NCBI GenBank assembly: GCA_011523385.1
Contig: WTGX01000004.1
Location: 248,001 to 312,000, forward strand
DNA length: 64,000 bases
Direction of reading: 5' to 3'
Origin: Nitrospira sp.
GTDB lineage: Bacteria > Nitrospirota > Nitrospiria > Nitrospirales > UBA8639
Under the pieces are notes generated by a model that ran no database searches, was not told the origin of the DNA, and saw only the letters and a program-made list of their open reading frames with translations. The stretch's first letter is position 1; every line of letters begins with the position of its first letter. A program made the translations under genes and the position numbers. This document shows, piece after piece, positions 1 to 64,000 of this stretch.

Positions 1-24
1 CAGAACAAAAGCCTTTACTGTGGT

Positions 25-396
25 ATGGTTAAGTTGCACAGTGTCGATAAGGATCTAGCCAGAAAGGCTGTCGATTTGCATCCAATCTTTAGATCTGATT
101 TCCGTCAATTCTATGAGACTATTTTTGGGAAAAAGCCGAATGAGACAACTTTCGGGAAGTTGAAGGATGCAGAAGCCGTTCGTGACTTAATTGTGCATGG
201 GAAGCACGCCTCAGAGAGCAACAAACGGAGGGCGATCGTTTGTATCATAGAGTTTGCCGAGGGATTTAACGAAGATGTAAACAAGATCGCAGGGTTTCAA
301 CCGTTCGGAGATCTCCGTGGTTTCAAGGGGAGAGGTCAACCTTTGGATAAGTCGACAAGTAGATGGATTCTAAAAGGCATGGGGTTTAAGTTGTAA
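25..396 (+). CDS. Unrecognised small protein, probably an integron-cassette gene
   Basis: A 123-residue product that I do not recognise. The frame is open to the left edge of the window, so the real start may lie upstream of the ATG at 25. The protein is charged and probably cytoplasmic, with no signal peptide or membrane segment. The stretch DLIVHGKHASESNKRRA has a helical, HEPN-like flavour but this is only an impression. Base composition is lower in GC than the housekeeping genes that follow. The stop codon lies 10 bases before an attC-like site (407-497), the normal arrangement of a gene in an integron cassette. No function is assigned. Confidence 0.6.
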   Translation: MVKLHSVDKDLARKAVDLHPIFRSDFRQFYETIFGKKPNETTFGKLKDAEAVRDLIVHGKHASESNKRRAIVCIIEFAEGFNEDVNKIAGFQPFGDLRGFKGRGQPLDKSTSRWILKGMGFKL

Positions 397-406
397 CACA
401 AGTACC

Positions 407-497
407 TTCTAACCAACTCATGGAACCGACGCGGGAAATCTCGGCGGCGCTCCGTAGTCAAATCAGTGGCCTGCGCCGCTTATGAGTAACGTTAGGT
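407..497 (+). other. attC-like integron recombination site
   Basis: The left arm begins TTCTAAC (407-413), followed after two bases by ACTCAT. The right arm reads ATGAGT, then AACGTTAGGT with GTTAGGT at 491-497, which fits the attC core GTTRRRY. The two arms are imperfect inverted repeats interrupted by short spacers of unequal length. Pairing continues inward between AACCGACGCGGG on the left and the complement of CCTGCGCCGCTT on the right. The length (91 bp), placement just after a stop codon and bulged stem match known attC sites. The first base of the left core is T rather than a purine. Recombination would occur between G491 and T492. Confidence 0.55.
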
Positions 498-523
498 GAT
501 GATGGTCATGTGTAGAAAACAAT

Positions 524-781
524 ATGCCGGTTATCAGTAGATTTCTGGGAATTGTCATCGCCATGTTTTGGGATGATCATGTTCCCGCGCATTTTCACGC
601 GAAGTATGGGGAATATGAGATAGTTGTTCACATCCATACGGGTGTTGTGGAGGGTCAATTTCCGAAACGAGCACTTCGACATGTGATAGAGTGGTACGAA
701 CTACATAAGGATGAACTCTTGGATAACTGGGAAAGGTGTCGTAGAAAAGAGGCTCCGAATCCCATCGAACCCTTGGAATGA
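524..781 (+). CDS. DUF4160 family protein (possible toxin-antitoxin partner)
   Basis: An 85-residue product with the DUF4160 signature: an N-terminal strand followed by FWDDHVPAHFHAKYGEYE, then a helical region with LRHVIEWYELHKDELLDNWE. The DHxPxHFHA motif is characteristic of the family. Family members are very often encoded just before a DUF2442 protein, as here, and the pair is generally suspected to be a toxin-antitoxin-like module; its biochemistry is not established. No good Shine-Dalgarno sequence precedes the ATG. The gene starts 27 bases after the attC-like site, so it could be the first gene of the next cassette. Confidence 0.8.
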   Translation: MPVISRFLGIVIAMFWDDHVPAHFHAKYGEYEIVVHIHTGVVEGQFPKRALRHVIEWYELHKDELLDNWERCRRKEAPNPIEPLE

Positions 782-785
782 CCCG

Positions 786-1073
786 ATGTTTCTTCACGTG
801 ACGCATGCAAAACCACTCGACGGCTATAAGGTGGAAGTAGGCTTCGACGACGGACGCGAAGGAATCGCGGATCTCACGGAGGCACTCGAAGGACCGATGT
901 TCGAGTTGCTGAAGGATCCTGACGTGTTCAGGAAGTTTCGGGTTGACGAAGAACTTCAGACTATCGTGTGGCCAAACGGAACGGACTTGGCACCGGAATA
1001 TATCTACTATCAGGCGTTTCGAGACGATCCGGGACTTCAAGCTACTTTCCGCAAATGGGGCTATATCGTCTGA
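786..1073 (+). CDS. DUF2442 family protein
   Basis: The reading frame is open from 711, but the conserved family sequence begins with MFLHVTHAKPLDGYKVEV, so the ATG at 786 is chosen, giving 95 residues. Motifs typical of DUF2442 are FDDGREGIADL in the middle and TIVWPNGTDLAPEYIY near the end. The start lies 4 bases after the DUF4160 stop, so the two genes are almost certainly co-translated. DUF4160/DUF2442 pairs are common in accessory DNA and are candidate toxin-antitoxin modules; which partner would be toxic cannot be told from the sequence. Confidence 0.8.
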   Translation: MFLHVTHAKPLDGYKVEVGFDDGREGIADLTEALEGPMFELLKDPDVFRKFRVDEELQTIVWPNGTDLAPEYIYYQAFRDDPGLQATFRKWGYIV

Positions 1074-1181
1074 CCCGACTCTACATTCTGACATCCCAAA
1101 GCTATATGGTTGAGTGAGAACGGCGGTCGCGCTTGATCTTAGATTGGAGTCGGTGGGCATTGAGAGCGAAGAAGGAAGAGA

Positions 1182-1247
1182 AAGACACTGGATTCCCGAT
1201 TACTAATAGCCTGCCCTCGACATTTTTAATCGGGGGTCGGGAATGAC
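1182..1247. repeat. Palindromic repeat, ACTGGAT...ATGAC type
   Basis: CCCGATTA (1195-1202) pairs with TAATCGGG (1227-1234) around a 24-base loop. The flanks read CACTGGATTC and GTCGGGAATGAC, typical of a dispersed intergenic palindrome family. A second, inverted member lies near 37511. The gap 1074-1341 contains no other recognisable element or gene. Confidence 0.55.
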
Positions 1248-1341
1248 AGACTTGGAGTGTATTGACTATTTTCATGCCAGGAGTCCCTACTTTTTACCTG
1301 AATCCCGGGTCTTGTGGTTGAAGTACGGGGAGAGCTTGCTG

Positions 1342-1731
1342 ATGGACGACAAACCGAAACAGATTAAAATTACGGTCGGCGGCGTGACCGTGGAAGCGGC
1401 GTTGAAACCGACGCGGACGGCGCAGGCCATCTATGACGCTTTGCCGGTGGAGGCCAAAGTGAATCAATGGGGTGAGGAATTTTATTGCCAACTTCCCGGA
1501 GTCAAGGACTACCGTGAAACCGCGACGACGAACGTGAAAGTGGGCGACGTCGCGTATTGGGGACTTGGTGGGGCGTTGGCCGTGTTTTTCGGACGAACGC
1601 CGATGAGTATCGGGGAAGATCCTGTTCCGGCTGACCGGGTGAACGTCATAGGACGATTGATCGGAGATCCGAAGGTGCTTCATGAAGCCGTCGGCGCCAC
1701 GATGATGAAAGTCGAAAAAGTTGCTTCATAG
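1342..1731 (+). CDS. Cyclophilin-like fold protein
   Basis: The product resembles the small archaeal/bacterial cyclophilin-like family (PF04126 type, formerly DUF369). Supporting features are the opening strand KQIKITVGGVTVEA, TAQAIYDALPVEAKVNQWGEEFY, and the sequence VKVGDVAYWGLGGALAVFFGRTP, which is the family hallmark. The frame is open from 1243, but the family homology starts at ATG 1342, which has GGGGAG about 10 bases upstream. This gives 129 residues, the usual length. Members share the barrel fold of cyclophilins, but prolyl isomerase activity is not established. The stop overlaps the upstream part of the DUF507 frame that follows, so co-transcription is likely. Confidence 0.75.
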   Translation: MDDKPKQIKITVGGVTVEAALKPTRTAQAIYDALPVEAKVNQWGEEFYCQLPGVKDYRETATTNVKVGDVAYWGLGGALAVFFGRTPMSIGEDPVPADRVNVIGRLIGDPKVLHEAVGATMMKVEKVAS

Positions 1732-1735
1732 CGGG

Positions 1736-2017
1736 ATGCGAGTCACCGAAGAACGCATTCAATTGTTGGCAACGGAGGTCGTGGACCGTTTGCAGGAGCA
1801 AGGGCTCCTGGAAGTCTCCGGGTCGAAAGAGCGGTTGATCCGTGGCGTCGGGAAAGCTATCACCGACGAACTTTCCGTGGAGGACCGGCTTCATGCCGAA
1901 ATCCGGACTCTGCTGAAACAGTACGACGCGGAGTTTCAAAGCGGCCGGGCCGATTATCAAAAGATGTTTGCGATGGTGAAAACCAAATTGGTCAAGGAGC
2001 GCGGGCTGGTCCTGTAA
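1736..2017 (+). CDS. DUF507 family protein, first copy
   Basis: A 93-residue helical protein beginning MRVTEERIQLLATEVVDRLQ. The pattern (an N-terminal helix, KERLIRGVGKAITDELSVEDRL, a charged linker, then YQKMFAMVKTKLVKERGLVL) is that of DUF507. Members are found as small tandem genes in Nitrospirota and deltaproteobacterial groups and have no assigned function. The ATG at 1736 is preferred over an earlier in-frame TTG because the conserved family start is MR(V/L)TEE. It lies four bases after the preceding stop codon and is followed closely by a second copy. Confidence 0.8.
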   Translation: MRVTEERIQLLATEVVDRLQEQGLLEVSGSKERLIRGVGKAITDELSVEDRLHAEIRTLLKQYDAEFQSGRADYQKMFAMVKTKLVKERGLVL

Positions 2018-2044
2018 GCTCAAACGTTGTCCCCACGTTATGGT

Positions 2045-2329
2045 ATGGGCACTCTCTTATCTGAAGACAAGCAGACCCATCTTTCGCACGTCATTCTTCA
2101 GGCTCTTCAAGGGACGCCTGAAGGGAAAATTTGTGGAACTTCTACTCAAGCGTTAAAAGAAATCAAGCGGGTCCTTGCGGATTCGATGAATGTCGAGGAG
2201 CAGATTCACCGGTTAGTCCGGTCCCGCCTGCAGTCCTACTCCCGCCGGATACCCGAGGGTTCTTCGGAATGGGACGTGCTGTACGAAAAGACGTATCGGG
2301 AAGAACTGAGCAAACGTCGATTGGGCTAG
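2045..2329 (+). CDS. DUF507 family protein, second copy
   Basis: A 94-residue protein related to the preceding gene. It has the same layout: a helical start with LSHVILQALQ, the KEIKRVLADSMNVEEQIHRLVRSRL block, a short break and a C-terminal helix ending RREELSKRRLG-like (YREELSKRRLG). ATG 2045 is chosen; an in-frame TTG at 2027 is possible. Divergence from copy one is considerable, so the duplication is old. The role is unknown. The products are predicted to be cytoplasmic. Confidence 0.75.
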   Translation: MGTLLSEDKQTHLSHVILQALQGTPEGKICGTSTQALKEIKRVLADSMNVEEQIHRLVRSRLQSYSRRIPEGSSEWDVLYEKTYREELSKRRLG

Positions 2330-2465
2330 TGCCGGGGAACTGTTTGTCATGAGTTCTCGAGGTCTGACGACGTGAAGTGCCCGGCTGGATCTATCCGAAA
2401 TTGACGTGCTAGAGTATTCCTGTGACAGTGGTAGCGGCGGTGCGACGTTCTTGAGGAATTCCTTC

Positions 2466-3320
2466 GTGAACCGAGTGTTTCCCTTCTTATCCTTCCGGTT
2501 TGTTCTCATCGGCTTCCTTCTCATCCCCGGCACGACCGCGGCGCAGGATAAAGTCAAAGGGCATCTGATTGTCGAAGACGTCCTGGCTCGACCGGGGACC
2601 TCCGTGACGTTGAAAGCCGCGTTGATTGAAAAAGGGTTATTGGGAAATAGAGGCCTGGGTGGAGAGACCGTGACCTTTACCGTTCAAGGCCAGCATGCCG
2701 GGACGGCGCTCACTGGCGGCGACGGCCGCGCTTTTTTGGAATTCAAGACCCACATGCGGGGCAATCACAAGATTGTTGCAACCGTGAAATCCAGCCCACG
2801 CGTCGAGCCCGCGGAAGGCAAGGGGAATCTGGCGTCCTGGGAACGCCGGCGTCCGATTCTATTGGTGGATTGTTCCGTCCTCATGCAGGAAGACGGCTCG
2901 AACCCATTGACGGCGCTCCCCGGTATCGCGAGTCTTGGTGCATTGGGAAAGCCCCAGGAGAATGCTGCGCATGAGCTGTCGAAGTTGACCGAATTCTATT
3001 ACAACGTCGTCTATGTGCATGACCGTCCGGGCGCGGCTCTGCATGAAACCCGTGCATGGCTGAGGCGGCACGAATTTCCCGTTGGGATCACGAGAATGGT
3101 TCCCCAGGAGGGAAAAGCCTTGTTGGCGTTTATGGAAAAGCTGAAGGAAGGTGGGTGGGATAACCTCGAAGCCGCTATTGGGCGAACGTGGGAATTCGCT
3201 CAGACGTTGGTGAAAAACCGGGTTAAGACGGTCATCTTTCCCGATCCCAGGGAAAAAAAGAAGTATCCACGACGTGCGAAGATCGTCAATTCATGGAAAG
3301 AAGTCCGGAAACAACTGTAA
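2466..3320 (+). CDS. Secreted protein with Ig-like and HAD/App1-like domains
   Basis: A GTG start at 2466 is chosen: GAGGA lies just upstream and it gives a clean signal peptide (MNRVFPFLSFRFVLIGFL, then PGTTAAQ as cleavage site). The mature protein has an Ig-like/invasin-type domain (about residues 30-120, GHLIVEDVLARPGTSVTLKA ... GGETVTFTVQGQ). It then continues into a domain opening with PILLVDCSVLMQ. That segment, with the later KTVIFPDPREKKKYPRRAKI, resembles HAD-like phosphatase folds of the lipin/App1 type, but the canonical DxDxT is not intact (VDCSV), so catalysis is doubtful. The likely location is periplasm or cell surface. The function is not known. Confidence 0.6.
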   Translation: MNRVFPFLSFRFVLIGFLLIPGTTAAQDKVKGHLIVEDVLARPGTSVTLKAALIEKGLLGNRGLGGETVTFTVQGQHAGTALTGGDGRAFLEFKTHMRGNHKIVATVKSSPRVEPAEGKGNLASWERRRPILLVDCSVLMQEDGSNPLTALPGIASLGALGKPQENAAHELSKLTEFYYNVVYVHDRPGAALHETRAWLRRHEFPVGITRMVPQEGKALLAFMEKLKEGGWDNLEAAIGRTWEFAQTLVKNRVKTVIFPDPREKKKYPRRAKIVNSWKEVRKQL

Positions 3321-3353
3321 CCGCCGACGCTTCTCCGGCTGGACACACGTCCT

Positions 3354-4724
3354 ATGAAAACCGGTAAGCCGCGCACGATTTTTGTCTGCCAGGAATGCGG
3401 CGGTCAATCGCCACGGTGGGCCGGACGTTGCCCGGATTGCGGGCAGTGGAATTCCCTGAAAGAGGAAAGCACTGTTCGGCAGCGTGGCCGGCAGGCGATC
3501 GGAGACGGGGAATCCGCGATGCCGATTAACGAAGTGGCCGTCACCAAGGAGATTCGTTTTGCCACCGGCTTGACCGAACTCGATCGGGTGCTCGGCGGCG
3601 GCGTCGTGCCCGGATCGATCGTCCTGGTCGGCGGCGATCCCGGCATCGGGAAAACCACCTTGTTGCTGCAAGCTCTGCATGGGCTTGAGCGGCGCAATCC
3701 GCCGGTGCTCTACGTTACGGGTGAAGAATCCGCGCAACAGATCAAAATGCGTGGAGATCGTCTGGGTGTCTTGAGTTCCTCGTTATACATTCTGACGGAA
3801 ACCTCGCTCGAAGGCGTACTCAAGGTAGCGGAGACTCTTCGACCCACGGCGTTGGTCGTGGATTCCGTTCAGACCGTCCATACCGACCAGGTGACGTCCG
3901 CCCCCGGCACGATCAGCCAGGTGCAGGAAGTGGCGTGCCAACTCATGTGGTATGCCAAGCGAACGGGCGTGCCGGTCTTCGTTATCGGGCACGTGACGAA
4001 GGAGGGCATGATTGCCGGTCCCAAACTGCTCGAGCATATCGTCGATACCGTATTGTATTTTGAAGGCGACAAGAGCCATGCCTACCGGATTTTGCGTGCC
4101 GTGAAGAATCGGTTCGGGGCAACGAATGAAATCGGCGTGTTTGAAATGAACGACGGCGGATTGCAGGAAGTTGCCAATCCGTCCGAACTGTTTTTGGCGG
4201 GCCGGCCTGCCAAAAGCACGGGATCGGTGGTCGTGTCGAGTCTGGAAGGGAGCCGTCCGATTCTGGTCGAACTGCAAGCCCTGGTCACGGCCACGGGATA
4301 CGCGATGCCCAAGCGCATGGCGAATGGGATAGAATTGAATCGTGTGGCGCTGTTGCTGGCCGTGGTGGAAAAACGATTGGGATTGCACCTGTCCGGATAC
4401 GACGTGTATCTCAACGTGGTGGGCGGGCTTCGACTCGACGAGCCTGCGATTGACGTCGGCATTGTCGCGGCGCTCGTTTCCAGTTTTCGTGACCAGGCGT
4501 TTGACGGTCAGACGTGCTGCATTGGGGAAGTGGGCTTGGGTGGAGAAATCCGTCCCGTCAGTCAGGTCGATTTGCGGATTCGTGAAGCCATGAAACTGGG
4601 TTTCCAACGGTGCGTGTTACCGCAGGGGAATCTGACCAAGCATTTGAGTAATCCCGGGATGGAACTCTATGGCGTTCATGAAGTCGGGGAAGTGTTCGAG
4701 CACGTCGTAACGTCGGCTTCGTAG
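3354..4724 (+). CDS. radA: DNA repair protein RadA
   Basis: A 456-residue RadA (Sms), the usual length. It has an N-terminal zinc finger with C12, C15, C26 and C29, a RecA-like ATPase with Walker A GGDPGIGKTT (93-102) and Walker B LVVDSVQT. The RadA-specific KNRFG motif is at 251-255 and a Lon-protease-like domain fills the C-terminal third. RadA is a hexameric helicase that drives branch migration of recombination intermediates with RecA. Here it leads a forward cluster with a lipoprotein gene, tsaB and rimI. All key motifs are intact. Confidence 0.97.
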   Translation: MKTGKPRTIFVCQECGGQSPRWAGRCPDCGQWNSLKEESTVRQRGRQAIGDGESAMPINEVAVTKEIRFATGLTELDRVLGGGVVPGSIVLVGGDPGIGKTTLLLQALHGLERRNPPVLYVTGEESAQQIKMRGDRLGVLSSSLYILTETSLEGVLKVAETLRPTALVVDSVQTVHTDQVTSAPGTISQVQEVACQLMWYAKRTGVPVFVIGHVTKEGMIAGPKLLEHIVDTVLYFEGDKSHAYRILRAVKNRFGATNEIGVFEMNDGGLQEVANPSELFLAGRPAKSTGSVVVSSLEGSRPILVELQALVTATGYAMPKRMANGIELNRVALLLAVVEKRLGLHLSGYDVYLNVVGGLRLDEPAIDVGIVAALVSSFRDQAFDGQTCCIGEVGLGGEIRPVSQVDLRIREAMKLGFQRCVLPQGNLTKHLSNPGMELYGVHEVGEVFEHVVTSAS

Positions 4725-4745
4725 CCGCAGGGGAGGTGCGCGTAC

Positions 4746-5570
4746 GTGTCATATTGCAGGCGCCCTTTCGTCCGGTGGGCGGCCGTCGGGGCGTTGTGCC
4801 TCAGTCTTGGCGCATGTGCAGGCCGTGTCCCTTCACCGCCGGTTGAGCCGGTTCCGGCACGGGCTCCCGTACTGACTCCCCAACAAGTGCTTGCCACACT
4901 TCACGCACGTGAAGCGAACATCACGAGTTTAAAAGGGTTGTTTCAGGCCGACGTCGAAGGATCGTTTTCTCCCTTTTCGCACAACATTCAAGGAACGCTG
5001 TTCTACCAGCGGCCACAATCCATTCGCCTTAAAGGCTTTACGCGATTTGGTGGGACGCTCTTCGATTTCCTGTTGAACGGCCGGCCGTATACCCTGCATA
5101 CGGCCGGCCGCCGGTATCCCATGGTTGGGCGCGTGCCGGATTTTCGTCCCCTCGGGAATTTGGGACTTCCGGTTCAACTCAGTTTGCGAGCCGTTGACGT
5201 TCTTCTTGGCAGACTACAATGGACCACAGAGCAGTTCCGCGAAGTCCGGGTGGCGAATACGGCCTATCGGTATACCGTGGCCCTCTCTCATGGCAATGAA
5301 TCGAACGTCTCCGTGTTGCAACACGTGTGGGTGGATCATTCTTCGGCCCTGATTCAGGGCATCGAATACTATACGACCAAGGGAAAAAAGCTGGTCACCC
5401 TCACGGTCTCGGATTATCGGAACGTGGGGCCGTCGGGGCAACCGGATTCGGTGGTCCTGCCATTTTCGATTGAGGTGAAAGAATACGTGACATCCGGATC
5501 GGTCAGATTGGAATTTTCAGAGCTTGTGCCAAATATTCCGGTGTCCGCGAAGGAGTTCGAATTCCAGTGA
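4746..5570 (+). CDS. Outer-membrane lipoprotein, LolB/DUF4292-like
   Basis: A GTG start gives a lipoprotein signal peptide with lipobox LGAC (C24). The mature part contains ANITSLKGLFQADVEG, GTLFYQRPQSIRLKGFTRFG and later LVTLTVSDYRNV. These match the layout of LolA/LolB-like or DUF4292 lipoproteins, which form an open beta-barrel binding hydrophobic ligands. A role in lipoprotein or lipid handling at the outer membrane is possible but is inferred only from the fold pattern. The gene begins 22 bases after radA and is followed by tsaB 46 bases later, so it probably belongs to the same transcript. Confidence 0.7.
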   Translation: MSYCRRPFVRWAAVGALCLSLGACAGRVPSPPVEPVPARAPVLTPQQVLATLHAREANITSLKGLFQADVEGSFSPFSHNIQGTLFYQRPQSIRLKGFTRFGGTLFDFLLNGRPYTLHTAGRRYPMVGRVPDFRPLGNLGLPVQLSLRAVDVLLGRLQWTTEQFREVRVANTAYRYTVALSHGNESNVSVLQHVWVDHSSALIQGIEYYTTKGKKLVTLTVSDYRNVGPSGQPDSVVLPFSIEVKEYVTSGSVRLEFSELVPNIPVSAKEFEFQ

Positions 5571-5615
5571 TGCGGGTGCGTCATCCCGGGGATTCCGCGA
5601 ATCGTCGGAGCCACG

Positions 5616-6317
5616 ATGAAACTGCTGGCCGTTGAAACCGCGACGCGGTGTCAAAGTGTGGCCCTCATGGATGAGGCGGTCCTGCTGGCTGAAAAGAATC
5701 AGGAGAATTGTGCTTCGCACGCCAGTTCCCTGGTTCCTGCCATTCAAGCCCTCCTGACCTCCTTGTCGTGTCCGTTCTCGGCGATTGAAGGACTTGCCGT
5801 CTCCGCGGGTCCCGGGTCCTTTACAGGTTTGCGCGTGGGCCTTTCGACTATGGTAGGATTTCGGACGGTCACAGGCTTGCCCCTTGTCACTGTGCCGACG
5901 TTGGAAGCGATGGCGTGGAGTCACAGGGCCTCAGGGCATCCCGTGTGTCCCGTGCTGGTAGCCCGAACCGATGAAATCTATTGGGCGCAGTTTCAATGGG
6001 AAAACGGGCACGCGGTTCGGTTACTGGAAGATCGGGTCGGAACGATTCAAGACATGATGGATTCGATTCGCCAACCCACGATTCTGTTTGGCGAAGGGTG
6101 GCTGCGTCACCAGCGCGTAATTATGGAGACGTTGGGCGATATGGCGATTGGTGGGGAGCCGGAATCGATGAACCCGTCCGCCTACCACGTCGGACTGGCG
6201 AGTCTGGACGCGTTTCACACCGGGAAATTCGCCGGCTCCCATATCTCGCCGCATTACGTTCAACGCCCGGACGCGGAAGTCCAATGGGATCTCAAAACGC
6301 GGCACGCGTCGCCGTGA
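5616..6317 (+). CDS. tsaB: tRNA threonylcarbamoyladenosine biosynthesis protein TsaB
   Basis: A 233-residue protein opening MKLLAVETATRCQSVAL and carrying VSAGPGSFTGLRVGLS, the hallmark of TsaB (YeaZ). TsaB is the non-catalytic partner of TsaD in the complex that makes the t6A37 modification of ANN-decoding tRNAs. It belongs to the ASKHA fold. The ATG at 5616 has CGGAG upstream. It is directly followed by rimI, a very common tsaB-rimI arrangement. A tRNA-Thr(UGU), itself a t6A substrate class, lies 3.4 kb downstream; this is probably coincidence. Confidence 0.95.
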   Translation: MKLLAVETATRCQSVALMDEAVLLAEKNQENCASHASSLVPAIQALLTSLSCPFSAIEGLAVSAGPGSFTGLRVGLSTMVGFRTVTGLPLVTVPTLEAMAWSHRASGHPVCPVLVARTDEIYWAQFQWENGHAVRLLEDRVGTIQDMMDSIRQPTILFGEGWLRHQRVIMETLGDMAIGGEPESMNPSAYHVGLASLDAFHTGKFAGSHISPHYVQRPDAEVQWDLKTRHASP

Positions 6318-6327
6318 TGATTCGACG

Positions 6328-6867
6328 ATGGCGACACGAACCTCAGCCCGTCCTGATCTCGACATCCGCCCGTTTCAAATCCGGGATCTGGACGACGTCC
6401 TCGCTATTGAGCGGGAGTCGTTCTCGGAACCTTGGCCCCGGAGTATGTTTGAGGCGGAGTTGCAGGGGAATCCCTTCGGCCGCTTCTTTGGAGCTTTTCG
6501 TTCGGGCGAGGCGTCTTCTACGAAGCCGCTCTTCGGGTACATCTGTTACTGGGTAGTCTTTGAGGAGTTGCGCCTGATGAATCTGGCCGTGCGGCAGGAT
6601 TGCCGGCGTCTGGGCATCGCGAGCCGTCTGGTCCGGCATGCCATAGAGGAGGGGATCACGCAAGGAACGACGCGGGCCCTCCTGGAAGTCCGGGCCGGTA
6701 ACCGCGTGGGACGGCAACTGTATCAGGCCTTGGGATTTCGGCAATACGGCTGCCGCCGGTCCTACTATACGAACCCGAATGAGGATGCTATCCTTATGCA
6801 ATTGCCATTGACGAACAAGATTCACGGACAAGATTCACTTCATGACAAAGGAGGGGTCTCATGCTGA
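6328..6867 (+). CDS. rimI: Ribosomal protein S18-alanine N-acetyltransferase RimI
   Basis: A 179-residue GNAT acetyltransferase. It shows the RimI-type start (LDIRPFQIRDLDDVLAIERE, FSEPWPRSMF), the acetyl-CoA loop QDCRRLGIASRLVRH with the R/Q-x-x-G-x-G/A pattern, and the C-terminal LLEVRAGNRVGRQLYQALGF. The family acetylates the N-terminal alanine of ribosomal protein S18. It sits 10 bases after tsaB. Its 3' end overlaps the start of the next small gene by seven bases, which suggests translational coupling. Confidence 0.92.
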   Translation: MATRTSARPDLDIRPFQIRDLDDVLAIERESFSEPWPRSMFEAELQGNPFGRFFGAFRSGEASSTKPLFGYICYWVVFEELRLMNLAVRQDCRRLGIASRLVRHAIEEGITQGTTRALLEVRAGNRVGRQLYQALGFRQYGCRRSYYTNPNEDAILMQLPLTNKIHGQDSLHDKGGVSC

Positions 6868-7103
6868 CTGATGACCAAATTGCCGAACACCTCCGTAATA
6901 CCAATGACGATTTTCGTGAACTCCAGGAGGCGCACCATCAATTGGATGAGCAACTGCAGGAATTGTTGAAAAATCATATCCTGACCCCCGAAGAAGAAGT
7001 GCAGAAAAAGCAGATCCAAAGAGCAAAACTCGGCAAGAAGGACCGCATGGCCATGCTCATCCGCGAGTACCGGAATGAGCAACAAAAAACCGCAGCCTCG
7101 TAA
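6861..7103 (+). CDS. Small coiled-coil protein, YdcH/DUF465-like
   Basis: An 80-residue, highly charged, fully helical product with the pattern of the YdcH/DUF465 family: FRELQEAHHQLDEQLQELLK, then TPEEEVQKKQIQRAKLGKKD and a terminal basic helix. It has a very strong Shine-Dalgarno sequence (AAAGGAGG) placed inside the end of rimI. The function of the family is unknown. It should form a short antiparallel coiled coil and is predicted to be cytoplasmic. It precedes tatC by 27 bases. Confidence 0.8.
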   Translation: MLTDDQIAEHLRNTNDDFRELQEAHHQLDEQLQELLKNHILTPEEEVQKKQIQRAKLGKKDRMAMLIREYRNEQQKTAAS

Positions 7104-7130
7104 TTCGCGGTTTTCCCTGCCGGGCAACCC

Positions 7131-7922
7131 ATGGCTACGCTCGCTCATCCGTTTGCGCGCCATATCCGCGACGTCAAACGCCGGCTGATCATCGTCGGGG
7201 CGACGATCATGGTGGCGTTTGTCGCGATGTTCTCGGTGTCGCCTGACCTGATTGAATGGTTCAAGCGCCCTTTTGCCGACGACCTGTTGTTTTACGGCCC
7301 GGCCGAAGCCTTGTTTGCGTCGATCAAAATCTCGTTTCTCGCCGGTATCGTGGTCAGCCTGCCGGTCATTCTGTATCAATTCTGGAAATTCGTGCAGCCG
7401 GCCCTGTTGCCGGGCGAACAAGGGTGGGGCATCCCTCTGTTTCTGCTTGCGACCGGCTTCTTCGTGTTGGGGCTGGTCTTTTGCAATTTGGTGATCCTTC
7501 CGCTGGTGATCGACTTTTTCGTGTCGTTCGGCCTGGAACGGGAACTCAAACCCGAATTGGCCGTGGGCATCTACGTGGATTTCAACGTGAAGTTTTTGCT
7601 GGCCTTCGGCTTCGCGTTTGAAATCCCCTTGGCGCTGTCGCTCCTGGCTCGCGCGGGGCTGGTCACTCACGCACATTTGGCGCACTATCGCCGGCACGCG
7701 GCCATGTTGGCGCTGATCCTGTCGGCGGTCATCACTCCCGATGCCACCCTGTTTACGATGCTCCTTATGGCCATTCCACTCATCGTGTTGTATGAAATCG
7801 GCGTGTGGGGAGCCAAGATCTTCGGACGTCTCCCTCCCAAAGTTGAAGAGGAAGAGGACGGCGACGACCCTGAAGAAGAAACACCCATGCCAACCGGAAC
7901 GGCAGGCGATCGTGTGTCCTGA
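7131..7922 (+). CDS. tatC: Twin-arginine translocase subunit TatC, first copy
   Basis: A 263-residue membrane protein with six predicted transmembrane segments. TatC features are the N-terminal HIRDVKRRLIIV (the E/D-LR-R-like cytoplasmic signature), FYGPAEALFASIKISFLAGIV, SLPVILYQFWKFVQPALLPGE, and SAVITPDATLFTMLLMAIPL in the last hairpin. TatC binds the RR signal peptide and nucleates the pore that exports folded, often cofactor-loaded proteins. The cytoplasmic tail is acidic (VEEEEDGDDPEEE). A second, divergent tatC lies at 13717. No tatA or tatB gene is nearby. Confidence 0.95.
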   Translation: MATLAHPFARHIRDVKRRLIIVGATIMVAFVAMFSVSPDLIEWFKRPFADDLLFYGPAEALFASIKISFLAGIVVSLPVILYQFWKFVQPALLPGEQGWGIPLFLLATGFFVLGLVFCNLVILPLVIDFFVSFGLERELKPELAVGIYVDFNVKFLLAFGFAFEIPLALSLLARAGLVTHAHLAHYRRHAAMLALILSAVITPDATLFTMLLMAIPLIVLYEIGVWGAKIFGRLPPKVEEEEDGDDPEEETPMPTGTAGDRVS

Positions 7923-7949
7923 CCGAACGTACCGGTTTCGGTTTCCTTC

Positions 7950-8996
7950 GTGACTGCACGTCTCTTACGCCGGGTCGCGTGCCTGTTCGTCCTCATGGTG
8001 TCATGTGGGGGCGTTCCCGTTTTGGCTGAAGACCGCGGGCACCCCGATCCTTTTAAACGAGAGGGCGGTGTTCCGCCGAGCATCCAGGCCCTGGCCACGA
8101 CGGGTGGGGGAGTGCTCTATGCGGGTTCGTTCGGGTTCGGGGTGTTTTTCAGTGACGATTACGGCGAGACGTGGGAAGCGATCAACAACGGTTTGGGGGA
8201 TCGCTTTATTCTTTGTCTGAGTGCGGATGAGAAAGGGACGGTGTACGCCGGAACGGTACGTGGCGGCGTCTTTCGGACAAAAGAAGACGGAAAAACCTGG
8301 GAGTCGATCAAGGCCGGCTTGAGATTCGTGGAGGTCAAATCTCTGCTGGTCCATCACGGAATCATGTATGCGGGCACGGGAAAGGGTGTCTACCAGTGGG
8401 ACGAAGCCGCGCGCACGTGGTCTGCCGTGGCGCCCGGTCTCGAGCAGGTACTCATCGCCAGCCTGGCGATGACGAATACGTCGCAATTATTCGCCGGTAC
8501 TGCGGGTAAGGGCTTGTATCAAATCGATGCGACGAAACACGGCAGGTGGCAAAAAGTGGGTGATCCCCTGGTGGATCCCAAGGAACACCTGACCCATACG
8601 CATATTCGCGTGACGATGGTGAGCCCGCAACAGCACCTATACGTAGGCACCCAGGATGGGGGCGTGTATCGCAGCAAGGATTCAGGGAAGACGTGGAAAC
8701 CCGTCGGCCGGTCGCTGCCGAATGATTCGATTCGCGGCATCGTCGTCACAAGAGCGGCGTTATTTGTCGCAACGGGCCGAGGAATTTTCAAGAACAATTT
8801 TCAAAATGCCAACTGGGTGTCGGTCAATAACGGGTTAACCGAATTGTCGATTCAAGTCATGATGGCCTCTTCGGAAGGGGAGTTGTACGTCGGGACCAGT
8901 GCAGGCGCCTTCCGTAGTCAGGACGCCGGCAACCATTGGGTCAATATCAGTGAAGCACTGGGCATGCACTACGCGATGCCCCGGCCTTATTTTTGA
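7950..8996 (+). CDS. Secreted BNR/YCF48-like beta-propeller protein
   Basis: A GTG start gives a signal peptide (LFVLMVSCGGVPVLAED). The mature protein consists of repeated blades with Asp-box motifs: SDDYGETWEAI, TKEDGKTWESI, SKDSGKTWKPV and SQDAGNHWVNI. The blades are joined by VYAGT(V/A)xGGV-type strands, the pattern of sialidase-like (BNR) or YCF48-type propellers. Such folds act as glycosidases, assembly factors or scaffolds. No catalytic signature of a sialidase is seen, so a binding or assembly role is more likely. No convincing ribosome-binding site precedes the GTG. Confidence 0.8.
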   Translation: MTARLLRRVACLFVLMVSCGGVPVLAEDRGHPDPFKREGGVPPSIQALATTGGGVLYAGSFGFGVFFSDDYGETWEAINNGLGDRFILCLSADEKGTVYAGTVRGGVFRTKEDGKTWESIKAGLRFVEVKSLLVHHGIMYAGTGKGVYQWDEAARTWSAVAPGLEQVLIASLAMTNTSQLFAGTAGKGLYQIDATKHGRWQKVGDPLVDPKEHLTHTHIRVTMVSPQQHLYVGTQDGGVYRSKDSGKTWKPVGRSLPNDSIRGIVVTRAALFVATGRGIFKNNFQNANWVSVNNGLTELSIQVMMASSEGELYVGTSAGAFRSQDAGNHWVNISEALGMHYAMPRPYF

Positions 8997-9007
8997 AAGG
9001 AGAACGC

Positions 9008-9526
9008 ATGTCGGAGATGAACGAGGTTACCACAGGCACCCGTGCCACTATTGCCGTGTCGTCCCAGGGCGAGTCCTGGGGAGACATCGTCCTCAAATTT
9101 TACCCGGACGTGGCGCCGAACCACGCGCAGAATTTCTGCAAACTCGCGTCGCAAAACTTTTACGATGGGACCACGTTTCATCGAGTCATCCCCGGATTCA
9201 TGATCCAGGGCGGCGATCCGAACAGTAAAAATCCCGATCGCTCCAATCACGGGATGGGCGGGCCCGGGTATCACATTAAGGCCGAGTTTAACAACAAACC
9301 ACACAAACGTGGCGTGCTCTCGATGGCGCGGGCCCAGGACCCTGACAGTGCGGGGTCACAGTTCTTTATCTGCGTCGCCGATGCGTCTTTCCTGGACGGT
9401 CAATACACAGCCTTCGGAGAAGTCGTCAGCGGCCTGGAAATCGCCGATCGCGTCGTCGCCGCCAAACGCGACGGCCGCGACAATCCGCTCGAACGCATCG
9501 AAATGACCGTGACGATTGCGTCCTAG
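9008..9526 (+). CDS. Peptidyl-prolyl cis-trans isomerase, cyclophilin type
   Basis: The ATG at 9008 is chosen because AAAGGAG lies 5-11 bases upstream; this gives 172 residues. Active-site elements of cyclophilin are all present: FHRVIPGFMIQGGDP (catalytic Arg and the FMIQGGD loop), GVLSMARAQDPDSAGSQFFI and FLDGQYTAFGEVVSGLE. There is no signal peptide, so it acts in the cytoplasm on X-Pro bonds during folding. The gene start lies 11 bases past the propeller gene's stop, so the two are co-transcribed. Confidence 0.95.
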   Translation: MSEMNEVTTGTRATIAVSSQGESWGDIVLKFYPDVAPNHAQNFCKLASQNFYDGTTFHRVIPGFMIQGGDPNSKNPDRSNHGMGGPGYHIKAEFNNKPHKRGVLSMARAQDPDSAGSQFFICVADASFLDGQYTAFGEVVSGLEIADRVVAAKRDGRDNPLERIEMTVTIAS

Positions 9527-9633
9527 AACGAGTATGACGGCTCCACCGTGCCACACTTGTCATTTGTAGCAGTGACCTACCTGCTTGTAGGCAGGGACTT
9601 ATCTTTTGTCGCAAGAGAGGCTGCTGGGAAGAA

Positions 9634-9650
9634 GCGCCATAAGATGGCGC
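9634..9650 (-). terminator. Hairpin downstream of tRNA-Thr
   Basis: GCGCCAT and ATGGCGC form a 7-bp stem with a three-base loop, about 38 bases beyond the 3' end of the minus-strand tRNA gene. On that strand it is followed by TTCTTCCC, only a weak T tract, so termination is plausible rather than certain. Confidence 0.4.
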
Positions 9651-9687
9651 CGTTACAGATAAGGCCCGAAAAGCAACCGAAGACAAA

Positions 9688-9762
9688 TGGAGCTGGCGAG
9701 AGGAATCGAACCTCCAACCAGCGGTTTACAAAACCGCTGCTCTGCCATTGAGCTACGCCAGC
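9688..9762 (-). tRNA. tRNA-Thr (anticodon UGU)
   Basis: Read on the minus strand this folds into a complete cloverleaf. The acceptor stem is GCTGGCG/CGCCAGC, followed by discriminator T and an encoded CCA end. The D arm is GCTC...GAGC, and the anticodon stem GCGGT/ACCGC encloses the loop TTTGTAA. The T arm is GGAGG TTCGATT CCTCT-like. The anticodon TGT (plus-strand bases 9728-9730) reads ACA threonine codons. Length is 75 nt including CCA, with no intron or odd base. Confidence 0.97.
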
Positions 9763-9772
9763 TTCACGTCTA

Positions 9773-9800
9773 TTGTTACGTACTGAGATGACTTTGACAA
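9773..9800 (-). promoter_or_regulatory. Putative promoter of tRNA-Thr
   Basis: On the minus strand TTGTCA (9795-9800) is followed after 16 bases by TAACAA (9773-9778), ending 10 bases before the tRNA 5' end. Spacing and position fit a sigma-70-type promoter; the -10 is a weak match. Confidence 0.4.
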
Positions 9801-9807
9801 GAGTTGG

Positions 9808-10074
9808 TCATGCGAGAGCTTTAGGTTTCTTCTTAAGTGAGCCTTCCACCGCCCGGCGAATGAATTTCTGATACGAAATGCCTTCTTGCTCCGCTCGTTT
9901 GCGGACGGCGTTCAACAGCGGTTCGGAAAACCGTAGATTAACTTGCCTGGTTTTGGGCAACAATTCAAACGTGACGGGGGTAAAGTTTTTCAGATTCAGG
10001 TAGTCCGTCAAATCCTGCTCCAGAAACTGTTCGGCTTCCTGATCGGTCTTAAATCTCGGCACTTTCTTCTTCAT
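9808..10074 (-). CDS. CopG/BrnA-type antitoxin without an intact toxin
   Basis: The ATG at 10074 is preferred because GGAGGT lies seven bases upstream, giving 88 residues. The protein has an N-terminal linker (FKTDQEAEQFLEQDLTDYLN) and a C-terminal ribbon-helix-helix region (VNLRFSEPLLNAVRKRAEQE, then SYQKFIRRAVEGSL). This is the arrangement of CopG-type antitoxins of the BrnA/PF12441 group, which bind DNA through the RHH and neutralise a BrnT-like RNase. No intact toxin gene adjoins it. The upstream sequence keeps only the last codons of a BrnT-like gene (10049-10135). Confidence 0.85.
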   Translation of the reverse strand: MKKKVPRFKTDQEAEQFLEQDLTDYLNLKNFTPVTFELLPKTRQVNLRFSEPLLNAVRKRAEQEGISYQKFIRRAVEGSLKKKPKALA

Positions 10075-10135
10075 ATTTTCGGACCTCCTTCTCATGCATA
10101 TAGCGGGCGCTGATCGGACGGAGCCGTAGTCTCAT
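10049..10135 (-). pseudogene. Remnant of a BrnT-type toxin gene (3' end only)
   Basis: On the minus strand this frame encodes LRLRPISARYMHEKEVRKYE followed by EESAEI and a stop. The (I/L)RxISAR...E..xYEE ending is diagnostic of the C-terminus of BrnT (DUF497) RNase toxins. In intact brnTA operons it overlaps the start of brnA exactly as here. Upstream the similarity stops abruptly in AT-rich DNA, so about three quarters of the toxin gene is missing. The remnant cannot encode an active RNase. Confidence 0.6.
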
Positions 10136-10154
10136 GATAGAAAAATGATATATT

Positions 10155-10168
10155 TTTGTATATACAAA
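10155..10168. promoter_or_regulatory. Perfect 14-bp palindrome, likely antitoxin operator
   Basis: TTTGTATATACAAA is a perfect palindrome about 80 bases upstream of the antitoxin start and directly before the toxin remnant. RHH antitoxins of this type autoregulate through short AT-rich palindromes, so this is the likely operator kept after loss of the toxin body. Confidence 0.5.
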
Positions 10169-10191
10169 TGAAAAAATCGATATTCATCCGC

Positions 10192-10234
10192 TTGCTCAAT
10201 GCTGTCACTGATGGGATAATGAGTCCCTGTCAGT
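10192..10234 (+). promoter_or_regulatory. hicBA promoter with overlapping inverted repeat
   Basis: TTGCTC (10192-10197) and GATAAT (10215-10220) are separated by 17 bases. An imperfect inverted repeat, ACTGA-t-GGGA (10207-10216) with TCCC-tg-TCAGT (10224-10234), straddles the -10 box. It is well placed to act as an autoregulatory operator for the following toxin-antitoxin pair. Confidence 0.5.
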
Positions 10235-10319
10235 ATAGATCTCAATAAAAGACGTTACCGACGAAGTTTCGATAAGAAGCCTTATTCTTCGCCGGTGTCG
10301 GTTTTGTAGGAGTTTCGCC

Positions 10320-10649
10320 ATGCGAACGGAACAGCTCTTTTTACGATGTTATGCTAAACAAATTGCGGAAGGTCAATGGTACGCGATGTGTATTGACCTC
10401 AATATTGACGCCGAAGCAGAAACGCTTCCAGCCGTTAAATCTTCATTGGAGGATGCCATTCTTGGTTATCTGGAAACCGTGACGGACACTGATAATCGAT
10501 CGTCTCTTGAGATACTGCTGCGCCGTCCGGCTTCTTTGTCGCATCAACTCTTCTATTATTTCGCCAAATATGTCACAAGAATTCATAGAATCGTGAATTC
10601 CCATGCCTTTGAAGAGCCAGTTCCCATCCGGCTTGCACTATCCTCTTAA
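10320..10649 (+). CDS. HicB-like antitoxin
   Basis: A 109-residue product starting at ATG 10320, with GGAG upstream. Residues 8-50 (LRCYAKQIAEGQWYAMCIDL, then DAEAETLPAVKSSLEDAI) follow the HicB partial RNase-H-like fold, which occludes the HicA active site. The C-terminal half (LLRRPASLSHQLFYYFAKYV) is not a recognisable RHH or HTH, so DNA binding is unclear. The stop codon overlaps the next start codon (TAATG), the usual antitoxin-toxin coupling. Antitoxin-first order is one of the two known hic arrangements. Confidence 0.75.
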   Translation: MRTEQLFLRCYAKQIAEGQWYAMCIDLNIDAEAETLPAVKSSLEDAILGYLETVTDTDNRSSLEILLRRPASLSHQLFYYFAKYVTRIHRIVNSHAFEEPVPIRLALSS

Positions 10650-10918
10650 TGGGTTCCAAAAAATATCTTCTCCTCACGCCTGATGAACTCCGGCGTGTGC
10701 TCAAAGCATTTGGCTTTGTGCGCAAACGTACGCGCGGGGATCATGAGCAGTGGGAAGGGATGACGAATGAAAAACGTCGAGTTATTACAGTTCAATTGAT
10801 TAGTGGAGAATATTCGATCGATCGCATGAAAACGATTATCCAAAATATGGACATCACAGCGGATGAATTCTATGGACAAGATGAATCTATTGCGAAGCGA
10901 TATTTTGGTAAGAAGTAA
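10649..10918 (+). CDS. HicA-like mRNA interferase toxin
   Basis: An 89-residue protein of the HicA/YcfA type with a double-stranded-RNA-binding-like fold. Features are LTPDELRRVLKAFGFVRKRT, then RGDHEQWEG with H32 in the position of the catalytic histidine, and a C-terminal strand-helix (SIDRMKTIIQNMDITADEF). Typical HicA has G-S-H; here it is G-D-H, a mild deviation. HicA cleaves mRNA and is held inactive by HicB. Its start overlaps the hicB stop codon by one base. Both genes are more AT-rich than the surrounding housekeeping genes. Confidence 0.8.
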   Translation: MGSKKYLLLTPDELRRVLKAFGFVRKRTRGDHEQWEGMTNEKRRVITVQLISGEYSIDRMKTIIQNMDITADEFYGQDESIAKRYFGKK

Positions 10919-10928
10919 GCTGCCTTGA

Positions 10929-10957
10929 TAGGAGAGCTTGCTGCGATATCTCTCCTA
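10929..10957. terminator. Inverted repeat between convergent genes
   Basis: TAGGAGAG and CTCTCCTA form an 8-bp stem with a 13-base loop between hicA and the convergent dehydrogenase gene. There is no T tract, so a terminator role is tentative. Confidence 0.3.
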
Positions 10958-11911
10958 CGTCATCTCCACGATGACCTTCAACACGCCTTTTGTGGCCGCA
11001 TAGGCGAAGGCGTCTGTCCCCTCTTCAATGGGAAAGCGTTGGTGGATGAGCGATTGCACGTCGATGGCGTGTTCCCGAAGCAGCGCGATCGCCCGGGGGA
11101 ACGGACCGCACCGGGAACCCACCACGGTGATTTCATGAATCACGAGTGCGGTCATGTCCACGACGGTCTGCCCGTGGTAGGTTGACTTGAGCACGATGGT
11201 TCCTCTGGGACGGACGCATTCACGGGCCAAGGTGAATCCGCCGGCTGTGCCGGTTGCTTCGACCACGATATCGAATCCCGGAGAAAGCGATGTGGGATCC
11301 TGACTCGTATCAATGCCGCGGTCAGCAAGGATCTGCAATTTTTCCGGATGCTGTCCCAAGACCGTTAAGCGGCACCCGGTGCGCTGCAGGACTTGAGCGC
11401 AGAGCAACCCCAGTTTTCCATCACCGATTACCAGGACTCTATCCGTCTCGTGGAGAGAAACCTGTTCGAGAATTTGACAGGCTGCGGCGAGTGGCTCAGT
11501 AAAGACCGCCTGATCGTTGGTGATCTCGTCGGGAAGGGGATACAGATTTTCAACGGGCAGGGCCAGATAATCGGCAAAGGCTCCGTCTCTTCGGTCGATG
11601 CCCAGGGTTGTTCGATGCGGGCAATGGGTCGGGCGTCCGGCTGCACAGACCGGGCAGGCCCGGCAGGCTGCGTTGATTTCACCGACGACCCGCTTCCCAA
11701 TGAGGTCCGGATGGTGCGGGGCCTCCTCAACGATTCCGACGAATTCATGGCCAAGCACTCCCTGAAAACCCATGTAGCCCCGCACCAGTTGCAGATCCGT
11801 GTCGCAGATTCCCGCCTGGATGACCCGAACAATGGCTTCTCCGGGAGACGGCTCCGGGGTGGGGTATTGCTCGCAAAATTCCAAGCCGGTACGTAAGGTC
11901 AGTGCGCGCAT
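10955..11911 (-). CDS. Zinc-dependent medium-chain alcohol dehydrogenase family protein
   Basis: A 318-residue MDR-superfamily enzyme. Catalytic zinc ligands are visible (C36 in GICDTDL; H55-E56 in GHEFVG), and the structural zinc lobe has C83, C86, C89 and C97. The Rossmann fold has VLVIGDGKLGLLCAQ. The reaction would be NAD(P)-dependent oxidation of an alcohol or polyol; the substrate cannot be told. The protein is shorter than typical 340-350-residue members but no motif is missing. It is a single gene, convergent with hicA and divergent from the DegP-type gene. Confidence 0.88.
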   Translation of the reverse strand: MRALTLRTGLEFCEQYPTPEPSPGEAIVRVIQAGICDTDLQLVRGYMGFQGVLGHEFVGIVEEAPHHPDLIGKRVVGEINAACRACPVCAAGRPTHCPHRTTLGIDRRDGAFADYLALPVENLYPLPDEITNDQAVFTEPLAAACQILEQVSLHETDRVLVIGDGKLGLLCAQVLQRTGCRLTVLGQHPEKLQILADRGIDTSQDPTSLSPGFDIVVEATGTAGGFTLARECVRPRGTIVLKSTYHGQTVVDMTALVIHEITVVGSRCGPFPRAIALLREHAIDVQSLIHQRFPIEEGTDAFAYAATKGVLKVIVEMT

Positions 11912-11952
11912 TTGGTTAAAAGTCTATGTGCCGTTCATTCATGAGCCGGCAT

Positions 11953-11998
11953 CCCTCCCCCTCACCCCAACTCTCTCCCACCAAAAGAGGAGAAGGTG
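11953..11998. repeat. CTCACCCC...CTCTCCCA-type intergenic repeat
   Basis: A pyrimidine-rich stretch, CCCCTCACCCCAACTCTCTC followed by CCACCAAAAGAGGAGAAGG, in the gap 11912-12138. It is a diverged relative of the elements at 26605 and 31508. The complementary CTCTC and GAGAG-like arms could form a weak hairpin. Confidence 0.5.
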
Positions 11999-12012
11999 TT
12001 TCTGATTTGCCT

Positions 12013-12042
12013 TTGAACAGTCAAAAGGGATTAGTGTAAAAT
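12013..12042 (+). promoter_or_regulatory. Putative promoter of the DegP-type protease gene
   Basis: TTGAAC (12013-12018) and TAAAAT (12037-12042) are 18 bases apart, about 95 bases upstream of the start codon. This is the best sigma-70-like match in the gap. Confidence 0.45.
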
Positions 12043-12053
12043 CCGTCAACTGT

Positions 12054-12076
12054 AGCCGTTTTTCCGGGAAACGGCT
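12054..12076 (+). promoter_or_regulatory. Stem-loop in the 5' leader of the protease gene
   Basis: AGCCGTTT and AAACGGCT form a perfect 8-bp stem with a seven-base loop (TTCCGGG). It is followed immediately by a small GC-rich hairpin (GGGGTGTGCCCC). Both lie in the untranslated leader if the promoter at 12013 is used. A role in mRNA stability or thermosensing is possible but unproven. Confidence 0.4.
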
Positions 12077-12138
12077 GGGGGTGTGCCCCGGTCTGTTTTC
12101 CGCGTGGATGCTGACTTGAGCCATAAAGGATAATTTTT

Positions 12139-13629
12139 ATGATTATGGAAACTTTACACGGGTGTCGCAAGGGGAAATTTTCAGTCGGTCTCGTTGTCTT
12201 GGCTTTCGTGGGGATCATGGTCTTTCTTCCGTCTCAGCCGGCGTCGGCCACGGTGCCTGAGGCCTTTAGCAAGGGATTTTCCGACATCGTCGCGAAAGTG
12301 CAACCGGCCGTGGTGAACGTCGCGGTTGCAGAACCAGCCAGCCTCAGGGGACCCAGACGGTTGCCCCCGGGTCCCTTTGGTGGCCCGCCCGGACCTCCAG
12401 GCCCTCCCATGCCGCCACCCGGGCCTCCGGGTCGCCCGCCGTTCGGACCGCCCGGTATGAGTGCCGGGTCCGGGGTCATCATCAGTTCGGAAGGGTACGT
12501 TGTGACCAACAACCACGTGGTGGAAGAGGCCACGGACATTACCGTGACGACTTTTGATGGAAAGGAATATGCTGCAAAAGTCGTGGGAACTGATCCGAAA
12601 ACGGACTTGGCCGTGATCAAGATCGAAGGAGAGAATCTCCCGTTCATTCCGTGGAGTGTCCATGAGACGATCAGGGTGGGTGATTTGGTTCTGGCCGTGG
12701 GCAGCCCCTTTGGTCTCAAGTCATCCGTCACGATGGGCATTATCAGCGCGATGGGTCGGGGAAACGTTGGAATTACGGAATACGAGGATTTTATCCAGAC
12801 CGACGCGCCGATCAATCCCGGCAACTCCGGCGGGCCGCTGGTGAACATGGCGGGTGAAATCGTCGGCATCAATACCGCCATTTTTTCCCGTACCGGCGGC
12901 TCGGAAGGAATCGGGTTTGCCATACCCGTTGATATTGTCAAGGACATTACGAGCAGCCTGATCAAAAGCGGGCGCGTCGTGCGAGGGTGGATGGGGATTG
13001 CGATTCAGGAGCTGAATCCGGCCCTGGCGCAGTCTTTTCAGTTGCCGGAATCCCACCGGGGCGGGGTGCTGATCAGTGAAGTGAATGAGAAGGGTCCATC
13101 CGCCGGGGGGATCCTGCAACGAGGTGACGTGTTGCTCGAATATCGCGGTCAAAAAATTCGAGACGTCAATCACCTCCGAAATATCGTCGCGCGGACTCCG
13201 GTCGGTTCCGAGATTGAAATCACGGTGTTGCGCAACGGTGAAAAAAAGACCTTGACCATGAAAGTGGGAGAACGGCCGACGGATGAAATGCTTGCCAGCG
13301 GAAGAGGCCTTGCTCCTCCCGCGACCATGGAAAGGCTCGACAATGTGCTTGCCGGTCTGGCCGTCGGACCATTGACGGATGAACGAAGGAAACAATTGAG
13401 CCTCCCTGAAGAAGTGGCCGGCGTCGTGGTGAATGAAGTGAAACCCGGCAGTGCGGCGGAATCAGCGGGTTTGCAACAAGGGGACATCATTCAGGAAGTG
13501 AATCGGGAAGTCGTGAAGAGTCTGGCCGATTATGAACGGATTGCCCCTACGATCGAAAAAGAGCAGTTGGTTGTTCTCTTTTTAAGCCGGAGGGGGAACA
13601 ATCTCTTTGTGGCCGTCAATCCCCAATAA
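12139..13629 (+). CDS. DegP/HtrA-type periplasmic serine protease
   Basis: A 496-residue HtrA protease. It has an N-terminal signal segment (VGLVVLAFVGIMVFLPSQ), then a striking Pro/Gly-rich linker (about residues 71-106, PPGPFGGPPGPPGPP-like). The trypsin-like domain carries the catalytic triad H126 (TNNHVV), D156 (KTDLAV) and S230 (NPGNSGGPL). Two PDZ domains follow (about 285-380 and 400-490). The family degrades or chaperones misfolded envelope proteins. The ATG at 12139 is preceded by AAAGGA. The proline-rich insert occupies the place of the flexible LA-loop/N-terminal extension and is unusually regular. Confidence 0.93.
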   Translation: MIMETLHGCRKGKFSVGLVVLAFVGIMVFLPSQPASATVPEAFSKGFSDIVAKVQPAVVNVAVAEPASLRGPRRLPPGPFGGPPGPPGPPMPPPGPPGRPPFGPPGMSAGSGVIISSEGYVVTNNHVVEEATDITVTTFDGKEYAAKVVGTDPKTDLAVIKIEGENLPFIPWSVHETIRVGDLVLAVGSPFGLKSSVTMGIISAMGRGNVGITEYEDFIQTDAPINPGNSGGPLVNMAGEIVGINTAIFSRTGGSEGIGFAIPVDIVKDITSSLIKSGRVVRGWMGIAIQELNPALAQSFQLPESHRGGVLISEVNEKGPSAGGILQRGDVLLEYRGQKIRDVNHLRNIVARTPVGSEIEITVLRNGEKKTLTMKVGERPTDEMLASGRGLAPPATMERLDNVLAGLAVGPLTDERRKQLSLPEEVAGVVVNEVKPGSAAESAGLQQGDIIQEVNREVVKSLADYERIAPTIEKEQLVVLFLSRRGNNLFVAVNPQ

Positions 13630-13716
13630 CGCGGGCACCGTGGCGAGTCGCGGGTTGGGCCAGGGTTGTCGTTGACCGGGTTCCCGGGCAGAAGCAAAAA
13701 GGCATAGCAAGAACGC

Positions 13717-14640
13717 ATGGCGGAACAATCGAAATTTTCCAAGTGGATGCAGGACAAGGTCTTTAATCCTCTCGAGGATAAAAAGATGCCGGTCATGCAG
13801 CACTTGTTTGAATTTCAGAAACGGCTGACGAAAGCGGTGGTGGTCGTGGCCTTGTTTTTCATCGGCACGTTTTTCTATGCCGATACCCTGGTGCAGTGGT
13901 TGCGTATTCCTTTGCAGAACATGTTCGTTCCCGGAAACCTGGAGTGGGTTCCGACGGATTTGCCGAAAATTCCCTTTATCTTCTTGTCGCCGGCGGAAGC
14001 GTTGTGGCAGAACCTTAAAGTCGCCGCCCTGTTCGCCCTGGTGCTCGCCACGCCCTATATCCTGTGGGAAATCTGGGCGTTTGTGGTTCCCGGCTTGCAC
14101 GTGCAGGAACGCCGGTTCGTGGCTCCGTTTGTCGCAATCAGCGCCGTGGCGTTTTATTTGGGATTGGGCTTCTGTTTCTTCTTCGTCCTGCCGTTTGCCT
14201 TGAACTTTCTGATTTCCTACGGCGTCAAGGCGGGTTTCATCCCGCAAATATCCATTGCCAGTTACGTGGGATTCGCGCTGTGGTTCCTGGTGGTATTCGG
14301 GCTGATTTTTGAAGTGCCGCTGGCACTCACGCTCATGGCCAAATTGGGGTGGGTTGATGCGCCGTTTTTGAAAAGATACAGGAAATGGGCGTTTTTGGGG
14401 GCGTTTCTTTTTGCCGCGCTGTTGACTCCGACCCCTGATCCGTTCAATCAATGTCTCATGGCCCTGCCGATGTATTTTTTCTATGAAGTCGGCATCATCA
14501 GTGCCGGGTTTTTCAAGAAGAAACCGGAAGCAGGTGAAGAGGAAGAGAAGGCTGAGGAAAGTCCGCCGTCAAAGGGCTCCGTGCTGCAACCCCAAACGTC
14601 CACCGGTGGACATGATGACGAGTACGTGGGTGTGCCCTGA
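13717..14640 (+). CDS. tatC: Twin-arginine translocase subunit TatC, second copy
   Basis: A 307-residue TatC with six transmembrane segments. Features are the N-terminal signature MQHLFEFQKRLTKAVV, LSPAEALWQNLKVAALFALV, TPYILWEIWAFVVPGLHVQE, and LLTPTPDPFNQCLMALPMYF in the final hairpin. Compared with the copy at 7131 it has a longer N-terminus and an insertion in the first periplasmic loop (NLEWVPTDLPKIPF). The two copies are clearly old paralogs. The position directly before moaB, mrp, moeA and mobB suggests a role in exporting cofactor-loaded molybdoenzymes; that link is inferred from context only. Confidence 0.95.
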   Translation: MAEQSKFSKWMQDKVFNPLEDKKMPVMQHLFEFQKRLTKAVVVVALFFIGTFFYADTLVQWLRIPLQNMFVPGNLEWVPTDLPKIPFIFLSPAEALWQNLKVAALFALVLATPYILWEIWAFVVPGLHVQERRFVAPFVAISAVAFYLGLGFCFFFVLPFALNFLISYGVKAGFIPQISIASYVGFALWFLVVFGLIFEVPLALTLMAKLGWVDAPFLKRYRKWAFLGAFLFAALLTPTPDPFNQCLMALPMYFFYEVGIISAGFFKKKPEAGEEEEKAEESPPSKGSVLQPQTSTGGHDDEYVGVP

Positions 14641-14660
14641 CGTCTTCTTTGCCTGGTCAT

Positions 14661-15146
14661 ATGATTGACGTCGCGATATTGGTCATCAACAGTAAAATCT
14701 GTTCCGGAGAGGCGGAAGATCGAGGAAAAGAAAGCCTGTGTCGATATTTGCAGGACCACGCGCTTCATCTGGCCAGTTATGAAGTCGTGCAGGATGACCG
14801 CGAGGTCATTCGCAAGCGTCTGGTGAGCCTGTGTGAAAAGCAGGATCTCCACGTGGTTTTCACCGTAGGAGGAACCGGCGTTCGGCCCACGGATTGGGCT
14901 CCGGAAGCCACGCGGGACGTCGTTGAGAAAGAAATCCCCGGTATCGGGGAAGCCATGAGGGCGGAGAGTCTGAAAAAAATGAGAACGGCCATGCTGTCCC
15001 GGGGAACGGCCGGTATTCGAGGGAAGACCATGGTGGTCAATCTTCCGGGCAGTCCGAAAGGCGTGATCGACAATTTGGCAACGCTGCTTCCGATTCTCGA
15101 TCACACGGTTGGGAAGATATCAGGTGTATCATCAGGAAAGAGGTGA
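14661..15146 (+). CDS. moaB: Molybdenum cofactor biosynthesis protein MoaB/MogA family
   Basis: The ATG at 14661 is chosen over an in-frame TTG at 14649; it gives 161 residues. Signature elements of the MogA/MoaB fold are VFTVGGTGVRPTDWAPEAT, EIPGIGEAMRAESL and NLPGSPKGVIDNL. The family adenylylates molybdopterin before metal insertion by MoeA, which is encoded 1.1 kb downstream. It follows tatC after 20 bases and is probably in the same transcript. Confidence 0.92.
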   Translation: MIDVAILVINSKICSGEAEDRGKESLCRYLQDHALHLASYEVVQDDREVIRKRLVSLCEKQDLHVVFTVGGTGVRPTDWAPEATRDVVEKEIPGIGEAMRAESLKKMRTAMLSRGTAGIRGKTMVVNLPGSPKGVIDNLATLLPILDHTVGKISGVSSGKR

Positions 15147-15171
15147 GAGGACTCGAGCAGAATAACAGTTT

Positions 15172-15253
15172 GTCATCCTGAACGAAGTGAAGGATCTCGT
15201 TTTTGAAGTGGGCGGTTGTTGAGTGAGAGATTCTTCGCTACGCTCAGAATGAC
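15172..15253. repeat. MITE-like element, GTCATCCTGA...GAATGAC family
   Basis: An 82-bp element with imperfect terminal inverted repeats: GTCATCCTGAACGAAGTGAA on the left and the complement of TTCGCTACGCTCAGAATGAC on the right. A longer relative, sharing the internal TTGAAGTG...GGTTGTTGAG-type core, lies at 33448-33552. There is no coding capacity. It separates moaB from the Mrp gene and may fold into a long hairpin in RNA. Confidence 0.7.
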
Positions 15254-15290
15254 AACGGGGTTGATCGCAATATGAGACCTGGAGGCGTTC

Positions 15291-16250
15291 ATGAGTAGTG
15301 AACTGAAAATGTTTCAACCTGCAACGACACAAGGCGATGCCTGCACGTACATGTGGGCATGCGCGATTTGTGACGAAAATGAAACGTGCCAAAAAGACAA
15401 AGAAGGTCACAGCCGGTGGTTGGTGGCCAAGCGCATGGAGCGGATCGACTACAAGATCCTCGTCATGAGCAACAAGGGCGGGGTCGGGAAGAGCACCGTC
15501 TCCACGAACCTGGCCGTCAGCCTCGCCTTGAAAGGCTACGAGGTGGGTATCTGCGACATGGATATTCACGGCCCCAATATTCCCAAGATGGTCGGCGCCG
15601 AAGGCAAGCGTCTCAAGATCAGCACGGGCGGCGGGATTATTCCCCATCAGGCCTACAACATGAAGATCGCCTCGATGTCGTTCCTGCTCCAAAACTCCGA
15701 CGATCCCATCATCTGGCGCGACGCCTATAAATTTGAATTCATCAATCAATTACTCGGTGGCGTCGAATGGCAGGATTTGAATTTTCTCATCGTGGATTTG
15801 CCGCCGGGAACGGGGAACGAGTCGGTCACGACAATCGACCTGATCGGGGAGGTGACCGGATGCGTGATTATTTCGACCCCGCAGGAGGTCGCCTTGCTCG
15901 ATGCCCGGAAGTCCGTCACCTTCGCACGGGACAGCGAATTGCCGATCATCGGCATCGTGGAGAATATGAGCGGCCTCGATTGCCCGCATTGCCACCAGCA
16001 CATCGAAGTCTTTCGACTGGGCGGGGGAGAAGCGTCCGCCCACGATATGGGCGTTCCCTTTTTGGGAAGAATTCCACTCGATCCCGAAGTGGTGCGGCAA
16101 AGTGATTACGGCGAACCCTACGCCCTCTTCCATTCCGATTTGCCCACGGCCGACGCGTATCACGGCATTGCCAACAAAGTTGACGACTTTTGCAAGAAAA
16201 AGGGCTCGTTGGTACAGGTCGCGAGCAAAAGCCCATTCAAGAAAAAGTAG
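15291..16250 (+). CDS. Mrp/NBP35-type P-loop ATPase with N-terminal cysteine cluster
   Basis: A 319-residue protein of the Mrp/ApbC/Nbp35 family of iron-sulfur cluster carriers. The P-loop KGGVGKST is at 62-69, and the Mrp signature NFLIVDLPPGTG is near 164-175. The CPHC motif (C231, C234) is that which holds a bridging [4Fe-4S] cluster in the dimer. The N-terminus adds C18, C24, C27 and C33, as in Nbp35-type proteins, so a second cluster is likely. GGAGG precedes the ATG. Placement between moaB and moeA suggests it may supply clusters to molybdoenzymes; this is inference. Confidence 0.92.
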   Translation: MSSELKMFQPATTQGDACTYMWACAICDENETCQKDKEGHSRWLVAKRMERIDYKILVMSNKGGVGKSTVSTNLAVSLALKGYEVGICDMDIHGPNIPKMVGAEGKRLKISTGGGIIPHQAYNMKIASMSFLLQNSDDPIIWRDAYKFEFINQLLGGVEWQDLNFLIVDLPPGTGNESVTTIDLIGEVTGCVIISTPQEVALLDARKSVTFARDSELPIIGIVENMSGLDCPHCHQHIEVFRLGGGEASAHDMGVPFLGRIPLDPEVVRQSDYGEPYALFHSDLPTADAYHGIANKVDDFCKKKGSLVQVASKSPFKKK

Positions 16251-16256
16251 AGACGC

Positions 16257-17483
16257 ATGGACGGATTGACACCTCTCGCGCAAGCGCAACAAATCGTGCT
16301 GGACGCCGCCATCCCGTTGGGGTGCGAAAAAGTCGGCTTGCTGGATTCCTTGGGCCGCGTCCTGGGTGAGGATATCGTGGCGCCACGGGATAATCCCCCG
16401 TGGAACAATTCTGCCATGGATGGATTTGCCGTCCGGTGGGCGGATATCAAAAAAGAGCATGAAATCACCAAGCCCGCGGAATTGACCATTGTCGAAGACG
16501 TGCAGGCCGGCCAGGTTGCCACGAAATCCGTGGGACCGGGCGAAGCCATTCGGATCATGACCGGCGCCCCGGTTCCGGATGGAGCCGATACCGTGGTGCG
16601 GGTCGAATACACGGAACCGTCCGACACCGGCGTGAGGATTTTTCAACCCGAACCCCAGGGCGCCAATATTCGTCCCAGGGGTGAAGACGTCAAGGAAGGC
16701 GAATGCATCGTTCCCAAGGGCACCCAATTGCGTCCCGCGGAAATCGGCATGCTCGCGATTCTGGCGAAATCATTTGTACTGGTGCATCAACGTCCCCGTG
16801 TGGCCATCCTGTCAACGGGCGACGAACTCGCCGATCTCGATGAGAAGTTCGACGAAAACAAAATCGTCAACTCAAACAGCTATGGCATTGCGGCGGCGGT
16901 TCAGGAGGCGGGAGGAATCCCGCTCTTGCTGGGCATCGCCAAGGATACGCCCGAGTCACTCAAGGAGAAGATCTCGCAGGGCTTGGGCTGTGACATCCTG
17001 GTTCTCTCCGGCGGCGTGTCCATGGGCGACTACGATTTTACGAAAGTCGTGTTCTCGGAACTCGGAGCCGACATGCATTTCTGGAAATTGGCAATACGAC
17101 CGGGACAACCCCTGGCCTTCGGAAAAATCCAAAGCAAGTTGGCGTTCGGGTTGCCCGGAAATCCCGTGTCGTCCATGGTCACGTTTGAACAGTTGGTCCG
17201 GTTGGCGGTCATGAAGATGGGCGGCTGCCGGCACTTGGAGCGTCCCGTGGTCGAGGCCGAGTTCCAGGAAAAGTTTTCCAAACATCCTGATCGCCGGCAT
17301 TTCCTGCGAGGCATCCTAGAACAAGAAAATGGAAAACTCACCGTCCGGACCACCGGGCCGCAGGGTTCCGGGATTTTGACGTCCATGGTCAAGGCCAACG
17401 GGTTGATCGATATTCCCGAAGACGTGGAAAAGGTCAATCCCGGGGATACCGTTCGCGTGCAAGTGCTCAGCAAGAATTTTTAG
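16257..17483 (+). CDS. moeA: Molybdopterin molybdotransferase MoeA
   Basis: A 408-residue MoeA with all family motifs: NSAMDGFAVRW near the N-terminus, MTGAPVPDGADTVV, ILSTGDELADL, LSGGVSMGDYDFTK and GLPGNPVSSMVTFE. MoeA inserts molybdate into adenylylated molybdopterin, completing Moco after the MogA/MoaB step. It starts six bases after the mrp gene and ends two bases before mobB, so the four genes form one operon. Confidence 0.96.
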   Translation: MDGLTPLAQAQQIVLDAAIPLGCEKVGLLDSLGRVLGEDIVAPRDNPPWNNSAMDGFAVRWADIKKEHEITKPAELTIVEDVQAGQVATKSVGPGEAIRIMTGAPVPDGADTVVRVEYTEPSDTGVRIFQPEPQGANIRPRGEDVKEGECIVPKGTQLRPAEIGMLAILAKSFVLVHQRPRVAILSTGDELADLDEKFDENKIVNSNSYGIAAAVQEAGGIPLLLGIAKDTPESLKEKISQGLGCDILVLSGGVSMGDYDFTKVVFSELGADMHFWKLAIRPGQPLAFGKIQSKLAFGLPGNPVSSMVTFEQLVRLAVMKMGGCRHLERPVVEAEFQEKFSKHPDRRHFLRGILEQENGKLTVRTTGPQGSGILTSMVKANGLIDIPEDVEKVNPGDTVRVQVLSKNF

Positions 17484-17485
17484 CC

Positions 17486-17989
17486 ATGGCGCCACCTATC
17501 CTATCCTTTGTCGGGCGGTCCAACAGCGGGAAAACCACGTTGATTGAACGGGTCATTCCCGAACTCACCCGTGCGGGGTACAGGGTGGCCACCGTGAAAC
17601 ACGCGGGACACGGGTTTGAACTGGACACGGAGGGCAAGGACAGTTGGCGGCACAAACAAGCCGGAGCGCATGCCGTCGTCGTGATCTCCAAGGGAAGCCT
17701 GGCCATGTTTGCCGACGTGTCCGAAGAGATGAAAGTCGAGGAAGTGCGGGACCGGTTTCTGGACAGCCAAACGGATTTGATTATTGCGGAGGGATGGAAA
17801 AGCGAGGGTTATCCGAAAATTGCCGTGGTGCGTGAACAACTGGAAGAAGTGAACGTGGCCGTGGACGGGTTGCTGGCCATCGTTTCGATGAAACCCATAG
17901 AAGCGTCCGTACCGTGCATCGATCGTGACGATATTGCGGCGCTGGCCAAGTTGATTATTCAGCACTACCCCAAGCCTCCTTGCGCCTGA
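17486..17989 (+). CDS. mobB: Molybdopterin-guanine dinucleotide biosynthesis protein MobB
   Basis: A 167-residue GTP-binding protein with P-loop GRSNSGKTT near the N-terminus, KHAGHGFELDTEGKDSWRHK (the MobB signature around the substrate-binding loop), and TDLIIAEGWKSEGYPKI. MobB assists MobA in making the guanine dinucleotide form of Moco used by DMSO-reductase-family enzymes such as periplasmic nitrate or nitrite oxidoreductases. No mobA is present in the window. It is the last Moco gene of this operon and abuts a haem protein gene. Confidence 0.94.
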   Translation: MAPPILSFVGRSNSGKTTLIERVIPELTRAGYRVATVKHAGHGFELDTEGKDSWRHKQAGAHAVVVISKGSLAMFADVSEEMKVEEVRDRFLDSQTDLIIAEGWKSEGYPKIAVVREQLEEVNVAVDGLLAIVSMKPIEASVPCIDRDDIAALAKLIIQHYPKPPCA

Positions 17990-17990
17990 C

Positions 17991-18692
17991 ATGAACCGCA
18001 GGACCCTCACCGTCCTCCTGGTCGTTGTCGTGGTCCTCGGTCTGGCCGGGACGGCGGCTATCCCCATCACCAACCATCCCGAGTTCTGCGCGTCCTGCCA
18101 TACCATTCGTCCCTCGGTCGAGAGTTGGAAGGCGTCGTCCCACAAAGACGTCACCTGCGTGGCGTGCCACGTTCGGCCCGGCCTGCAAGGGTTTCTCGAA
18201 GATAAAGTGTATGCCGGCCTGAAGGACGTGGCGGTCACGTGGTTCGGAACGCCGGCCGAGCCCCATGACCTGCAAGAACAGGTCGATTCAAGCGTCTGTT
18301 TGAGTTGCCATCGTGCAATACTCAGGGTATCGGAAGTGTCAACCAGGGATTTGCCGAAGCCCGTCAATGATATCGGCTTGATCATGAGTCACCGGAAACA
18401 CATGGAAGCCTTTCAGAAACGCGGGCAAGGGGAGGGCTGTACCACCTGTCACGCCCGCGTAGTTCATGGTCAACCCGTCAAAGGGTATCCCATCGTGATA
18501 CCGCGGGGACACGTCAAGCTGGATATGGAGCCGCACTATCCCGACCATCCCGAAGGTTCGGCATTATGGAAGTCTTCACTGGCCGATTGCGTACGGTGCC
18601 ACGATAACAAGACTTCCTACGAAGGCAAGGTGCTCAGCAAGGATTGTGAAGTTTGTCATCTCCCGGACAAAATAGGAGATTTCCTGTTTTAA
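17991..18692 (+). CDS. Hexaheme NapC/NirT-type membrane-anchored cytochrome c
   Basis: A 233-residue protein with an N-terminal hydrophobic anchor (residues 5-26) and six CxxCH haem motifs starting at C33, C56, C103, C150, C200 and C219. The first pair (CASCHTIRPS and CVACHVRPG) and the membrane anchor are like NapC/NirT, but that family usually has four haems. The extra two in the C-terminal part make this a hexaheme variant. It would pass electrons between membrane quinones and periplasmic enzymes. The gene starts one base after the mobB stop, tying it to Moco maturation; the partner enzyme is outside the window. Confidence 0.88.
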   Translation: MNRRTLTVLLVVVVVLGLAGTAAIPITNHPEFCASCHTIRPSVESWKASSHKDVTCVACHVRPGLQGFLEDKVYAGLKDVAVTWFGTPAEPHDLQEQVDSSVCLSCHRAILRVSEVSTRDLPKPVNDIGLIMSHRKHMEAFQKRGQGEGCTTCHARVVHGQPVKGYPIVIPRGHVKLDMEPHYPDHPEGSALWKSSLADCVRCHDNKTSYEGKVLSKDCEVCHLPDKIGDFLF

Positions 18693-18711
18693 CCCCACGT
18701 AGACGGCACCG

Positions 18712-19443
18712 ATGTCGGCACCGATCGTTCGCGTTCAAAACCTGACCAAGCGGTTCGGCGATTTCACCGCGGTGGATCACGTGTCGTTCGAGATCCAGCC
18801 CGGAGAGACCGTCGGACTGCTCGGACCCAACGGCGCAGGAAAAACCACGACCTTTCAAATGCTCCTGGGCGTGATTACGCCCACGCACGGGACGATCGAG
18901 ATGCTGGGACTCGATCTCCTGCACCATCGGGAAGCAATTCTCCGGCAGGTCAATTTTTCCTCCACCTACATCTCGATGCCCTTTGCCCTGACCGTGGAAG
19001 AAAACCTCCGTGTCACCGGCCGGTTGTACGGGGTATCGGGCATCGACGGACGAATCGACGACGTGGTGAAAAAACTCGAGATGGAAGACATGCGCCACAA
19101 AGTGACCCGCAAATTGTCGTCCGGACAAATGACGCGGCTGACGTTGGCAAAGGCGGTCCTGACCGAACCGAAAATTCTGTTTCTGGACGAACCCACCGCC
19201 AGTCTGGACCCGGATATCGCCCACAAAGTGAAAGGATTTTTAAAGGAATATCGCGCGACGTCCGGCCTGAGCATGTTGTACACCTCGCACAACATGCGGG
19301 AGATAGAAGAAATGTCCGACCGGATCGTGTTCCTGCAACGAGGAAAAATCATCGCCGAAGGAACCGCCCAAGAAGTCATCGCGCAATACGGCGAAGACGA
19401 CCTCGAACGGGTTTTCCTCAAAATTGCCCGAGAAAGTCAATGA
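18712..19443 (+). CDS. ABC transporter ATP-binding protein (ABC-2 exporter type)
   Basis: A 243-residue ATPase with Walker A GPNGAGKTTT, the Q-loop region, signature KLSSGQMTRL, Walker B ILFLDEPTASLDPD and the H-loop TSHNMREIEEMSD. It is most like the CcmA/NatA/DrrA group that pairs with ABC-2 permeases. The cognate permease is at 20084, but a DUF559 gene with its own repeats sits between. It follows the hexaheme gene by 19 bases. The substrate is unknown. Confidence 0.93.
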   Translation: MSAPIVRVQNLTKRFGDFTAVDHVSFEIQPGETVGLLGPNGAGKTTTFQMLLGVITPTHGTIEMLGLDLLHHREAILRQVNFSSTYISMPFALTVEENLRVTGRLYGVSGIDGRIDDVVKKLEMEDMRHKVTRKLSSGQMTRLTLAKAVLTEPKILFLDEPTASLDPDIAHKVKGFLKEYRATSGLSMLYTSHNMREIEEMSDRIVFLQRGKIIAEGTAQEVIAQYGEDDLERVFLKIARESQ

Positions 19444-19506
19444 ATATCTCTGCCTTCCCTTCGCTTACATTCAGGTAAGAAAAGGTGGAGAATCAGGAAG
19501 GAATGA

Positions 19507-19553
19507 CTGTCTTTTTCCTCCCCTTTGTAAGGGGAGGTTAGGAGGGGTAGAGC
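19507..19553 (+). repeat. 47-bp direct repeat, left copy (flanks the DUF559 gene)
   Basis: Starts CTGTCTTTTT and contains the palindrome CTCCCCTTTGTAAGGGGAG followed by GTTAGGAGGGGTAGAGC. It is identical over all 47 bases to the copy at 20013-20059. A related inverted member lies at 38286-38329. The copy is 10 bp before the first ATG of the DUF559 gene. Confidence 0.9.
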
Positions 19554-19562
19554 TAAACACAC

Positions 19563-19985
19563 ATGAAACACAATCAACGAACACAACAAGGACCCTCGAA
19601 GGTTCTTTCGTTGAAACGGCGGTTGCGGACTGCAATGACCTCAGCCGAGCAGGTTCTCTGGACTAAGCTCCGTTCAAAACAATGTGACTCATTCAAATTT
19701 CGCCGGCAACATGCCATTGGTCCGTTCATTGTCGACTTTTTTTGTCCGGAACAATTACTGGTCGTTGAAATCGATGGCGACGTTCATGCCGAAGAGACCC
19801 AACGAACAAAAGACCGGCAGCGCGAAAAATATTTGCGTTCCCTAGGACTTCAAGTTATTCGCTATACGAATCATGAAGTGCTGAACAATCTAGATGGTGT
19901 CCTGGAACATCTGCTTGCAGTGCTTTCCTCGGACTCTACCTCCCCTCACCCCTCCTTACAAAGGAGGGGAAGTAGGAAAGAGTGA
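19563..19985 (+). CDS. DUF559 (Vsr-fold) endonuclease-like protein
   Basis: A 140-residue protein of the DUF559 family. The core is AEQVLWTKLRSKQCDSFKFR, then RQHAIGPFIVDFFCPEQLLV followed by VEIDGDVHAE, and finally LGLQVIRYTNHEVLNNL. The D...E-I-D-G..H pattern is the PD-(D/E)XK/Vsr-like nuclease core. The last residues (SDSTSPHPSLQRRGSRKE) are encoded by a repeat element, so the native C-terminus probably ends near 19930. The gene, with its repeats, separates the ATPase and permease of one ABC exporter, pointing to insertion into an existing operon. Nuclease activity is predicted, not shown. Confidence 0.85.
   Translation: MKHNQRTQQGPSKVLSLKRRLRTAMTSAEQVLWTKLRSKQCDSFKFRRQHAIGPFIVDFFCPEQLLVVEIDGDVHAEETQRTKDRQREKYLRSLGLQVIRYTNHEVLNNLDGVLEHLLAVLSSDSTSPHPSLQRRGSRKE
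19936..19977 (-). repeat. Inverted, diverged copy of the flanking repeat
   Basis: Reads CTACCTCCCCTCACCCCTCC then TTACAAAGGAGGGGAAGTAGG. On the minus strand it resembles the 47-bp repeats (CCCCTCCTTTGTAAGGAGGGG core with reordered flanks). It overlaps the 3' end of the DUF559 reading frame. Confidence 0.8.
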
Positions 19986-20012
19986 CAAATGATGCAAGAC
20001 CGAAAGAAATCG

Positions 20013-20059
20013 CTGTCTTTTTCCTCCCCTTTGTAAGGGGAGGTTAGGAGGGGTAGAGC
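20013..20059 (+). repeat. 47-bp direct repeat, right copy
   Basis: Identical to 19507-19553. Together they bound a 506-bp unit containing the DUF559 gene. The repeat ends 24 bases before the ABC-2 permease start. Confidence 0.9.
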
Positions 20060-20083
20060 CCAATCACAACAGGATAACCACTG

Positions 20084-20875
20084 ATGAACCTCGGTCGTAT
20101 CTCCGCACTGATTTTCAGGCATCTCTTTCTCTATCGCCGGAGTTTTCCCCGGTTGCTGGAGATTTTTTACTGGCCCTTGTTGGACCTGGTGGTGTGGGGA
20201 TTCATTACGATGTACCTGGCCCAGGAGGGGAAGGGCCTGCACGGAGCCGTCGTCTTTTTTCTGGGAGCGCTCATTTTTTGGGACATTCTCTTTCGGGCGC
20301 AACAGGGGATCACCATCTCTTTTCTCGAAGAAATCTGGTCGAGAAATCTCATGAATTTGTTCGCCAGTCCCCTCACCGCCGGGGAATTTCTGGCAGCGAT
20401 GATGGCCATGAGCATCTTCAAGGTGGCCGCGGTTTCCATCATCATGGCGTTTGCAGCCCTGTTCTTTTATTCCTACAACGTGTTCATCATGGGGCTGACC
20501 CTGATCCCGTTCGTCATGAACCTGATTGCAGCCGGATGGCTCATCGGGATCTTGACCACGTCGGTGATTATGCGATTCGGCCAGCAAGCCGAAGTGCTGG
20601 CCTGGGGATTGGTCTTTCTGTTCCAACCGATCTCTTGCGTCTTCTACCCCCTGTCCGTGTTGCCGGACTGGCTGAAACCGCTGGCCTTGGCCAACCCGGC
20701 CGCGCACGTGTTCGAGGGTATGCGGGAAGTCTTACTGAATCAGGTCGTGCCGTGGTCGCACCTGTGGTGGGCGATGGGTCTGAACGGCCTGTATCTGTTG
20801 CTTATGATTGCGATCTATCAATACACGTTTTCCGTGTGCAAAGATCGCGGCATGCTGGTCAGAGTCGGGGAGTAA
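20084..20875 (+). CDS. ABC-2 type transporter permease
   Basis: A 263-residue membrane protein with about six transmembrane segments. It has the ABC-2 features LLDLVVWGFITMYLAQE, FLEEIWSRNLMNLFASPLTAGEFL (the cytoplasmic coupling region) and FYPLSVLPDWLKPLALANPA, followed by HVFEGMREVLL, the conserved ABC-2 C-terminal signature. It should work with the ATPase at 18712 as an exporter of a lipid, polysaccharide or drug-like substrate. The ATG follows the right 47-bp repeat by 24 bases. Confidence 0.92.
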   Translation: MNLGRISALIFRHLFLYRRSFPRLLEIFYWPLLDLVVWGFITMYLAQEGKGLHGAVVFFLGALIFWDILFRAQQGITISFLEEIWSRNLMNLFASPLTAGEFLAAMMAMSIFKVAAVSIIMAFAALFFYSYNVFIMGLTLIPFVMNLIAAGWLIGILTTSVIMRFGQQAEVLAWGLVFLFQPISCVFYPLSVLPDWLKPLALANPAAHVFEGMREVLLNQVVPWSHLWWAMGLNGLYLLLMIAIYQYTFSVCKDRGMLVRVGE

Positions 20876-21024
20876 AAGTTATTTTAAGTGTGATGGCGTA
20901 GTTTTGAACAATGATGACGCTCATCTTAGTATTTTTTATGCTTACAAATGAAGTACGAGATGTCTGGTTCTTTGGATTTGCGTTTTCGGGAAATTATAGC
21001 CTTGTCTAGGGCAGGAATTTCATC

Positions 21025-21774
21025 GTGACACAAAGTATCAAAAGCAAGTATGTTGCCGTGATTGATGCTATTGCGGAAGAGCATGGAAGTGATGATTGTC
21101 ATTATGCCGTTCCGAAGAATGCGACATTGGCTCAGTGCATAGGCTATGCTCAAAGATATTATGTCGAAGGAGACGAAGAACATCATCGATATAATCGATG
21201 CCGGAATTTACTGAAGACCGCCATGAGTCATCTCCTTCCAAATACAAGTTCCAGACAAACTCTGCTCCACGTGGATGTTGGAGCAGGGCCTGGCCTGTAT
21301 AGTTGGGTGTTGAGAGATTATGTTCGCAGACATTACCCAGCGATCAATCTTAAGCTATACGGTTATGACCGCGCACCCAAAATGGCGAAACTTGCGAATA
21401 TGATTTGGGAACGGTTCAATGAAAATGTCGCTTACTTGTGTTATCACGATGAGAACGAATTGTACGCTGCAGCGATGTCTGATTCCTCACGGCCGGCATG
21501 TGTTGTGCTTACGCTGGGTTATGTCTTGATTCAAACCGATAAGGATGATAGCTTGAAAGAATTGGCTAGCCTGTGCAAGAAGCTTTCTGTAAATTCGAAA
21601 GTGTGGTTGGTTGCCATAGATGCATATAGCGGTGACCGACCAATTTTATTTGAAGATGCATGGAGTAAATTTGTTTCGATATTATCGAATCTTCGTGTAT
21701 CGATTAAACACACGGGTTCATCCCAAAAGGTTGCTCGAATCCATGTGATGTCGCCACCAACGGGTTGGAAGTGA
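21025..21774 (+). CDS. Class I SAM-dependent methyltransferase-like protein
   Basis: A 249-residue protein starting with GTG. Motif I is LLHVDVGAGPGLYSWVLRDY (about residues 80-99), followed by KLYGYDRAPKMAKLA as the acidic-loop strand. VVLTLGYVLIQ is a plausible motif IV region. The target is unknown. The gene is visibly more AT-rich than its neighbours and has no homologue nearby, suggesting recent acquisition. Its stop codon overlaps the GTG proposed for the AlkB-like gene, so the two are coupled. Confidence 0.7.
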   Translation: MTQSIKSKYVAVIDAIAEEHGSDDCHYAVPKNATLAQCIGYAQRYYVEGDEEHHRYNRCRNLLKTAMSHLLPNTSSRQTLLHVDVGAGPGLYSWVLRDYVRRHYPAINLKLYGYDRAPKMAKLANMIWERFNENVAYLCYHDENELYAAAMSDSSRPACVVLTLGYVLIQTDKDDSLKELASLCKKLSVNSKVWLVAIDAYSGDRPILFEDAWSKFVSILSNLRVSIKHTGSSQKVARIHVMSPPTGWK

Positions 21775-22418
21775 GCGAACAATTGGTAATGAGCTTCGGC
21801 AGTGCAGTGGCGCAGCCGACAGTAGCCTCTAAAGCAGAGGGGCAGCTTGTCATCCCTGAGATTTCTGGTCTGCACTATCTTCCCGGATTTCTTACGCGCA
21901 CCCAACAGGACGACGCGCTTCGCTACATCTCCGATTCCGACTGGATGTACGACTTGGAGCGTCGGGTTCAACATTATGGCTGGCGTTACGACTATCGTGC
22001 CAAGAATATTGCAAGAGACATGCGGATAGGGCCTTTGCCTCCCTGGCTCGACAATATAGCCAAGCGCTTATATCACGAAACAGAATTGTTCGACGATGTG
22101 CCGGATCAAGCTATCGTGAATGAATATGAAGCAGGGCAAGGTATCGCCATGCACGTTGATCGGCAATGTTTCGGTAAAGCCATCGCGACGATTTCTCTTG
22201 GTGATGCTTGGATAATGGATTTTCGGCCCCGTGGTGGAACCAGCGATGAGACGAAACAGATTTTACTAGAGGAAGGCTCTGCTCTTGTACTAGTTGGCGA
22301 TGCTCGGGACCGTTGGCTGCATGGCATCTCTCGACGCAAGCGCGAACAGTGCGCCAACGGCCATTGGCGAGACAGGAGACGTCGGGTATCGTTGACCTTT
22401 CGCACGGTGCTTCTCTAG
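21771..22418 (+). CDS. AlkB-like 2-oxoglutarate/Fe(II)-dependent dioxygenase
   Basis: GTG 21771 overlaps the preceding stop (GTGA) and is preferred; ATG 21789 is an alternative. The AlkB double-stranded beta-helix is clear. Iron ligands are H-x-D in AMHVDRQCF and the distal His in DRWLHGISRR, and RRRVSLTFRTV is the Rx5R-type 2-oxoglutarate-binding end. Conserved NEYEAGQGIAMHVD and LHYLPGFL are also typical. AlkB-type enzymes remove alkyl groups from DNA or RNA bases oxidatively; others act on proteins. Coupling to a methyltransferase gene is suggestive of a methyl mark and eraser pair, but this is only context. Confidence 0.87.
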   Translation: MSEQLVMSFGSAVAQPTVASKAEGQLVIPEISGLHYLPGFLTRTQQDDALRYISDSDWMYDLERRVQHYGWRYDYRAKNIARDMRIGPLPPWLDNIAKRLYHETELFDDVPDQAIVNEYEAGQGIAMHVDRQCFGKAIATISLGDAWIMDFRPRGGTSDETKQILLEEGSALVLVGDARDRWLHGISRRKREQCANGHWRDRRRRVSLTFRTVLL

Positions 22419-22432
22419 AGAACCAACCGAGG

Positions 22433-22448
22433 CCCACGGTCTTGTGGG
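22433..22448. terminator. Weak hairpin between convergent genes
   Basis: CCCAC and GTGGG enclose GGTCTT shortly after the AlkB-like gene, followed by TGTTCGCATTTTG. The stem is short, so this is a tentative terminator for the forward transcript. Confidence 0.3.
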
Positions 22449-22489
22449 TGTTCGCATTTTGTTGTCATTCGGGTTTTATTATTGTCATC

Positions 22490-23089
22490 TTAGTCAAACC
22501 GGCCGGCCACGACAATTTCTTCCAATGGCCGCCGGTCATTTGGTTGCTCTCTCTCTTGAAGATGATCGGGCAGGGATTCCCTTGGCGCGCGCTTTCCGAT
22601 GGCGATCATGGCCAGGACGTCGTAGTCTTCGGGCACGTGAAGTTCTCTTCCGGCCTTCTCGTAATCGAATCCTTGCATCCCGTGTACGACGAACCCTCGT
22701 CGCGTTCCTTCCAATGCAAGATTTTCCCACGCCGCGCCGGCATCAAAGGCATACGTGACCGCGGGTTTGTCATTCCGTTCAAAGAGCTTCCTGGAGGTGA
22801 CAACGACCAATGCGGCTGCCTGCCGGGCCCATACTTTATTGCCTTCGGCCAGCAAATCCAGGAATGTCTCCCAAAACGTCGTCCGGCGTTTTGCATAAAC
22901 GAATCGCCACAGTTGCGCATTATTCGATGACGGCGCCCAACGAGCCGCTTCAAACAGCGGCATGAGTTCGTCATCGGATAATTCCTCACCGGTCATCGAA
23001 CGGGGAGACCACCGGTTCACAATAAGAGGATGCACGTCATAGTTCGGCTTTCTTTGTGTCCGTACTTCTTCCGTCAGTGAATCGTTCAT
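22490..23089 (-). CDS. Nitroreductase family protein
   Basis: A 199-residue FMN-dependent nitroreductase-fold protein. Features are NRWSPRSMTGEELSDDELMP (FMN phosphate-binding R-S-R/P region), FEAARWAPSSNNAQLWRFVY, AFDAGAAWENLALEGTRRGF, VVHGMQGFD and IAIGKRAP near the end. The family reduces nitro compounds, quinones or flavins with NAD(P)H; the substrate is unknown. It is the last gene of the trp-rqcH transcript, its ATG overlapping the rqcH stop by four bases. Confidence 0.9.
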   Translation of the reverse strand: MNDSLTEEVRTQRKPNYDVHPLIVNRWSPRSMTGEELSDDELMPLFEAARWAPSSNNAQLWRFVYAKRRTTFWETFLDLLAEGNKVWARQAAALVVVTSRKLFERNDKPAVTYAFDAGAAWENLALEGTRRGFVVHGMQGFDYEKAGRELHVPEDYDVLAMIAIGKRAPRESLPDHLQEREQPNDRRPLEEIVVAGRFD

Positions 23090-24588
23090 GACCTCCTCCT
23101 TTCATGTGCCCCTGTTTCCTCCAATGCCTGCTCCAGTGATTGAGGACCGGATTCTTTCAGTCGATCCAAACGGGCCTGATCCACGAAGACCCACAGGTTC
23201 CTTTCCTGGGTCACCGTGACCGATCCGGTTTTCGCGCCCTTGGGTTTCCTGACGTTTTTTCTCAAGGTATAGATGACTTCGCCTTTTCCACTTTTTCGCA
23301 GATCGCTGTAAAACAAAGCCAGGGTTGCGGCGTCCTTCAAGGTTTCGGGAGGAACCTGCTGTTTCTTTTCCAGTCTGACGATCACGTGCGATCCCGGGGT
23401 TCCCCTGGCGTGCAGCCAAAGGTCGTCGGGTTTGGAGACCTTGAACGTGACGGCGTCATTGTCTTTGGCGGTTTTGCCAACCAGGATGGGGCATCCTTCC
23501 TGAGAGGAAAATTCGCGGTATGGTACGGCAGGTTGGTTTTTTTGCTTGGAACGTTGTGGGGCGCGTAGCGGTGCCTGTCGCTTCTGCAGCGCCGCTACCT
23601 GTTCAGTTTCTTGTGGGTTTGCCAATTTTCCAATCTCCAAGGCCTCCAATTCCTGCTGATATTTCGTCAATTCTGTTTTGGCTTGGTTAAGCCGGGGCAC
23701 AAGGTTTTTCCGGGCTCCCGTAAATTTTCCGTATTTCGTGAAATAGTTTTTCAGATTCCCGGGTCCGTCTTTCTCCGGGTTTAACGGTAGCGTGATCTCC
23801 GGCAGTCTGTCATCAAAGTAATCAACGATTGTAATGTGTTTCTGCCCTTTACCCAGAGCAGAGACGTGACCCTTCAATAGCTCGCCGTACCGTCCATATT
23901 CACGATAAGCATCGACTTTTGCAAAATCCTGCGTCAATTTCTCGATTTGTCGCTGCAATTTTTTCACGTGTTTGCGGACGTGCGCGATTTGCCGATGACG
24001 TTCGTCTTCGAGAGTCGCGTTCAGTTCGGACGTGGAATAAGACGCTTCGATTCGTTCGGAAACGGGAAAAGCCATCTTCTCCGCATCAGTCATGGACGGA
24101 AACGCTTCCGCTGGACTGTCGCCTCTCCAAGGACAAGGAGCGAGGTTAAACGGCTGCCCAATGGCCTGTCGACTCGGTTTGAGGGATCGAAGCACCGTGG
24201 TTTGCGCATCCAGGACGAAGATATTCGCCGAACGTCCGGTCAATGCGACGACCAGCAAGAATACCTGGGCGCCCTTTATCAACTCGAACCACACGATGCG
24301 GTCACCGGAGGTTTGGGCGAGACGATGGATTTGTGCGCCCAAGAGATGGGCGCGTGCATATTGACAGAACGACGGCGGCGTTGGAACAGACGGCACTTTT
24401 TGACTCAGGATATGCAACCGTCCGTATTGGGAATGAGCTGAGAGTGCAATCGCAAGGGAACGTCCCGGCCGGCGCAGAAAGAGAATGACGGTGTCAGGTG
24501 CCGGCTGCTGGATTTTTTGGATGAACCCGCCGACACAAACGGGTGCCATTTCAGCGAGAACGGCGTTTACGTCATCAAGACTCAACAC
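23086..24588 (-). CDS. rqcH: RqcH/NFACT family ribosome quality control protein
   Basis: A 500-residue NFACT protein (Rqc2 homologue, also called FbpA). It has the NFACT-N domain at the start (SLDDVNAVLAEMAPVCVGGF), a helix-hairpin region, a coiled coil at roughly residues 190-240 and again 300-330, and the NFACT-R domain. The last contains DDLWLHARGTPGSHVIVRLE and ALFYSDLRKSGKGEVIYT. RqcH binds stalled 50S subunits and recruits tRNA-Ala to add C-terminal alanine tails that mark nascent chains for decay. Here it is embedded at the end of the trp operon, overlapping trpA by seven bases, an uncommon neighbour for rqcH. Confidence 0.9.
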   Translation of the reverse strand: MLSLDDVNAVLAEMAPVCVGGFIQKIQQPAPDTVILFLRRPGRSLAIALSAHSQYGRLHILSQKVPSVPTPPSFCQYARAHLLGAQIHRLAQTSGDRIVWFELIKGAQVFLLVVALTGRSANIFVLDAQTTVLRSLKPSRQAIGQPFNLAPCPWRGDSPAEAFPSMTDAEKMAFPVSERIEASYSTSELNATLEDERHRQIAHVRKHVKKLQRQIEKLTQDFAKVDAYREYGRYGELLKGHVSALGKGQKHITIVDYFDDRLPEITLPLNPEKDGPGNLKNYFTKYGKFTGARKNLVPRLNQAKTELTKYQQELEALEIGKLANPQETEQVAALQKRQAPLRAPQRSKQKNQPAVPYREFSSQEGCPILVGKTAKDNDAVTFKVSKPDDLWLHARGTPGSHVIVRLEKKQQVPPETLKDAATLALFYSDLRKSGKGEVIYTLRKNVRKPKGAKTGSVTVTQERNLWVFVDQARLDRLKESGPQSLEQALEETGAHERRRS

Positions 24589-25397
24589 GAATCAGAGAGG
24601 GCGGCTTTCAAGCTGGCTGTGAATCGGCTGACTCCCTGAATCAAATCAGGAGAGTGTTGAAGTTCTTCTATTTTGCGGACGAGGGCACTGCCCACGATGA
24701 CGCCGTCGGAAAAGGCCGCGATTTGCCGGGCATCGTCGGGGGTGGCGATACCGAATCCCACGACCACGGGTTTTCCGGCTTTCTTTTGCAGCGCGCGCAC
24801 GTTCCGTTTAATGGAATCTTTATCTCGCAGTTTCGCCCCCGTGATTCCGGTAATGGACACGTAATAAATGAATCCCCTGGTACGTTTGATGACTTCCGCG
24901 TTTCTGGCCGCGGTGCTCGTCGGCGCGAGCAAAAAGATCAGGCATGGACCTTTTTCCGCGGAGGCCCGTTGCAACGAGTCGGCTTCTTCCGGAGGCATGT
25001 CCGGAATGATAACCCCATCAACCCCGGCAAGGACCGCTTCGTGACAAAATGCCCGTTCCCCCATTGCCATAATGGTGTTGTAATAGGCCATCAGAATGAG
25101 CGGCACCTGGGTTTTGGTTCGCAAGGACTTGACCGTCCGTAAAATACCGCGAAGCGAGGTGCCTGCCCGTAACGACCGTTCGGCGGCTTTTTGAATGACG
25201 GGGCCGTCGGCGATGGGATCGGAAAAGGGGACGCCGAGTTCAATCAGGTCGGCTCCGGCCTTTTCCAGGGCCGGCACCAGGGTTTCCGTTTCAGCCAATG
25301 AAGGGTCCCCTGCCATGAGATAGGGGATCAGCGCCTTTTCCCCTCCGCGGCGAAGACGGTCAAAAGTGGCGGCGATACGATTGGCAGGGGCAGGCAT
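24582..25397 (-). CDS. trpA: Tryptophan synthase alpha subunit
   Basis: A 271-residue TIM-barrel protein with the TrpA signature LIELGVPFSDPIADGPVIQ (including the catalytic Glu), LMAYYNTIM, GVIIPDMPPEEAD (catalytic Asp), and the phosphate-binding VGFGIATPDD and DGVIVGSAL. It cleaves indole-3-glycerol phosphate to indole, which is channelled to TrpB. It starts two bases after the trpB stop codon, so the two subunits are made from one message. All motifs are intact. Confidence 0.97.
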   Translation of the reverse strand: MPAPANRIAATFDRLRRGGEKALIPYLMAGDPSLAETETLVPALEKAGADLIELGVPFSDPIADGPVIQKAAERSLRAGTSLRGILRTVKSLRTKTQVPLILMAYYNTIMAMGERAFCHEAVLAGVDGVIIPDMPPEEADSLQRASAEKGPCLIFLLAPTSTAARNAEVIKRTRGFIYYVSITGITGAKLRDKDSIKRNVRALQKKAGKPVVVGFGIATPDDARQIAAFSDGVIVGSALVRKIEELQHSPDLIQGVSRFTASLKAALSDSC

Positions 25398-25399
25398 AA

Positions 25400-26593
25400 T
25401 CAGAATTGGATACCTCGCATCTGGGCAATCTGGTTGACGTCTTTATCTCCACGTCCCGAGAGGTTCATGATCAGGATTTGGTTTTTCCTCATCTTCGGGG
25501 CTCGTTTGATGACTTCAGCTACTGCATGCGCGCTTTCCAGGGCCGGAATGATTCCTTCTTCCTGGGACAACAGATCGAAGGCTTCCAGGGCTTCCTGGTC
25601 GGTCGCCGAGGTGTACTGAATGCGACCGGAATCATGGTGCATGGCGTGTTCGGGGCCGACTGCGGGATAATCGAGCCCGGCAGATACCGAGTGTGTGCTG
25701 TTGATTTGACCGTGCCGGTCTTGAAGCAGATAGGTCATGGTTCCGTGAAGCACGCCCGGCACGCCACCGGCAAATCGAGCGGCATGTTTGCCGCTGGTCA
25801 AACCCATGCCACCGGCTTCCACCCCGACCATCTGAATCCGGGCATCCTTGATGAACGGGTGGAACAGACCGATGCTGTTGCTGCCGCCTCCCACGCAGGC
25901 CACCAGGCAATGCGGGAGGGTTCCCTCCGCGGCCAGGATTTGTCGTCTGGCCTCCCGGCCGATCACCGATTGAAAATCGCGGATCATCATTGGATAGGGA
26001 TGCGCTCCCAGCACGGAGCCCAGCAGGTAATGCGTGGTGCGCACGTTCGTCGTCCAGTCGCGCATGGCCTCGCTGATGGCGTCCTTGAGCGTCCGGCTGC
26101 CCGCGTCCACGCCGGTGACCTTCGCGCCGAGCAATCGCATGCGAAACACGTTGAGCGCCTGGCGCGCCATGTCCTCCGTGCCCATGTACACTTCCGCTTC
26201 CAGCCCGAACGTGGCGGCAATGGTCGCAACCGCGACCCCGTGTTGTCCGGCGCCGGTTTCCGCAATGATGCGCCGCTTTTTCATGCGTTTCGTGAGCAAC
26301 GCCTGGCCAACGGTGTTGTTGATTTTGTGGGCGCCGGTATGACACAGGTCCTCCCGCTTGAGATAGATCCTGGCTCCGCCCAACGTCCTGGTGAGTTGTT
26401 TGGCGAAGTAAAGGGGAGTTGGACGCCCTACGTATTGTTTTAGACATTCGTGAAATTCTTTTTGGAAACTGCGGTCCCGGCGCACTTTCGCATAGACCTT
26501 TTCTAGTTCCAGGATCGCCGGCATGAGGGTCTCGGGAACGTATTGCCCTCCATATTTACCGAACCGGCTTTGTGTAACGGGAGCGCGTGCCAT
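25400..26593 (-). CDS. trpB: Tryptophan synthase beta subunit
   Basis: A 397-residue PLP enzyme of the TrpB1 type. It begins with [20 protein letters not shown] and contains [20 protein letters not shown] (PLP lysine), [13 protein letters not shown] and [12 protein letters not shown] (PLP phosphate loop). The ATG at 26593 is chosen; an upstream in-frame start at 26623 would begin inside a dispersed repeat (26605-26646). It condenses indole with serine. There is a gap of 138 bases to trpF upstream, the only sizeable gap in the operon. Confidence 0.97.
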
Positions 26594-26604
26594 GGTTACT
26601 TCTG

Positions 26605-26646
26605 TTTTCACCCTCACCTTCATCCTCTCCCATCAAGGGAGAGGAA
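26605..26646 (-). repeat. 42-bp CTCTCCC...GGGAGAGG repeat inside the trp operon
   Basis: Reads TTTTCACCCTCACCTT and then CTCTCCCATCAAGGGAGAGG. It is nearly identical, in opposite orientation, to 31508-31549 just outside the operon's 5' end. CTCTCCC and GGGAGAG form a 7-bp hairpin. It lies just upstream of trpB. Confidence 0.8.
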
Positions 26647-26731
26647 CCTTGGCGGAATACTCTTCCTTATGCCCTATCATGATAACACAACGCCTAAGGG
26701 TAGTTACTATGGGGCAGTATACCGGCTCGAT

Positions 26732-27367
26732 TTATAACGACACAAGTTTTACGGCCTCGATGAAGGCCGTCACTTTCACGGGATCTTTCTTGCCCGGACG
26801 GGCTTCGACTCCGCTGCTGACGTCCACGCCGTAAGGTCGCACTTTCCGGATCGCCTCCTGGACGTTATCGGCAGTGAGCCCTCCCGCCAGCAAAAAGGAA
26901 AACGACCCGGCGGCTTTGGCCGCAAGGTCCCAGTCCGCGGTTTTGCCGGTGCCTCCATAGGCCGTCTCTGAAAAGGCATCCAGGACGAATCCTCGAACGC
27001 GCGCCCGTCCCTTGTACTCGGCCATGGCGAACAGGGTGTTGCGGTCGCGAAGCCTGATCCCCCGGATAACCGGACGCCCCAGCGATTCACAATACTCTGC
27101 GGATTCGTCTCCATGAATTTGTGCGAGTGCCAACCCGCATTCATCCATGGTCTTGCGGACGCTGTCGGGCTTTGCATTGACGAACACCCCAACGGGCAAC
27201 ACGAACGGCGGCAAATTGCCCACAATGGATTTGACCACGTTCAGGCTGACGTTGCGCGGGCTTTTTCTGTAAAAGACGAAACCGAGCGCGTCTGCTCCCG
27301 CGTCGACGGCCTGCAAGGCGTCGATCGGGTTCGTGATGCCACAGATTTTGATTTTTGGCAGGGCCAT
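26732..27367 (-). CDS. trpF: Phosphoribosylanthranilate isomerase
   Basis: ATG 27367 (MALPKIKICGIT) is preferred, giving 211 residues. Motifs are KICGITNPIDAL (catalytic Cys), ALGFVFYRKSPRNVS, QIHGDESAEYC, GFVLDAFSETAYGGTGKTAD (catalytic Asp) and LLAGGLTADNV near the end. It converts phosphoribosylanthranilate to CdRP. It lies between trpC and trpB in the usual pathway order. Confidence 0.96.
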   Translation of the reverse strand: MALPKIKICGITNPIDALQAVDAGADALGFVFYRKSPRNVSLNVVKSIVGNLPPFVLPVGVFVNAKPDSVRKTMDECGLALAQIHGDESAEYCESLGRPVIRGIRLRDRNTLFAMAEYKGRARVRGFVLDAFSETAYGGTGKTADWDLAAKAAGSFSFLLAGGLTADNVQEAIRKVRPYGVDVSSGVEARPGKKDPVKVTAFIEAVKLVSL

Positions 27368-27391
27368 GACCTGGTACACGGGAAGCGGTTG

Positions 27392-28246
27392 TTAGATCCA
27401 GCGGGTTTCTTGCGTGGGCTGGCGGGTTTCGTTTTCCTGCTCATCCACTCCTCGCAGGGCTTCCATCCTGGCGCCGATGTCATCGGCTCGCACCAGCGAT
27501 TCACCCACCAGCATGGCCTTGGCTCCGGCTTCCAAAATTTGTAACACGTCTTCGCGTTTGTGAATCCCGCTTTCACTCACAATGATTTTCCCGGAAGGAA
27601 TCCGGGGAGCCAAACGCCGGGTCACCGAGAGGTCAGTCGAGAAGGTTGTGAGATCCCGGTTGTTGATGCCGATCAGGGCCGCATTCGGAATGCGTTCCAA
27701 GGCTCTATCAAGTTCCGATTCATCGTGCGTTTCCACCAGCACGTCGAGCGCCAGGGCCTTGGCCATCGAATAGAAGTCTTCGAGTTGAATTCGATCCAGG
27801 GCCGCCACGATGAGCAGGACGGCATCGGCTCCATAGGCCCGGGCTTCATAGAACTGGACGTCTTCGATCATGAATTCCTTGTTCAAGGCCGGCAGCCCTA
27901 CGTGGTCCTTGACGCGAGCCAGGTCGTCCAAATGCCCTTGAAAGAATTCATGATCCGTCAACACCGACGTTGCCGCGGCTCCGTGTTCCTTGTACGTGCC
28001 GGCAATATCGACCGGATCGAACCGGTCTTTAAACTCCGGCCGCATGAGTCCCTGGCTGGGCGAGGCCTTCTTGACCTCCGCAATCAGGGCCGGGCAGTCC
28101 GGTGCATGGGCCGCCTCCAGAGCTTTGATAAAGCCGGACGGCTCAGGCCGGTCTGCGATTTTGCCTTTGAGTTCCGCGAGGTATCCACGGCTTTTCTTGC
28201 GGCGGAGTTCCGCCTTCTTATGTTCCAGGATGCGGTCCAGGATCAT
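27392..28246 (-). CDS. trpC: Indole-3-glycerol phosphate synthase
   Basis: A 284-residue TrpC with PALIAEVKKASPSQGLMRPE (catalytic Lys), SVLTDHEFFQGHLDDL, NKEFMIEDVQ, GADAVLLIVAAL, LIGINNRDLTTFSTDLSVT and IIVSESGIHKREDV, then AMLVGESLVRADD. It decarboxylates and cyclises CdRP to indole-3-glycerol phosphate. The start codon overlaps the trpD stop (ATGA), showing coupling. The C-terminal tail after residue 265 (EQENETRQPTQETRWI) is an extra polar extension. Confidence 0.96.
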   Translation of the reverse strand: MILDRILEHKKAELRRKKSRGYLAELKGKIADRPEPSGFIKALEAAHAPDCPALIAEVKKASPSQGLMRPEFKDRFDPVDIAGTYKEHGAAATSVLTDHEFFQGHLDDLARVKDHVGLPALNKEFMIEDVQFYEARAYGADAVLLIVAALDRIQLEDFYSMAKALALDVLVETHDESELDRALERIPNAALIGINNRDLTTFSTDLSVTRRLAPRIPSGKIIVSESGIHKREDVLQILEAGAKAMLVGESLVRADDIGARMEALRGVDEQENETRQPTQETRWI

Positions 28247-29262
28247 CCGGCGGCCTCATTCGAAAACCGGACCAGCTTCTGAAACTTCTCATACGCGGCC
28301 CCGCTGTCCAATGCATTCGCGGCCTGGGCGTACCCTTCCTTCAGGCTTTTGGCTTTCCCGCAGGCCACGAACGCCGGGGCGGCATTCACGAGCACCACGT
28401 CCCGTTTGGCGCTACGGTGTCCCTTGAGAATTTCCCGGATGATGGCCGCATTGTCTTCGGGGGTTCCGCCCAGCAGTTCTTTCGGGCTCACCCGGGTCAA
28501 CCCGAAATCTTCCGGCGACAGGTGATAACTGGAAATCCGTCCGGCTTTGCCTTCGGATACGTAGGTAAAGTCGGTCAACGTGATTTCATCCAAACCATCC
28601 TTGCCGTGCAGCACAAAACAATGTTGGGTGCCCAGGCGAACGAGGACCTGGGCCAGTTTTTCCGTCAGGGCCTGATCATAGACTCCCAAGACCTGGATGC
28701 CGGCGCCGGCGGGGTTGGATAACGGCCCCATGATATTCATCAACGTTCGGACGCCCATTTCGGAACGGGGCTTGGCGCAATGTTTCATCGCCCCGTGATA
28801 GAGGGGCGCGAACAAAAACCCTATTCCGATTTCATTGACGCAGGCTTCCACCCGTTCCGGGGGCAGGTCGATTTTGACGCCCAGGGCGGCCAACACGTCC
28901 GCACTTCCGGACCGCGAGGAAACCGACCGGTTCCCATGCTTGGCAACGGTGATGCCGCCTCCGGCAACCACGAACGCCGTGGCAGTGGAGATATTAAAGG
29001 TATTGGATCGATCACCGCCGGTTCCGCAGGTATCCACGACCTGGGGGTCCCCCACGTGGATGCGCACCGCCATTTCCCGCATGGCTTTGACCGATCCCGT
29101 CATTTCCTCCACGGTCTCTCCTTTCATCCGGAGGCCCATGAGGTAGGCGGCAATTTGGGACTCGGACGTGGCCCCCTGCATAATTTCCAGCATGACGTCA
29201 TAGGCTTCTTTTTCTTTGAGGTTGCTGCCGTCAACCAATTTTGCCAGCGCATCTTTAATCAT
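28243..29262 (-). CDS. trpD: Anthranilate phosphoribosyltransferase
   Basis: A 339-residue enzyme with [19 protein letters not shown] (PRPP-binding glycine loop), [19 protein letters not shown] (the TrpD signature) and [20 protein letters not shown]. It transfers the phosphoribosyl group of PRPP to anthranilate. The stop overlaps trpC and the start overlaps trpG, each by an ATGA junction, so translation is coupled through three genes. Confidence 0.97.
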
Positions 29263-29852
29263 GCCGTCTGTCCTTCACCATTCCCGTTTCCCGGTTCGAG
29301 AAAGTTTCGCAACAGGTTCATGCCGGATTTCGTGAGGATGGATTCGGGGTGGAACTGCACGCCTTCCGCGCCCGTGGGCAGATGCCGGAGTCCCATGATT
29401 TCGCCGTCCGCGGTTTCCGCGGAAATTTCAAAGTCGCCGGGCAAGGTGTCCTTATTGACGATCAGCGAATGATACCGTGTGGCCTCGAACGGGTTGGGCA
29501 GGCCTTGAAAGATCGTTCGATTGTCGTGCTTGACCAACGACGTTTTACCGTGCATCAGGCGATCGGCTCGGATAATCTCACCGCCGAAGGCAAAGGCCAG
29601 GGACTGATGCCCCAGACAGACCCCCAACAGCGGAACGCGCCCGGCAAAGCGTCGAATCACCTCCACGGAAATTCCCGCCTCGTTGGGCGTACAGGGACCG
29701 GGCGAGATCACAATGCGTTTCGGATCCAGTTCCGTAATCTCTTCCACGGTGATTTTGTCGTTTCGAAACACTTCAATATCGGCACCCAGTTCCCCGAGGT
29801 ACTGGACCAGGTTGTACGTAAAGGAATCATAATTGTCGATCATGAGCAACAT
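29259..29852 (-). CDS. trpG: Anthranilate synthase glutamine amidotransferase subunit
   Basis: A 197-residue class I glutaminase. It has [32 protein letters not shown], the nucleophile elbow [16 protein letters not shown] (Cys) and the catalytic His in [14 protein letters not shown]. It supplies ammonia to TrpE. In bacteria with a single copy this subunit also serves p-aminobenzoate synthesis (PabA); whether that holds here cannot be told. The gene begins four bases after trpE. Confidence 0.96.
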
Positions 29853-29856
29853 ACGA

Positions 29857-31353
29857 TTATTCCAACCCCTGTTCCGCCAGTTCGATGCTTCGCATCATGG
29901 CGCGGGCCTTGTTGCACGTCTCTTCGTATTCCCTGGCCGGGTCCGAATCGGCGACGATCCCCGCGCCGGCTTGAATAAAAGCGTCCCGGCCTTTAATGAC
30001 GATAGTTCGGATATTGATGCAGGTATCCATGTTTCCCGAAAAACTGAAGTACCCCACGGCGCCGGCATAGGGACCGCGTTGCGTGGGTTCGAGTTCTTCG
30101 ATGATCTGCATGGCTCGAATTTTCGGCGCACCTGAAACCGTGCCGGCCGGAAAGCAGGCTTTCATCACGTCATAGGCGTCTCTGCCCGGAGAGAGCGTGC
30201 CCGTCACTTGCGAGACAATGTGCATCACGTGCGAGTATCGTTCGATCTTCATGAACGGATCAAGCGCCACCGTGCCCGTTTGCGCCACGCGGCCAACGTC
30301 GTTCCGTCCCAGATCGACCAGCATGACGTGTTCGGCCCGTTCTTTCGTATCGGCCAAGAGTTCTTCAGCCAATGCCTGATCCTCCGCGACCGCGGTCCCG
30401 CGTTTTCTCGTCCCCGCGATGGGGCGGACGACCACCTGGCCGTCCTCGAACCTGACCAGGATTTCCGGTGAGGAGCCCACCAATTCGACTCCCGCCACCC
30501 GGAGATAGAACATGTACGGTGACGGATTGATGACCCGCAACGCGCGATAGATCTCCAGGGGCGACGTCCGAATCCTGGTCTGCCATCGTTGGGAGACCAC
30601 GGCCTGTACGATATCCCCGGCCTGGATATATTCTTTGGTCCGCATCACCATTTTTTCAAAGCTGGACTGGGTCATATTCGAGATGAAGCGTGGAACGTGG
30701 CGACGCGCGGATGTCGCGTGATACCGCAAGGGGGTCTTGAGCTTCGCAATCATTTTTTCGATCCGGGTCGTCGCATCCACGTAAGCGGATCTGACGCCTG
30801 ATTTCGTCGAAGACGCAATATGCGCATTGGCCACGACTTTGATCGTATGTCGCACGTTGTCGAAAATCAGAAGCGTGTCCGTGATGAAAAAGGCGAGCAG
30901 GGGCAGACGCGCGGAATCCTTGGGATGCCCGGGAATCGGTTCAAAAAAACGCACGACGTCGTAACCGAGATAGCCGACGGCTCCTCCGACAAAACGCGGG
31001 AGGCCGGGGACGTGTACCGGTTGGAACTCGTCCAGCATAGCCCGGATATGGGCTAACGGATTCTGCCCTAACGGACGGGTTTCCGTCTTGCGACCTCTTT
31101 TGACGCAAAGGGTGCCTCCGTCTTCCCACAGCACGTGTGTGGCTCCGCTGCCCAGAAAGGAATACCGGGCCCAGTTCTCACCGCCTTCGATACTTTCAAA
31201 CAGGAAAGCCGTGTTGCCGGAATTGATTTTCGAAAATGCGCTGACCGGCGTTTCCCGGTCCGCCAGGATTTCTCGATACACCGGCACCAGGTTCCCCATT
31301 TGGGCCAATTGGTAAAATTCAGCAAAACTTATTGAATAACAAGGATTTTTCAT
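29857..31353 (-). CDS. trpE: Anthranilate synthase component I
   Basis: ATG 31353 is chosen over a TTG at 31380, giving 498 residues. The chorismate-binding domain has [80 protein letters not shown] and the C-terminal [17 protein letters not shown]. The N-terminal domain begins with a feedback-site-like [10 protein letters not shown] and [20 protein letters not shown] (LLES-type Trp-binding element as FLFES). It makes anthranilate from chorismate. Upstream I see no leader ORF with tandem Trp codons, so classical attenuation is not supported. Confidence 0.96.
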
Positions 31354-31507
31354 GCCGGTGACGGTATCATGCAGTTTCAAATTAAGTCAATGAAACGCAA
31401 ACGTCCGGATCTTTTCCTCACTGGTTGCACTCGCGATTGGCGAAACAGCCTGCAACGCTTGATGCCATTGACCGGTATGAATACAGTAGGTCACTATCGC
31501 TCTTTAT

Positions 31508-31549
31508 TTCCTCTCCCTTGATGGGAGAAGAGTAAGGTGAGGGTGAAAA
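31508..31549 (+). repeat. 42-bp CTCTCCC...GGGAGA repeat before def
   Basis: An inverted relative of 26605-26646, differing at only a few bases. It contains CCTCTCCCTTGATGGGAGA and then AGGTGAGGGTGAAAA. It lies between the divergent trpE and def genes and ends 12 bases before the def start, so its purine-rich tail contributes to def's ribosome-binding region. Confidence 0.8.
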
Positions 31550-31561
31550 GGGGAAATTATC

Positions 31562-32095
31562 GTGTCAATACTAAAAATCAGCAGGCTGGGGCACCCGTCA
31601 ATTCGACGAGGGACGGAGCCGGTTTCTTCGGAAGAATTGCACTCCCGGGAAATACAGCGACTCATTGACGATATGGTCGAGACCATGCGGGACGCCCATG
31701 GCGTGGGGATTGCCGCGCCGCAGGTCCACGTGTCCAAACAGATCATCGTAATCGAAATCTCGCCGGAGAACCCGCGGTATCCGAATCAGGTGGCCGTTCC
31801 TCTCACGGTGTTGCTCAATCCCACGATCACGGAACACGAGGAGATCACGGAAGAAGGCTGGGAAGGCTGCTTGAGCGTGCCGGATTTACGCGGGCTTGTG
31901 CCCCGTTGGACAAGGGTCAAGGTCAGTGGCCTTGACCGTCAAAGCCAAGCCGTGGAAGTGGACGCCAAAGGATTTTTCGCCCGCGTGATCCAGCATGAAG
32001 TGGATCATTTGAACGGCAAGGTCTTTTTGGATCGATTGCCGGACCTGAACACCCTCACGCACTTGCGCGAATATGAACAATTCTGGAAGAGGTAA
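31562..32095 (+). CDS. def: Peptide deformylase
   Basis: A 177-residue enzyme with the three deformylase motifs: GVGIAAPQ (47-54), EGCLSVP (101-107; metal ligand C103) and HEVDH (145-149; two His ligands and the catalytic Glu). It removes the N-formyl group from nascent proteins. The start is GTG with AAGGGGA upstream. It is transcribed divergently from the trp operon and converges on nirK with a nine-base gap. Confidence 0.96.
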   Translation: MSILKISRLGHPSIRRGTEPVSSEELHSREIQRLIDDMVETMRDAHGVGIAAPQVHVSKQIIVIEISPENPRYPNQVAVPLTVLLNPTITEHEEITEEGWEGCLSVPDLRGLVPRWTRVKVSGLDRQSQAVEVDAKGFFARVIQHEVDHLNGKVFLDRLPDLNTLTHLREYEQFWKR

Positions 32096-32104
32096 GAGAC
32101 CGGC

Positions 32105-33112
32105 TTACTGGAGACCTTTGTAGACGTCGGGGTTCTCTTTCCCTTCCACTTTCAGCAGACCCAAGGCGCCTTTCTCGATGCGAAAGATCGAGTGGTCCAC
32201 CGAGATATACGTGCCGGGCACTTCGACGACAAATTCCGCGATGGAAGATCCCGCGGCCGGCACCAGCGTGGTCTGTACGTTTTCCAGGGGTGGAGTCGTG
32301 AGCGAGCCTTCAGTCCAGACTTTGTCGAAGATTTCGCCGATGATGTGCCACGACGACACCAGGTTGGGACCGGCATTGCCGAAAAAAATCCGGATCTTGT
32401 CACCGGCCTTGGCAGTGAGCGGATTCTTCACCAGGGACCCGGCCATACCGTTATACACCACGTAAGTGGGGTGTTCGGCCGATCCTTTTTTGTGATCAAA
32501 CTCCAGGACGCCGTCCTTGCCTTCCTTGGTATAGAAATCGCTTTGGAGGACGTAGAATTCCTTGTCCACGGGCGGCAGGCCGCCTTCCGGTTCCACCAGG
32601 ATCATGCCATACATGCCGTTGGCAATGTGGGCCGGGATCGACGGTGACGCAGTGGCGCAATGGTACACGTAGAGACCGGGATTGATCGCCTTGAAGCTCA
32701 GCCCGGTTGTCTCTCCGGGTTCGGTATTCAGCATCGCGGCGCCGCCACCCGGTCCGTTGACCGCATGGAAGTCGATATTATGACTTTCGGAGCTGTCCTT
32801 GCCGTTGGTTAAATGGATGTGTACCGTATCGCCAACCCGGACCCGGATCATGGGACCCGGCACCGTGCCATTGAAACTCCAGAATTTGTATTGTTTCCCT
32901 TCGGCAATCGTGCCGACGTATTCCTTCGCTTCCATTTCAACCACGACCGTTGCCGGCTTGGTACGGGTAATGGGTGGCGGAACGTTCGGTGCCGTCGAAA
33001 GCTGAGCCGTGATGGTTTCTGCGGACGAGAGGACCGGACAGCCGGCCAGGCACAGGGCGACCATCCATGCACGACGGATTCCTGCTTTGCGAGAAAATGG
33101 CTTTTGCATCAT
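32105..33112 (-). CDS. nirK: Copper-containing nitrite reductase, AniA-like
   Basis: A two-domain cupredoxin of 335 residues with a signal peptide (MVALCLAGCPVLSSAE). Type 1 copper ligands are H111, C152, H162 and M167; type 2 ligands are H116, H151 and H307; the catalytic D114 and H256 are present. The sequence between C152 and the second type 1 His (HCATASPSIPAHIANGMYGM) is like class II AniA enzymes but three residues longer. The reaction is nitrite to nitric oxide in the periplasm. ATGATG starts the gene after GGAGG; the second ATG (33109) has better spacing. No accessory nor/nirV gene is adjacent. Confidence 0.94.
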   Translation of the reverse strand: MMQKPFSRKAGIRRAWMVALCLAGCPVLSSAETITAQLSTAPNVPPPITRTKPATVVVEMEAKEYVGTIAEGKQYKFWSFNGTVPGPMIRVRVGDTVHIHLTNGKDSSESHNIDFHAVNGPGGGAAMLNTEPGETTGLSFKAINPGLYVYHCATASPSIPAHIANGMYGMILVEPEGGLPPVDKEFYVLQSDFYTKEGKDGVLEFDHKKGSAEHPTYVVYNGMAGSLVKNPLTAKAGDKIRIFFGNAGPNLVSSWHIIGEIFDKVWTEGSLTTPPLENVQTTLVPAAGSSIAEFVVEVPGTYISVDHSIFRIEKGALGLLKVEGKENPDVYKGLQ

Positions 33113-33229
33113 TCAACCTCCTTTATGTGACGGGCTTTTGGCTTTCCTTAAAAAAACTTGCGTGAATTTGCCGGTGCGTACGGCTCTTACGTGTCACGTG
33201 AAATCTGCCGGAACATTGACCCGAAGAGC

Positions 33230-33258
33230 ATGATATACTTCTTGTCCCGGTAAGACAA
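33230..33258 (-). promoter_or_regulatory. Putative nirK promoter
   Basis: On the minus strand TTGTCT (33253-33258) is 17 bases from TATCAT (33230-33235), about 118 bases before the nirK start. I see no convincing FNR/NnrR-type TTGAT-N4-ATCAA box in the gap. Confidence 0.4.
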
Positions 33259-33447
33259 TCGGCCGGAAACGGGCGGGTAGGACAACGCAATCCATGAAAG
33301 GTTACGGTTTGCTGACAATTTCCGCTGCCTTCTTCTGTGTCCCCGTTCCCCTCCTTTGTAAGGACGAGAACTTTTTCCGAAGAGGGAAAAGTTGAGAGGT
33401 AGAAGGTGTGGCAGGAACCGCGCACCCTTGGCCCACCTGGACGCGTG

Positions 33448-33552
33448 GTCATCCTGAGCTTGTCCTGAGCGGAGCGAAGGATCTAGCGAAGGACCTCGTT
33501 ATTGAAGTGCTCGGTGATTGAGGGAGAGATTCCTCACTTCGTTCGGAATGAC
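33448..33552. repeat. MITE-like element, second copy (105 bp)
   Basis: Starts GTCATCCTGAGC and ends TTCGGAATGAC. It shares with 15172-15253 the ends and the core TTGAAGTG..CGGT..TTGAG.GAGAGATTC. It has an extra internal duplication (CGAAGGATC...CGAAGGACC). No coding capacity. Confidence 0.75.
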
Positions 33553-33590
33553 AGCTTCTGGATGTCGTTGGCTATTTTCATACCAATGAC
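33527..33590 (-). repeat. 64-bp inverted repeat, left copy
   Basis: The minus strand of this segment matches 37434-37497 at 61 of 64 positions. It joins the end of the MITE-like element to a unique-looking flank (CTGGATGTCGTTGGCTATTT then TCATACCAATGAC). The shared flank shows that a larger unit than the palindrome alone was duplicated. Confidence 0.85.
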
Positions 33591-33613
33591 AGATTTGGTG
33601 CGGGAGGTTTTTG

Positions 33614-34414
33614 ATGAAGATCGTCAGGTTTCAAGATCTTAAAGGTGACGTCCACTACGGCGAGTGGATCAAGGAGTGGTCGGCTCTCCTCATCGAGAAA
33701 ACGGCTGACGAAATGCACCAGGTCACCGACCACGTTGTTGCGATTGACAAACTCCTCGCGCCCGTCGCGCCTCCGAGCATCCTTTGCGTAGGGCTGAATT
33801 ACCGGCGGCACGCGGAAGAAACGGGCGCAAGGATTCCCGAATATCCCGTGCTGTTTATCAAGGCTGCCAATGCGCTGGCCCATCCCGGTGCTCCGGTCGT
33901 CATTCCCAAAGTCGCCCCGGGGCAGGTCGATTGCGAAGGCGAATTGGCAGTGGTCATCGGAAAGCCCGGGAAGAACATTCAACGGCACCAGGCCCTCGAC
34001 CACGTGCTGGGGTACACGTGCGCCAACGACGTCAGCGCGCGTCGCTGGCAAAAAGAGGGTGGGGGCAAGCAGTGGTGCCGGGGAAAATCATTTGACACGT
34101 TCTGTCCTCTCGGGCCTTGCCTGGTCACCGCCGATGAAATCCCGGACCCCAATACCCTCAGGATCAAAACCACGCTCAATGACAAGATTATGCAGGATTC
34201 AACCACCGCGGACATGATTTTCGACGTGCCGTCCCTGGTCAGCTTCTTGAGCGAAGGGACGACGTTGTTGCCGGGGACGGTCATCCTGACGGGCACCCCG
34301 CAAGGCGTCGGGTTTGCACGAAATCCGCCGGTCTTTCTCAAACAAGGGGACCGGGTTGCCATTGAAATCGAACGAATCGGAACACTTGTCAATCCCGTTT
34401 CCGAAGAAGAGTAA
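33614..34414 (+). CDS. Fumarylacetoacetate hydrolase family protein
   Basis: ATG 33614 follows GGGAGG by seven bases and gives 266 residues. Family motifs are ILCVGLNYRRHAEETGARIP, the metal-binding region VDCEGELAVVIGKPGKN (acidic ligands), YTCANDVSARRWQKE and ILTGTPQGVGFARNPPVFL. FAH-fold enzymes cleave or decarboxylate beta-keto acids with a divalent metal; the nearest bacterial analogues act on oxaloacetate, acylpyruvates or aromatic breakdown products. No aromatic-degradation genes are present, so the substrate is left open. Confidence 0.92.
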   Translation: MKIVRFQDLKGDVHYGEWIKEWSALLIEKTADEMHQVTDHVVAIDKLLAPVAPPSILCVGLNYRRHAEETGARIPEYPVLFIKAANALAHPGAPVVIPKVAPGQVDCEGELAVVIGKPGKNIQRHQALDHVLGYTCANDVSARRWQKEGGGKQWCRGKSFDTFCPLGPCLVTADEIPDPNTLRIKTTLNDKIMQDSTTADMIFDVPSLVSFLSEGTTLLPGTVILTGTPQGVGFARNPPVFLKQGDRVAIEIERIGTLVNPVSEEE

Positions 34415-34455
34415 AAATGATGGCGCGTCCCGCCTTTCAATTCCCTTTCTTTGTT

Positions 34456-34535
34456 GTAGGGACAACCCCCTGTGGTTGTCCGAAGGGGAGGGCACGTGGT
34501 CATACGGGACGGCACAGGGGCCGTCCCCTACACCG
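34456..34535. repeat. GTAGGG...CCCTAC palindromic repeat pair
   Basis: An 80-bp element with ends GTAGGGACAACCCCCTGTGG and GGCACAGGGGCCGTCCCCTA then C. Each half contains its own inverted repeat (GGACAACC/GGTTGTCC; GGGACGGC/GCCGTCCC). It lies between the convergent FAH and AmpG-like genes, where it could act as a bidirectional terminator. Confidence 0.7.
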
Positions 34536-34584
34536 ACAATGATGTACGGACAGGCCTTCATTTGGTCAGCAATCGAGGGAACCC

Positions 34585-36141
34585 TTACGACCGGTTCGTT
34601 TCGGCGGGTGGGGTCAAATAGTGCCGCGTTTGCCAAACGAGGACGATCACGGGCAGCCCCAGCAAGGCGGTCAGCATGAAAAACTGTGAATAGCCTAGGT
34701 TGTCCACGATCGTGCCGGAGTAGCCTCCCAGGATTTTCGGGAACAGGGTCATGAGTGAACTGAAAATGGCGTATTGCATGGCGGTGAACCGGATATTGGT
34801 GAGGCCGGAGAGGAAGGCGATAAAGGCGGCGCCGGCCAATCCCGCGGACAGGTTATCGGCGGAGATCACCAGGTAGAGCATGCTCAGGTCGTGTCCCACG
34901 GCAGCCAACGCGATAAACAGCAGGTTGGTTGCGGCGGACAACAGGGCCCCGAGCAGGAGAATGCGGACCACGCCGTATCGGACGGACAGGAGACCTCCCA
35001 GAAATCCGCCGGCAATGGTCATGAACAACCCGAAGGTTTTCACGACACCGGCAATTTCCGGCTTGGTGAATCCCATGTCCTGATAAAACACGTTGGCGAT
35101 GACGCCCAGCACGATGTCGGAAATGCGATAAACCCCGACCAACAGCAGCAGCACCAAAGCGGACTTCAAGCCATATCGCCTGAAAAAATCTTTCAGCGGG
35201 GCGATATAGGTATCCTGCATCACGTCCCGGCTGACGATTCCGGCCTGAATCATCAACGCGGCGATCAGCCAGGCCGTTGCCACACCCATGGCCAGTCGCA
35301 CCGTTTCGACCATGAATCGCGTACCGGCTTCGGTTCCGGTCATCCCGGCCAGCGCACGGCTGAGTTCGGTGGCCGGGTCCGATGAAAAATAGAAGACCAG
35401 GATGAATCCGGTGACGCCCGCCACGAACATGAACAGGATTCCCGCGTGATCTCCGGTTGACCGGGCAGGCCCGTGAACGTCAGGGGAGGTTGGTTCGGAA
35501 ATCATGAGCGTCGTGAGAACGCCAACTGACATGACGGCGGCCATGATGAAATAGGTCTCCTGCCATGCCTGATAGTCATACGTGCCCTTGGCCGACCCGA
35601 AGGCGCTGGCCAGGAACAGGGCTCCCGCGCCCGAGACGAGCATGCCGATGCGATACCCCGCAATGTACGTCGATGACATCAGGGCCTGGAGCGAGACGTC
35701 TGCGGATTCAATCCGGTAGGCGTCAATCACGATATCCTGGGTGGCGGATGAAAACCCCAAAAGCACGGCGGCCAATGCCATCAGGGTCAGGTGTCCCTGC
35801 GCCGGGTCGATCAGCGCCATGCCGGTTATCGCGGCAATGATCGAACCTTGCGCCAGCAGCATCCACCCGCGCCGCCGCCCTAATCTCCGGGTCAGGAGAG
35901 GCACGGGCAAGGTATCCACGAGTGGCGCCCAGACGAATTTGAACGAGTAACCCAAGGCCGCCCAACTGAAGAAAGTCACGGCCGACCGCTCGATGCCGGC
36001 CTCACGCAACCACAAAGAGAGTGAAGAAAAAATCAACAGGAGGGGAATCCCGGCTGAAAAACCGAGAAACAACATCGTGATGACCCGCGGGTGGCCGAGG
36101 GCCCGCAAGGAAAGCCGCCAGGATGGGGAAGTTGCGAGCAT
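34585..36141 (-). CDS. AmpG-like muropeptide permease (MFS)
   Basis: A 518-residue membrane protein with about 12-14 transmembrane segments. AmpG features are FLGFSAGIPLLLIFSSLSLW, WLREAGI, FSWAALGYSFKFVWAPLVD, RRLGRRRGWMLLAQ and LLGFSSATQDIVIDAYRIE. AmpG imports GlcNAc-anhydroMurNAc peptides for cell-wall recycling; in some bacteria it also sets beta-lactamase induction. No ampC/ampR is near. It stands alone on the minus strand, divergent from the PRMT-like gene. Confidence 0.88.
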   Translation of the reverse strand: MLATSPSWRLSLRALGHPRVITMLFLGFSAGIPLLLIFSSLSLWLREAGIERSAVTFFSWAALGYSFKFVWAPLVDTLPVPLLTRRLGRRRGWMLLAQGSIIAAITGMALIDPAQGHLTLMALAAVLLGFSSATQDIVIDAYRIESADVSLQALMSSTYIAGYRIGMLVSGAGALFLASAFGSAKGTYDYQAWQETYFIMAAVMSVGVLTTLMISEPTSPDVHGPARSTGDHAGILFMFVAGVTGFILVFYFSSDPATELSRALAGMTGTEAGTRFMVETVRLAMGVATAWLIAALMIQAGIVSRDVMQDTYIAPLKDFFRRYGLKSALVLLLLVGVYRISDIVLGVIANVFYQDMGFTKPEIAGVVKTFGLFMTIAGGFLGGLLSVRYGVVRILLLGALLSAATNLLFIALAAVGHDLSMLYLVISADNLSAGLAGAAFIAFLSGLTNIRFTAMQYAIFSSLMTLFPKILGGYSGTIVDNLGYSQFFMLTALLGLPVIVLVWQTRHYLTPPAETNRS

Positions 36142-36242
36142 CGTTCTTCAATAACCTGAAAAGTTCGGCCTGTGAAGCCTGGTTTCGACCGGCAGCCTTG
36201 CCCGGTAGTGTAGCATGCTCTAGTATGAGGCGTCCTTGAAGA

Positions 36243-36266
36243 GAATACGGAGGGGCGACCGTATTC
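36243..36266. other. Perfect 8-bp hairpin between divergent genes
   Basis: GAATACGG and CCGTATTC enclose the loop AGGGGCGA. It is followed by a relic of the CCTCCCCTTTACAAAGGG repeat family (about 36271-36289). The gap 36142-36440 otherwise shows only GGAGG before the PRMT-like start. Operator or repeat; function unknown. Confidence 0.4.
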
Positions 36267-36440
36267 TTTCCCTCCCCTTTACAAAGGGACTTATCCAGAA
36301 TAGTCGACAATGACCGTTCTTCATAGAAAAACGCCTTGATTTGTAGCTGCCGCATCTTATGCGGCCAGGAAGACAGCGGGATAAGGCATGTCCCTGCCCC
36401 CAGCAGGGATCCCGCAGCTACAAGGAGGCGAGGGCGTCCA

Positions 36441-37394
36441 ATGACGAAATACACCGACTTTATCAATTATCACCTGTCGATGCTGGTTGATGAGACGCGG
36501 ACGGGCGCCTACAGTCAAGCCATTGCCAAAGTCGTGAAACCGGGTGACGTGGTGGTGGACGTGGGCTGCGGATCGGGCATTCTCTCCTTTTTCGCCTGTC
36601 GTGCGGGCGCCCGCCACGTGTATGCCGTGGAGAGCGAAGCCGTGATCAACATTGCCGAACTCGTGGCGGCGAAAAATGGCTTTCGGGATCGGATCACGTT
36701 CTACAACGACCGGTCTTTCAACGTGAAATTGCCCGAACCCGCGGACGTGATTGTCACGGAGACCATGGGCACGTTCGGGTTTGAAGAGGGGATTCTCGGA
36801 TCGCTCACCGATGCCAGGGATCGCTTTCTCAAAAAAGGGGGCGCCCTCATTCCCCATGGCGTGGACCTGTTTCTCGTGCCCGTGGAACTGCCGCAATTTT
36901 ATGAACACGTGGTCGATTTTTGGGTGAACAGGTGTCAGGGATTCGATTTTTCACCCGTTCGGCATTTGACGGTGAACAACTTTCATCCGCTGAAGCTGCA
37001 TGAAGGCACGTTCCTTGGCGATCCCATGCGCGTGCAGGAGGTTGAATTCGGAACAACGACGCAGGCGGAAGTGAAGGCCGGCTTCTCCGTCTCTGTCAAA
37101 CGCCGGGGCTGGTTTCATGGACTGGCGGGGTGGTTCAGCGCCGAATTGATCCCGGCACTGTCCATCTCCAATGGCCCCCGGGATAAAGCCTCACATTGGG
37201 GGCTGGCCTTTTTCCCCATAGACCGGCCCGTCCCGGTGGAACGCGGCAACCGCATCGAAGTGGACATGTCCTCAACGCGGAACGGGGAAGACTGGCATTG
37301 GAGCATCGCAGTCAACGGGCTGCGGTTTGAACACTCCACCGTCAAAGGCTCCCTGCCCCCTGTTTCAAAACATCCAACCCCACTAGCCGGTTAA
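36441..37394 (+). CDS. PRMT-like class I methyltransferase
   Basis: ATG 36441 follows AAGGAGG and gives 317 residues. The N-terminal Rossmann domain has motif I VVVDVGCGSGILSFFACRAG (about 37-56), post-I YAVESE with E64, and ETMGTFGFEEGIL (107-119). The last resembles the double-E hairpin of protein arginine methyltransferases (E107 and E115/E116). The C-terminal half (GVDLFLVPVELPQFYE ... ERGNRIEVDMS) is beta-rich, as in the PRMT barrel. PRMT-like enzymes are infrequent in bacteria; substrate and true arginine specificity are unknown. Confidence 0.8.
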   Translation: MTKYTDFINYHLSMLVDETRTGAYSQAIAKVVKPGDVVVDVGCGSGILSFFACRAGARHVYAVESEAVINIAELVAAKNGFRDRITFYNDRSFNVKLPEPADVIVTETMGTFGFEEGILGSLTDARDRFLKKGGALIPHGVDLFLVPVELPQFYEHVVDFWVNRCQGFDFSPVRHLTVNNFHPLKLHEGTFLGDPMRVQEVEFGTTTQAEVKAGFSVSVKRRGWFHGLAGWFSAELIPALSISNGPRDKASHWGLAFFPIDRPVPVERGNRIEVDMSSTRNGEDWHWSIAVNGLRFEHSTVKGSLPPVSKHPTPLAG

Positions 37395-37433
37395 CGGCTT
37401 TTCATTTTCTTCTGTCATCCCTGTATGTGTTCA

Positions 37434-37497
37434 GTCATTGGTATGAAAATAGCCGACGACATCCAGAAGCTGTCATTCCGAGCGTAGTGAGGAATCT
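37434..37497 (+). repeat. 64-bp inverted repeat, right copy
   Basis: Matches the reverse complement of 33527-33590 with three differences. It begins GTCATTGGTATGAAAATAGC and ends in GTGAGGAATCT, half of the MITE-like terminal sequence. The two copies bracket the FAH, AmpG-like and PRMT-like genes. Confidence 0.85.
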
Positions 37498-37510
37498 GCT
37501 TTTTGTCTTT

Positions 37511-37550
37511 ATCCGTCATCCTCGACATCTTTCATCGAGGATCCAGTGTC
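37511..37550. repeat. Palindromic repeat, GTCATCCTCGA...TCGAGGAT
   Basis: ATCCTCGA (37518-37525) pairs with TCGAGGAT (37535-37542), followed by CCAGTGTC. It is the inverted counterpart of the element near 1182 (ACTGGAT...GAATGAC). It lies just beyond the 3' end of the DUF3365 gene and may act as a terminator. Confidence 0.55.
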
Positions 37551-37567
37551 TTTGTCATCGAGCGCCG

Positions 37568-38152
37568 TTACTGAACGGGAAAGGAAATCACGATTCCACC
37601 CATCACGTCCCCCAGTTTGTAATCTTTTTTGTACGAGAGAACGTGTCCATTATGGCAATTGATGCAGGACACCGATACGGCGTGGTCGGCGTAAACGGCT
37701 TTGAAAAACTTTTGCGTTCCCCGCTGGATAATCCCGCTATACGGACGGCTCGGATCCTCCAGCACGGCTGCCAATCCGGCTTTTTCGAAATCCGTGGTCG
37801 GTCCGTTTTTTTCGTAAATGGGATGCAGGCTGGCCAGCCGGAATTGAAGTCCCAGTCCCTGCTGTTCCACGTTCAACCCTGAGAGCAACAACATTTGAGC
37901 GGGAAGGGGCAGTGATTTCGTTTGCTTCCAGTATTCCTGGGAAGTCACGACCTGGTGCGCTTCCATTCGTTCGACCACGTGGGTCGTATAAAGCGTTCGG
38001 TCGGCTTGAATGATGGCGTGAATATAGTCGGCCACCACTTGCGGAGGAATGCCCTCGGCCGTGGTCTGTTCGCCGGAGCCCGCGTGAAAGGGAAAGACGA
38101 GCAGCACAAAGAAGGTGATTCCGATGATGGTTCCCATGGACGCTCTCTTCAT
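37568..38152 (-). CDS. DUF3365 (Tll0287-like) haem-binding protein
   Basis: A 194-residue exported protein with an N-terminal hydrophobic signal (GIITFFVLLVF-type core, as MGTIIGITFFVLLVFPFHAG). The single haem c motif CINCH has C163, C166 and H167. The body matches DUF3365/Tll0287-like domains: RLASLHPIYEKNGPTTDFE, then SVSCINCHNGH and YKLGDVMGGIVISFPV. These domains serve as periplasmic redox or gas sensors, or as soluble haem proteins. No kinase domain is attached, so a stand-alone haem protein is likely. GGAGGTG lies six bases before the ATG. Confidence 0.88.
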   Translation of the reverse strand: MKRASMGTIIGITFFVLLVFPFHAGSGEQTTAEGIPPQVVADYIHAIIQADRTLYTTHVVERMEAHQVVTSQEYWKQTKSLPLPAQMLLLSGLNVEQQGLGLQFRLASLHPIYEKNGPTTDFEKAGLAAVLEDPSRPYSGIIQRGTQKFFKAVYADHAVSVSCINCHNGHVLSYKKDYKLGDVMGGIVISFPVQ

Positions 38153-38285
38153 GGCTACACCTCCTGTAATGAGTCACTGATCGTGCGTATCATCCTCCTT
38201 TTAACTGATGAAACTCAATCAAAAAGACAGCAGGGTCAGCCTCCCGAGCCACGGCCAGACGGCACTCAAGGTCTTCTGACGGCGG

Positions 38286-38329
38286 GCTCTACCCCACCTG
38301 ACCTCCCCTTACAAAGGGGAGGAAAAGAC
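38286..38329 (-). repeat. Inverted relative of the 47-bp DUF559-flanking repeat
   Basis: Its reverse complement reads GTCTTTTCCTCCCCTTTGTA, then AGGGGAGGTCAGGTGGGGTA, then GAGC. It differs from the copies at 19507 and 20013 by only a few bases, although no DUF559 gene is present here. Confidence 0.85.
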
Positions 38330-38341
38330 TGTGCAGGCCCG

Positions 38342-38387
38342 CTTTCTTCCCCTCCTTTGTAAGGAGGGGCAAAGGGGAGGTAGAGGG
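38342..38387 (+). repeat. Second relative of the CCCCTCCTTTGTAAGG repeat
   Basis: Reads CTTTCTTCCCCTCCTTTGTA, then AGGAGGGGCAAAGGGGAGGT, then AGAGGG. With 38286-38329 it forms a head-to-head pair in the gap 38153-38418, which has no gene. Confidence 0.75.
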
Positions 38388-38418
38388 CTTTAAACGGAAA
38401 CGACTATGGCGGGGACGA

Positions 38419-39078
38419 TTACGGCTGGCTCACGATTAACCGTTGGTCGATGGAAATGATATTGTCCGTCAGGTTATTCCACTGCTTCAATTGCTCAATG
38501 GTTACACCATACGTGCGTGAAATCCGGTAGAGGGTATCTCCCCTGACCACCGTGTAATAGGTTGGGGTCTCCATGCCGCCGGTGGCGGTGTTGTCCATAT
38601 TCAAGTCGGCGACGTCGTCTTTGTCCATGCCCAGATCTTTGAAATCCGATTCATCGAACGAAAAATCGCTCAGCCCGAATTCCGAGTCGGGAAGAGACAT
38701 CTCCGGCGAGACGTCCATATCACCTGAAGTGCCAGACATGTCATCGGGTGGCACTCGTTCCGGCTGCCGGCTGACTTGCTCTCGGAGTGAGTCACGTTCA
38801 GCGGCCAGTTCACGGTTTTGGGAGCCCAACGAAGCGATTTCCTGTTGCGCCTCTTGCAAGCGGGCGTCGAGTTCACCGGTTCGCTGTTCCTCTTGGGCCA
38901 ACAAACGCTGATAATTCAGGGCCCGCGCTTTTTCTGCCTCATATTCGCCGGAACTCACGCAGCCTGCCATCAAGGTGAGAACCATCAGGCAAAGCATGCC
39001 AGCCTGAAGGGTCAATCGAGTTGAGAACATATCAAGGGGTTGTGGGCGTGGTGCTCCGGATTGAAGATTGAAGGTCAT
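38419..39078 (-). CDS. Coiled-coil lipoprotein with C-terminal LysM domain
   Basis: A 219-residue lipoprotein. The lipobox is MAGC with C40, then a coiled coil (about 45-105, EYEAEKARALNYQRLLAQEE onward), an acidic linker and a LysM domain (about 172-218, YYTVVRGDTLYRISRTYGVT). LysM binds peptidoglycan, so it probably links the outer membrane to the wall. GGGAG lies seven bases before the ATG. Its first 90 residues are clearly homologous to the protein at 60564-61058, including the N-terminal FST(R/K)L and CVS.EYE.EK.R.LN.QRLLAQEE; the two genes flank the giant adhesin gene. Confidence 0.88.
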   Translation of the reverse strand: MTFNLQSGAPRPQPLDMFSTRLTLQAGMLCLMVLTLMAGCVSSGEYEAEKARALNYQRLLAQEEQRTGELDARLQEAQQEIASLGSQNRELAAERDSLREQVSRQPERVPPDDMSGTSGDMDVSPEMSLPDSEFGLSDFSFDESDFKDLGMDKDDVADLNMDNTATGGMETPTYYTVVRGDTLYRISRTYGVTIEQLKQWNNLTDNIISIDQRLIVSQP

Positions 39079-39167
39079 TACTAGACTCCCTTTCTGGGTT
39101 GATCCGTTGTGAGGAAAATGTATCTGTTGACGTGAGGCTGGAATAGAGGTATCGACTATCGAGATCT

Positions 39168-39196
39168 AGAATAAAAGGAGAATCCTGAAAAGTCAA
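39168..39196 (-). promoter_or_regulatory. Promoter of the LysM lipoprotein gene
   Basis: TTGACT (39191-39196) and TATTCT (39168-39173) on the minus strand are 17 bases apart, about 90 bases before the start codon and just past the giant gene's stop. The same boxes precede the paralog at 60564, and GGATCAACCC recurs in both leaders. Confidence 0.6.
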
Positions 39197-39216
39197 ATCG
39201 TCTGCGCGTGCTCGCC

Positions 39217-42200
39217 TCACCACTGCACGGAGAGTTCAACCTCAACGCCGTGTGCGGCAGGAGTACTGGCGGTCTCGCGCCGGGTGGCCCTGACGCCGAA
39301 GGAGAGAGCCGCCGCGCGTGACCCGGCGGAGGTCAACTGACCGCCGAGGGTGTAGAGCCGGTCGTTGGAGGACACGCCCAGCCCCAACTGCGGACTGCCG
39401 GTAAAGCGTCCGCCAAAGACGGGGAATCCGTAGGCGGCTTCGGCGGTCCAGCGGCGGGACGCCGGGATGCCTGTGCGCCTGGTAAGCGGGTCGGACGCGA
39501 ACAGCGCGTCGAGCCCGCCCGAGGCCTGGCTGCCCCAGGTCTGGCGGAACGTCAGGGACGGACCTCGTGGGGAGGCAGGGGTGGGGTCAAAGGCGAACCC
39601 GGCGGCAAAGCCCCGATCCTTGAATCCGTCGGCCTCATGCGCCAACAGGGTGCGGCCTTCAAGGTCAAGGGCGAGGCCGAGCCGGGGGACGGCCCAGGCC
39701 AGGCCCCCGCCGAGTTCCACCCCGAAGCCGGTCTCCGCGTCGCCGCCGTCATGGCGGACGCCGGTTGCCAGCTTCGGCGTCAGGGTGCCGACGTCGTCGA
39801 AGTTGGCGCTCCAGCTTCCTGCGAGGCCAAGCCGTAGCCGCGTGACCGTGGCTTCTGATGCCGTCAGGTTGGCGATTTTGTCCGAGGCCGTGCGGGTCCA
39901 GAGCGCATCCGAGGTGAGGGACAGGGCCGGGCCGCCGTGGGACGGCGTCAGCAGGTCGCCCCGTGCGCCCGCCGCGGCCATGAGCCAATCGATATCCGTC
40001 TGCATCAGATGTCCGGAGCCTGTCGAAGGGTCGCCCCCCGGGTCCGCCGGTGTCTCCGGGGCCAGCGTCACCTCGCCGGTGCCGTAGCCCGCGGAGCCCC
40101 AGAGCATCAGTCGCGGCGCCGTCTGCCAGGCCGCATAGGGGATGGCGGCCGTGAGCGAGGCATCGACCGTGCCGGCCCCGAGGTCGATGCCCGGGTCGCT
40201 GTAGCCGCCGTCACCCGCGGTGTGCGTCAGCGCCAGCCCCACCAGCCAGTCCTGGCGCGCATAGTCCGCCCCCAGCAAGCCGGTGGTAACCGTGCCGTCG
40301 AGGTCGAGCGAGTCATCCTGGCCGTTGAAAATGGCTTGGCCGCCCCGGCCCCAGAGGGCGAAGGAACCGCCGTGAGCATCCGGCTTGCCGGTGAGCGTGA
40401 ACGCGCTGCCGGCCAGCAGGTCGCGGGCCGTCATGGGCGGGCCGTCGAGGAGCGGAACACGCCGGTCGGGGTCAGTTGCCGTGCCGGTATTAAAGACATC
40501 TGGCGACGTGCCGTCACGCGGGCCAGCCCCAACTCCACCCCCGACTCCAACCCCGGATTGGGGGAACGTGCCTTGGAAGCCGGGCGTGCGAGCCGCTTCA
40601 ATCCGTCCCGCGATGCCGTCCAGCGCCTGCTGGGCCACTGTACGCCCGAAGCGCCCCAGCCACGCCCGCGGCATCGGGTCGGAGTTATGGATGGTGCCCG
40701 TCGCTTGGTCGTCGGCAATGGTTGCCCCCTGCGGGTTCCACAAGTTCAGGGTGAAGAACTCACCCGGGTCGTCGTGGGCATCATCGACGGCCCACACCTT
40801 TATCACCTTGCGCGTCTCGCCCGGGTCGAAGATCAGGCGGCCCGAGCTGAACTCGAAGTCCAAGCGGGCGCGCGCCGTCTCCGGATTGGTGCCCCACGAG
40901 ACTCGCACCTCGTGCGCCGCCGCCCTCGAGAGCGTCACTTCGAACTCGAGGTCCTCCCCCTCGTTGCCCTCGGCGTCCGCAATCGAGATGGCGGGCAGGC
41001 CATCGTCGTCGCTCACCGTGGCCGAGGCCGCGTCGGCTGGGGCCCCCGCCACGGTGTAGTCCGAGCCGGCCTGGACCGTCACCGTGACCGTGCCCCAGGA
41101 GGGAGTCTCTTCCGCGGTGTCGTCCACCGTGTCCACCTCCACCGTCTCCGTGGACTGGTTGGCGGCAATGGTGAGGGTACGGTTGCCCGTGCCCCGTGAG
41201 TCGGCATTGACGAACGCGTTGCCCGGTTGGGTCACGTTGACGGATACCGAAAGGTCCGCCGCGGGCGCCGGATTGACCCGGAGCGTGAAGGTGAGCGTTG
41301 CGCCTTCGAACGCCGTCCGCCCCGCTTGCTGGGCGCTGGTCACGCTCACCACGGGCACGCCGCCCCCGTCGTTGTCGCTGACGTCGATGGTGGCCGTATT
41401 GTTCGGCGGGTCGGCCACCGTGTAGCCCGAACCGGCCTTCACCGTCGCCGTGACCGAGCCGTGCGCCTCGTTGGTCTGGTCGTCGTCCGTGGCGATCGCC
41501 ACCGTCTCCGTCGCGCGGCTGGGGGTCAGGATGACCAACTGGTTCCCGCTGATCTGCCCGGCCGGCACGAAGTCGCCGGTCTGCTCGATGGCGAGGCTGA
41601 CACGAAGTCTACCCTGCGGCGCCGGGTTGGCGCTCACCGTGAAACGGGCAACGTCGCCCTCGGTGACGCCCGGGCCGGCGCTGATCGAGACTTCGACCGG
41701 CTTATCGTTGTCGGTCACCGCGACCGCCACCGCCGGCGCGGTGACGTCGTCGTACTCGCCCGTCCCATGCACCGTGTGGTTGATGCTGGCATCTTCGTCC
41801 GCGGTATCGAGGTCGTCCTGCGGGGTCACGGTCACCGTCTGCGCCTGGTTCCAGTTCTGGTCAGTGAAGGTCAGGACCGCGCTCGTGCCCGGAGTGCCGC
41901 CGGAGGCATTCACCCGGACCGCGTCCGGGTCCGTGCTCCAGGCCGTCACCGTCACCGTTTCGTCCTCGGCCGGCGCCGTGTCCAGCACCACGGTGTAGCT
42001 GCCTGCAGCGCCTCCTTCGGTGAGCGACAGGGACAACGGCGCGACGGTCACCCCGGTCCGCGGACGGGGACCGTTCTTCAGTGACAACGACAAGGAGTAG
42101 AGCGACGTGAAGTGCGTGCCGTCGGTGCTGGCGTCGATGCTCACCACAATGGTTTCATCGCCTTCCGCGGCGCCGTCGGCGCGGGTCTCGACTTTGAAGG

Positions 42201-45200
42201 TGACCGAACCGCCGGAGGGGGTCAAGGTGTCGGCCTGGGCGAGCACCGTAGCCGGGTCGCCGGCGTCGAGCAGCCGGTAGTCTTCGCTTCCGGTCCAGCC
42301 GCCGCTGGTGTTGCGGCTCGCGGTGCTGTTCCCGGTCCCGAACCTCACGCTGGTGTAGGAGGACGGAATCCCCGACACGGTGAAGGCATGCGTCTCGCCC
42401 TCGTAGATGTCGGTGAACGCGGGTGTGACGCTGAGGTCGTCGTCGGTGATGGTGAGCGTGTGGACGTCCGTCGTCCCGACGGCGTAGCCGGTTCCGCTCG
42501 TGAGGGTCAGCACCACCGTCTCGTCGACTTCATTGTCAGGGTCGTCGGTAATCTTCACCGGAATGACCGCGCTGGTGGCGCTCGAGGCCACCGATACACT
42601 CCCGGAGTTCTCGATGCTGAAGTCGGACCCCTCCGTCGCCGTGCCCGAGACGGCGTAGCTCAGGGTCAGGTTCTCGTTCGGCGCCGGATTGAGCGTCACC
42701 TGCACGTTGTGCGTGCCCGCGCTCTCGGCGGCCGAGGAGACGGCGGAGGCAAACTGCGCCACGAGGGTGGGCTGCGGGTCCGCGTCCTTGATCGTCACCG
42801 CCAGGTCCCCGGTCACCGAGCCGTAGCCACCTCCCGCGGCGGTGTGCGTCAGGGTGACCTGATCGTTGCTGGAGTCCGCATCCTGAATGGCGCTCAGCGA
42901 CACCGTCTGCGCCTGGTTCCAGTTCGACGGGGTGAAGGCGAGCGTATCCTGGTTGCCGGTGTCGTCACCGTCGGTATCCACCGTCAGGTCGGAGCCGGCG
43001 TGCCCGCTCACCGTCACCGTCACGTCCGCGGAGGGCTGCTTGGCCAGCTTCACCGTGTAGCTGCCGCTGCCGCCCCCGGGCAGCAGCACCGCGGACGGGG
43101 CAAACACCAGGGCGCCGGTGTCGTTGTCGCTCAGGATCACCGTGCTCGAGGTGATGCTGCCGGCCGTCACCCAGGCAGGCAGGTTCGCCGTGTCGATGGC
43201 CACCGTGAAGGTCTCCTCGTCCTCTGCGACATCGTTGCCGACAATTATTATGTCGAAATGACCCACGACTATCCCCGCCGGTACGGTCGTCGAGGTGACG
43301 GGTTTGTAATCCTCTCCAGCCTTGGCCGTGCCGTCGGTCAATATCAGCGGCAACACCCAGTCCCGACCCGCCGCCGGAGTCACACGGAAAACCGGCTGGG
43401 AAGGACCGTTTTCTTCAGTGACAAGATATTCCGTCTTGCTGAGAGTCACGGTCACCGAGTCCGGCGCATCGACGATCCCCAGCGACAGCGGCTGGCCGTG
43501 CACGCTGATCGACAGCGACTCCCTCGATTCGGCGGTGTTGTCCTCGACGATCTGCAGCGAAAACACACCTACCAGGATTTTCCTTGACCGCTGAAGGTTC
43601 GCGCGCGTCGAGTCGATGGTGATCGACGCGGCGCCGCTGTCGAAATTGCGGCAGGTGACGCCCGCAACGGGACGGCACGTCAGCCGGTAGTCCGTGCCCC
43701 GCGTGGCGCTGCCGCCGAACGTAACCGTGAATGTCTTCACCTCATTCACGGCCAATCTCGGTTCAAAACTGAGATTCAGCTCATAAGTCCCGCCTTCGGG
43801 CGCGTCAGTGACGCCCGAAAGGGCCAAGGAGTGAAACGATCCCATGATGTCGGGATCGTTGTCGTTCACCGTCACCGAGGCGGAGGCAGGCGACCCGACC
43901 GCGTAGCCGTCACCCGCTTCGACGGCAACCGTGACTTCGCCGTTCCGGTCGAACGTATCGTCTGCGGTTTGCACGGTCAGCGTGCCGCGGCCGCGGGTGA
44001 CGACAACCTGCCTGGCGCCTGCCTGCCCGGGGGCCAGGCCGATGTCGCGTGACGTCACGTTCACGTTCACCGTGATGGCGCCGGTCAGCGCCGGGGTGGC
44101 CGTCAGCTCGAAGGTAGCCGCGGCGCCCTCGGCGACGGCCGCGCCGCCGCTGATGCCGACCGCCGGCACTTCGTTGTCCGTCACCCGCACGTCGACGGCT
44201 TCCGCGGTCACGCCCCGGTATTCGCCCGTGCCCCTGACGACGTGGGTGATAGTGGTGCGCTCGTCATCGAAATCCGCATCGTCCTGCGGCGTGACGTTCA
44301 CCCGTTGTGCGCGGTCCCAGTTCGACGGCGTGAAGGTCAGGGTGGCACTGGCGCTTGGCGTGCCCGGACCCGGGTGCAGCCTGACCACCGCCGGGTCGCC
44401 GCTGGTCGCCGTGATCGTCACGTTCCCCGCCGGGGCCTTGCGTAGCGACAACCAGTAACTGAAGGGCTGGCCGCCCTCGGTGGGCCGGAGATACTGCGGC
44501 GCAACCGTAACACCGGCGGATGGCGATTGGGCGTCCAGGATGGTCACGGTGGCCACGCCGCGGCCGATGATCACCGTGTCCGGGTTGGAACTTTTCAACT
44601 CCACCGTCATCTCCTCGTCGCCCTCGACGAGGGTATCGACCTCGGCGAAGCCGGTGATGAAGAGCTCGTCTTCGCCTTGCCGGAACGTGAGGTTGTTGTT
44701 GCAGGTGATGAAGTAATCACCGGGGCGGGCGCTGCCCGGAATGCAATAGACGTGCACGTTGAGCCGTTCGGGCGCCGGCTGGTCGAGCAGGACCGGGATA
44801 CGGAGCTCTTCGTCTTCTTCGACGAAATAGACGGCCCGGTCGAAGCCGGCCGTCGACGTCTCGTTGATGTTGAAAGCGACCGAGCCGGTTCCCGACGCGC
44901 CGCCGCCGAGGTTGGTACCGGAACCGGCGTTCAGGGTACCGAGCGCCACGGTCACCGATTCCGAGCCTTCCTCGACGCTGTCCTCGACGCCAGTGAGGGT
45001 CAGCGTCGCAGTGCGCTTGGCGCCCGGGCCACCGGTGAAGACGATCTCGGCGTTGCCGTTGTGGAGGTTGCGGCACTGTACGCCGCCGCTCGTGTTCTCG
45101 CAGGCGACGGTGTAGTCCGTGCCGCGGTTCGCGGTGCCGCCGAAGGTAAGCGGCACCGTCAGCGCTTCGGGCGCCACCAGGGCCCGTCCGAGATCCACGG

Positions 45201-48200
45201 TGACGGTCTTGACGCCGCCCCTCTCGGAGACGTTGCCCGCGGGGGCCGAGAGCCTGACCCGGGTCGGGTCGTCGTCCATGATGGTGACGGTGAGCGTTTT
45301 TTTCGCCTCGTCGAGGCCCAGTCCCGGCGTCGTCGCCGGCAGGGAGAGCGTGGCCGAGAAGGTCTCGTGCGGCTCGTCCTCGCCGTCGCCGCGCACGGGG
45401 AAATTCACCGCCCGGCTCGACTGACCGGAGGCAATGGCGGGGTCCGGGTTGCCGGTGCCCGTGCCGGTGCAGCGGGCGTCGCCGGCAAAGCCGCGGTAGT
45501 CGCCGGATGCGCCGAGCGTCGCGGTGCCGCCGTCGAGGCAGACGCGGAAGGTCACCGGGCCGCTGCCGGAGGAGAGGCTCGCGTTCACGCTGACCTGTGG
45601 CTGGGTGCCCGCTGCGCCTTCGGCGACGGATTGCGTGGTGGTCGCCCAGCCGAGGGTGCGCCCGTCGCTCACCGTCACGTTGAAGGTCCTGTCGGTGCCG
45701 TGCGGGTCCGCGCCGCCGCCGACGTTGGTGTCCGAATCGGCGTCGAACTGCTGATTGCTGCCGAGCGCGATCGTGAAGGTCTTGCCGCCGGCGTCGGCGC
45801 CGGCGGTGAGCTCGAGGGTCGCGGTCTCGGCGCCGGCGCCGGCAAAGCGCACGGTCGGGGTGGCGGTATTGGTCCCCAGCAGGCTCACGCCCGTGTTGCT
45901 CGCGCCGCTCTTCGTGGCGAGGCTCCAGTCGCCGGTGGTGACGCCCGTGCCGGAGATCGGCAGCGGCACGTCGATGACCTCGCCAGTCACCAGCGCCCGC
46001 TCCAGGCTGACCCTGAACGTCACCGTGCCGCCTTCGTACACCACGCCGCTGCCGACCCGGGCCAGGCGCACCACCGTCGGGTCGTCGTCGGTAATCGTGA
46101 ACGTGACCGTGCGCCTGGACGCATTCACGCTCAGCCCCGTGACGTCGTTCGGCAGGGAGAGCGTGGCCGAGAAGGTCTCGTCCGGCTCGTCCTCGCCGTC
46201 GCCGCGCACGGTGAAGCTCACCGCCCGGCCCGACTGACCGGAGGTAATGGTGGGGTCCGGGTTGGTCGTGCCGGTGCCGGTGCAGCGGGCGTCGCCGGCA
46301 AAGCCGCGGTAGTCGCCGGTCGCGCCAAGCGTCGCGGTGCCGTCAACGAGGCAGACGCGGAACGTCACCGTACCGCTGCCGGAGGAGGAGAGGTTCGCGT
46401 TTACGCTGACCTGTGGCTGGGTGCCCGCCGCGCCTTCGGCGACGGACTGCGTGGTGGCCGTCCAGCCAATGGTGCGAGGATCATTGACCGCGACAGAGAA
46501 GCTGTTGTGGGTGCCGTGCGGGTCCGCGCCGCCGCCGACGTTGGTGTCCGAATCGGCGTCGAACTGCTGGTTGCTGCCCAGCGCGATGGTGAAGGTCTCG
46601 CCCCCGGTTTCGGCGGTGCTGTCTTCGGTGGCGGTGAGCTCGAGGGTCGCGGTCCCGGCGCCGGCGCCGGCAAAGCGCACGGTCGGGGTGGCGGTGTTGG
46701 TCCCCAGCAGGCTCACGCCCGTGTTGCTCGCGCCGCTCTTCGTGGCGAGGCTCCAGTCGCCGGTGGTGACGCCCGTGCCGGAGACCGGCAGCGGCACGTC
46801 GATGACCTCGCCCGTCACCAGCGCCCGCTCCAGGCTGACCGTGAACGTCACCTTGCCGCCCTCGTTGATGGCGCCGGTGCCCTCGCGGGCGAGGCTCACC
46901 TTGGTCGGGTCGTCGTCGCGGACGGTCACGGTCAGGGTGGCCGGACTGACGCCGAGCCCCGTCACCGCCGTCGGCAGCGACAGCGTCGCGGTGTAGGTCT
47001 CGTCCGGTTCGTCGAAGTTGTCCGTGATCGACGCGAAACTCACCGAACGGCTCGACGCGCCCGCGGCGATGGTGAAATCGGCGTTGGTGGTGGCGTTGGT
47101 GCCGGTACAGCGTTGCGTGCCCAGCACGACGCCCCGGTAGTCGGCGCCAAAGGTCGCGGAGCCGTCGGTCAGGCAGACCCGGAAGGCGAGCGGCTGGCTC
47201 CCCGACGACGAGAGATCGACGTTGATCGACCCGGCCGATGCGGTTTCGGTGACGTTCAGGGTCTGCGCGGCCCAGCCCACGGTGCGCAGGTTCAGTCCGG
47301 CGTCGGTCAGGGTGATGCGGCGATTGCCGGTGAGTCTGCCGGTGGCGCCGCCGCCGAGCCCCGTGGCCGTCAGGCGCGGTGCGTTGCCGGTGGAACGGGT
47401 GGGAATGGACACGGTGACCACGTCGTTGGTTGCGTTGTCGTCGATCTCGGCGGTGAGTTTCAGCGTGGCCGTGGTGTCGGTGGCGCCGGACGTCGGGCCG
47501 CTGAAGGTTACCGTGCTCGTGCCCGGGGCGAAGCTCACGCCGGTCGCCGTGCCCGACAGCGCCAGCGTGAAGTGCGTGCCCGCCGTGCCGCCCGCGAACT
47601 GCAGCGGCACCGCGAGGGTCTCGCCTGCGACCAGCCCGCGGTTCAGGGTCAGGCGAATCTCCGCGGTCGCCGTTGCGTCGGCTTCCGTGGCCGTGGTGTC
47701 CGGCGTGCTCAGGGTGACGCGGGTGGGGTTGTTGTCGGCGATGGTAACGTCCACGCCGCTGTTGGCGCCGTTGGCGTAGCCTTCCGGCGGCGCGCCGAGG
47801 TTGATGCGCAGGGTTTCGGCCGGCTCGTCCTCGTTGTCGGCGCGCGCGCTCAGGGTGGCGGTGCCAATGGTCTGGCCGTCGGCGATGGCGATGCTGGTCG
47901 CCAGGGTGTAGTCGCCCGCGGCGGCGGTCGAGGTGGCCGCGCGCTCAACCGGGATGCTGAGCGACCGGCCCGACGGCGCTTCGGAAACTTCGGCGGTGAG
48001 CGTCAGGGTGCCGCCTTCGGTCACCGCGCCGCCTTCGTTCACCGACAGGCTCACTGTTGGCGCTGGGGGCTGGTCGTTGTCCACGAAGACGATTTCGCCA
48101 GGGCCGGTGCGGCTGCCGGAGGCGCCGCCGCTGAGGCCGGTGGCGGTCAGGCGCGGATTGCCGGTGGTCGAGGGCGGGATGCTCACGGTCACCCGCTCGT

Positions 48201-51200
48201 TATCGGTGTCGTCGTCCTCCGTGACCGTCAGCGTCAGCGTCACGGTGGCGGACGAGGACCCGGTGCCCGGGCCGGTGAAGGTGACGGCGGCGTTGGCGTT
48301 GCCGAGGTTCGGGCAGGTGACGCCGGTGGGCATGGTCGTGGGACAGGCCAACGTGAAGTCCGTCCCCGGCGTGGCGCCCGCGAAGCCGAGCGGTACCACA
48401 AGGCTCTCGCCGGACACCAGCCCCCGGTTCAGGGTCAGGGTGATGGTCGCGGGGTCGGTGGCGTCGTCTTCCTCGGCGCTGGCGTCAGGCGTGGCGAGCG
48501 TCACCCGGGTCGGGTCGTTGTCGGTCACCGGGACCTTGGCCGTGCTCGGGGAACCCAGGTCGTAGCCCGCGCCGGCGCCGAGGGTGGCGATGACCGCGCC
48601 GTCCGGTTCGTCCGCGGTCGAGCCGCTGTCGTTGACCGTGTCGACGGTGAATGCCTTCGATGTGGCGCCCGCTTCGATCTCCACCATGCGGCTGACTTCA
48701 TTGGTGTCCGCCACGAAGTCGCTGCCGGCCGCCTCACCGATGCTGACCTTCACTTCGATGGGCTCTTCAGGCGCGGGGTTCACGTTCAGCGTCAAGCCGG
48801 CCTTGTCGCCTTCGGAGATCGCGTCCTTGGAGGCCGGGGCGACGGTGACCAGTGGCAGCGTCGCTTCGTCGTCGTCGAGGATGGCGAATGCGCCGGAGCC
48901 GCTTGGGGTCACGCCGCCACCGAGATTGAGGAGGTCGTTGTCGCCAAAGCCGGCCAGCCCGATCGACACGGACTCGCTCTCGCCCTCCACCAGGGTATCC
49001 GGCGCGGCGGCGAGTAATACGGTGGCCGAGGCCGCGGAGGGGCCGGTAAAGGTGATCAGCGGCTTGCTGCCGCCCAGGGCATAGGTGACGCCGGCGGGCA
49101 GGGTATCCGGCGCCGACAAGGTATAGTCGTCATCCGGGTCGGCGTCGCCGGAGAGGGTCAGCCTCAGGCGCATTATTTCGAATTCCACCAGCGGCCGGTT
49201 GAGGGCGAGAGTCAGCGTCTTGGCGCCGCCGGTTTCGTCGATGTTGCCCTCGGGCACGGTAAGTGTCACCGAACCGGGGTCGTCGTCGACGATCCGGACC
49301 TCAGCCGAGTTGCGCGGCCCCACGGTGATCTGGTAGGCGGCGTTCGCGGCCAGGGTGGCGGTCAGGCGGCCCCAGCGCTCGTCGGCGTTGTCCGCGGCGG
49401 TCTGGATCTCGAGCGTGGCCGAGCGCTTTTTCACTGGGATGATGACGGACTGCGAGCCGAGTGCGTTGCTCGCGACGAAGTCCCCGACCTGGGTGATGGA
49501 GAGCATGACCGTCAACGGAGCGGCCGGCGTGACGTCTGAACTCACGGTGATTATGGCCTTGCCGCCCTCGGTGATCGAGCTGCTTCCCCACGCAACGCTT
49601 ATCACCGGCAGGCGCTCGTCGTCGTTGACGGCAACCTGCACGTCCGGGCCGGTCGTTATCAAGCCGTAGCCGGATACGGCATGGGAAATGGTGACGCTCT
49701 CATGGCTGTCGTCGGTGTCCTGGGGCGCGTTGACGGTGACCGGCTGCGGCTGGTCCCAGTTGCCAGCATTGAAGCTCAAGGGGCTGGACACGGTGAGCGC
49801 GCCGGTATCGTCCGAGGATGGGGTCACCGTCACTGCGCCGCCTGGGTTGCTGGTCAGTTCCAGCGTGTAGCTGCCGCTGCCGCCCTCCGCGACGGACAGC
49901 GACGTGGGTGTTGCAATGACGCCGTGCTCGGGAAGCACGCGCAGCGCCGACGTCGGCACCGTTCCGGCATGGTAAGCGGGATCTTCCGAGGTGACTCTGT
50001 GGACGATGCTGGTGTTGCCCGGCGCATCGCCGCGCGCGGTGAATTGCAGCGTCCTGCCCGTCCCGGGACCGAAAGTCAGGAATACGGGAGTCAGCGTGAC
50101 CAGGCCCGGGTCCGGGGTGTTGGCAAAGACGTATACCGGCACCGTCGGCTGGGTGGTGACCGTCACGTTGTAGTTCATGGTCTCGCCCTCCCTGACCGAC
50201 AGACTCGTGGGCGAAACCAGCACGCGGGCGCCCGCATCGCGGATGGTGACATTGACCGCCGGTCCCGATGTGACGCCGGCGTAGCCCGAGACGGTATGGG
50301 TGATGACCGCGCTGTCGGAATCGGTATCGGCGTCCGAGGCCACCGTCGCCGTCACGGTCTGCGGTTTGCTGAAGTTGCCGCTGTTGAACGTGAGGGCGCC
50401 GGACAGCGTGAGGCTGGTGTTGGTGGTCGATGGCGTGACCGTGACCGGGCCGCCGGGGTCGGTGTTGAGCCACACCTGGTAGCTGCCGGGCGCGCCGTGC
50501 TCAACCGCGGTGATCGCTTCCTTTGAGGTGCGCATCCGGGCGGTGGCCGACACGGACACGTTGACCGGGTCAGGGGTGATGGCGGCGTAGTGAGTGTCGG
50601 TCGAGGTGATGGCGTGGGTGATGCGGGTGCTGCCGCTGCTGACGCCGGTGACCTGGACGGGCTTGGGCGTCTTCCAGTTGCTCGGTGTGAAGGTCACCGC
50701 GCCGCCGACGGTTGCCGTGGTCGTGCTGCCGCTGGTCGGCGTGATGATGACGTTGCGCGTGGGGGCGCTGTGCAGCACCAGGGTGTAACTCTGGCTCGCG
50801 CCCTCCGCCGGAGAGATCGAGTTGGCGCTGACGGTCACGCCGCGGCCGCGGTCCACCACGGACACCGTGACCTCCGGACCCTTGGTGATGGCGCCGTAGC
50901 CGGAGACCGCGTGAGTGACCTTGATTTCGTTATTGACCAGGTCGCCGTCGGGCAGCGCCGTGACCGTCACCGGCTGCCAGTCGCCCCAGGTGGTGCTGTT
51001 GAAGGTCAGGGACCCGGATACGGTTACCCTGTCTTCGTCGCCGGAACTCGGCGTGACCGTTACCGTGCCGCCCGGGTTGGTGTGCAGCTTCACCCGGTAG
51101 CGGCCGGTCGCGCCGCCCTCGTTCAGCGCGAGGGCCTTCATGTCGAGGTCCACCGCCGGCTGCGCGCCGGCATCGACCAGGGCGATCCGGCCGTCGCCGC

Positions 51201-54200
51201 TGCGCGAGCCGGTGGCGCCGCCGTCCAGTCCGGTCGCGGTGAGCGTGCCGAGGGCGACGGTGACCTCGTCGTCGGTCTCGTCGGCGTCGACGCCCGCCGT
51301 CAGGTCGATGGTGGCCGCTGCAGCGGCGCCGCTGCCGCCGGTGAAGGTGACGCTCGGCGGCGAGGTTGTCAGCGCGTAGGTGACGCCGCCCGGTTTCGGG
51401 CTGGGCTCGCTGATCTCGAAGTCGTCGCCCGCGGTGCCGCCGCTGAACGAGAACGGCGCGACCACCTTCTCCCCGCTCACCAGGACGCGGCCAAGCGCGA
51501 TGCGGATTTCCGCCCTGGCGCTGGAGCTGCCTTCGGTCGCGGAGGCGTCGGGTACGGACAGGGTGACGCTGGTCGCATCGTTGTCGGTGACCTGCACCGA
51601 AGCGGTGGCGCTGGACGACACGGTGTAGCCCGTGCCGGGTTTGATGGTGAGACCGACCGAACCTTTCGGCTCGTCGCCGTCCGCGGCGGAGTCGTCCGTG
51701 TCGACCTCGTAGGTGACCGACTTCGCGTCCGCCGGAATCTGAACTTGCTGGCTGTCCTCGTCCCCGGCAGCCACGAAGTCGGCGACGGCGTCGTCCGCGA
51801 CGCTCAGGCTGACGGTGATGTTCTCCTGCGGGGCCGGTTCCGCGCTGATCCTGAACACGGCCTTGTTCCCTTCGGTCACCGGGTTGCCGCCCGTCACGCT
51901 GAGCACCGGCGTGCCGTCGTCGTCGGTGATGTCGAAGGTGGTCGAACCGCTGCCGCTGGCCCCGCCGTCGAGGCCGGTGCCGGAAGTCAAGCCGAGGCTG
52001 CCGAGCCCGACCGTCACCTCCTCCCCGTCGCCTTCGTCGAGAATGTCGGGTGACGCGGTGAGGGTGAAGGTCGCCTCGTCGGCGACGTTGCGACCGCCGG
52101 TGAAGGTGATGGTGGGCGGATTGACGCCGAGTTGGTAGGTGACGCCGGCGGGCGGCGGGTTCGGGCGGCTCAGGGTGTAGTCCGTACCGCGCGTAGCGTC
52201 CCCGGAGAACGCGAGCGGCACCGGCAGGGTTTCCCCGCTCGCCAGGGGCCGCTCCAGGGCGACGGTAAAGACCTTGGCGCCATTGGTCTCGGCGATGGCG
52301 TCCGTCGAGCCGGACCAGGTCACGCCGGTGGGGTCGTTGTCCTTGACGTTGACGGCGGCGAGGCCACGGGTGGCGTGCACGTTGTAGCCCGTACCCGCGG
52401 CGAGGGCCAGCTTCACGGCGCCCAAGGGCTCGTCGTTCGAGTCGCCGGTGGTGACAATCGTATGGGTCGCCTCGGTCTCCCCGGAGGCGATGGTCACGGA
52501 CTTGCCCGCGCCGATTGCGCCCGCGGCCGTGATGTCGCCGGTTCGGGACACCGTGAAGCTCACGCTCAGGCCGTCGCTCGGGGCGGCACTGGTGCTCGTC
52601 AGGGTGAAACTCGCGCTCGCGCCTTCGTTGACCTCGGCGCTGCCCGAGCGGACGCTCACCGTGGGTGTGTCGGCGCGGTCGTCCTCGATGATATTGAGCC
52701 TGAGCGAATTTGTTCCGGCGTTCACGCCGCCGCTCAGCCCCTGGGTCGTGCGGGTCCCGAGCTGTACCTGCACCGACTCCGCCAATCCCGTTTCCACGTC
52801 GGTGTCCGCGGTGGAGGTGAGCGTGAACGTCGCCGTGCGCGACTTGCCGGCGGTGCCGGTGAAGACGATGGTGGGCGGATCGGTCGCCGGGTCGGTGCTG
52901 TCGAAGTTCCGGAAGGTGACGCCCGGCGGCGGGGGCGAGGGCGTGCTGAGGCTGTAGTCGGTCCCGAACGTGGCCGTGCCGCCGAAACTGAGGGCTTGCG
53001 TCAGGGACTCGCCGGAGACGAGCGCCCGCCCGAGCGTCAGCCTGATTTCCGTCCTGCCGGTATCCTCGTGGAGGGTGGTGGTCGTGGCGGACAGACTGAT
53101 GCCGGTCGGGTCATCGTCGCTGACCGCGACGGTGGCCGCGGCCCCGGACAGCGCGTAGCCGCTGCCCGGGGCGACCGCGACGCTCACCGAGCCGTCGGGC
53201 TCATCCTTGCTGTCGCCCGCCGTCGTGACCCGGAACGTCGCGGTCTCGTCGCCGGCGTTGATGGTCACCGTTTTCTCGCCGGCATTGGTCGGGGACACGA
53301 AGTCGCCCATCTGGCCGACGTTCAGGTTCACGGTGAGATTGGAGGACGGCGCCGGGGAGGCGCTCACGGTGAAACTGGCTTCGGTCCCTTCGGTGACGTT
53401 CGAGCCGGCTGTGATGCTGACGGTGGGATTGGCGCCGTCGTCGTCGAGAATGGTGAAGCTGGCGCTGCCGCTGCCGCGGGCGCCGCCGCCGAGGCCGGTG
53501 CCGGAGGTGTCGCCGAGCGTGCCCGGCGCGACCGAGACGGTTTCGTTGGAGGACTCGATGGTCGTATCCGAGGTGGCGAGTACGCGCAGGGTGGCGGTGG
53601 CCGAGGCGCCGGTTCCGCCGGTGAAGACGATGCGCGGCGTGGCAGTCGTGAGATTCCCGTAACTGACGCCCGCCGGCACCTTGGCCGGCGCGGCCAGGGT
53701 GTAGTCGATGCCGAACGTGGCCGTGCCGGTGAACGACAGGGGCACCGGCAGGGCTTCACCCTCAACGAGCGCCCGGCCGAGCGTGACGGTCAGGCTCGCT
53801 TCCCCGCCGGTTTCGGCGATGTTGCCGGACCCGGAGAGGGTGACCCTGGTGGGGTCGTTGTCGATGAAGACGACGCTTGCCGAGGCGCTGTTGCCCAACC
53901 CGTAGGCGGCGCCCGGCTTCACGCTCACCGTCAGGCTGCCGTCGGGTTCATCGGTGCTGTCGTTGGTCGTCGAGACTCCAAGGGTCACGAAATTGCTGCC
54001 GCTGAGCGTGGTGACAGTCGGCAGAGCCCCGCTGGCAAAATTCCCTTCCTGCACGCTCGACAGGCCGGGGTCCAGTCTGGCGGTGACGTTGATGTCGGAT
54101 TCCACGCGGAAAGCCGCGTTGCCGCCCTCCGTGACGCTCGGTGTGGACGTGCTGATGCTGAGCACCGGCTGTGCGGCGGCAAGGACGGTGACCGGGACGG

Positions 54201-57200
54201 CGGCGGGCGCCGTCAATGCGCCGTAGATCGTGTCCGTGGGGCTGCCGTGCGCATGGCTGACGTTGGCGGTGCCGGCGGCGACGCCGGTGACGGTGACCGT
54301 TGCGCCCGTCTGCCAGGCGCCCGGCGCGATGGTGACCGTTGAGGGTGTGACGGTGGCCTTTTCGGCGTCGTCGCTGGCCACGTTCAGCACTACGCTGGCG
54401 GTTGGTGCGCTTTTGAGCTTGACGGTGTAGGTCGCGTTGCTCCCCGCCACGACCCTGAGGCTGCCCGGCGTGACCGTGAACCCTGACCCTGTATCCGTCA
54501 CCGTCACCGTCACGTTCGGCACGGTCGTCACGCCGGTGTAGCCGTTGATGGTGTGGCTGATAGTCGCGCTGTCGTTCATGGCGTCCCCATCGGTGGCCGC
54601 CGTTACCGTGATCCATTGCGGCGTATTCCAGTTGCCCGAAGCGCCGCCGGTAAACGTCAGGCTGGACGGGGACAGGGTGACATCCGTATTGCCCGAGCTC
54701 GCGCCGATGGTCACGCTGCCGCCCGGGTCGGAGTTGAGCACGATGCTGTAGCGCCCCTCGCCGCCTTCGTCCACCGTCAGCATGGCGCCGCTCAGGGTCA
54801 CGCCGGCGGCCGCGCCCGCGTCCGTGACGGTAATCCTCACCCTGCCGCTGCCGCTTGCGCCGCCGTCGAGTCCGGTGGCGGTCATGCGCGGAGTGCCGCG
54901 CGCCGAGGAGGCGGGAATGGTCACCGTCGCCGCGTCGCGTTCGGTGTCGCTGTCCGCGTTCGCGGTCAAGGTCAGGGTGGCCGTGCGCGCCGCGTTCGTG
55001 CCGCCGGTGAAGGTCAGCGTGTTGCCGCTCAAGCCGATGCGGTTGGCTGCTGTCAGCGCCAGCGAGTATTCGACGGCCGCGAGGCCGGTCACCGCGAGCG
55101 GCACCTGCAACGTCTCGCCGGCGCTCAGGGCGCGGCTGAGCGTGACGGTGAAGCCGGCAGTGGCGGCACTGTCGCCTTCCGTCGCCGTGGTATCGGTGGC
55201 GGCGAGCGTCACGCCGGTGCCGTCGTCGTCCGCGACCGCAACGCTGGCCGAGCCGGCGCCGGAGGCGATGGTGTAGCCCGTGCCCGAGTTGATGGTCAGG
55301 GTTGCCGAGCCGCTGGGCTCGTCGAGGGTATCCGCGCGGGTCGGCACGGCAAAGGTCGTCTCGGTCGCGCCCGCCGGGATGACGGCCTTGTGGCTTCCCC
55401 GCGCGGCCGATGAGACGAAATCGCCGCCCTGGGTGACGGTCAGGTCGATGCTGCGGCTGGTGGTCGAGGCGAGGCTGGAGGTCAGGGTGAATTTGGCATC
55501 CATGCCTTCGGTCACGCCGCTCCCTGCGCTGACGCTGATCTCGGCCGTGCCGCTCCCGTCGGTGATGGAGAAGCTGCCGCCGCCGCTGCCGGTGGCTCTG
55601 CCGTGGAGATGGGTTGCCGGTAGTGACGCCATGCCCACCGTCACGTTCTCGTTACCTTCGATGAGGGTGTCGGCAACGGCATTCAGGATCAGCGTTGCGG
55701 CGGTGTCGGTCTGGCCGGAATTCGGCCCGGTGAAGGTGATGCGCGGCGCTACGGTCAGGTTGGCGTAGGTGACGCCTTGCGGCCGTTGGGATGGCGCGGC
55801 CAGGGTGTAATCGGCGCCGTTCTGCGCGGCGCCGGTGAGCCTGAGATTGACCTGCAAGGTTTCGCCCCGGACCAGCCCGCGCCCGAGCGTGACCGTGAAG
55901 GTCTTCGTGCCGCTCGACTCGGAGACGTCGCCCGCGGGCACGTCGAGCGTGACGCTGGTGGCGTCGTCATCGCGGACGTCGACCCGGTCGATCCTGCGGT
56001 TGGCAGTATCCACGGTATAGCCGTCGCCCTGGTTGAGATCAACCGAAACCCAGCCGGAGGGCTCGTCGCTCAGGTCCGTGACCGTTGCCAGCGTGTAGTT
56101 CACCTCGGATACGCCGGCGGCTAGTTTGATGCTCTGCGCGCCCACGTCGGCGGACGCGAGAAAGTCGCCGCTCCCGGTCACGTTCAGGTTGATGCTCAGG
56201 TCCCGCGTCGGCGGTTTGTTCGCGCTCAGGCGCAGGACCAGGCCCTCGCCTTCCGTCAGGTGTCCGGACCCTTGCCGGGTGAGGCTGATCTCCGGTTCCA
56301 CGTCGTCGTCGACGATGTTGAAGTCGATCGAGCCGGTACCGCGGGCGCCGGCGTCGAGGCCGGTCCCGGAGCCGGCGTTCAACGCCGGCAGGGCCATGGT
56401 CACCGACTCCGACGCGCCCTCGTCCAGGACGTCGGAGGTGGCGCGCAGGGTGAGTGTGGCCGAGGTGTCGGTCCGGCCAGTATCCGGGCCGGTGAACGTA
56501 ATGACGGGCGCGGTTTCGAGCGTCTTGTAGGCCACGCCCGCGGGCTTCGAGCCCGGCGCGCTCAAAGTGTAGTCCGTGCCCAGCGTCGCCGTGCCGCCGA
56601 TGGTGAGCGGCAGGGCCAGGGATTCGCCCGCGACCAGCCCCCGGTCGATGGCGACGGTAATCGTCTTGGCGCCGCCCGTTTCCGGGATATTGCCGCTCGT
56701 GGTCGATAGCTGCACCCCGGTGGGGTCGTCGTCGGTGACGGCGACGGTCGCGGAACCGGCGTCGCCGGATCCCACCGTATACCCCGTCCCGGCATTGAGG
56801 GTGAGCGTCAGCGAACCGCTGTGTTCGTCGTCCTCATCGGCTATGGTGGCGATGGCGTGGGTGAGCCGCGTCGCGCCCGGGGCGAGATTCAGCGACTTGA
56901 CGCCAATGGCGCCCGATGCGACGAAGGCGCCCGTCTGCGCCACCGTGAAGCCGATGCTGCGCGTCTCCTGCGAAGCGCCGGTGACGTTGATGGTGAAGGT
57001 GGCCGTATCCCCTTCGGTGAGCGCGAACGCGGGGCCCTGCACGCTGACGGCCGGCGCATCGTCGTCGTCGGTGATGGTGAGGTCGACATCGCCCGAGCCG
57101 CTGGCGCCGCCGGCGAGCCCCGCGCCGGAATCCTCATCGAGCGCCGGCAGCGCGAAGGTCGCAGTTTCCCCGTCACCCTCGTCCAACGTGTCGTGGACGG

Positions 57201-60126
57201 CGGACAGGGTGAGGGTCGCGGCGGTCGCGCTGGCCCCGTTCTCCGGGCCGGTGAAGACGATGGTGGGCGCCGAGCCGAGCGTCTGGTAGGTGACGCCCGT
57301 GGGCGCCGAACCCGGCGCGCTCAGGGTGTAGTCGGTGCCGAGTACGGCAGTGCCGCCGACGGTGAGCGGCAGACTGAGCGATTCGCCGGCCACCAGCCCG
57401 CGCCCCAGGGTCACGCTAATGACCTTGGAACCGTTGGTCTCCGCGACGTTCCCGGTGGGCGCCGAGAGCGTCACCGTGGTCGGCTCGTCATCGATGACCG
57501 CGACCTTGCCGGACGTCTCGCCGCTCTTGATGGTGTAGCTGCTGGAGGCGTTCAGGGCCACGCTCACCGACCCGCTCGGGTTGTCGGTGGCGAGGTTCGC
57601 CGTGGCCAGGTCGAGGTCCAGCGACGTCTGGCCCGCGGGCAGGGTCCGGGACACGACCCCGAGCTGGTTCGCCGCCAGGTAGTTGCCCTCGCGGCTGACC
57701 GTCAGTCCGACCGCGACGCCCGCTTGCGCCGGGTTGCCGGCCGTGATCGTGAATCCGGCCGCGACGCCTTCGGTGACGCTTGCCGCATCCGCCACGATAC
57801 CGATCTCGGGCTTGTCGCCGGCACCGATGGTGATCTCGAAGGAACCGGCCTGGGTGGACAGCGGCGGCAGCACCCCGAACGGCGGTTCGCCGAGCGCGAT
57901 GGTGAAGGTCTCGTCGCCCTCGAAGACGTTGTCGTCGACGATAGCCACCGTCGCCGCGGCGCTGCGTTGATTGGCCGGGATGCGCACGTTGCCGACGGCC
58001 GTGTAGTCGTTGTCGGCGGCGCTGCCGTTGGTATAGACCAGTGGAATGATTTTGGCGGCGGCGGGTGCGTTGCCGCCCACAAGCGTGACCGTCACCGCGA
58101 TATTGCCGCCTTCGGCGACGGAGGTGGACCCCACCGACAGCACCGCGCGCGGGTTCGCGTTCGTGGGGCGCGTCGCCGCGGCCTGCGCGGTCAGGTCGAC
58201 ATTGAGTCCGTTGTAGTTGGCGTCGGTCGAGGTCAGCGCGTGATAGACGGTCACCGAGCCGTTCTGCCCGCCGGCGTGAGCGAGCGTGACCCGTTGCGGC
58301 CGGTTCCAGTTGCCGGCGCCGAAGGTCACTGTTTGAGTCGTCGAACGGTCGGCGAACCTGATGACACTGGGGTCGCTGACCGACACCCGGACCGTGACCG
58401 TGTCGCCGGATGCGCCCGGCGGGGTTCTGAGGCGCAGTGCGTAGCTTGCCGTTTCGTTCCCGTACACCGTCACCAGCGATGAGTCGAACACCAGGCCCGC
58501 CGCCACGGTATCGGTCACCGTCACCTGGACGTTGTCCTCGTTCCGGGCCTGCCCGCCGACGGCGTGGCGCATGGTCACCGTCTCGTCATTGGTGTCGCTG
58601 TCCGGCGCCGGCGTGACCGTGACGGTGCGCGGCGACGACCAGTTGCTGCTGTTGAAGCTGAGGCTGGCTGGCGCCACGGTCGCCGCGCGTGGGTCGCTCG
58701 AGGTCAGCGCTACGTTGACGGTCGAAGCGCCGGGATTGGCGCGCAGCGCCACGGTGTAGGTTTCGCTGGCGTCTTCCTCCACGGTCAGCGTCGTCTCGTC
58801 GAAAACGAAACGCCCGACCGGGCGACCTTCGAACGGATCGTAGGAGACCGTGACCGAGGGTACGCTCATGCCGTTGTAAACCGTGTCCCTCGAGCTGACC
58901 TGGTGGGCGATGGTCGTCATCCCGGCGGTCATCGTGCGACCTTTTTCGAACTGCACGGTCTTCGCCGCGGTCCAGTCGTCCGGGCCGAAGGTGATTCGGT
59001 ACGGAAAGGTCGTGAAGTCCACGCCGTCGAGGCTTGGGGTGGAAATATAAGTGTGATCGGAGATCTGCAAGGTAATGGTGACCGTGTCCGTGGGCGCCGT
59101 GGTGAGCCGGATGGTGTAGCTGGAGGTGGTGCCCGCCGGATCGCCGCCGTAGAAGGTGTGGGACCTGCGCCGCAGACGCACGCCCGGGCGTTCGTCGTCG
59201 GTGACGCGCACGCGCACGAGGCCGCCGTCGGTGACGCCCATGAGTCCGCTGATGGCGTGGTTGACGAAGAGCGCCTCGTGCGCGCCGTCGGCATCGTCCA
59301 CCGGCGTGACCGTGACCCGCTGCGGGGTCTGCCATGTGCCGGTGTCGCCGCCGGTGAAGGTCAGCGTCGCGGGCGCTACGGTCGCGGCGCCGGGATCGCT
59401 CGAGGTCGGCGTGACCGTGACGGTCTTGCCGGCCCCCGGGTCGTTGCGCAGCGCCGTGCGATAGCCGCTCGCGCCCTTGCCCTCGGACGCCCGCACCGGG
59501 ACGCCGTCGAACTCGAGCGCGGCGGCCCCCCGGTTCGCGCGGAGGGTCAGCGAGTGCGACAGGTTGCGACCCGCCAACAGGATGCCGGTGTCGCCCCCCA
59601 CACCCGGCACGTTGCCGTTCGCATCGGCAAAGTGGAGCAGGCTCGCATCGACGGTGAAGGCGACTTCAAGGTCGGTGGTGAGCGGCGGGCCGGTATAGGC
59701 GACGCTTACCCGTGCCTCGCGGTGATGCTCGTGAGCGGCCAGGCCGTGGGTGCCCTGGGTGCGGTTGTCGAGCGTCACGCCGGTGATCCGCAGGCCCGGC
59801 GGTGCGCGGGCCAGCGTGATGCGGCTGCGGAACAGTGCGGTGGGGTTGCCGTTGCCGTCGAACATGCCCGGATAGTCATCGGCATTGGCCACGCTCACCA
59901 GGGACGAGCGCCCGGTGCCGATGAAGGTCGCGTTCTTGGGCGTCACGAGGAGGGTGGCGCCGCCGGTGGTGATCGCATCCGGGCTGATTTCGAGCGACCA
60001 GGATGCGTTCTGTGCGGCGGCGGGGAGGATTGAGAGAGCCAGCAGCAACAGGGACAGGAAAACAGCGACGATGCCGTGCTGCAGGCGGCGGGAAAAAGCA
60101 TACGCTTTTGCCGAGCCGTAAACCAT
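39217..60126 (-). CDS. Giant Calx-beta-repeat autotransporter (about 6,970 residues)
   Basis: One uninterrupted frame. ATG 60126 is chosen because it gives a standard signal peptide (RRLQHGIVAVFLSLLLLALS then PAAAQ); ATG 60225 would add 33 residues. The passenger is built of dozens of 100-130-residue beta-sandwich units of Calx-beta type. At least 15 junctions read DDDPT(x)VxLS or close variants. Three unit types alternate: VTEG..A.FT..A.PAP; ETGG.K..TV.L.R.LV.GE.L.VPL; and a third with LTEGG..GSYTV.L...P. The last 400 residues (from WLGRFGRTVAQQALDGI) are an autotransporter barrel with FALWGRGGQAIF and end in the aromatic VELSVQW. It should be a calcium-stabilised surface adhesin or matrix protein. 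The gene is much richer in GC than its neighbours, suggesting transfer. Confidence 0.9.
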   Translation of the reverse strand: MVYGSAKAYAFSRRLQHGIVAVFLSLLLLALSILPAAAQNASWSLEISPDAITTGGATLLVTPKNATFIGTGRSSLVSVANADDYPGMFDGNGNPTALFRSRITLARAPPGLRITGVTLDNRTQGTHGLAAHEHHREARVSVAYTGPPLTTDLEVAFTVDASLLHFADANGNVPGVGGDTGILLAGRNLSHSLTLRANRGAAALEFDGVPVRASEGKGASGYRTALRNDPGAGKTVTVTPTSSDPGAATVAPATLTFTGGDTGTWQTPQRVTVTPVDDADGAHEALFVNHAISGLMGVTDGGLVRVRVTDDERPGVRLRRRSHTFYGGDPAGTTSSYTIRLTTAPTDTVTITLQISDHTYISTPSLDGVDFTTFPYRITFGPDDWTAAKTVQFEKGRTMTAGMTTIAHQVSSRDTVYNGMSVPSVTVSYDPFEGRPVGRFVFDETTLTVEEDASETYTVALRANPGASTVNVALTSSDPRAATVAPASLSFNSSNWSSPRTVTVTPAPDSDTNDETVTMRHAVGGQARNEDNVQVTVTDTVAAGLVFDSSLVTVYGNETASYALRLRTPPGASGDTVTVRVSVSDPSVIRFADRSTTQTVTFGAGNWNRPQRVTLAHAGGQNGSVTVYHALTSTDANYNGLNVDLTAQAAATRPTNANPRAVLSVGSTSVAEGGNIAVTVTLVGGNAPAAAKIIPLVYTNGSAADNDYTAVGNVRIPANQRSAAATVAIVDDNVFEGDETFTIALGEPPFGVLPPLSTQAGSFEITIGAGDKPEIGIVADAASVTEGVAAGFTITAGNPAQAGVAVGLTVSREGNYLAANQLGVVSRTLPAGQTSLDLDLATANLATDNPSGSVSVALNASSSYTIKSGETSGKVAVIDDEPTTVTLSAPTGNVAETNGSKVISVTLGRGLVAGESLSLPLTVGGTAVLGTDYTLSAPGSAPTGVTYQTLGSAPTIVFTGPENGASATAATLTLSAVHDTLDEGDGETATFALPALDEDSGAGLAGGASGSGDVDLTITDDDDAPAVSVQGPAFALTEGDTATFTINVTGASQETRSIGFTVAQTGAFVASGAIGVKSLNLAPGATRLTHAIATIADEDDEHSGSLTLTLNAGTGYTVGSGDAGSATVAVTDDDPTGVQLSTTSGNIPETGGAKTITVAIDRGLVAGESLALPLTIGGTATLGTDYTLSAPGSKPAGVAYKTLETAPVITFTGPDTGRTDTSATLTLRATSDVLDEGASESVTMALPALNAGSGTGLDAGARGTGSIDFNIVDDDVEPEISLTRQGSGHLTEGEGLVLRLSANKPPTRDLSINLNVTGSGDFLASADVGAQSIKLAAGVSEVNYTLATVTDLSDEPSGWVSVDLNQGDGYTVDTANRRIDRVDVRDDDATSVTLDVPAGDVSESSGTKTFTVTLGRGLVRGETLQVNLRLTGAAQNGADYTLAAPSQRPQGVTYANLTVAPRITFTGPNSGQTDTAATLILNAVADTLIEGNENVTVGMASLPATHLHGRATGSGGGSFSITDGSGTAEISVSAGSGVTEGMDAKFTLTSSLASTTSRSIDLTVTQGGDFVSSAARGSHKAVIPAGATETTFAVPTRADTLDEPSGSATLTINSGTGYTIASGAGSASVAVADDDGTGVTLAATDTTATEGDSAATAGFTVTLSRALSAGETLQVPLAVTGLAAVEYSLALTAANRIGLSGNTLTFTGGTNAARTATLTLTANADSDTERDAATVTIPASSARGTPRMTATGLDGGASGSGRVRITVTDAGAAAGVTLSGAMLTVDEGGEGRYSIVLNSDPGGSVTIGASSGNTDVTLSPSSLTFTGGASGNWNTPQWITVTAATDGDAMNDSATISHTINGYTGVTTVPNVTVTVTDTGSGFTVTPGSLRVVAGSNATYTVKLKSAPTASVVLNVASDDAEKATVTPSTVTIAPGAWQTGATVTVTGVAAGTANVSHAHGSPTDTIYGALTAPAAVPVTVLAAAQPVLSISTSTPSVTEGGNAAFRVESDINVTARLDPGLSSVQEGNFASGALPTVTTLSGSNFVTLGVSTTNDSTDEPDGSLTVSVKPGAAYGLGNSASASVVFIDNDPTRVTLSGSGNIAETGGEASLTVTLGRALVEGEALPVPLSFTGTATFGIDYTLAAPAKVPAGVSYGNLTTATPRIVFTGGTGASATATLRVLATSDTTIESSNETVSVAPGTLGDTSGTGLGGGARGSGSASFTILDDDGANPTVSITAGSNVTEGTEASFTVSASPAPSSNLTVNLNVGQMGDFVSPTNAGEKTVTINAGDETATFRVTTAGDSKDEPDGSVSVAVAPGSGYALSGAAATVAVSDDDPTGISLSATTTTLHEDTGRTEIRLTLGRALVSGESLTQALSFGGTATFGTDYSLSTPSPPPPGVTFRNFDSTDPATDPPTIVFTGTAGKSRTATFTLTSTADTDVETGLAESVQVQLGTRTTQGLSGGVNAGTNSLRLNIIEDDRADTPTVSVRSGSAEVNEGASASFTLTSTSAAPSDGLSVSFTVSRTGDITAAGAIGAGKSVTIASGETEATHTIVTTGDSNDEPLGAVKLALAAGTGYNVHATRGLAAVNVKDNDPTGVTWSGSTDAIAETNGAKVFTVALERPLASGETLPVPLAFSGDATRGTDYTLSRPNPPPAGVTYQLGVNPPTITFTGGRNVADEATFTLTASPDILDEGDGEEVTVGLGSLGLTSGTGLDGGASGSGSTTFDITDDDGTPVLSVTGGNPVTEGNKAVFRISAEPAPQENITVSLSVADDAVADFVAAGDEDSQQVQIPADAKSVTYEVDTDDSAADGDEPKGSVGLTIKPGTGYTVSSSATASVQVTDNDATSVTLSVPDASATEGSSSARAEIRIALGRVLVSGEKVVAPFSFSGGTAGDDFEISEPSPKPGGVTYALTTSPPSVTFTGGSGAAAAATIDLTAGVDADETDDEVTVALGTLTATGLDGGATGSRSGDGRIALVDAGAQPAVDLDMKALALNEGGATGRYRVKLHTNPGGTVTVTPSSGDEDRVTVSGSLTFNSTTWGDWQPVTVTALPDGDLVNNEIKVTHAVSGYGAITKGPEVTVSVVDRGRGVTVSANSISPAEGASQSYTLVLHSAPTRNVIITPTSGSTTTATVGGAVTFTPSNWKTPKPVQVTGVSSGSTRITHAITSTDTHYAAITPDPVNVSVSATARMRTSKEAITAVEHGAPGSYQVWLNTDPGGPVTVTPSTTNTSLTLSGALTFNSGNFSKPQTVTATVASDADTDSDSAVITHTVSGYAGVTSGPAVNVTIRDAGARVLVSPTSLSVREGETMNYNVTVTTQPTVPVYVFANTPDPGLVTLTPVFLTFGPGTGRTLQFTARGDAPGNTSIVHRVTSEDPAYHAGTVPTSALRVLPEHGVIATPTSLSVAEGGSGSYTLELTSNPGGAVTVTPSSDDTGALTVSSPLSFNAGNWDQPQPVTVNAPQDTDDSHESVTISHAVSGYGLITTGPDVQVAVNDDERLPVISVAWGSSSITEGGKAIITVSSDVTPAAPLTVMLSITQVGDFVASNALGSQSVIIPVKKRSATLEIQTAADNADERWGRLTATLAANAAYQITVGPRNSAEVRIVDDDPGSVTLTVPEGNIDETGGAKTLTLALNRPLVEFEIMRLRLTLSGDADPDDDYTLSAPDTLPAGVTYALGGSKPLITFTGPSAASATVLLAAAPDTLVEGESESVSIGLAGFGDNDLLNLGGGVTPSGSGAFAILDDDEATLPLVTVAPASKDAISEGDKAGLTLNVNPAPEEPIEVKVSIGEAAGSDFVADTNEVSRMVEIEAGATSKAFTVDTVNDSGSTADEPDGAVIATLGAGAGYDLGSPSTAKVPVTDNDPTRVTLATPDASAEEDDATDPATITLTLNRGLVSGESLVVPLGFAGATPGTDFTLACPTTMPTGVTCPNLGNANAAVTFTGPGTGSSSATVTLTLTVTEDDDTDNERVTVSIPPSTTGNPRLTATGLSGGASGSRTGPGEIVFVDNDQPPAPTVSLSVNEGGAVTEGGTLTLTAEVSEAPSGRSLSIPVERAATSTAAAGDYTLATSIAIADGQTIGTATLSARADNEDEPAETLRINLGAPPEGYANGANSGVDVTIADNNPTRVTLSTPDTTATEADATATAEIRLTLNRGLVAGETLAVPLQFAGGTAGTHFTLALSGTATGVSFAPGTSTVTFSGPTSGATDTTATLKLTAEIDDNATNDVVTVSIPTRSTGNAPRLTATGLGGGATGRLTGNRRITLTDAGLNLRTVGWAAQTLNVTETASAGSINVDLSSSGSQPLAFRVCLTDGSATFGADYRGVVLGTQRCTGTNATTNADFTIAAGASSRSVSFASITDNFDEPDETYTATLSLPTAVTGLGVSPATLTVTVRDDDPTKVSLAREGTGAINEGGKVTFTVSLERALVTGEVIDVPLPVSGTGVTTGDWSLATKSGASNTGVSLLGTNTATPTVRFAGAGAGTATLELTATEDSTAETGGETFTIALGSNQQFDADSDTNVGGGADPHGTHNSFSVAVNDPRTIGWTATTQSVAEGAAGTQPQVSVNANLSSSGSGTVTFRVCLVDGTATLGATGDYRGFAGDARCTGTGTTNPDPTITSGQSGRAVSFTVRGDGEDEPDETFSATLSLPNDVTGLSVNASRRTVTFTITDDDPTVVRLARVGSGVVYEGGTVTFRVSLERALVTGEVIDVPLPISGTGVTTGDWSLATKSGASNTGVSLLGTNTATPTVRFAGAGAETATLELTAGADAGGKTFTIALGSNQQFDADSDTNVGGGADPHGTDRTFNVTVSDGRTLGWATTTQSVAEGAAGTQPQVSVNASLSSGSGPVTFRVCLDGGTATLGASGDYRGFAGDARCTGTGTGNPDPAIASGQSSRAVNFPVRGDGEDEPHETFSATLSLPATTPGLGLDEAKKTLTVTIMDDDPTRVRLSAPAGNVSERGGVKTVTVDLGRALVAPEALTVPLTFGGTANRGTDYTVACENTSGGVQCRNLHNGNAEIVFTGGPGAKRTATLTLTGVEDSVEEGSESVTVALGTLNAGSGTNLGGGASGTGSVAFNINETSTAGFDRAVYFVEEDEELRIPVLLDQPAPERLNVHVYCIPGSARPGDYFITCNNNLTFRQGEDELFITGFAEVDTLVEGDEEMTVELKSSNPDTVIIGRGVATVTILDAQSPSAGVTVAPQYLRPTEGGQPFSYWLSLRKAPAGNVTITATSGDPAVVRLHPGPGTPSASATLTFTPSNWDRAQRVNVTPQDDADFDDERTTITHVVRGTGEYRGVTAEAVDVRVTDNEVPAVGISGGAAVAEGAAATFELTATPALTGAITVNVNVTSRDIGLAPGQAGARQVVVTRGRGTLTVQTADDTFDRNGEVTVAVEAGDGYAVGSPASASVTVNDNDPDIMGSFHSLALSGVTDAPEGGTYELNLSFEPRLAVNEVKTFTVTFGGSATRGTDYRLTCRPVAGVTCRNFDSGAASITIDSTRANLQRSRKILVGVFSLQIVEDNTAESRESLSISVHGQPLSLGIVDAPDSVTVTLSKTEYLVTEENGPSQPVFRVTPAAGRDWVLPLILTDGTAKAGEDYKPVTSTTVPAGIVVGHFDIIIVGNDVAEDEETFTVAIDTANLPAWVTAGSITSSTVILSDNDTGALVFAPSAVLLPGGGSGSYTVKLAKQPSADVTVTVSGHAGSDLTVDTDGDDTGNQDTLAFTPSNWNQAQTVSLSAIQDADSSNDQVTLTHTAAGGGYGSVTGDLAVTIKDADPQPTLVAQFASAVSSAAESAGTHNVQVTLNPAPNENLTLSYAVSGTATEGSDFSIENSGSVSVASSATSAVIPVKITDDPDNEVDETVVLTLTSGTGYAVGTTDVHTLTITDDDLSVTPAFTDIYEGETHAFTVSGIPSSYTSVRFGTGNSTASRNTSGGWTGSEDYRLLDAGDPATVLAQADTLTPSGGSVTFKVETRADGAAEGDETIVVSIDASTDGTHFTSLYSLSLSLKNGPRPRTGVTVAPLSLSLTEGGAAGSYTVVLDTAPAEDETVTVTAWSTDPDAVRVNASGGTPGTSAVLTFTDQNWNQAQTVTVTPQDDLDTADEDASINHTVHGTGEYDDVTAPAVAVAVTDNDKPVEVSISAGPGVTEGDVARFTVSANPAPQGRLRVSLAIEQTGDFVPAGQISGNQLVILTPSRATETVAIATDDDQTNEAHGSVTATVKAGSGYTVADPPNNTATIDVSDNDGGGVPVVSVTSAQQAGRTAFEGATLTFTLRVNPAPAADLSVSVNVTQPGNAFVNADSRGTGNRTLTIAANQSTETVEVDTVDDTAEETPSWGTVTVTVQAGSDYTVAGAPADAASATVSDDDGLPAISIADAEGNEGEDLEFEVTLSRAAAHEVRVSWGTNPETARARLDFEFSSGRLIFDPGETRKVIKVWAVDDAHDDPGEFFTLNLWNPQGATIADDQATGTIHNSDPMPRAWLGRFGRTVAQQALDGIAGRIEAARTPGFQGTFPQSGVGVGGGVGAGPRDGTSPDVFNTGTATDPDRRVPLLDGPPMTARDLLAGSAFTLTGKPDAHGGSFALWGRGGQAIFNGQDDSLDLDGTVTTGLLGADYARQDWLVGLALTHTAGDGGYSDPGIDLGAGTVDASLTAAIPYAAWQTAPRLMLWGSAGYGTGEVTLAPETPADPGGDPSTGSGHLMQTDIDWLMAAAGARGDLLTPSHGGPALSLTSDALWTRTASDKIANLTASEATVTRLRLGLAGSWSANFDDVGTLTPKLATGVRHDGGDAETGFGVELGGGLAWAVPRLGLALDLEGRTLLAHEADGFKDRGFAAGFAFDPTPASPRGPSLTFRQTWGSQASGGLDALFASDPLTRRTGIPASRRWTAEAAYGFPVFGGRFTGSPQLGLGVSSNDRLYTLGGQLTSAGSRAAALSFGVRATRRETASTPAAHGVEVELSVQW
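45342..46890 (-). repeat. Recent tandem duplication of a 276-codon unit inside the giant gene
   Basis: Two adjacent segments (about 45342-46058 and 46159-46890) are nearly identical at nucleotide level with a period close to 828 bases. Both encode ALVTGEVIDVPL, GTGVTTGDWSLATKSGASNT, GVSLLGTNTATPTVRFAGAG and NQQFDADSDTNVGGGADPHG. Other modules of the protein are far more diverged. Confidence 0.85.
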
Positions 60127-60226
60127 GTGCAAAAGAAGAAGCGGCTCACTTGGAAGAAACTTCGCGTTGGCTGGCAACGCGGGAATCTTCCGACTATAAT
60201 TTGGTGGGAAAGAGCCTCGCTGCATA

Positions 60227-60239
60227 CCCCCCCCCCCCC
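60227..60239 (-). repeat. Homopolymer of 13 G upstream of the giant gene
   Basis: On the coding strand 13 consecutive G precede T and the first in-frame ATG (60225). Tracts of this length slip readily during replication. A GTG at 60278 opens a frame through the tract. With 13 G it is out of register with the giant gene; with 14 G it would be in register. Confidence 0.9.
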
Positions 60240-60435
60240 AGGTGGCGTTACAACGGGGTCAAGGAAGGACACCTTCACCTAAAACAGAACAGAACAATCA
60301 GTAGAGCAATCAAGCTCATACTCCTTTCAGGAAAAATTTAATGGATAATGGATTTCTGTGAATAAAATAGAACATCCGTTTCACCCGAGCGATATTCAAG
60401 GCGCGCCGCCAAAACTAAATGATCGTTCCAAATAG

Positions 60436-60465
60436 AATATTGCGCCACTTTTCTGCCATAGTCAA
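60436..60465 (-). promoter_or_regulatory. Putative promoter of the giant autotransporter gene
   Basis: TTGACT (60460-60465) and AATATT (60436-60441) on the minus strand are 18 bases apart. TATTCT, two bases further on, matches the -10 of both flanking lipoprotein genes but with a 20-base spacer. The leader would be about 200 bases to ATG 60225 and 300 to ATG 60126. The gap 60240-60563 is AT-rich and has no gene. Confidence 0.45.
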
Positions 60466-60483
60466 GCAATTTTTTTGAGAAAC

Positions 60484-60497
60484 GGAACGGTCGTTCC
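60484..60497. promoter_or_regulatory. Operator-like inverted repeat upstream of the giant gene
   Basis: GGAACG-GT-CGTTCC lies 19 bases before the proposed -35 box. The half-site CGTTCC recurs at 60424-60429, within the extended context (G)ATCGTTCCAA, close to the expected transcription start. The pair could form a repression or activation loop. Confidence 0.45.
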
Positions 60498-60563
60498 AAT
60501 TAAAGCGACGCGCCTGCATTCAACGGCAGAGGCTTGGGAATCAAGGGCAGAGGAGCGGCAAGG

Positions 60564-61058
60564 TCACTTCGTCTCTCCTTGATCGAGCATTTTCCTCAGT
60601 TCTTCTTCGCTCAGAAAAGGATCCGAAAGTGACGGTCCGGAATGCGGCTTGTCTTTGGAGGGGTCGAGGTCCGGGCCAGGAGAGGTGGAAAGAGATTCCT
60701 GGTCCGGTTGGCTATGGCCTTGTTCTTTCAGGGCATTCAGTTCAAGGGTCAGTTCACGGTTTTGCGATTTCAACGATGCGATTGTCTCCTGCGTCTCTTT
60801 CAATTGAGTCGACAGTTTGGCAATTTCCTTGTCCTTATGCGCCAATTTGTCATCCAGCGTGTCTGCGCGCTTTTCCTCTTGAGCCAGCAGGCGTTGAAAG
60901 TTCAAGCCTCGAACTTTTTCCGACTCGTATTGTTCCTTGCTGACGCAACCCGCTGAAAGGACGGCGCCGAGTAAGAAGAGCAGGCCTGCCTGAAACGCCA
61001 ATTTTGTTGAAAATGAGCGAGGGGCACACCGTACAACGGATTGAGGGTTTTGAAACAT
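60564..61058 (-). CDS. Coiled-coil lipoprotein, paralog without LysM
   Basis: A 164-residue lipoprotein with lipobox SAGC (C38), then a long coiled coil (about 45-112, GLNFQRLLAQEEKRADTLDD onward, KSQNRELTLELNALKEQ). A polar Pro/Ser-rich tail ends with FLSEEELRKMLDQGE. It matches the N-terminal half of the protein at 38419 but has lost, or never had, the LysM domain. GGGGG precedes the ATG. It lies directly upstream of the giant gene, in the same orientation. A link to surface display is possible but inferred only from position. Confidence 0.82.
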   Translation of the reverse strand: MFQNPQSVVRCAPRSFSTKLAFQAGLLFLLGAVLSAGCVSKEQYESEKVRGLNFQRLLAQEEKRADTLDDKLAHKDKEIAKLSTQLKETQETIASLKSQNRELTLELNALKEQGHSQPDQESLSTSPGPDLDPSKDKPHSGPSLSDPFLSEEELRKMLDQGETK

Positions 61059-61130
61059 CAGGCCCCCTTTCGAATATCAGGGTTGATCCGGGGAAAAAAC
61101 GATAGATTCTCAGGAATAACTTGGGTAATA

Positions 61131-61160
61131 AGAATAGAGAGGGGCGTTCGGGAATGTCAA
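61131..61160 (-). promoter_or_regulatory. Promoter of the upstream lipoprotein gene
   Basis: TTGACA (61155-61160) and TATTCT (61131-61136) on the minus strand with an 18-base spacer, about 75 bases before the start codon. It corresponds to the promoter at 39168-39196, and the leader shares GGATCAACCC. Confidence 0.6.
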
Positions 61161-61170
61161 ATTCTGCCGT

Positions 61171-61200
61171 CCCCCTGATAAGGGGGATTGAGGGGGTTGT
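61171..61200. repeat. CCCCCTGATAAGGGGG palindromic repeat
   Basis: CCCCCT-GATA-AGGGGG hairpin followed by ATTGAGGGGGTTGT. It resembles the CCTCCCC repeat family in layout (hairpin, then a purine-rich tail). It lies between divergent genes in the gap 61059-61316. Confidence 0.6.
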
Positions 61201-61316
61201 CTTTCACAGGCGAGGTCCTGGGCGCACAAGGACGCGGTTCATTGACCCTTAAAAACGCCTGTGCTAGCGTGTGTTTTGTTGCAAACCCCGGATAACCGGG
61301 TGCGTTGCGTGCCGCC

Positions 61317-63353
61317 ATGTCTCCTCCTGACGATTCCCAGAAGATCCAAGCGCAAATTGCGGAGTTGCGTGAGCACATCCGTCACCACGACCACCTGTAT
61401 TATGGCCTCGGCAAGCCTGCAATTTCGGATTCGGAATACGATACACTGTTCAAAACTCTTCAGGACCTGGAAGAGCGCCACCCCGACCTGGTCACCCCGG
61501 ATTCTCCCACGCAACGCGTGAGTGGCGCGCCGCTCGCGCAATTTGCGAAGGTGCCGCACGATCGCGCGTTATTGAGTCTCGATTCCGTCCTGGCCCCTGA
61601 GGAAGTCTCTGCGTTTGATAAACGCATAAAAAAGGAACTCGACGCCGGCCGGATCGAGTACGCCGTTGAACCCAAATACGACGGGTTGTCGGTTGTCGTC
61701 GTGTATGAAAACGGGACCTTTGCCCGCGGGGCTACCAGGGGAGACGGGCAAACGGGAGAAAATATTACCCCGAACCTTCGCTCGATTCTTGCTCGCCTGG
61801 CTTGCCTGACGCTTCATGGAAACGTTCCGCAACGAATCGTGGTCCGGGGAGAAGTGTACCTGCGCCTTCCCGATTTCCAGGCCCTCAATCGTCAATTGAC
61901 CGAGCGAGGCGAAAAGACGTTTGCGAATCCCCGCAATGCGGCGTCCGGCTCCCTCAGGCAACTCGATTTCCGGATTACGGAATCCAGACCCCTGGTGCTC
62001 ACCTGTTATGACCTGATGGTCTCGTCCGGTCAGTTGCCGCCTACGCATGGGGAGACTGTTGCTTTACTCGAGTCCTGGGGTTTGCCCGTTCCCGAGCCTG
62101 CGCAACGCCAGGTCTGCGACGGCATTGAAGAGGTGATTGCGTTTCACCGCGGTATGATGGAACAGCGGGAAGACTTACCCTTTGAAATCGACGGCATCGT
62201 GGTGAAACTCAATTCCCTGGAGCGGCAGGAGCAACTCGGGGAAAAATCCCGAAGCCCGCGCTGGGCGATTGCCTTCAAATTTCCACCCCGCAAGGAATTG
62301 ACGACCGTGCAGGACATCGTGGTGTCCGTGGGACGAACCGGGGCGTTGACGCCCATTGCCTTGTTAACGCCGGTCGAAGTCGGCGGCGTGACGATCAGCC
62401 GGGCCACGCTGCACAACGTGGACGAAGTCGCGCGAAAGGACGTCCGGGTGGGGGATACGGTCAAGGTCGAACGGGCCGGGGACGTCATCCCCGATATTGT
62501 CGAGCGGGTGGCGATTCCCGGCGAACAACGCGGCGCTCCGTTCGACGTTCCCCGCTCTTGTCCGGTGTGTCAATCGGCCGTGGTGGAGGAAGGCCCCGTC
62601 TACTATTGCACGGGGCAAACCGTCTGTTCCGCGCAGTTGAAAGGCGGCGTCCAGCATTTTGCTTCCAAAGGCGCCCTCAATATCGAAGGCCTGGGAGAGA
62701 AAACCGTGGCGCAATTGGTCGATCAATCCTTCGTGAAGGACTTGTCCGACCTGTACCGCTTGACCAGGGACCAACTCCTGGGCCTGGACGGATTCGCGGA
62801 AAAATCGGCCACGCAATTGCTGGCGGCTATTGAACAAAGCAAAACCCCCTCATTGGAACGGTTTCTTTTCGGTCTCGGCATTCACCACGTCGGTCAGCAC
62901 GTTGCGCACATTCTGGCCTCGGAGTTCGGTTCCTTGGAGCGGCTGCTGACCGCCACCTCCGAGGAACTGGTTGAGATTCACGATATCGGCACTGAAATCG
63001 CACAGAGCGTTGTCCGCTTTTTTGCCGAACCCCGGAACGTGGCCGTGCTTGACAGGATGAAAACATTGGGCGTGGCCGTGCAAGCCGCTCCCCATGAGGC
63101 GACGGGGCAGGGCGCTCCCCTGAAAGGAAAAAGCTTCGTGTTTACCGGCGGGCTGGAGAGCCTGAGCCGGCAGGACGCCACGCAACGCGTTGAAGCACTT
63201 GGCGGTCGGGTCACCTCTGCCGTCGGCAAACACACCGCGTACGTGGTCGTGGGAAAAGATCCGGGATCGAAATTAGATGAGGCCAAACGGCTGGGAATTG
63301 CTCTGCTTGACGAAACCGGATTCCTTGAACTGATTCGGTCCGCCGGCGGTTGA
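61317..63353 (+). CDS. ligA: NAD-dependent DNA ligase LigA
   Basis: ATG 61317 gives 678 residues, a normal length. Domains in order are Ia (HHDHLYYGLGKPAISDSEYD), the adenylation domain with nucleophile K120 in EPKYDGLS, the OB fold (VGRTGALTPIALLTPVEVGG), a zinc finger (CPVCQSAVVEEGPVYYC with a fourth Cys in QTVCSAQ), HhH repeats and a C-terminal BRCT domain (FVFTGGLESLSRQDATQRVE). It seals nicks during replication and repair. An in-frame upstream start at 61305 is possible. It ends 23 bases from the convergent CBS protein gene. Confidence 0.97.
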   Translation: MSPPDDSQKIQAQIAELREHIRHHDHLYYGLGKPAISDSEYDTLFKTLQDLEERHPDLVTPDSPTQRVSGAPLAQFAKVPHDRALLSLDSVLAPEEVSAFDKRIKKELDAGRIEYAVEPKYDGLSVVVVYENGTFARGATRGDGQTGENITPNLRSILARLACLTLHGNVPQRIVVRGEVYLRLPDFQALNRQLTERGEKTFANPRNAASGSLRQLDFRITESRPLVLTCYDLMVSSGQLPPTHGETVALLESWGLPVPEPAQRQVCDGIEEVIAFHRGMMEQREDLPFEIDGIVVKLNSLERQEQLGEKSRSPRWAIAFKFPPRKELTTVQDIVVSVGRTGALTPIALLTPVEVGGVTISRATLHNVDEVARKDVRVGDTVKVERAGDVIPDIVERVAIPGEQRGAPFDVPRSCPVCQSAVVEEGPVYYCTGQTVCSAQLKGGVQHFASKGALNIEGLGEKTVAQLVDQSFVKDLSDLYRLTRDQLLGLDGFAEKSATQLLAAIEQSKTPSLERFLFGLGIHHVGQHVAHILASEFGSLERLLTATSEELVEIHDIGTEIAQSVVRFFAEPRNVAVLDRMKTLGVAVQAAPHEATGQGAPLKGKSFVFTGGLESLSRQDATQRVEALGGRVTSAVGKHTAYVVVGKDPGSKLDEAKRLGIALLDETGFLELIRSAGG

Positions 63354-63376
63354 GAAAAAAGACGAACCTGCCGGCG

Positions 63377-64000
63377 TTATTCGGAAGAAACGGCCTGGAC
63401 GGGCTCGGGTTCTTCTTCAGACAAGACTTCCAGTTTGCGGATCTGGACGCTTTTGATGGACCGGCTGTCGGCGTCCTGGATGGTCAGTTCACACCCCGCC
63501 ACCTGAAGGGCCTCGCCGACCGACGGGATATGGCCGAGGTGCTGTTGAATGAGGCCGCTGATCGTGTAGAAGACGACGTTTTCTTCTTTATCCAATTCTA
63601 CTTTCAGAAATTCATTGATTTTGCGAACTTCCGTGCGTCCGCTCACCAGAATCTCATCTTTGCCGATCCGCTTGATCAGCTCCTCGGTGACGTCCGATTC
63701 ATCGAGGATATCACCCACAACCTCTTCCAACACGTCTTCCGTGGTGACGATTCCCATGATTCCGCCGAATTCGTTCACCACGATCGCAATGTGGCGTTTC
63801 TCCTGCTGAAACTGCTTCAGCAAGGCACCTACCGGTTTGGAAATAGGAATGAAAAGCGGGGAAAGAGCCAATTCCTTGAGCCGGGTCGTGCGATTTCCCT
63901 GGGCCAGTTCAACCAGGGCATGAGTACGATACAGAATGCCCGTGATGTTGTCCCGGATGCCGTCATAGACGGGAATTCGCGTATGTTTGATATTAAACAA
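63377..64000 (-). CDS. CorC/HlyC-type CBS-domain protein, cut by the window edge
   Basis: Only the C-terminal 207 residues are in the window; the frame runs off the right edge. A CBS pair (TRIPVYDGIRDNITGILYRT; HIAIVVNEFGGIMGIVTTED) is followed by the linker VLEEVVGDILDESD. A CorC_HlyC domain follows (ILVSGRTEVRKINEFLKVEL ... YTISGLIQQHLGHIPSVGEA). The missing part should be the CNNM/DUF21 membrane domain. Such proteins act in magnesium/cobalt efflux or resistance. The annotation as hemolysin in some databases is historical. Confidence 0.9.
   Translation of the reverse strand: MFNIKHTRIPVYDGIRDNITGILYRTHALVELAQGNRTTRLKELALSPLFIPISKPVGALLKQFQQEKRHIAIVVNEFGGIMGIVTTEDVLEEVVGDILDESDVTEELIKRIGKDEILVSGRTEVRKINEFLKVELDKEENVVFYTISGLIQQHLGHIPSVGEALQVAGCELTIQDADSRSIKSVQIRKLEVLSEEEPEPVQAVSSE

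Follow-up and report, generated by a model that had tools for sequence, protein, structure and literature searches.

Between two ABC transporter genes in the window (the whole stretch of 64,000 nucleotides of Nitrospira sp. DNA analysed here) lies a DUF559 nuclease-family gene framed by copies of a dispersed intrastrand-triplex repeat. Our best explanation, held with moderate confidence, is that this unit belongs to a family of small mobile elements, among which it is the form that carries the gene, and that the nuclease so encoded spreads the family, in the manner of REPINs and RAYTs but with an unrelated enzyme. A functional link between DUF559 genes and triplex repeats is, in our judgment, very probable; mobilisation of the repeats by DUF559 is an inference that has not been shown, and here we do no more than lean towards it. 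The repeats and the protein family were each known before, and what is new is the link between them.

The unit, its protein and its site

The features of the locus, together with the one gene-free copy found elsewhere in the window, are as follows.

18712..19443, + strand: ABC transporter ATPase, 5' of the unit (Pfam PF00005, E 1e-30)
19448..19464, + strand: tentative decayed B-type tail CTCTGCCTTCCCTTCGC, 5' of the left repeat (visual comparison with intact copies only)
19507..19553, + strand: left 47-bp direct repeat, A-type (sequence, repeat search, triplex detector)
19517-19537, + strand: hairpin of the left A-type repeat, CCTCCCC-TTTGTAA-GGGGAGG, after a 10-nt lead-in
19563..19985, + strand: DUF559 (PF04480) nuclease-family gene, 140 aa (Pfam, alignment, AlphaFold, Foldseek, dN/dS)
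19934..19969, - strand: B-type inverted repeat within the 3' end of the gene (sequence, repeat search, triplex detector)
20013..20059, + strand: right 47-bp direct repeat, A-type, same letters as the left (sequence, repeat search)
20084..20875, + strand: ABC-2 type permease, 3' of the unit (Pfam PF01061, E 1.1e-9; congener orthologues directly behind the ATPase)
38287..38385, - strand: gene-free paired copy of the TTTGTAA family (L024), B'-spacer-A, about 99 bp (pattern search, locus inspection)

The two direct repeats (CTGTCTTTTTCCTCCCCTTTGTAAGGGGAGGTTAGGAGGGGTAGAGC, 19507-19553 and 20013-20059) show no differences, the similarity around them reaches 56 nt at 95%, and they start 506 bp apart; the identical flanks and 506-bp unit proposed in an earlier, sequence-only reading are thus confirmed in coordinates and identity. 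A chance origin of the direct repeats was rejected. 3' of its hairpin, the A-type repeat continues with the loop TTA, the mirror purine arm GGAGGGG and TAGAG, this tail facing the gene in the left copy. The inverted relative that the same reading placed over the 3' end of the gene is present at 19934-19969, where the - strand reads as the tail CTCTACCTCCCC followed by the hairpin CCCCTCC-TTTGTAA-GGAGGGG (+ strand letters, CTCTACC-TCCCC...CCCCTCC-TTACAAA-GGAGGGG), and it encodes the C-terminal residues ..STSPHPSLQRRG.. of the DUF559 protein. Its Y arm is CCCCTCC, against CCTCCCC in the A-type repeat; the inverted copy is therefore a separate B-type repeat, and the order of the unit is A - gene - B' - A. 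The B-type copy and the right A-type copy together make up a paired T'-H'-spacer-H-T unit. A further outward repeat behind the DUF559 gene, like the A-gene-B'-A of the window, was also seen at five loci from unrelated phyla (L206, L213, L216, L219 and L235).

That the unit splits an ABC operon was borne out by the congeners, in five of which (G002, G004, G008, G010 and G013) the same ATPase and permease genes are 17-23 bp apart and the operon is intact, supplying the uninterrupted junction that was sought in relatives. Congener G011 carries the same A-gene-B' unit at the junction plus a second gene, and G003 and G005, where DUF559 is missing, have that second gene or remnants of repeats; the site is therefore better described as a hot spot with several states than as a simple before/after pair. 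The second junction gene codes for 224 aa without a Pfam match (L105:227-898, - strand; also L108 and L109; congeners G011, G003 and G005), and apparent remnants of it are found in G006 and G009.

The open reading frame at 19563-19985 is clearly a DUF559 gene (PF04480, Pfam E 6.4e-34), and its protein has all four of the residues (E29, D58, E69 and H75) that are invariant across 40 diverse homologues. Sequence homology is detected to the gonococcal DUF559 protein (PDB 3HRL, E 1.8e-37) and to the catalytic domain of I-Bth0305I (PDB 3R3P, E 8e-6). In the AlphaFold model (mean pLDDT 82.8) the repeat-encoded C-terminal tail is poorly ordered. Foldseek matches the model to 3hrl, 3r3p (E 2e-4) and 1vsr, with E. 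coli Vsr behind the first two; on the evidence of this model the window protein has the Vsr/EDxHD fold, as had been suggested from the letters alone. Purifying selection is evident among five orthologues of the window gene (dN/dS = 0.13-0.29), from which it follows that the gene is retained for the protein it encodes. Elsewhere the host has a single DUF559 domain, in an open frame of 745 codons (L001, C28:316779).

No Rfam family was found at the gathering cut-off between 18500 and 21500, and a group I intron or intein was rejected on this ground and because related genes lie at different loci.

Triplex repeats and DUF559 genes across phyla

The identity of the repeats was reached through a repeat-sequence search of paper texts. 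BoxC/PIT/TM repeats are G/C-rich intrastrand-triplex motifs found in >260 genomes (E. coli MG1655 has 23 of them), strain-variable and with types A and B arranged as inverted pairs; they have been known since the 1990s, with neither protein partner nor origin known (PMC4666352), and the BoxC family is treated in PMC2267715 too. The window repeats are BoxC/PIT/TM by motif definition (Y - loop - R - loop - mirror R), by their dispersed multicopy nature and by their A/B inverted pairs. The likeness extends from the Y arm, purine arm and mirror purine arm to the intergenic positions and the variability between close strains, and with our triplex detector the A-type, B-type, TTGAT and E. coli repeats all give 9-nt stems; the difference is that BoxC/PIT/TM was described without a partner protein, whereas the window family is tied to DUF559. 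Triplex formation in vitro has been shown by Holder et al. (2015) for the E. coli motif, not for the window sequence (PMC4666352). The idea of an undescribed element thus falls for the kind of repeat, which is already BoxC/PIT/TM, and stands for its connection to DUF559: Holder et al. report no mobile-element association, the words "ycjD" and "endonuclease" are both absent from their text (PMC4666352), and a literature search of partial coverage found no paper connecting DUF559 or YcjD with these repeats.

The association was assessed at no fewer than 80 DUF559 loci from many phyla, gathered from public genomes with a DUF559 alignment and through one conserved peptide pattern. The motif sought ran from a pyrimidine arm across a loop to its complementary purine arm, and across a second loop to a mirror purine arm on the side of the gene; DUF559 genes of 220 aa or less were taken as stand-alone (65 among the matches listed), and the 813 other genes of the same loci served as controls. 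Among the matches listed, the gene-facing motif lies upstream of 38/65 stand-alone DUF559 genes (58%) against 30/813 control genes (Fisher 1.6e-30), downstream of 50/65 (77%) against 41/813 (Fisher 1.1e-42), and on both flanks of 31/65 against 2/813, the control rate being 4-5% per flank. The question whether other DUF559 genes are repeat-flanked is thereby answered in the affirmative, although no motif was detected upstream in 42% or downstream in 23% of the stand-alone genes among the matches listed. Since the detector was written after viewing examples and its limits were self-chosen, the exact percentages depend on it, and no phylogenetic correction was applied to these statistics. The contrast with control genes does not rest on the triplex detector alone: a simpler inverted-repeat score in an earlier run gave 57% against 2.6% of controls (among the matches listed). 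In separate Nitrospirota loci the motif was found upstream of 25/43 and downstream of 29/43 short DUF559 genes; for long DUF559-containing frames the counts were 4/18 and 0/18.

Repeat families follow DUF559 protein clades, also between phyla. Over 56 loci (among the matches listed) the similarity of the proteins correlates with that of their flanking repeats with a Mantel r of 0.69, and the correlation persists at 0.46 for different-phylum pairs only and at 0.45 with Nitrospirota left out (0/2000 permutations as high). Two genomes, G004 and G011, each have two DUF559 clades, with an own repeat family for each clade. Copy number varies with the gene as well: TTTGTAA repeats number 83 at the median where a congener has the cognate gene and 13 where it lacks it (p 0.02), and for TTGAT repeats the medians are 49 and 8 (p 0.008), p values that are only indicative because the 14 genomes are related and were not corrected for phylogeny. 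Repeats also occur without a cognate gene, with 57 copies in G003, 32 in G006 and 14 in G002, which is without any DUF559, and G012 has the cognate gene and only 6 repeat copies. In three CPR genomes that do not exceed 1 Mb, the family of repeats proper to each has 23-30 copies.

Two other explanations meet their test here. If abundant MITE-like repeats had merely landed beside a dispensable gene, the direct repeats would be two independent insertions; with about 39 copies in the host, and with repeats on both flanks of 2/813 control genes too, such landings can be imagined. The enrichment, the inward polarity, the cognate matching and the recurrence in unrelated phyla all contradict this, and the control comparison already refutes it unless the loci are grossly biased, so that we give it next to no credence. 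A repair role is also highly improbable, in which DUF559 would be a Vsr-type T:G mismatch endonuclease serving cytosine methyltransferases and the repeats would be incidental. The Vsr-like fold is in keeping with it, and a Caulobacter DUF559 protein, VsrA, which triggers SOS induction in vivo, was read by the authors of that study as a mismatch repair enzyme (PMC12907096). Incidental repeats, however, cannot yield 58-77% against 4-5% (among the matches listed), nor co-variation across phyla, and a simple motif screen, which does not exclude a distant methyltransferase, found no C5-methyltransferase-like gene in at least 80 DUF559 loci.

Gene-free copies and polymorphic sites

In the host genome the palindrome CCTCCCCTTTGTAAGGGGAGG has 39 sites at no more than one mismatch, against 0 matches, in the whole host genome, to the reversed palindrome pattern used as a control; in shuffled windows the palindrome is expected 0 times. 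Thirty of the host copies were fetched and 29 assessed for arrangement. A is paired with B' in 23 of the 29, five are single, and the remaining one is the left repeat of the window unit, which frames the gene. The pairs divide into 16/29 of the form A-spacer-B', with tails inside, and 7/29 of the form B'-spacer-A, with tails outside; the latter include the right window copy, and the pair at 38287-38385 is arranged likewise. This pair is the one paired copy that answers to the gene-free related repeats previously noticed elsewhere in the window.

Some gene-free copies hold pieces of the gene. The 5' end of the DUF559 gene is matched by sequence in two spacers, those of L014 (E 6e-6) and L019 (E 4e-4), and L021 retains its 3' end, as judged by eye; a control search of thirty 1-kb flanks gave nothing below 1e-3 except what overlapped the window locus. 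Because of these remnants, the gene-free copies are at least partly internally deleted derivatives. In this they resemble the MITEs of DNA transposons, being short, without a gene and inverted at their ends, and in some cases (L014, L019) internally deleted from a gene-bearing copy; they differ in that there is no DDE transposase and a target-site duplication is not established.

The repeats are also polymorphic between species: the sites of L009, L029, L031, L003 and L021 are empty in congeners, and the L004 site carries, depending on the species, the TTTGTAA family, another repeat family or nothing. At this last site (L251-L259) differing families, tandem pairs or none are seen, usually behind a CTCCCCTTT-like tract, possibly a target preference, and in L257 the loop of the repeat hairpin holds a second, unrelated hairpin, TGCCCTGAGCGGAGCCGAAGGGTCA. 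The exact insertion ends could not be resolved in the Nitrospira relatives, whose flanks are too divergent or occupied by other repeat families.

E. coli has the same system: its ycjD is a DUF559 gene, and E. coli BoxC is part of one system with the window unit. In MG1655 ycjD has 3' of it a B'-type repeat that has decayed, a duplicated ycjD fragment and a copy of the A type; this A-type BoxC copy fits the triplex motif, and places related to it number 19 in the median E. coli genome. When genomes were sampled widely, the 37 that have ycjD showed 15-30 BoxC places and the 22 that lack it 3-24 (median 6), a contrast that amounts to few independent events because the low values sit in strains like ST131 and CFT073 relatives. 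A clean empty ycjD site was not found in E. coli, the ycjD-less strains having an efflux operon there. At pstB-pstA (L272), an ABC ATPase/permease junction, the BoxC-filled allele is set apart from the empty one by a difference of 92 bp, and an 8-bp direct repeat, AACCGTGT, surrounds the insert and is single in the empty allele; it could equally be a target duplication or the trace of a deletion between short repeats (microhomology). The second polymorphic E. coli site, rhaD-rhaA, has no footprint of this 8-bp type. No consistent target-site duplication emerged from the E. coli and Nitrospira sites, host bases being replaced or lost elsewhere.

In Neisseria gonorrhoeae, NGO0050, represented by a deposited structure (PDB 3HRL) to which the sources consulted assign no function, shares the DUF559 domain, and the DUF559 gene in another gonococcal record (L243) has related triplex-like repeats on both sides, once upstream and three times downstream. 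They lie at 2369, 2983, 3264 and 3545, in direct orientation and with a 281-bp period downstream. Two plasmid-labelled records, NZ_CP141089.1 (4.9 Mb) and NZ_CP119142.1 (2.2 Mb), are chromosome-sized and probably mislabelled chromosomes.

The closest characterised relative of the window protein by sequence and fold is I-Bth0305I, and a free-standing homing endonuclease might have been copied into gene-free pairs that existed already, with the repeats as its landing pads; gene-free pairs of the form H-T-spacer-T'-H' are numerous enough to offer it targets. The two proteins share the catalytic-domain fold and detectable homology, yet I-Bth0305I belongs to a mobile intron and has both a long target and an extra DNA-binding region, and the window unit has no intron, no extra domain and many dispersed repeats. 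At least two gene-free pairs hold DUF559 remnants and so are derivatives, and the repeats themselves lie at sites empty in relatives and therefore move or are lost too. We consider this explanation improbable.

Proposed mechanism, parallels and meaning

According to the mechanism we propose, the ends of the element are BoxC/PIT intrastrand-triplex repeats in inverted arrangement (H-T ... T'-H') and its sole gene is the putative Vsr/EDxHD-fold nuclease. In favour of a nuclease stand the sequence and fold matches to 3HRL and I-Bth0305I, and the SOS induction by the Caulobacter DUF559 protein (PMC12907096). The nuclease would recognise the hairpin or triplex of its own repeat family on a strand laid bare by a replication fork or by supercoiling, and would nick or cut beside it; repair of the break, or copying, might then insert the element at new intergenic places, gene-free internally deleted derivatives much more often than the gene-bearing form. 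Such spread would resemble that of REPINs, which are thought to be moved by RAYT enzymes. The proposal rests on what was observed: the layout of the unit, its recurrence across phyla, the matching of protein to repeat, the many copies, the gene remnants, the polymorphic sites, the selection on the gene and the fold. Recognition of the triplex or hairpin and cleavage are inferred, as is the attribution of the spread to DUF559 rather than to another factor.

The strongest competing explanation is a repeat-tending nuclease with no part in the spread, trimming or resolving the triplex or hairpin or regulating itself through its own flanks, while the repeats move by other means such as slippage or a host recombinase. 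It accounts for the cognate pairing and for the flank positions, it fits repeats that are numerous and persist without the gene, and Holder et al. tie the triplex motif to local instability and deletions (PMC4666352). What it leaves unexplained is that the gene and the gene-free copies have one and the same frame of inverted repeats, the DUF559 remnants within such copies and the higher copy number where the gene is present; we regard it as unlikely, yet still to be reckoned with. Either spreading or handling the BoxC/PIT repeats is probably what the DUF559 protein does.

The parallel to REP elements and their RAYT enzymes, drawn at the outset from the sequence alone, holds for the layout of gene plus repeats and fails for the HUH enzyme and for the GTAG/CGTC tag. 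As with REPINs and RAYTs, there is one nuclease gene amid palindromic repeats, many gene-free inverted pairs and a matching of gene to repeat. RAYTs, though, are Y1 HUH enzymes, whereas DUF559 has the unrelated Vsr/PD-(D/E)XK fold, and the window repeats have a third, mirror arm. By inspection no GTAG/CGTC tag is present at the palindrome foot, the hairpin being preceded by TT(T/C); GTAG is confined to the TTTGTAA family, where it lies in the tail, and is absent in the other DUF559-associated families. A RAYT/REP system proper was rejected, there being no HUH domain and Pfam giving only DUF559/REase families. The comparison remains a parallel on the present analysis, and no binding, cutting or mobilising by the protein has been demonstrated.

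More broadly, DUF559 elements could be a class of prokaryotic mobile element without HUH, DDE, tyrosine or serine recombinase, in which a Vsr-fold nuclease alone moves the DNA between triplex-forming repeats, and the BoxC/PIT repeats of many phyla, including those of E. coli, could be their non-autonomous derivatives, a generalisation that might as readily prove wrong as right. A cognate nuclease for BoxC/PIT, with ycjD as an accessible gene of E. coli K-12, would turn an old puzzle into a direct experiment. If the explanation preferred here, a mobile element spread by its DUF559 nuclease, is true, the REP/RAYT way of life would have a second, unrelated type of enzyme, and a large family still called "protein of unknown function" would gain a role; it would also suggest that a DNA triplex could act as the address of a mobile element.
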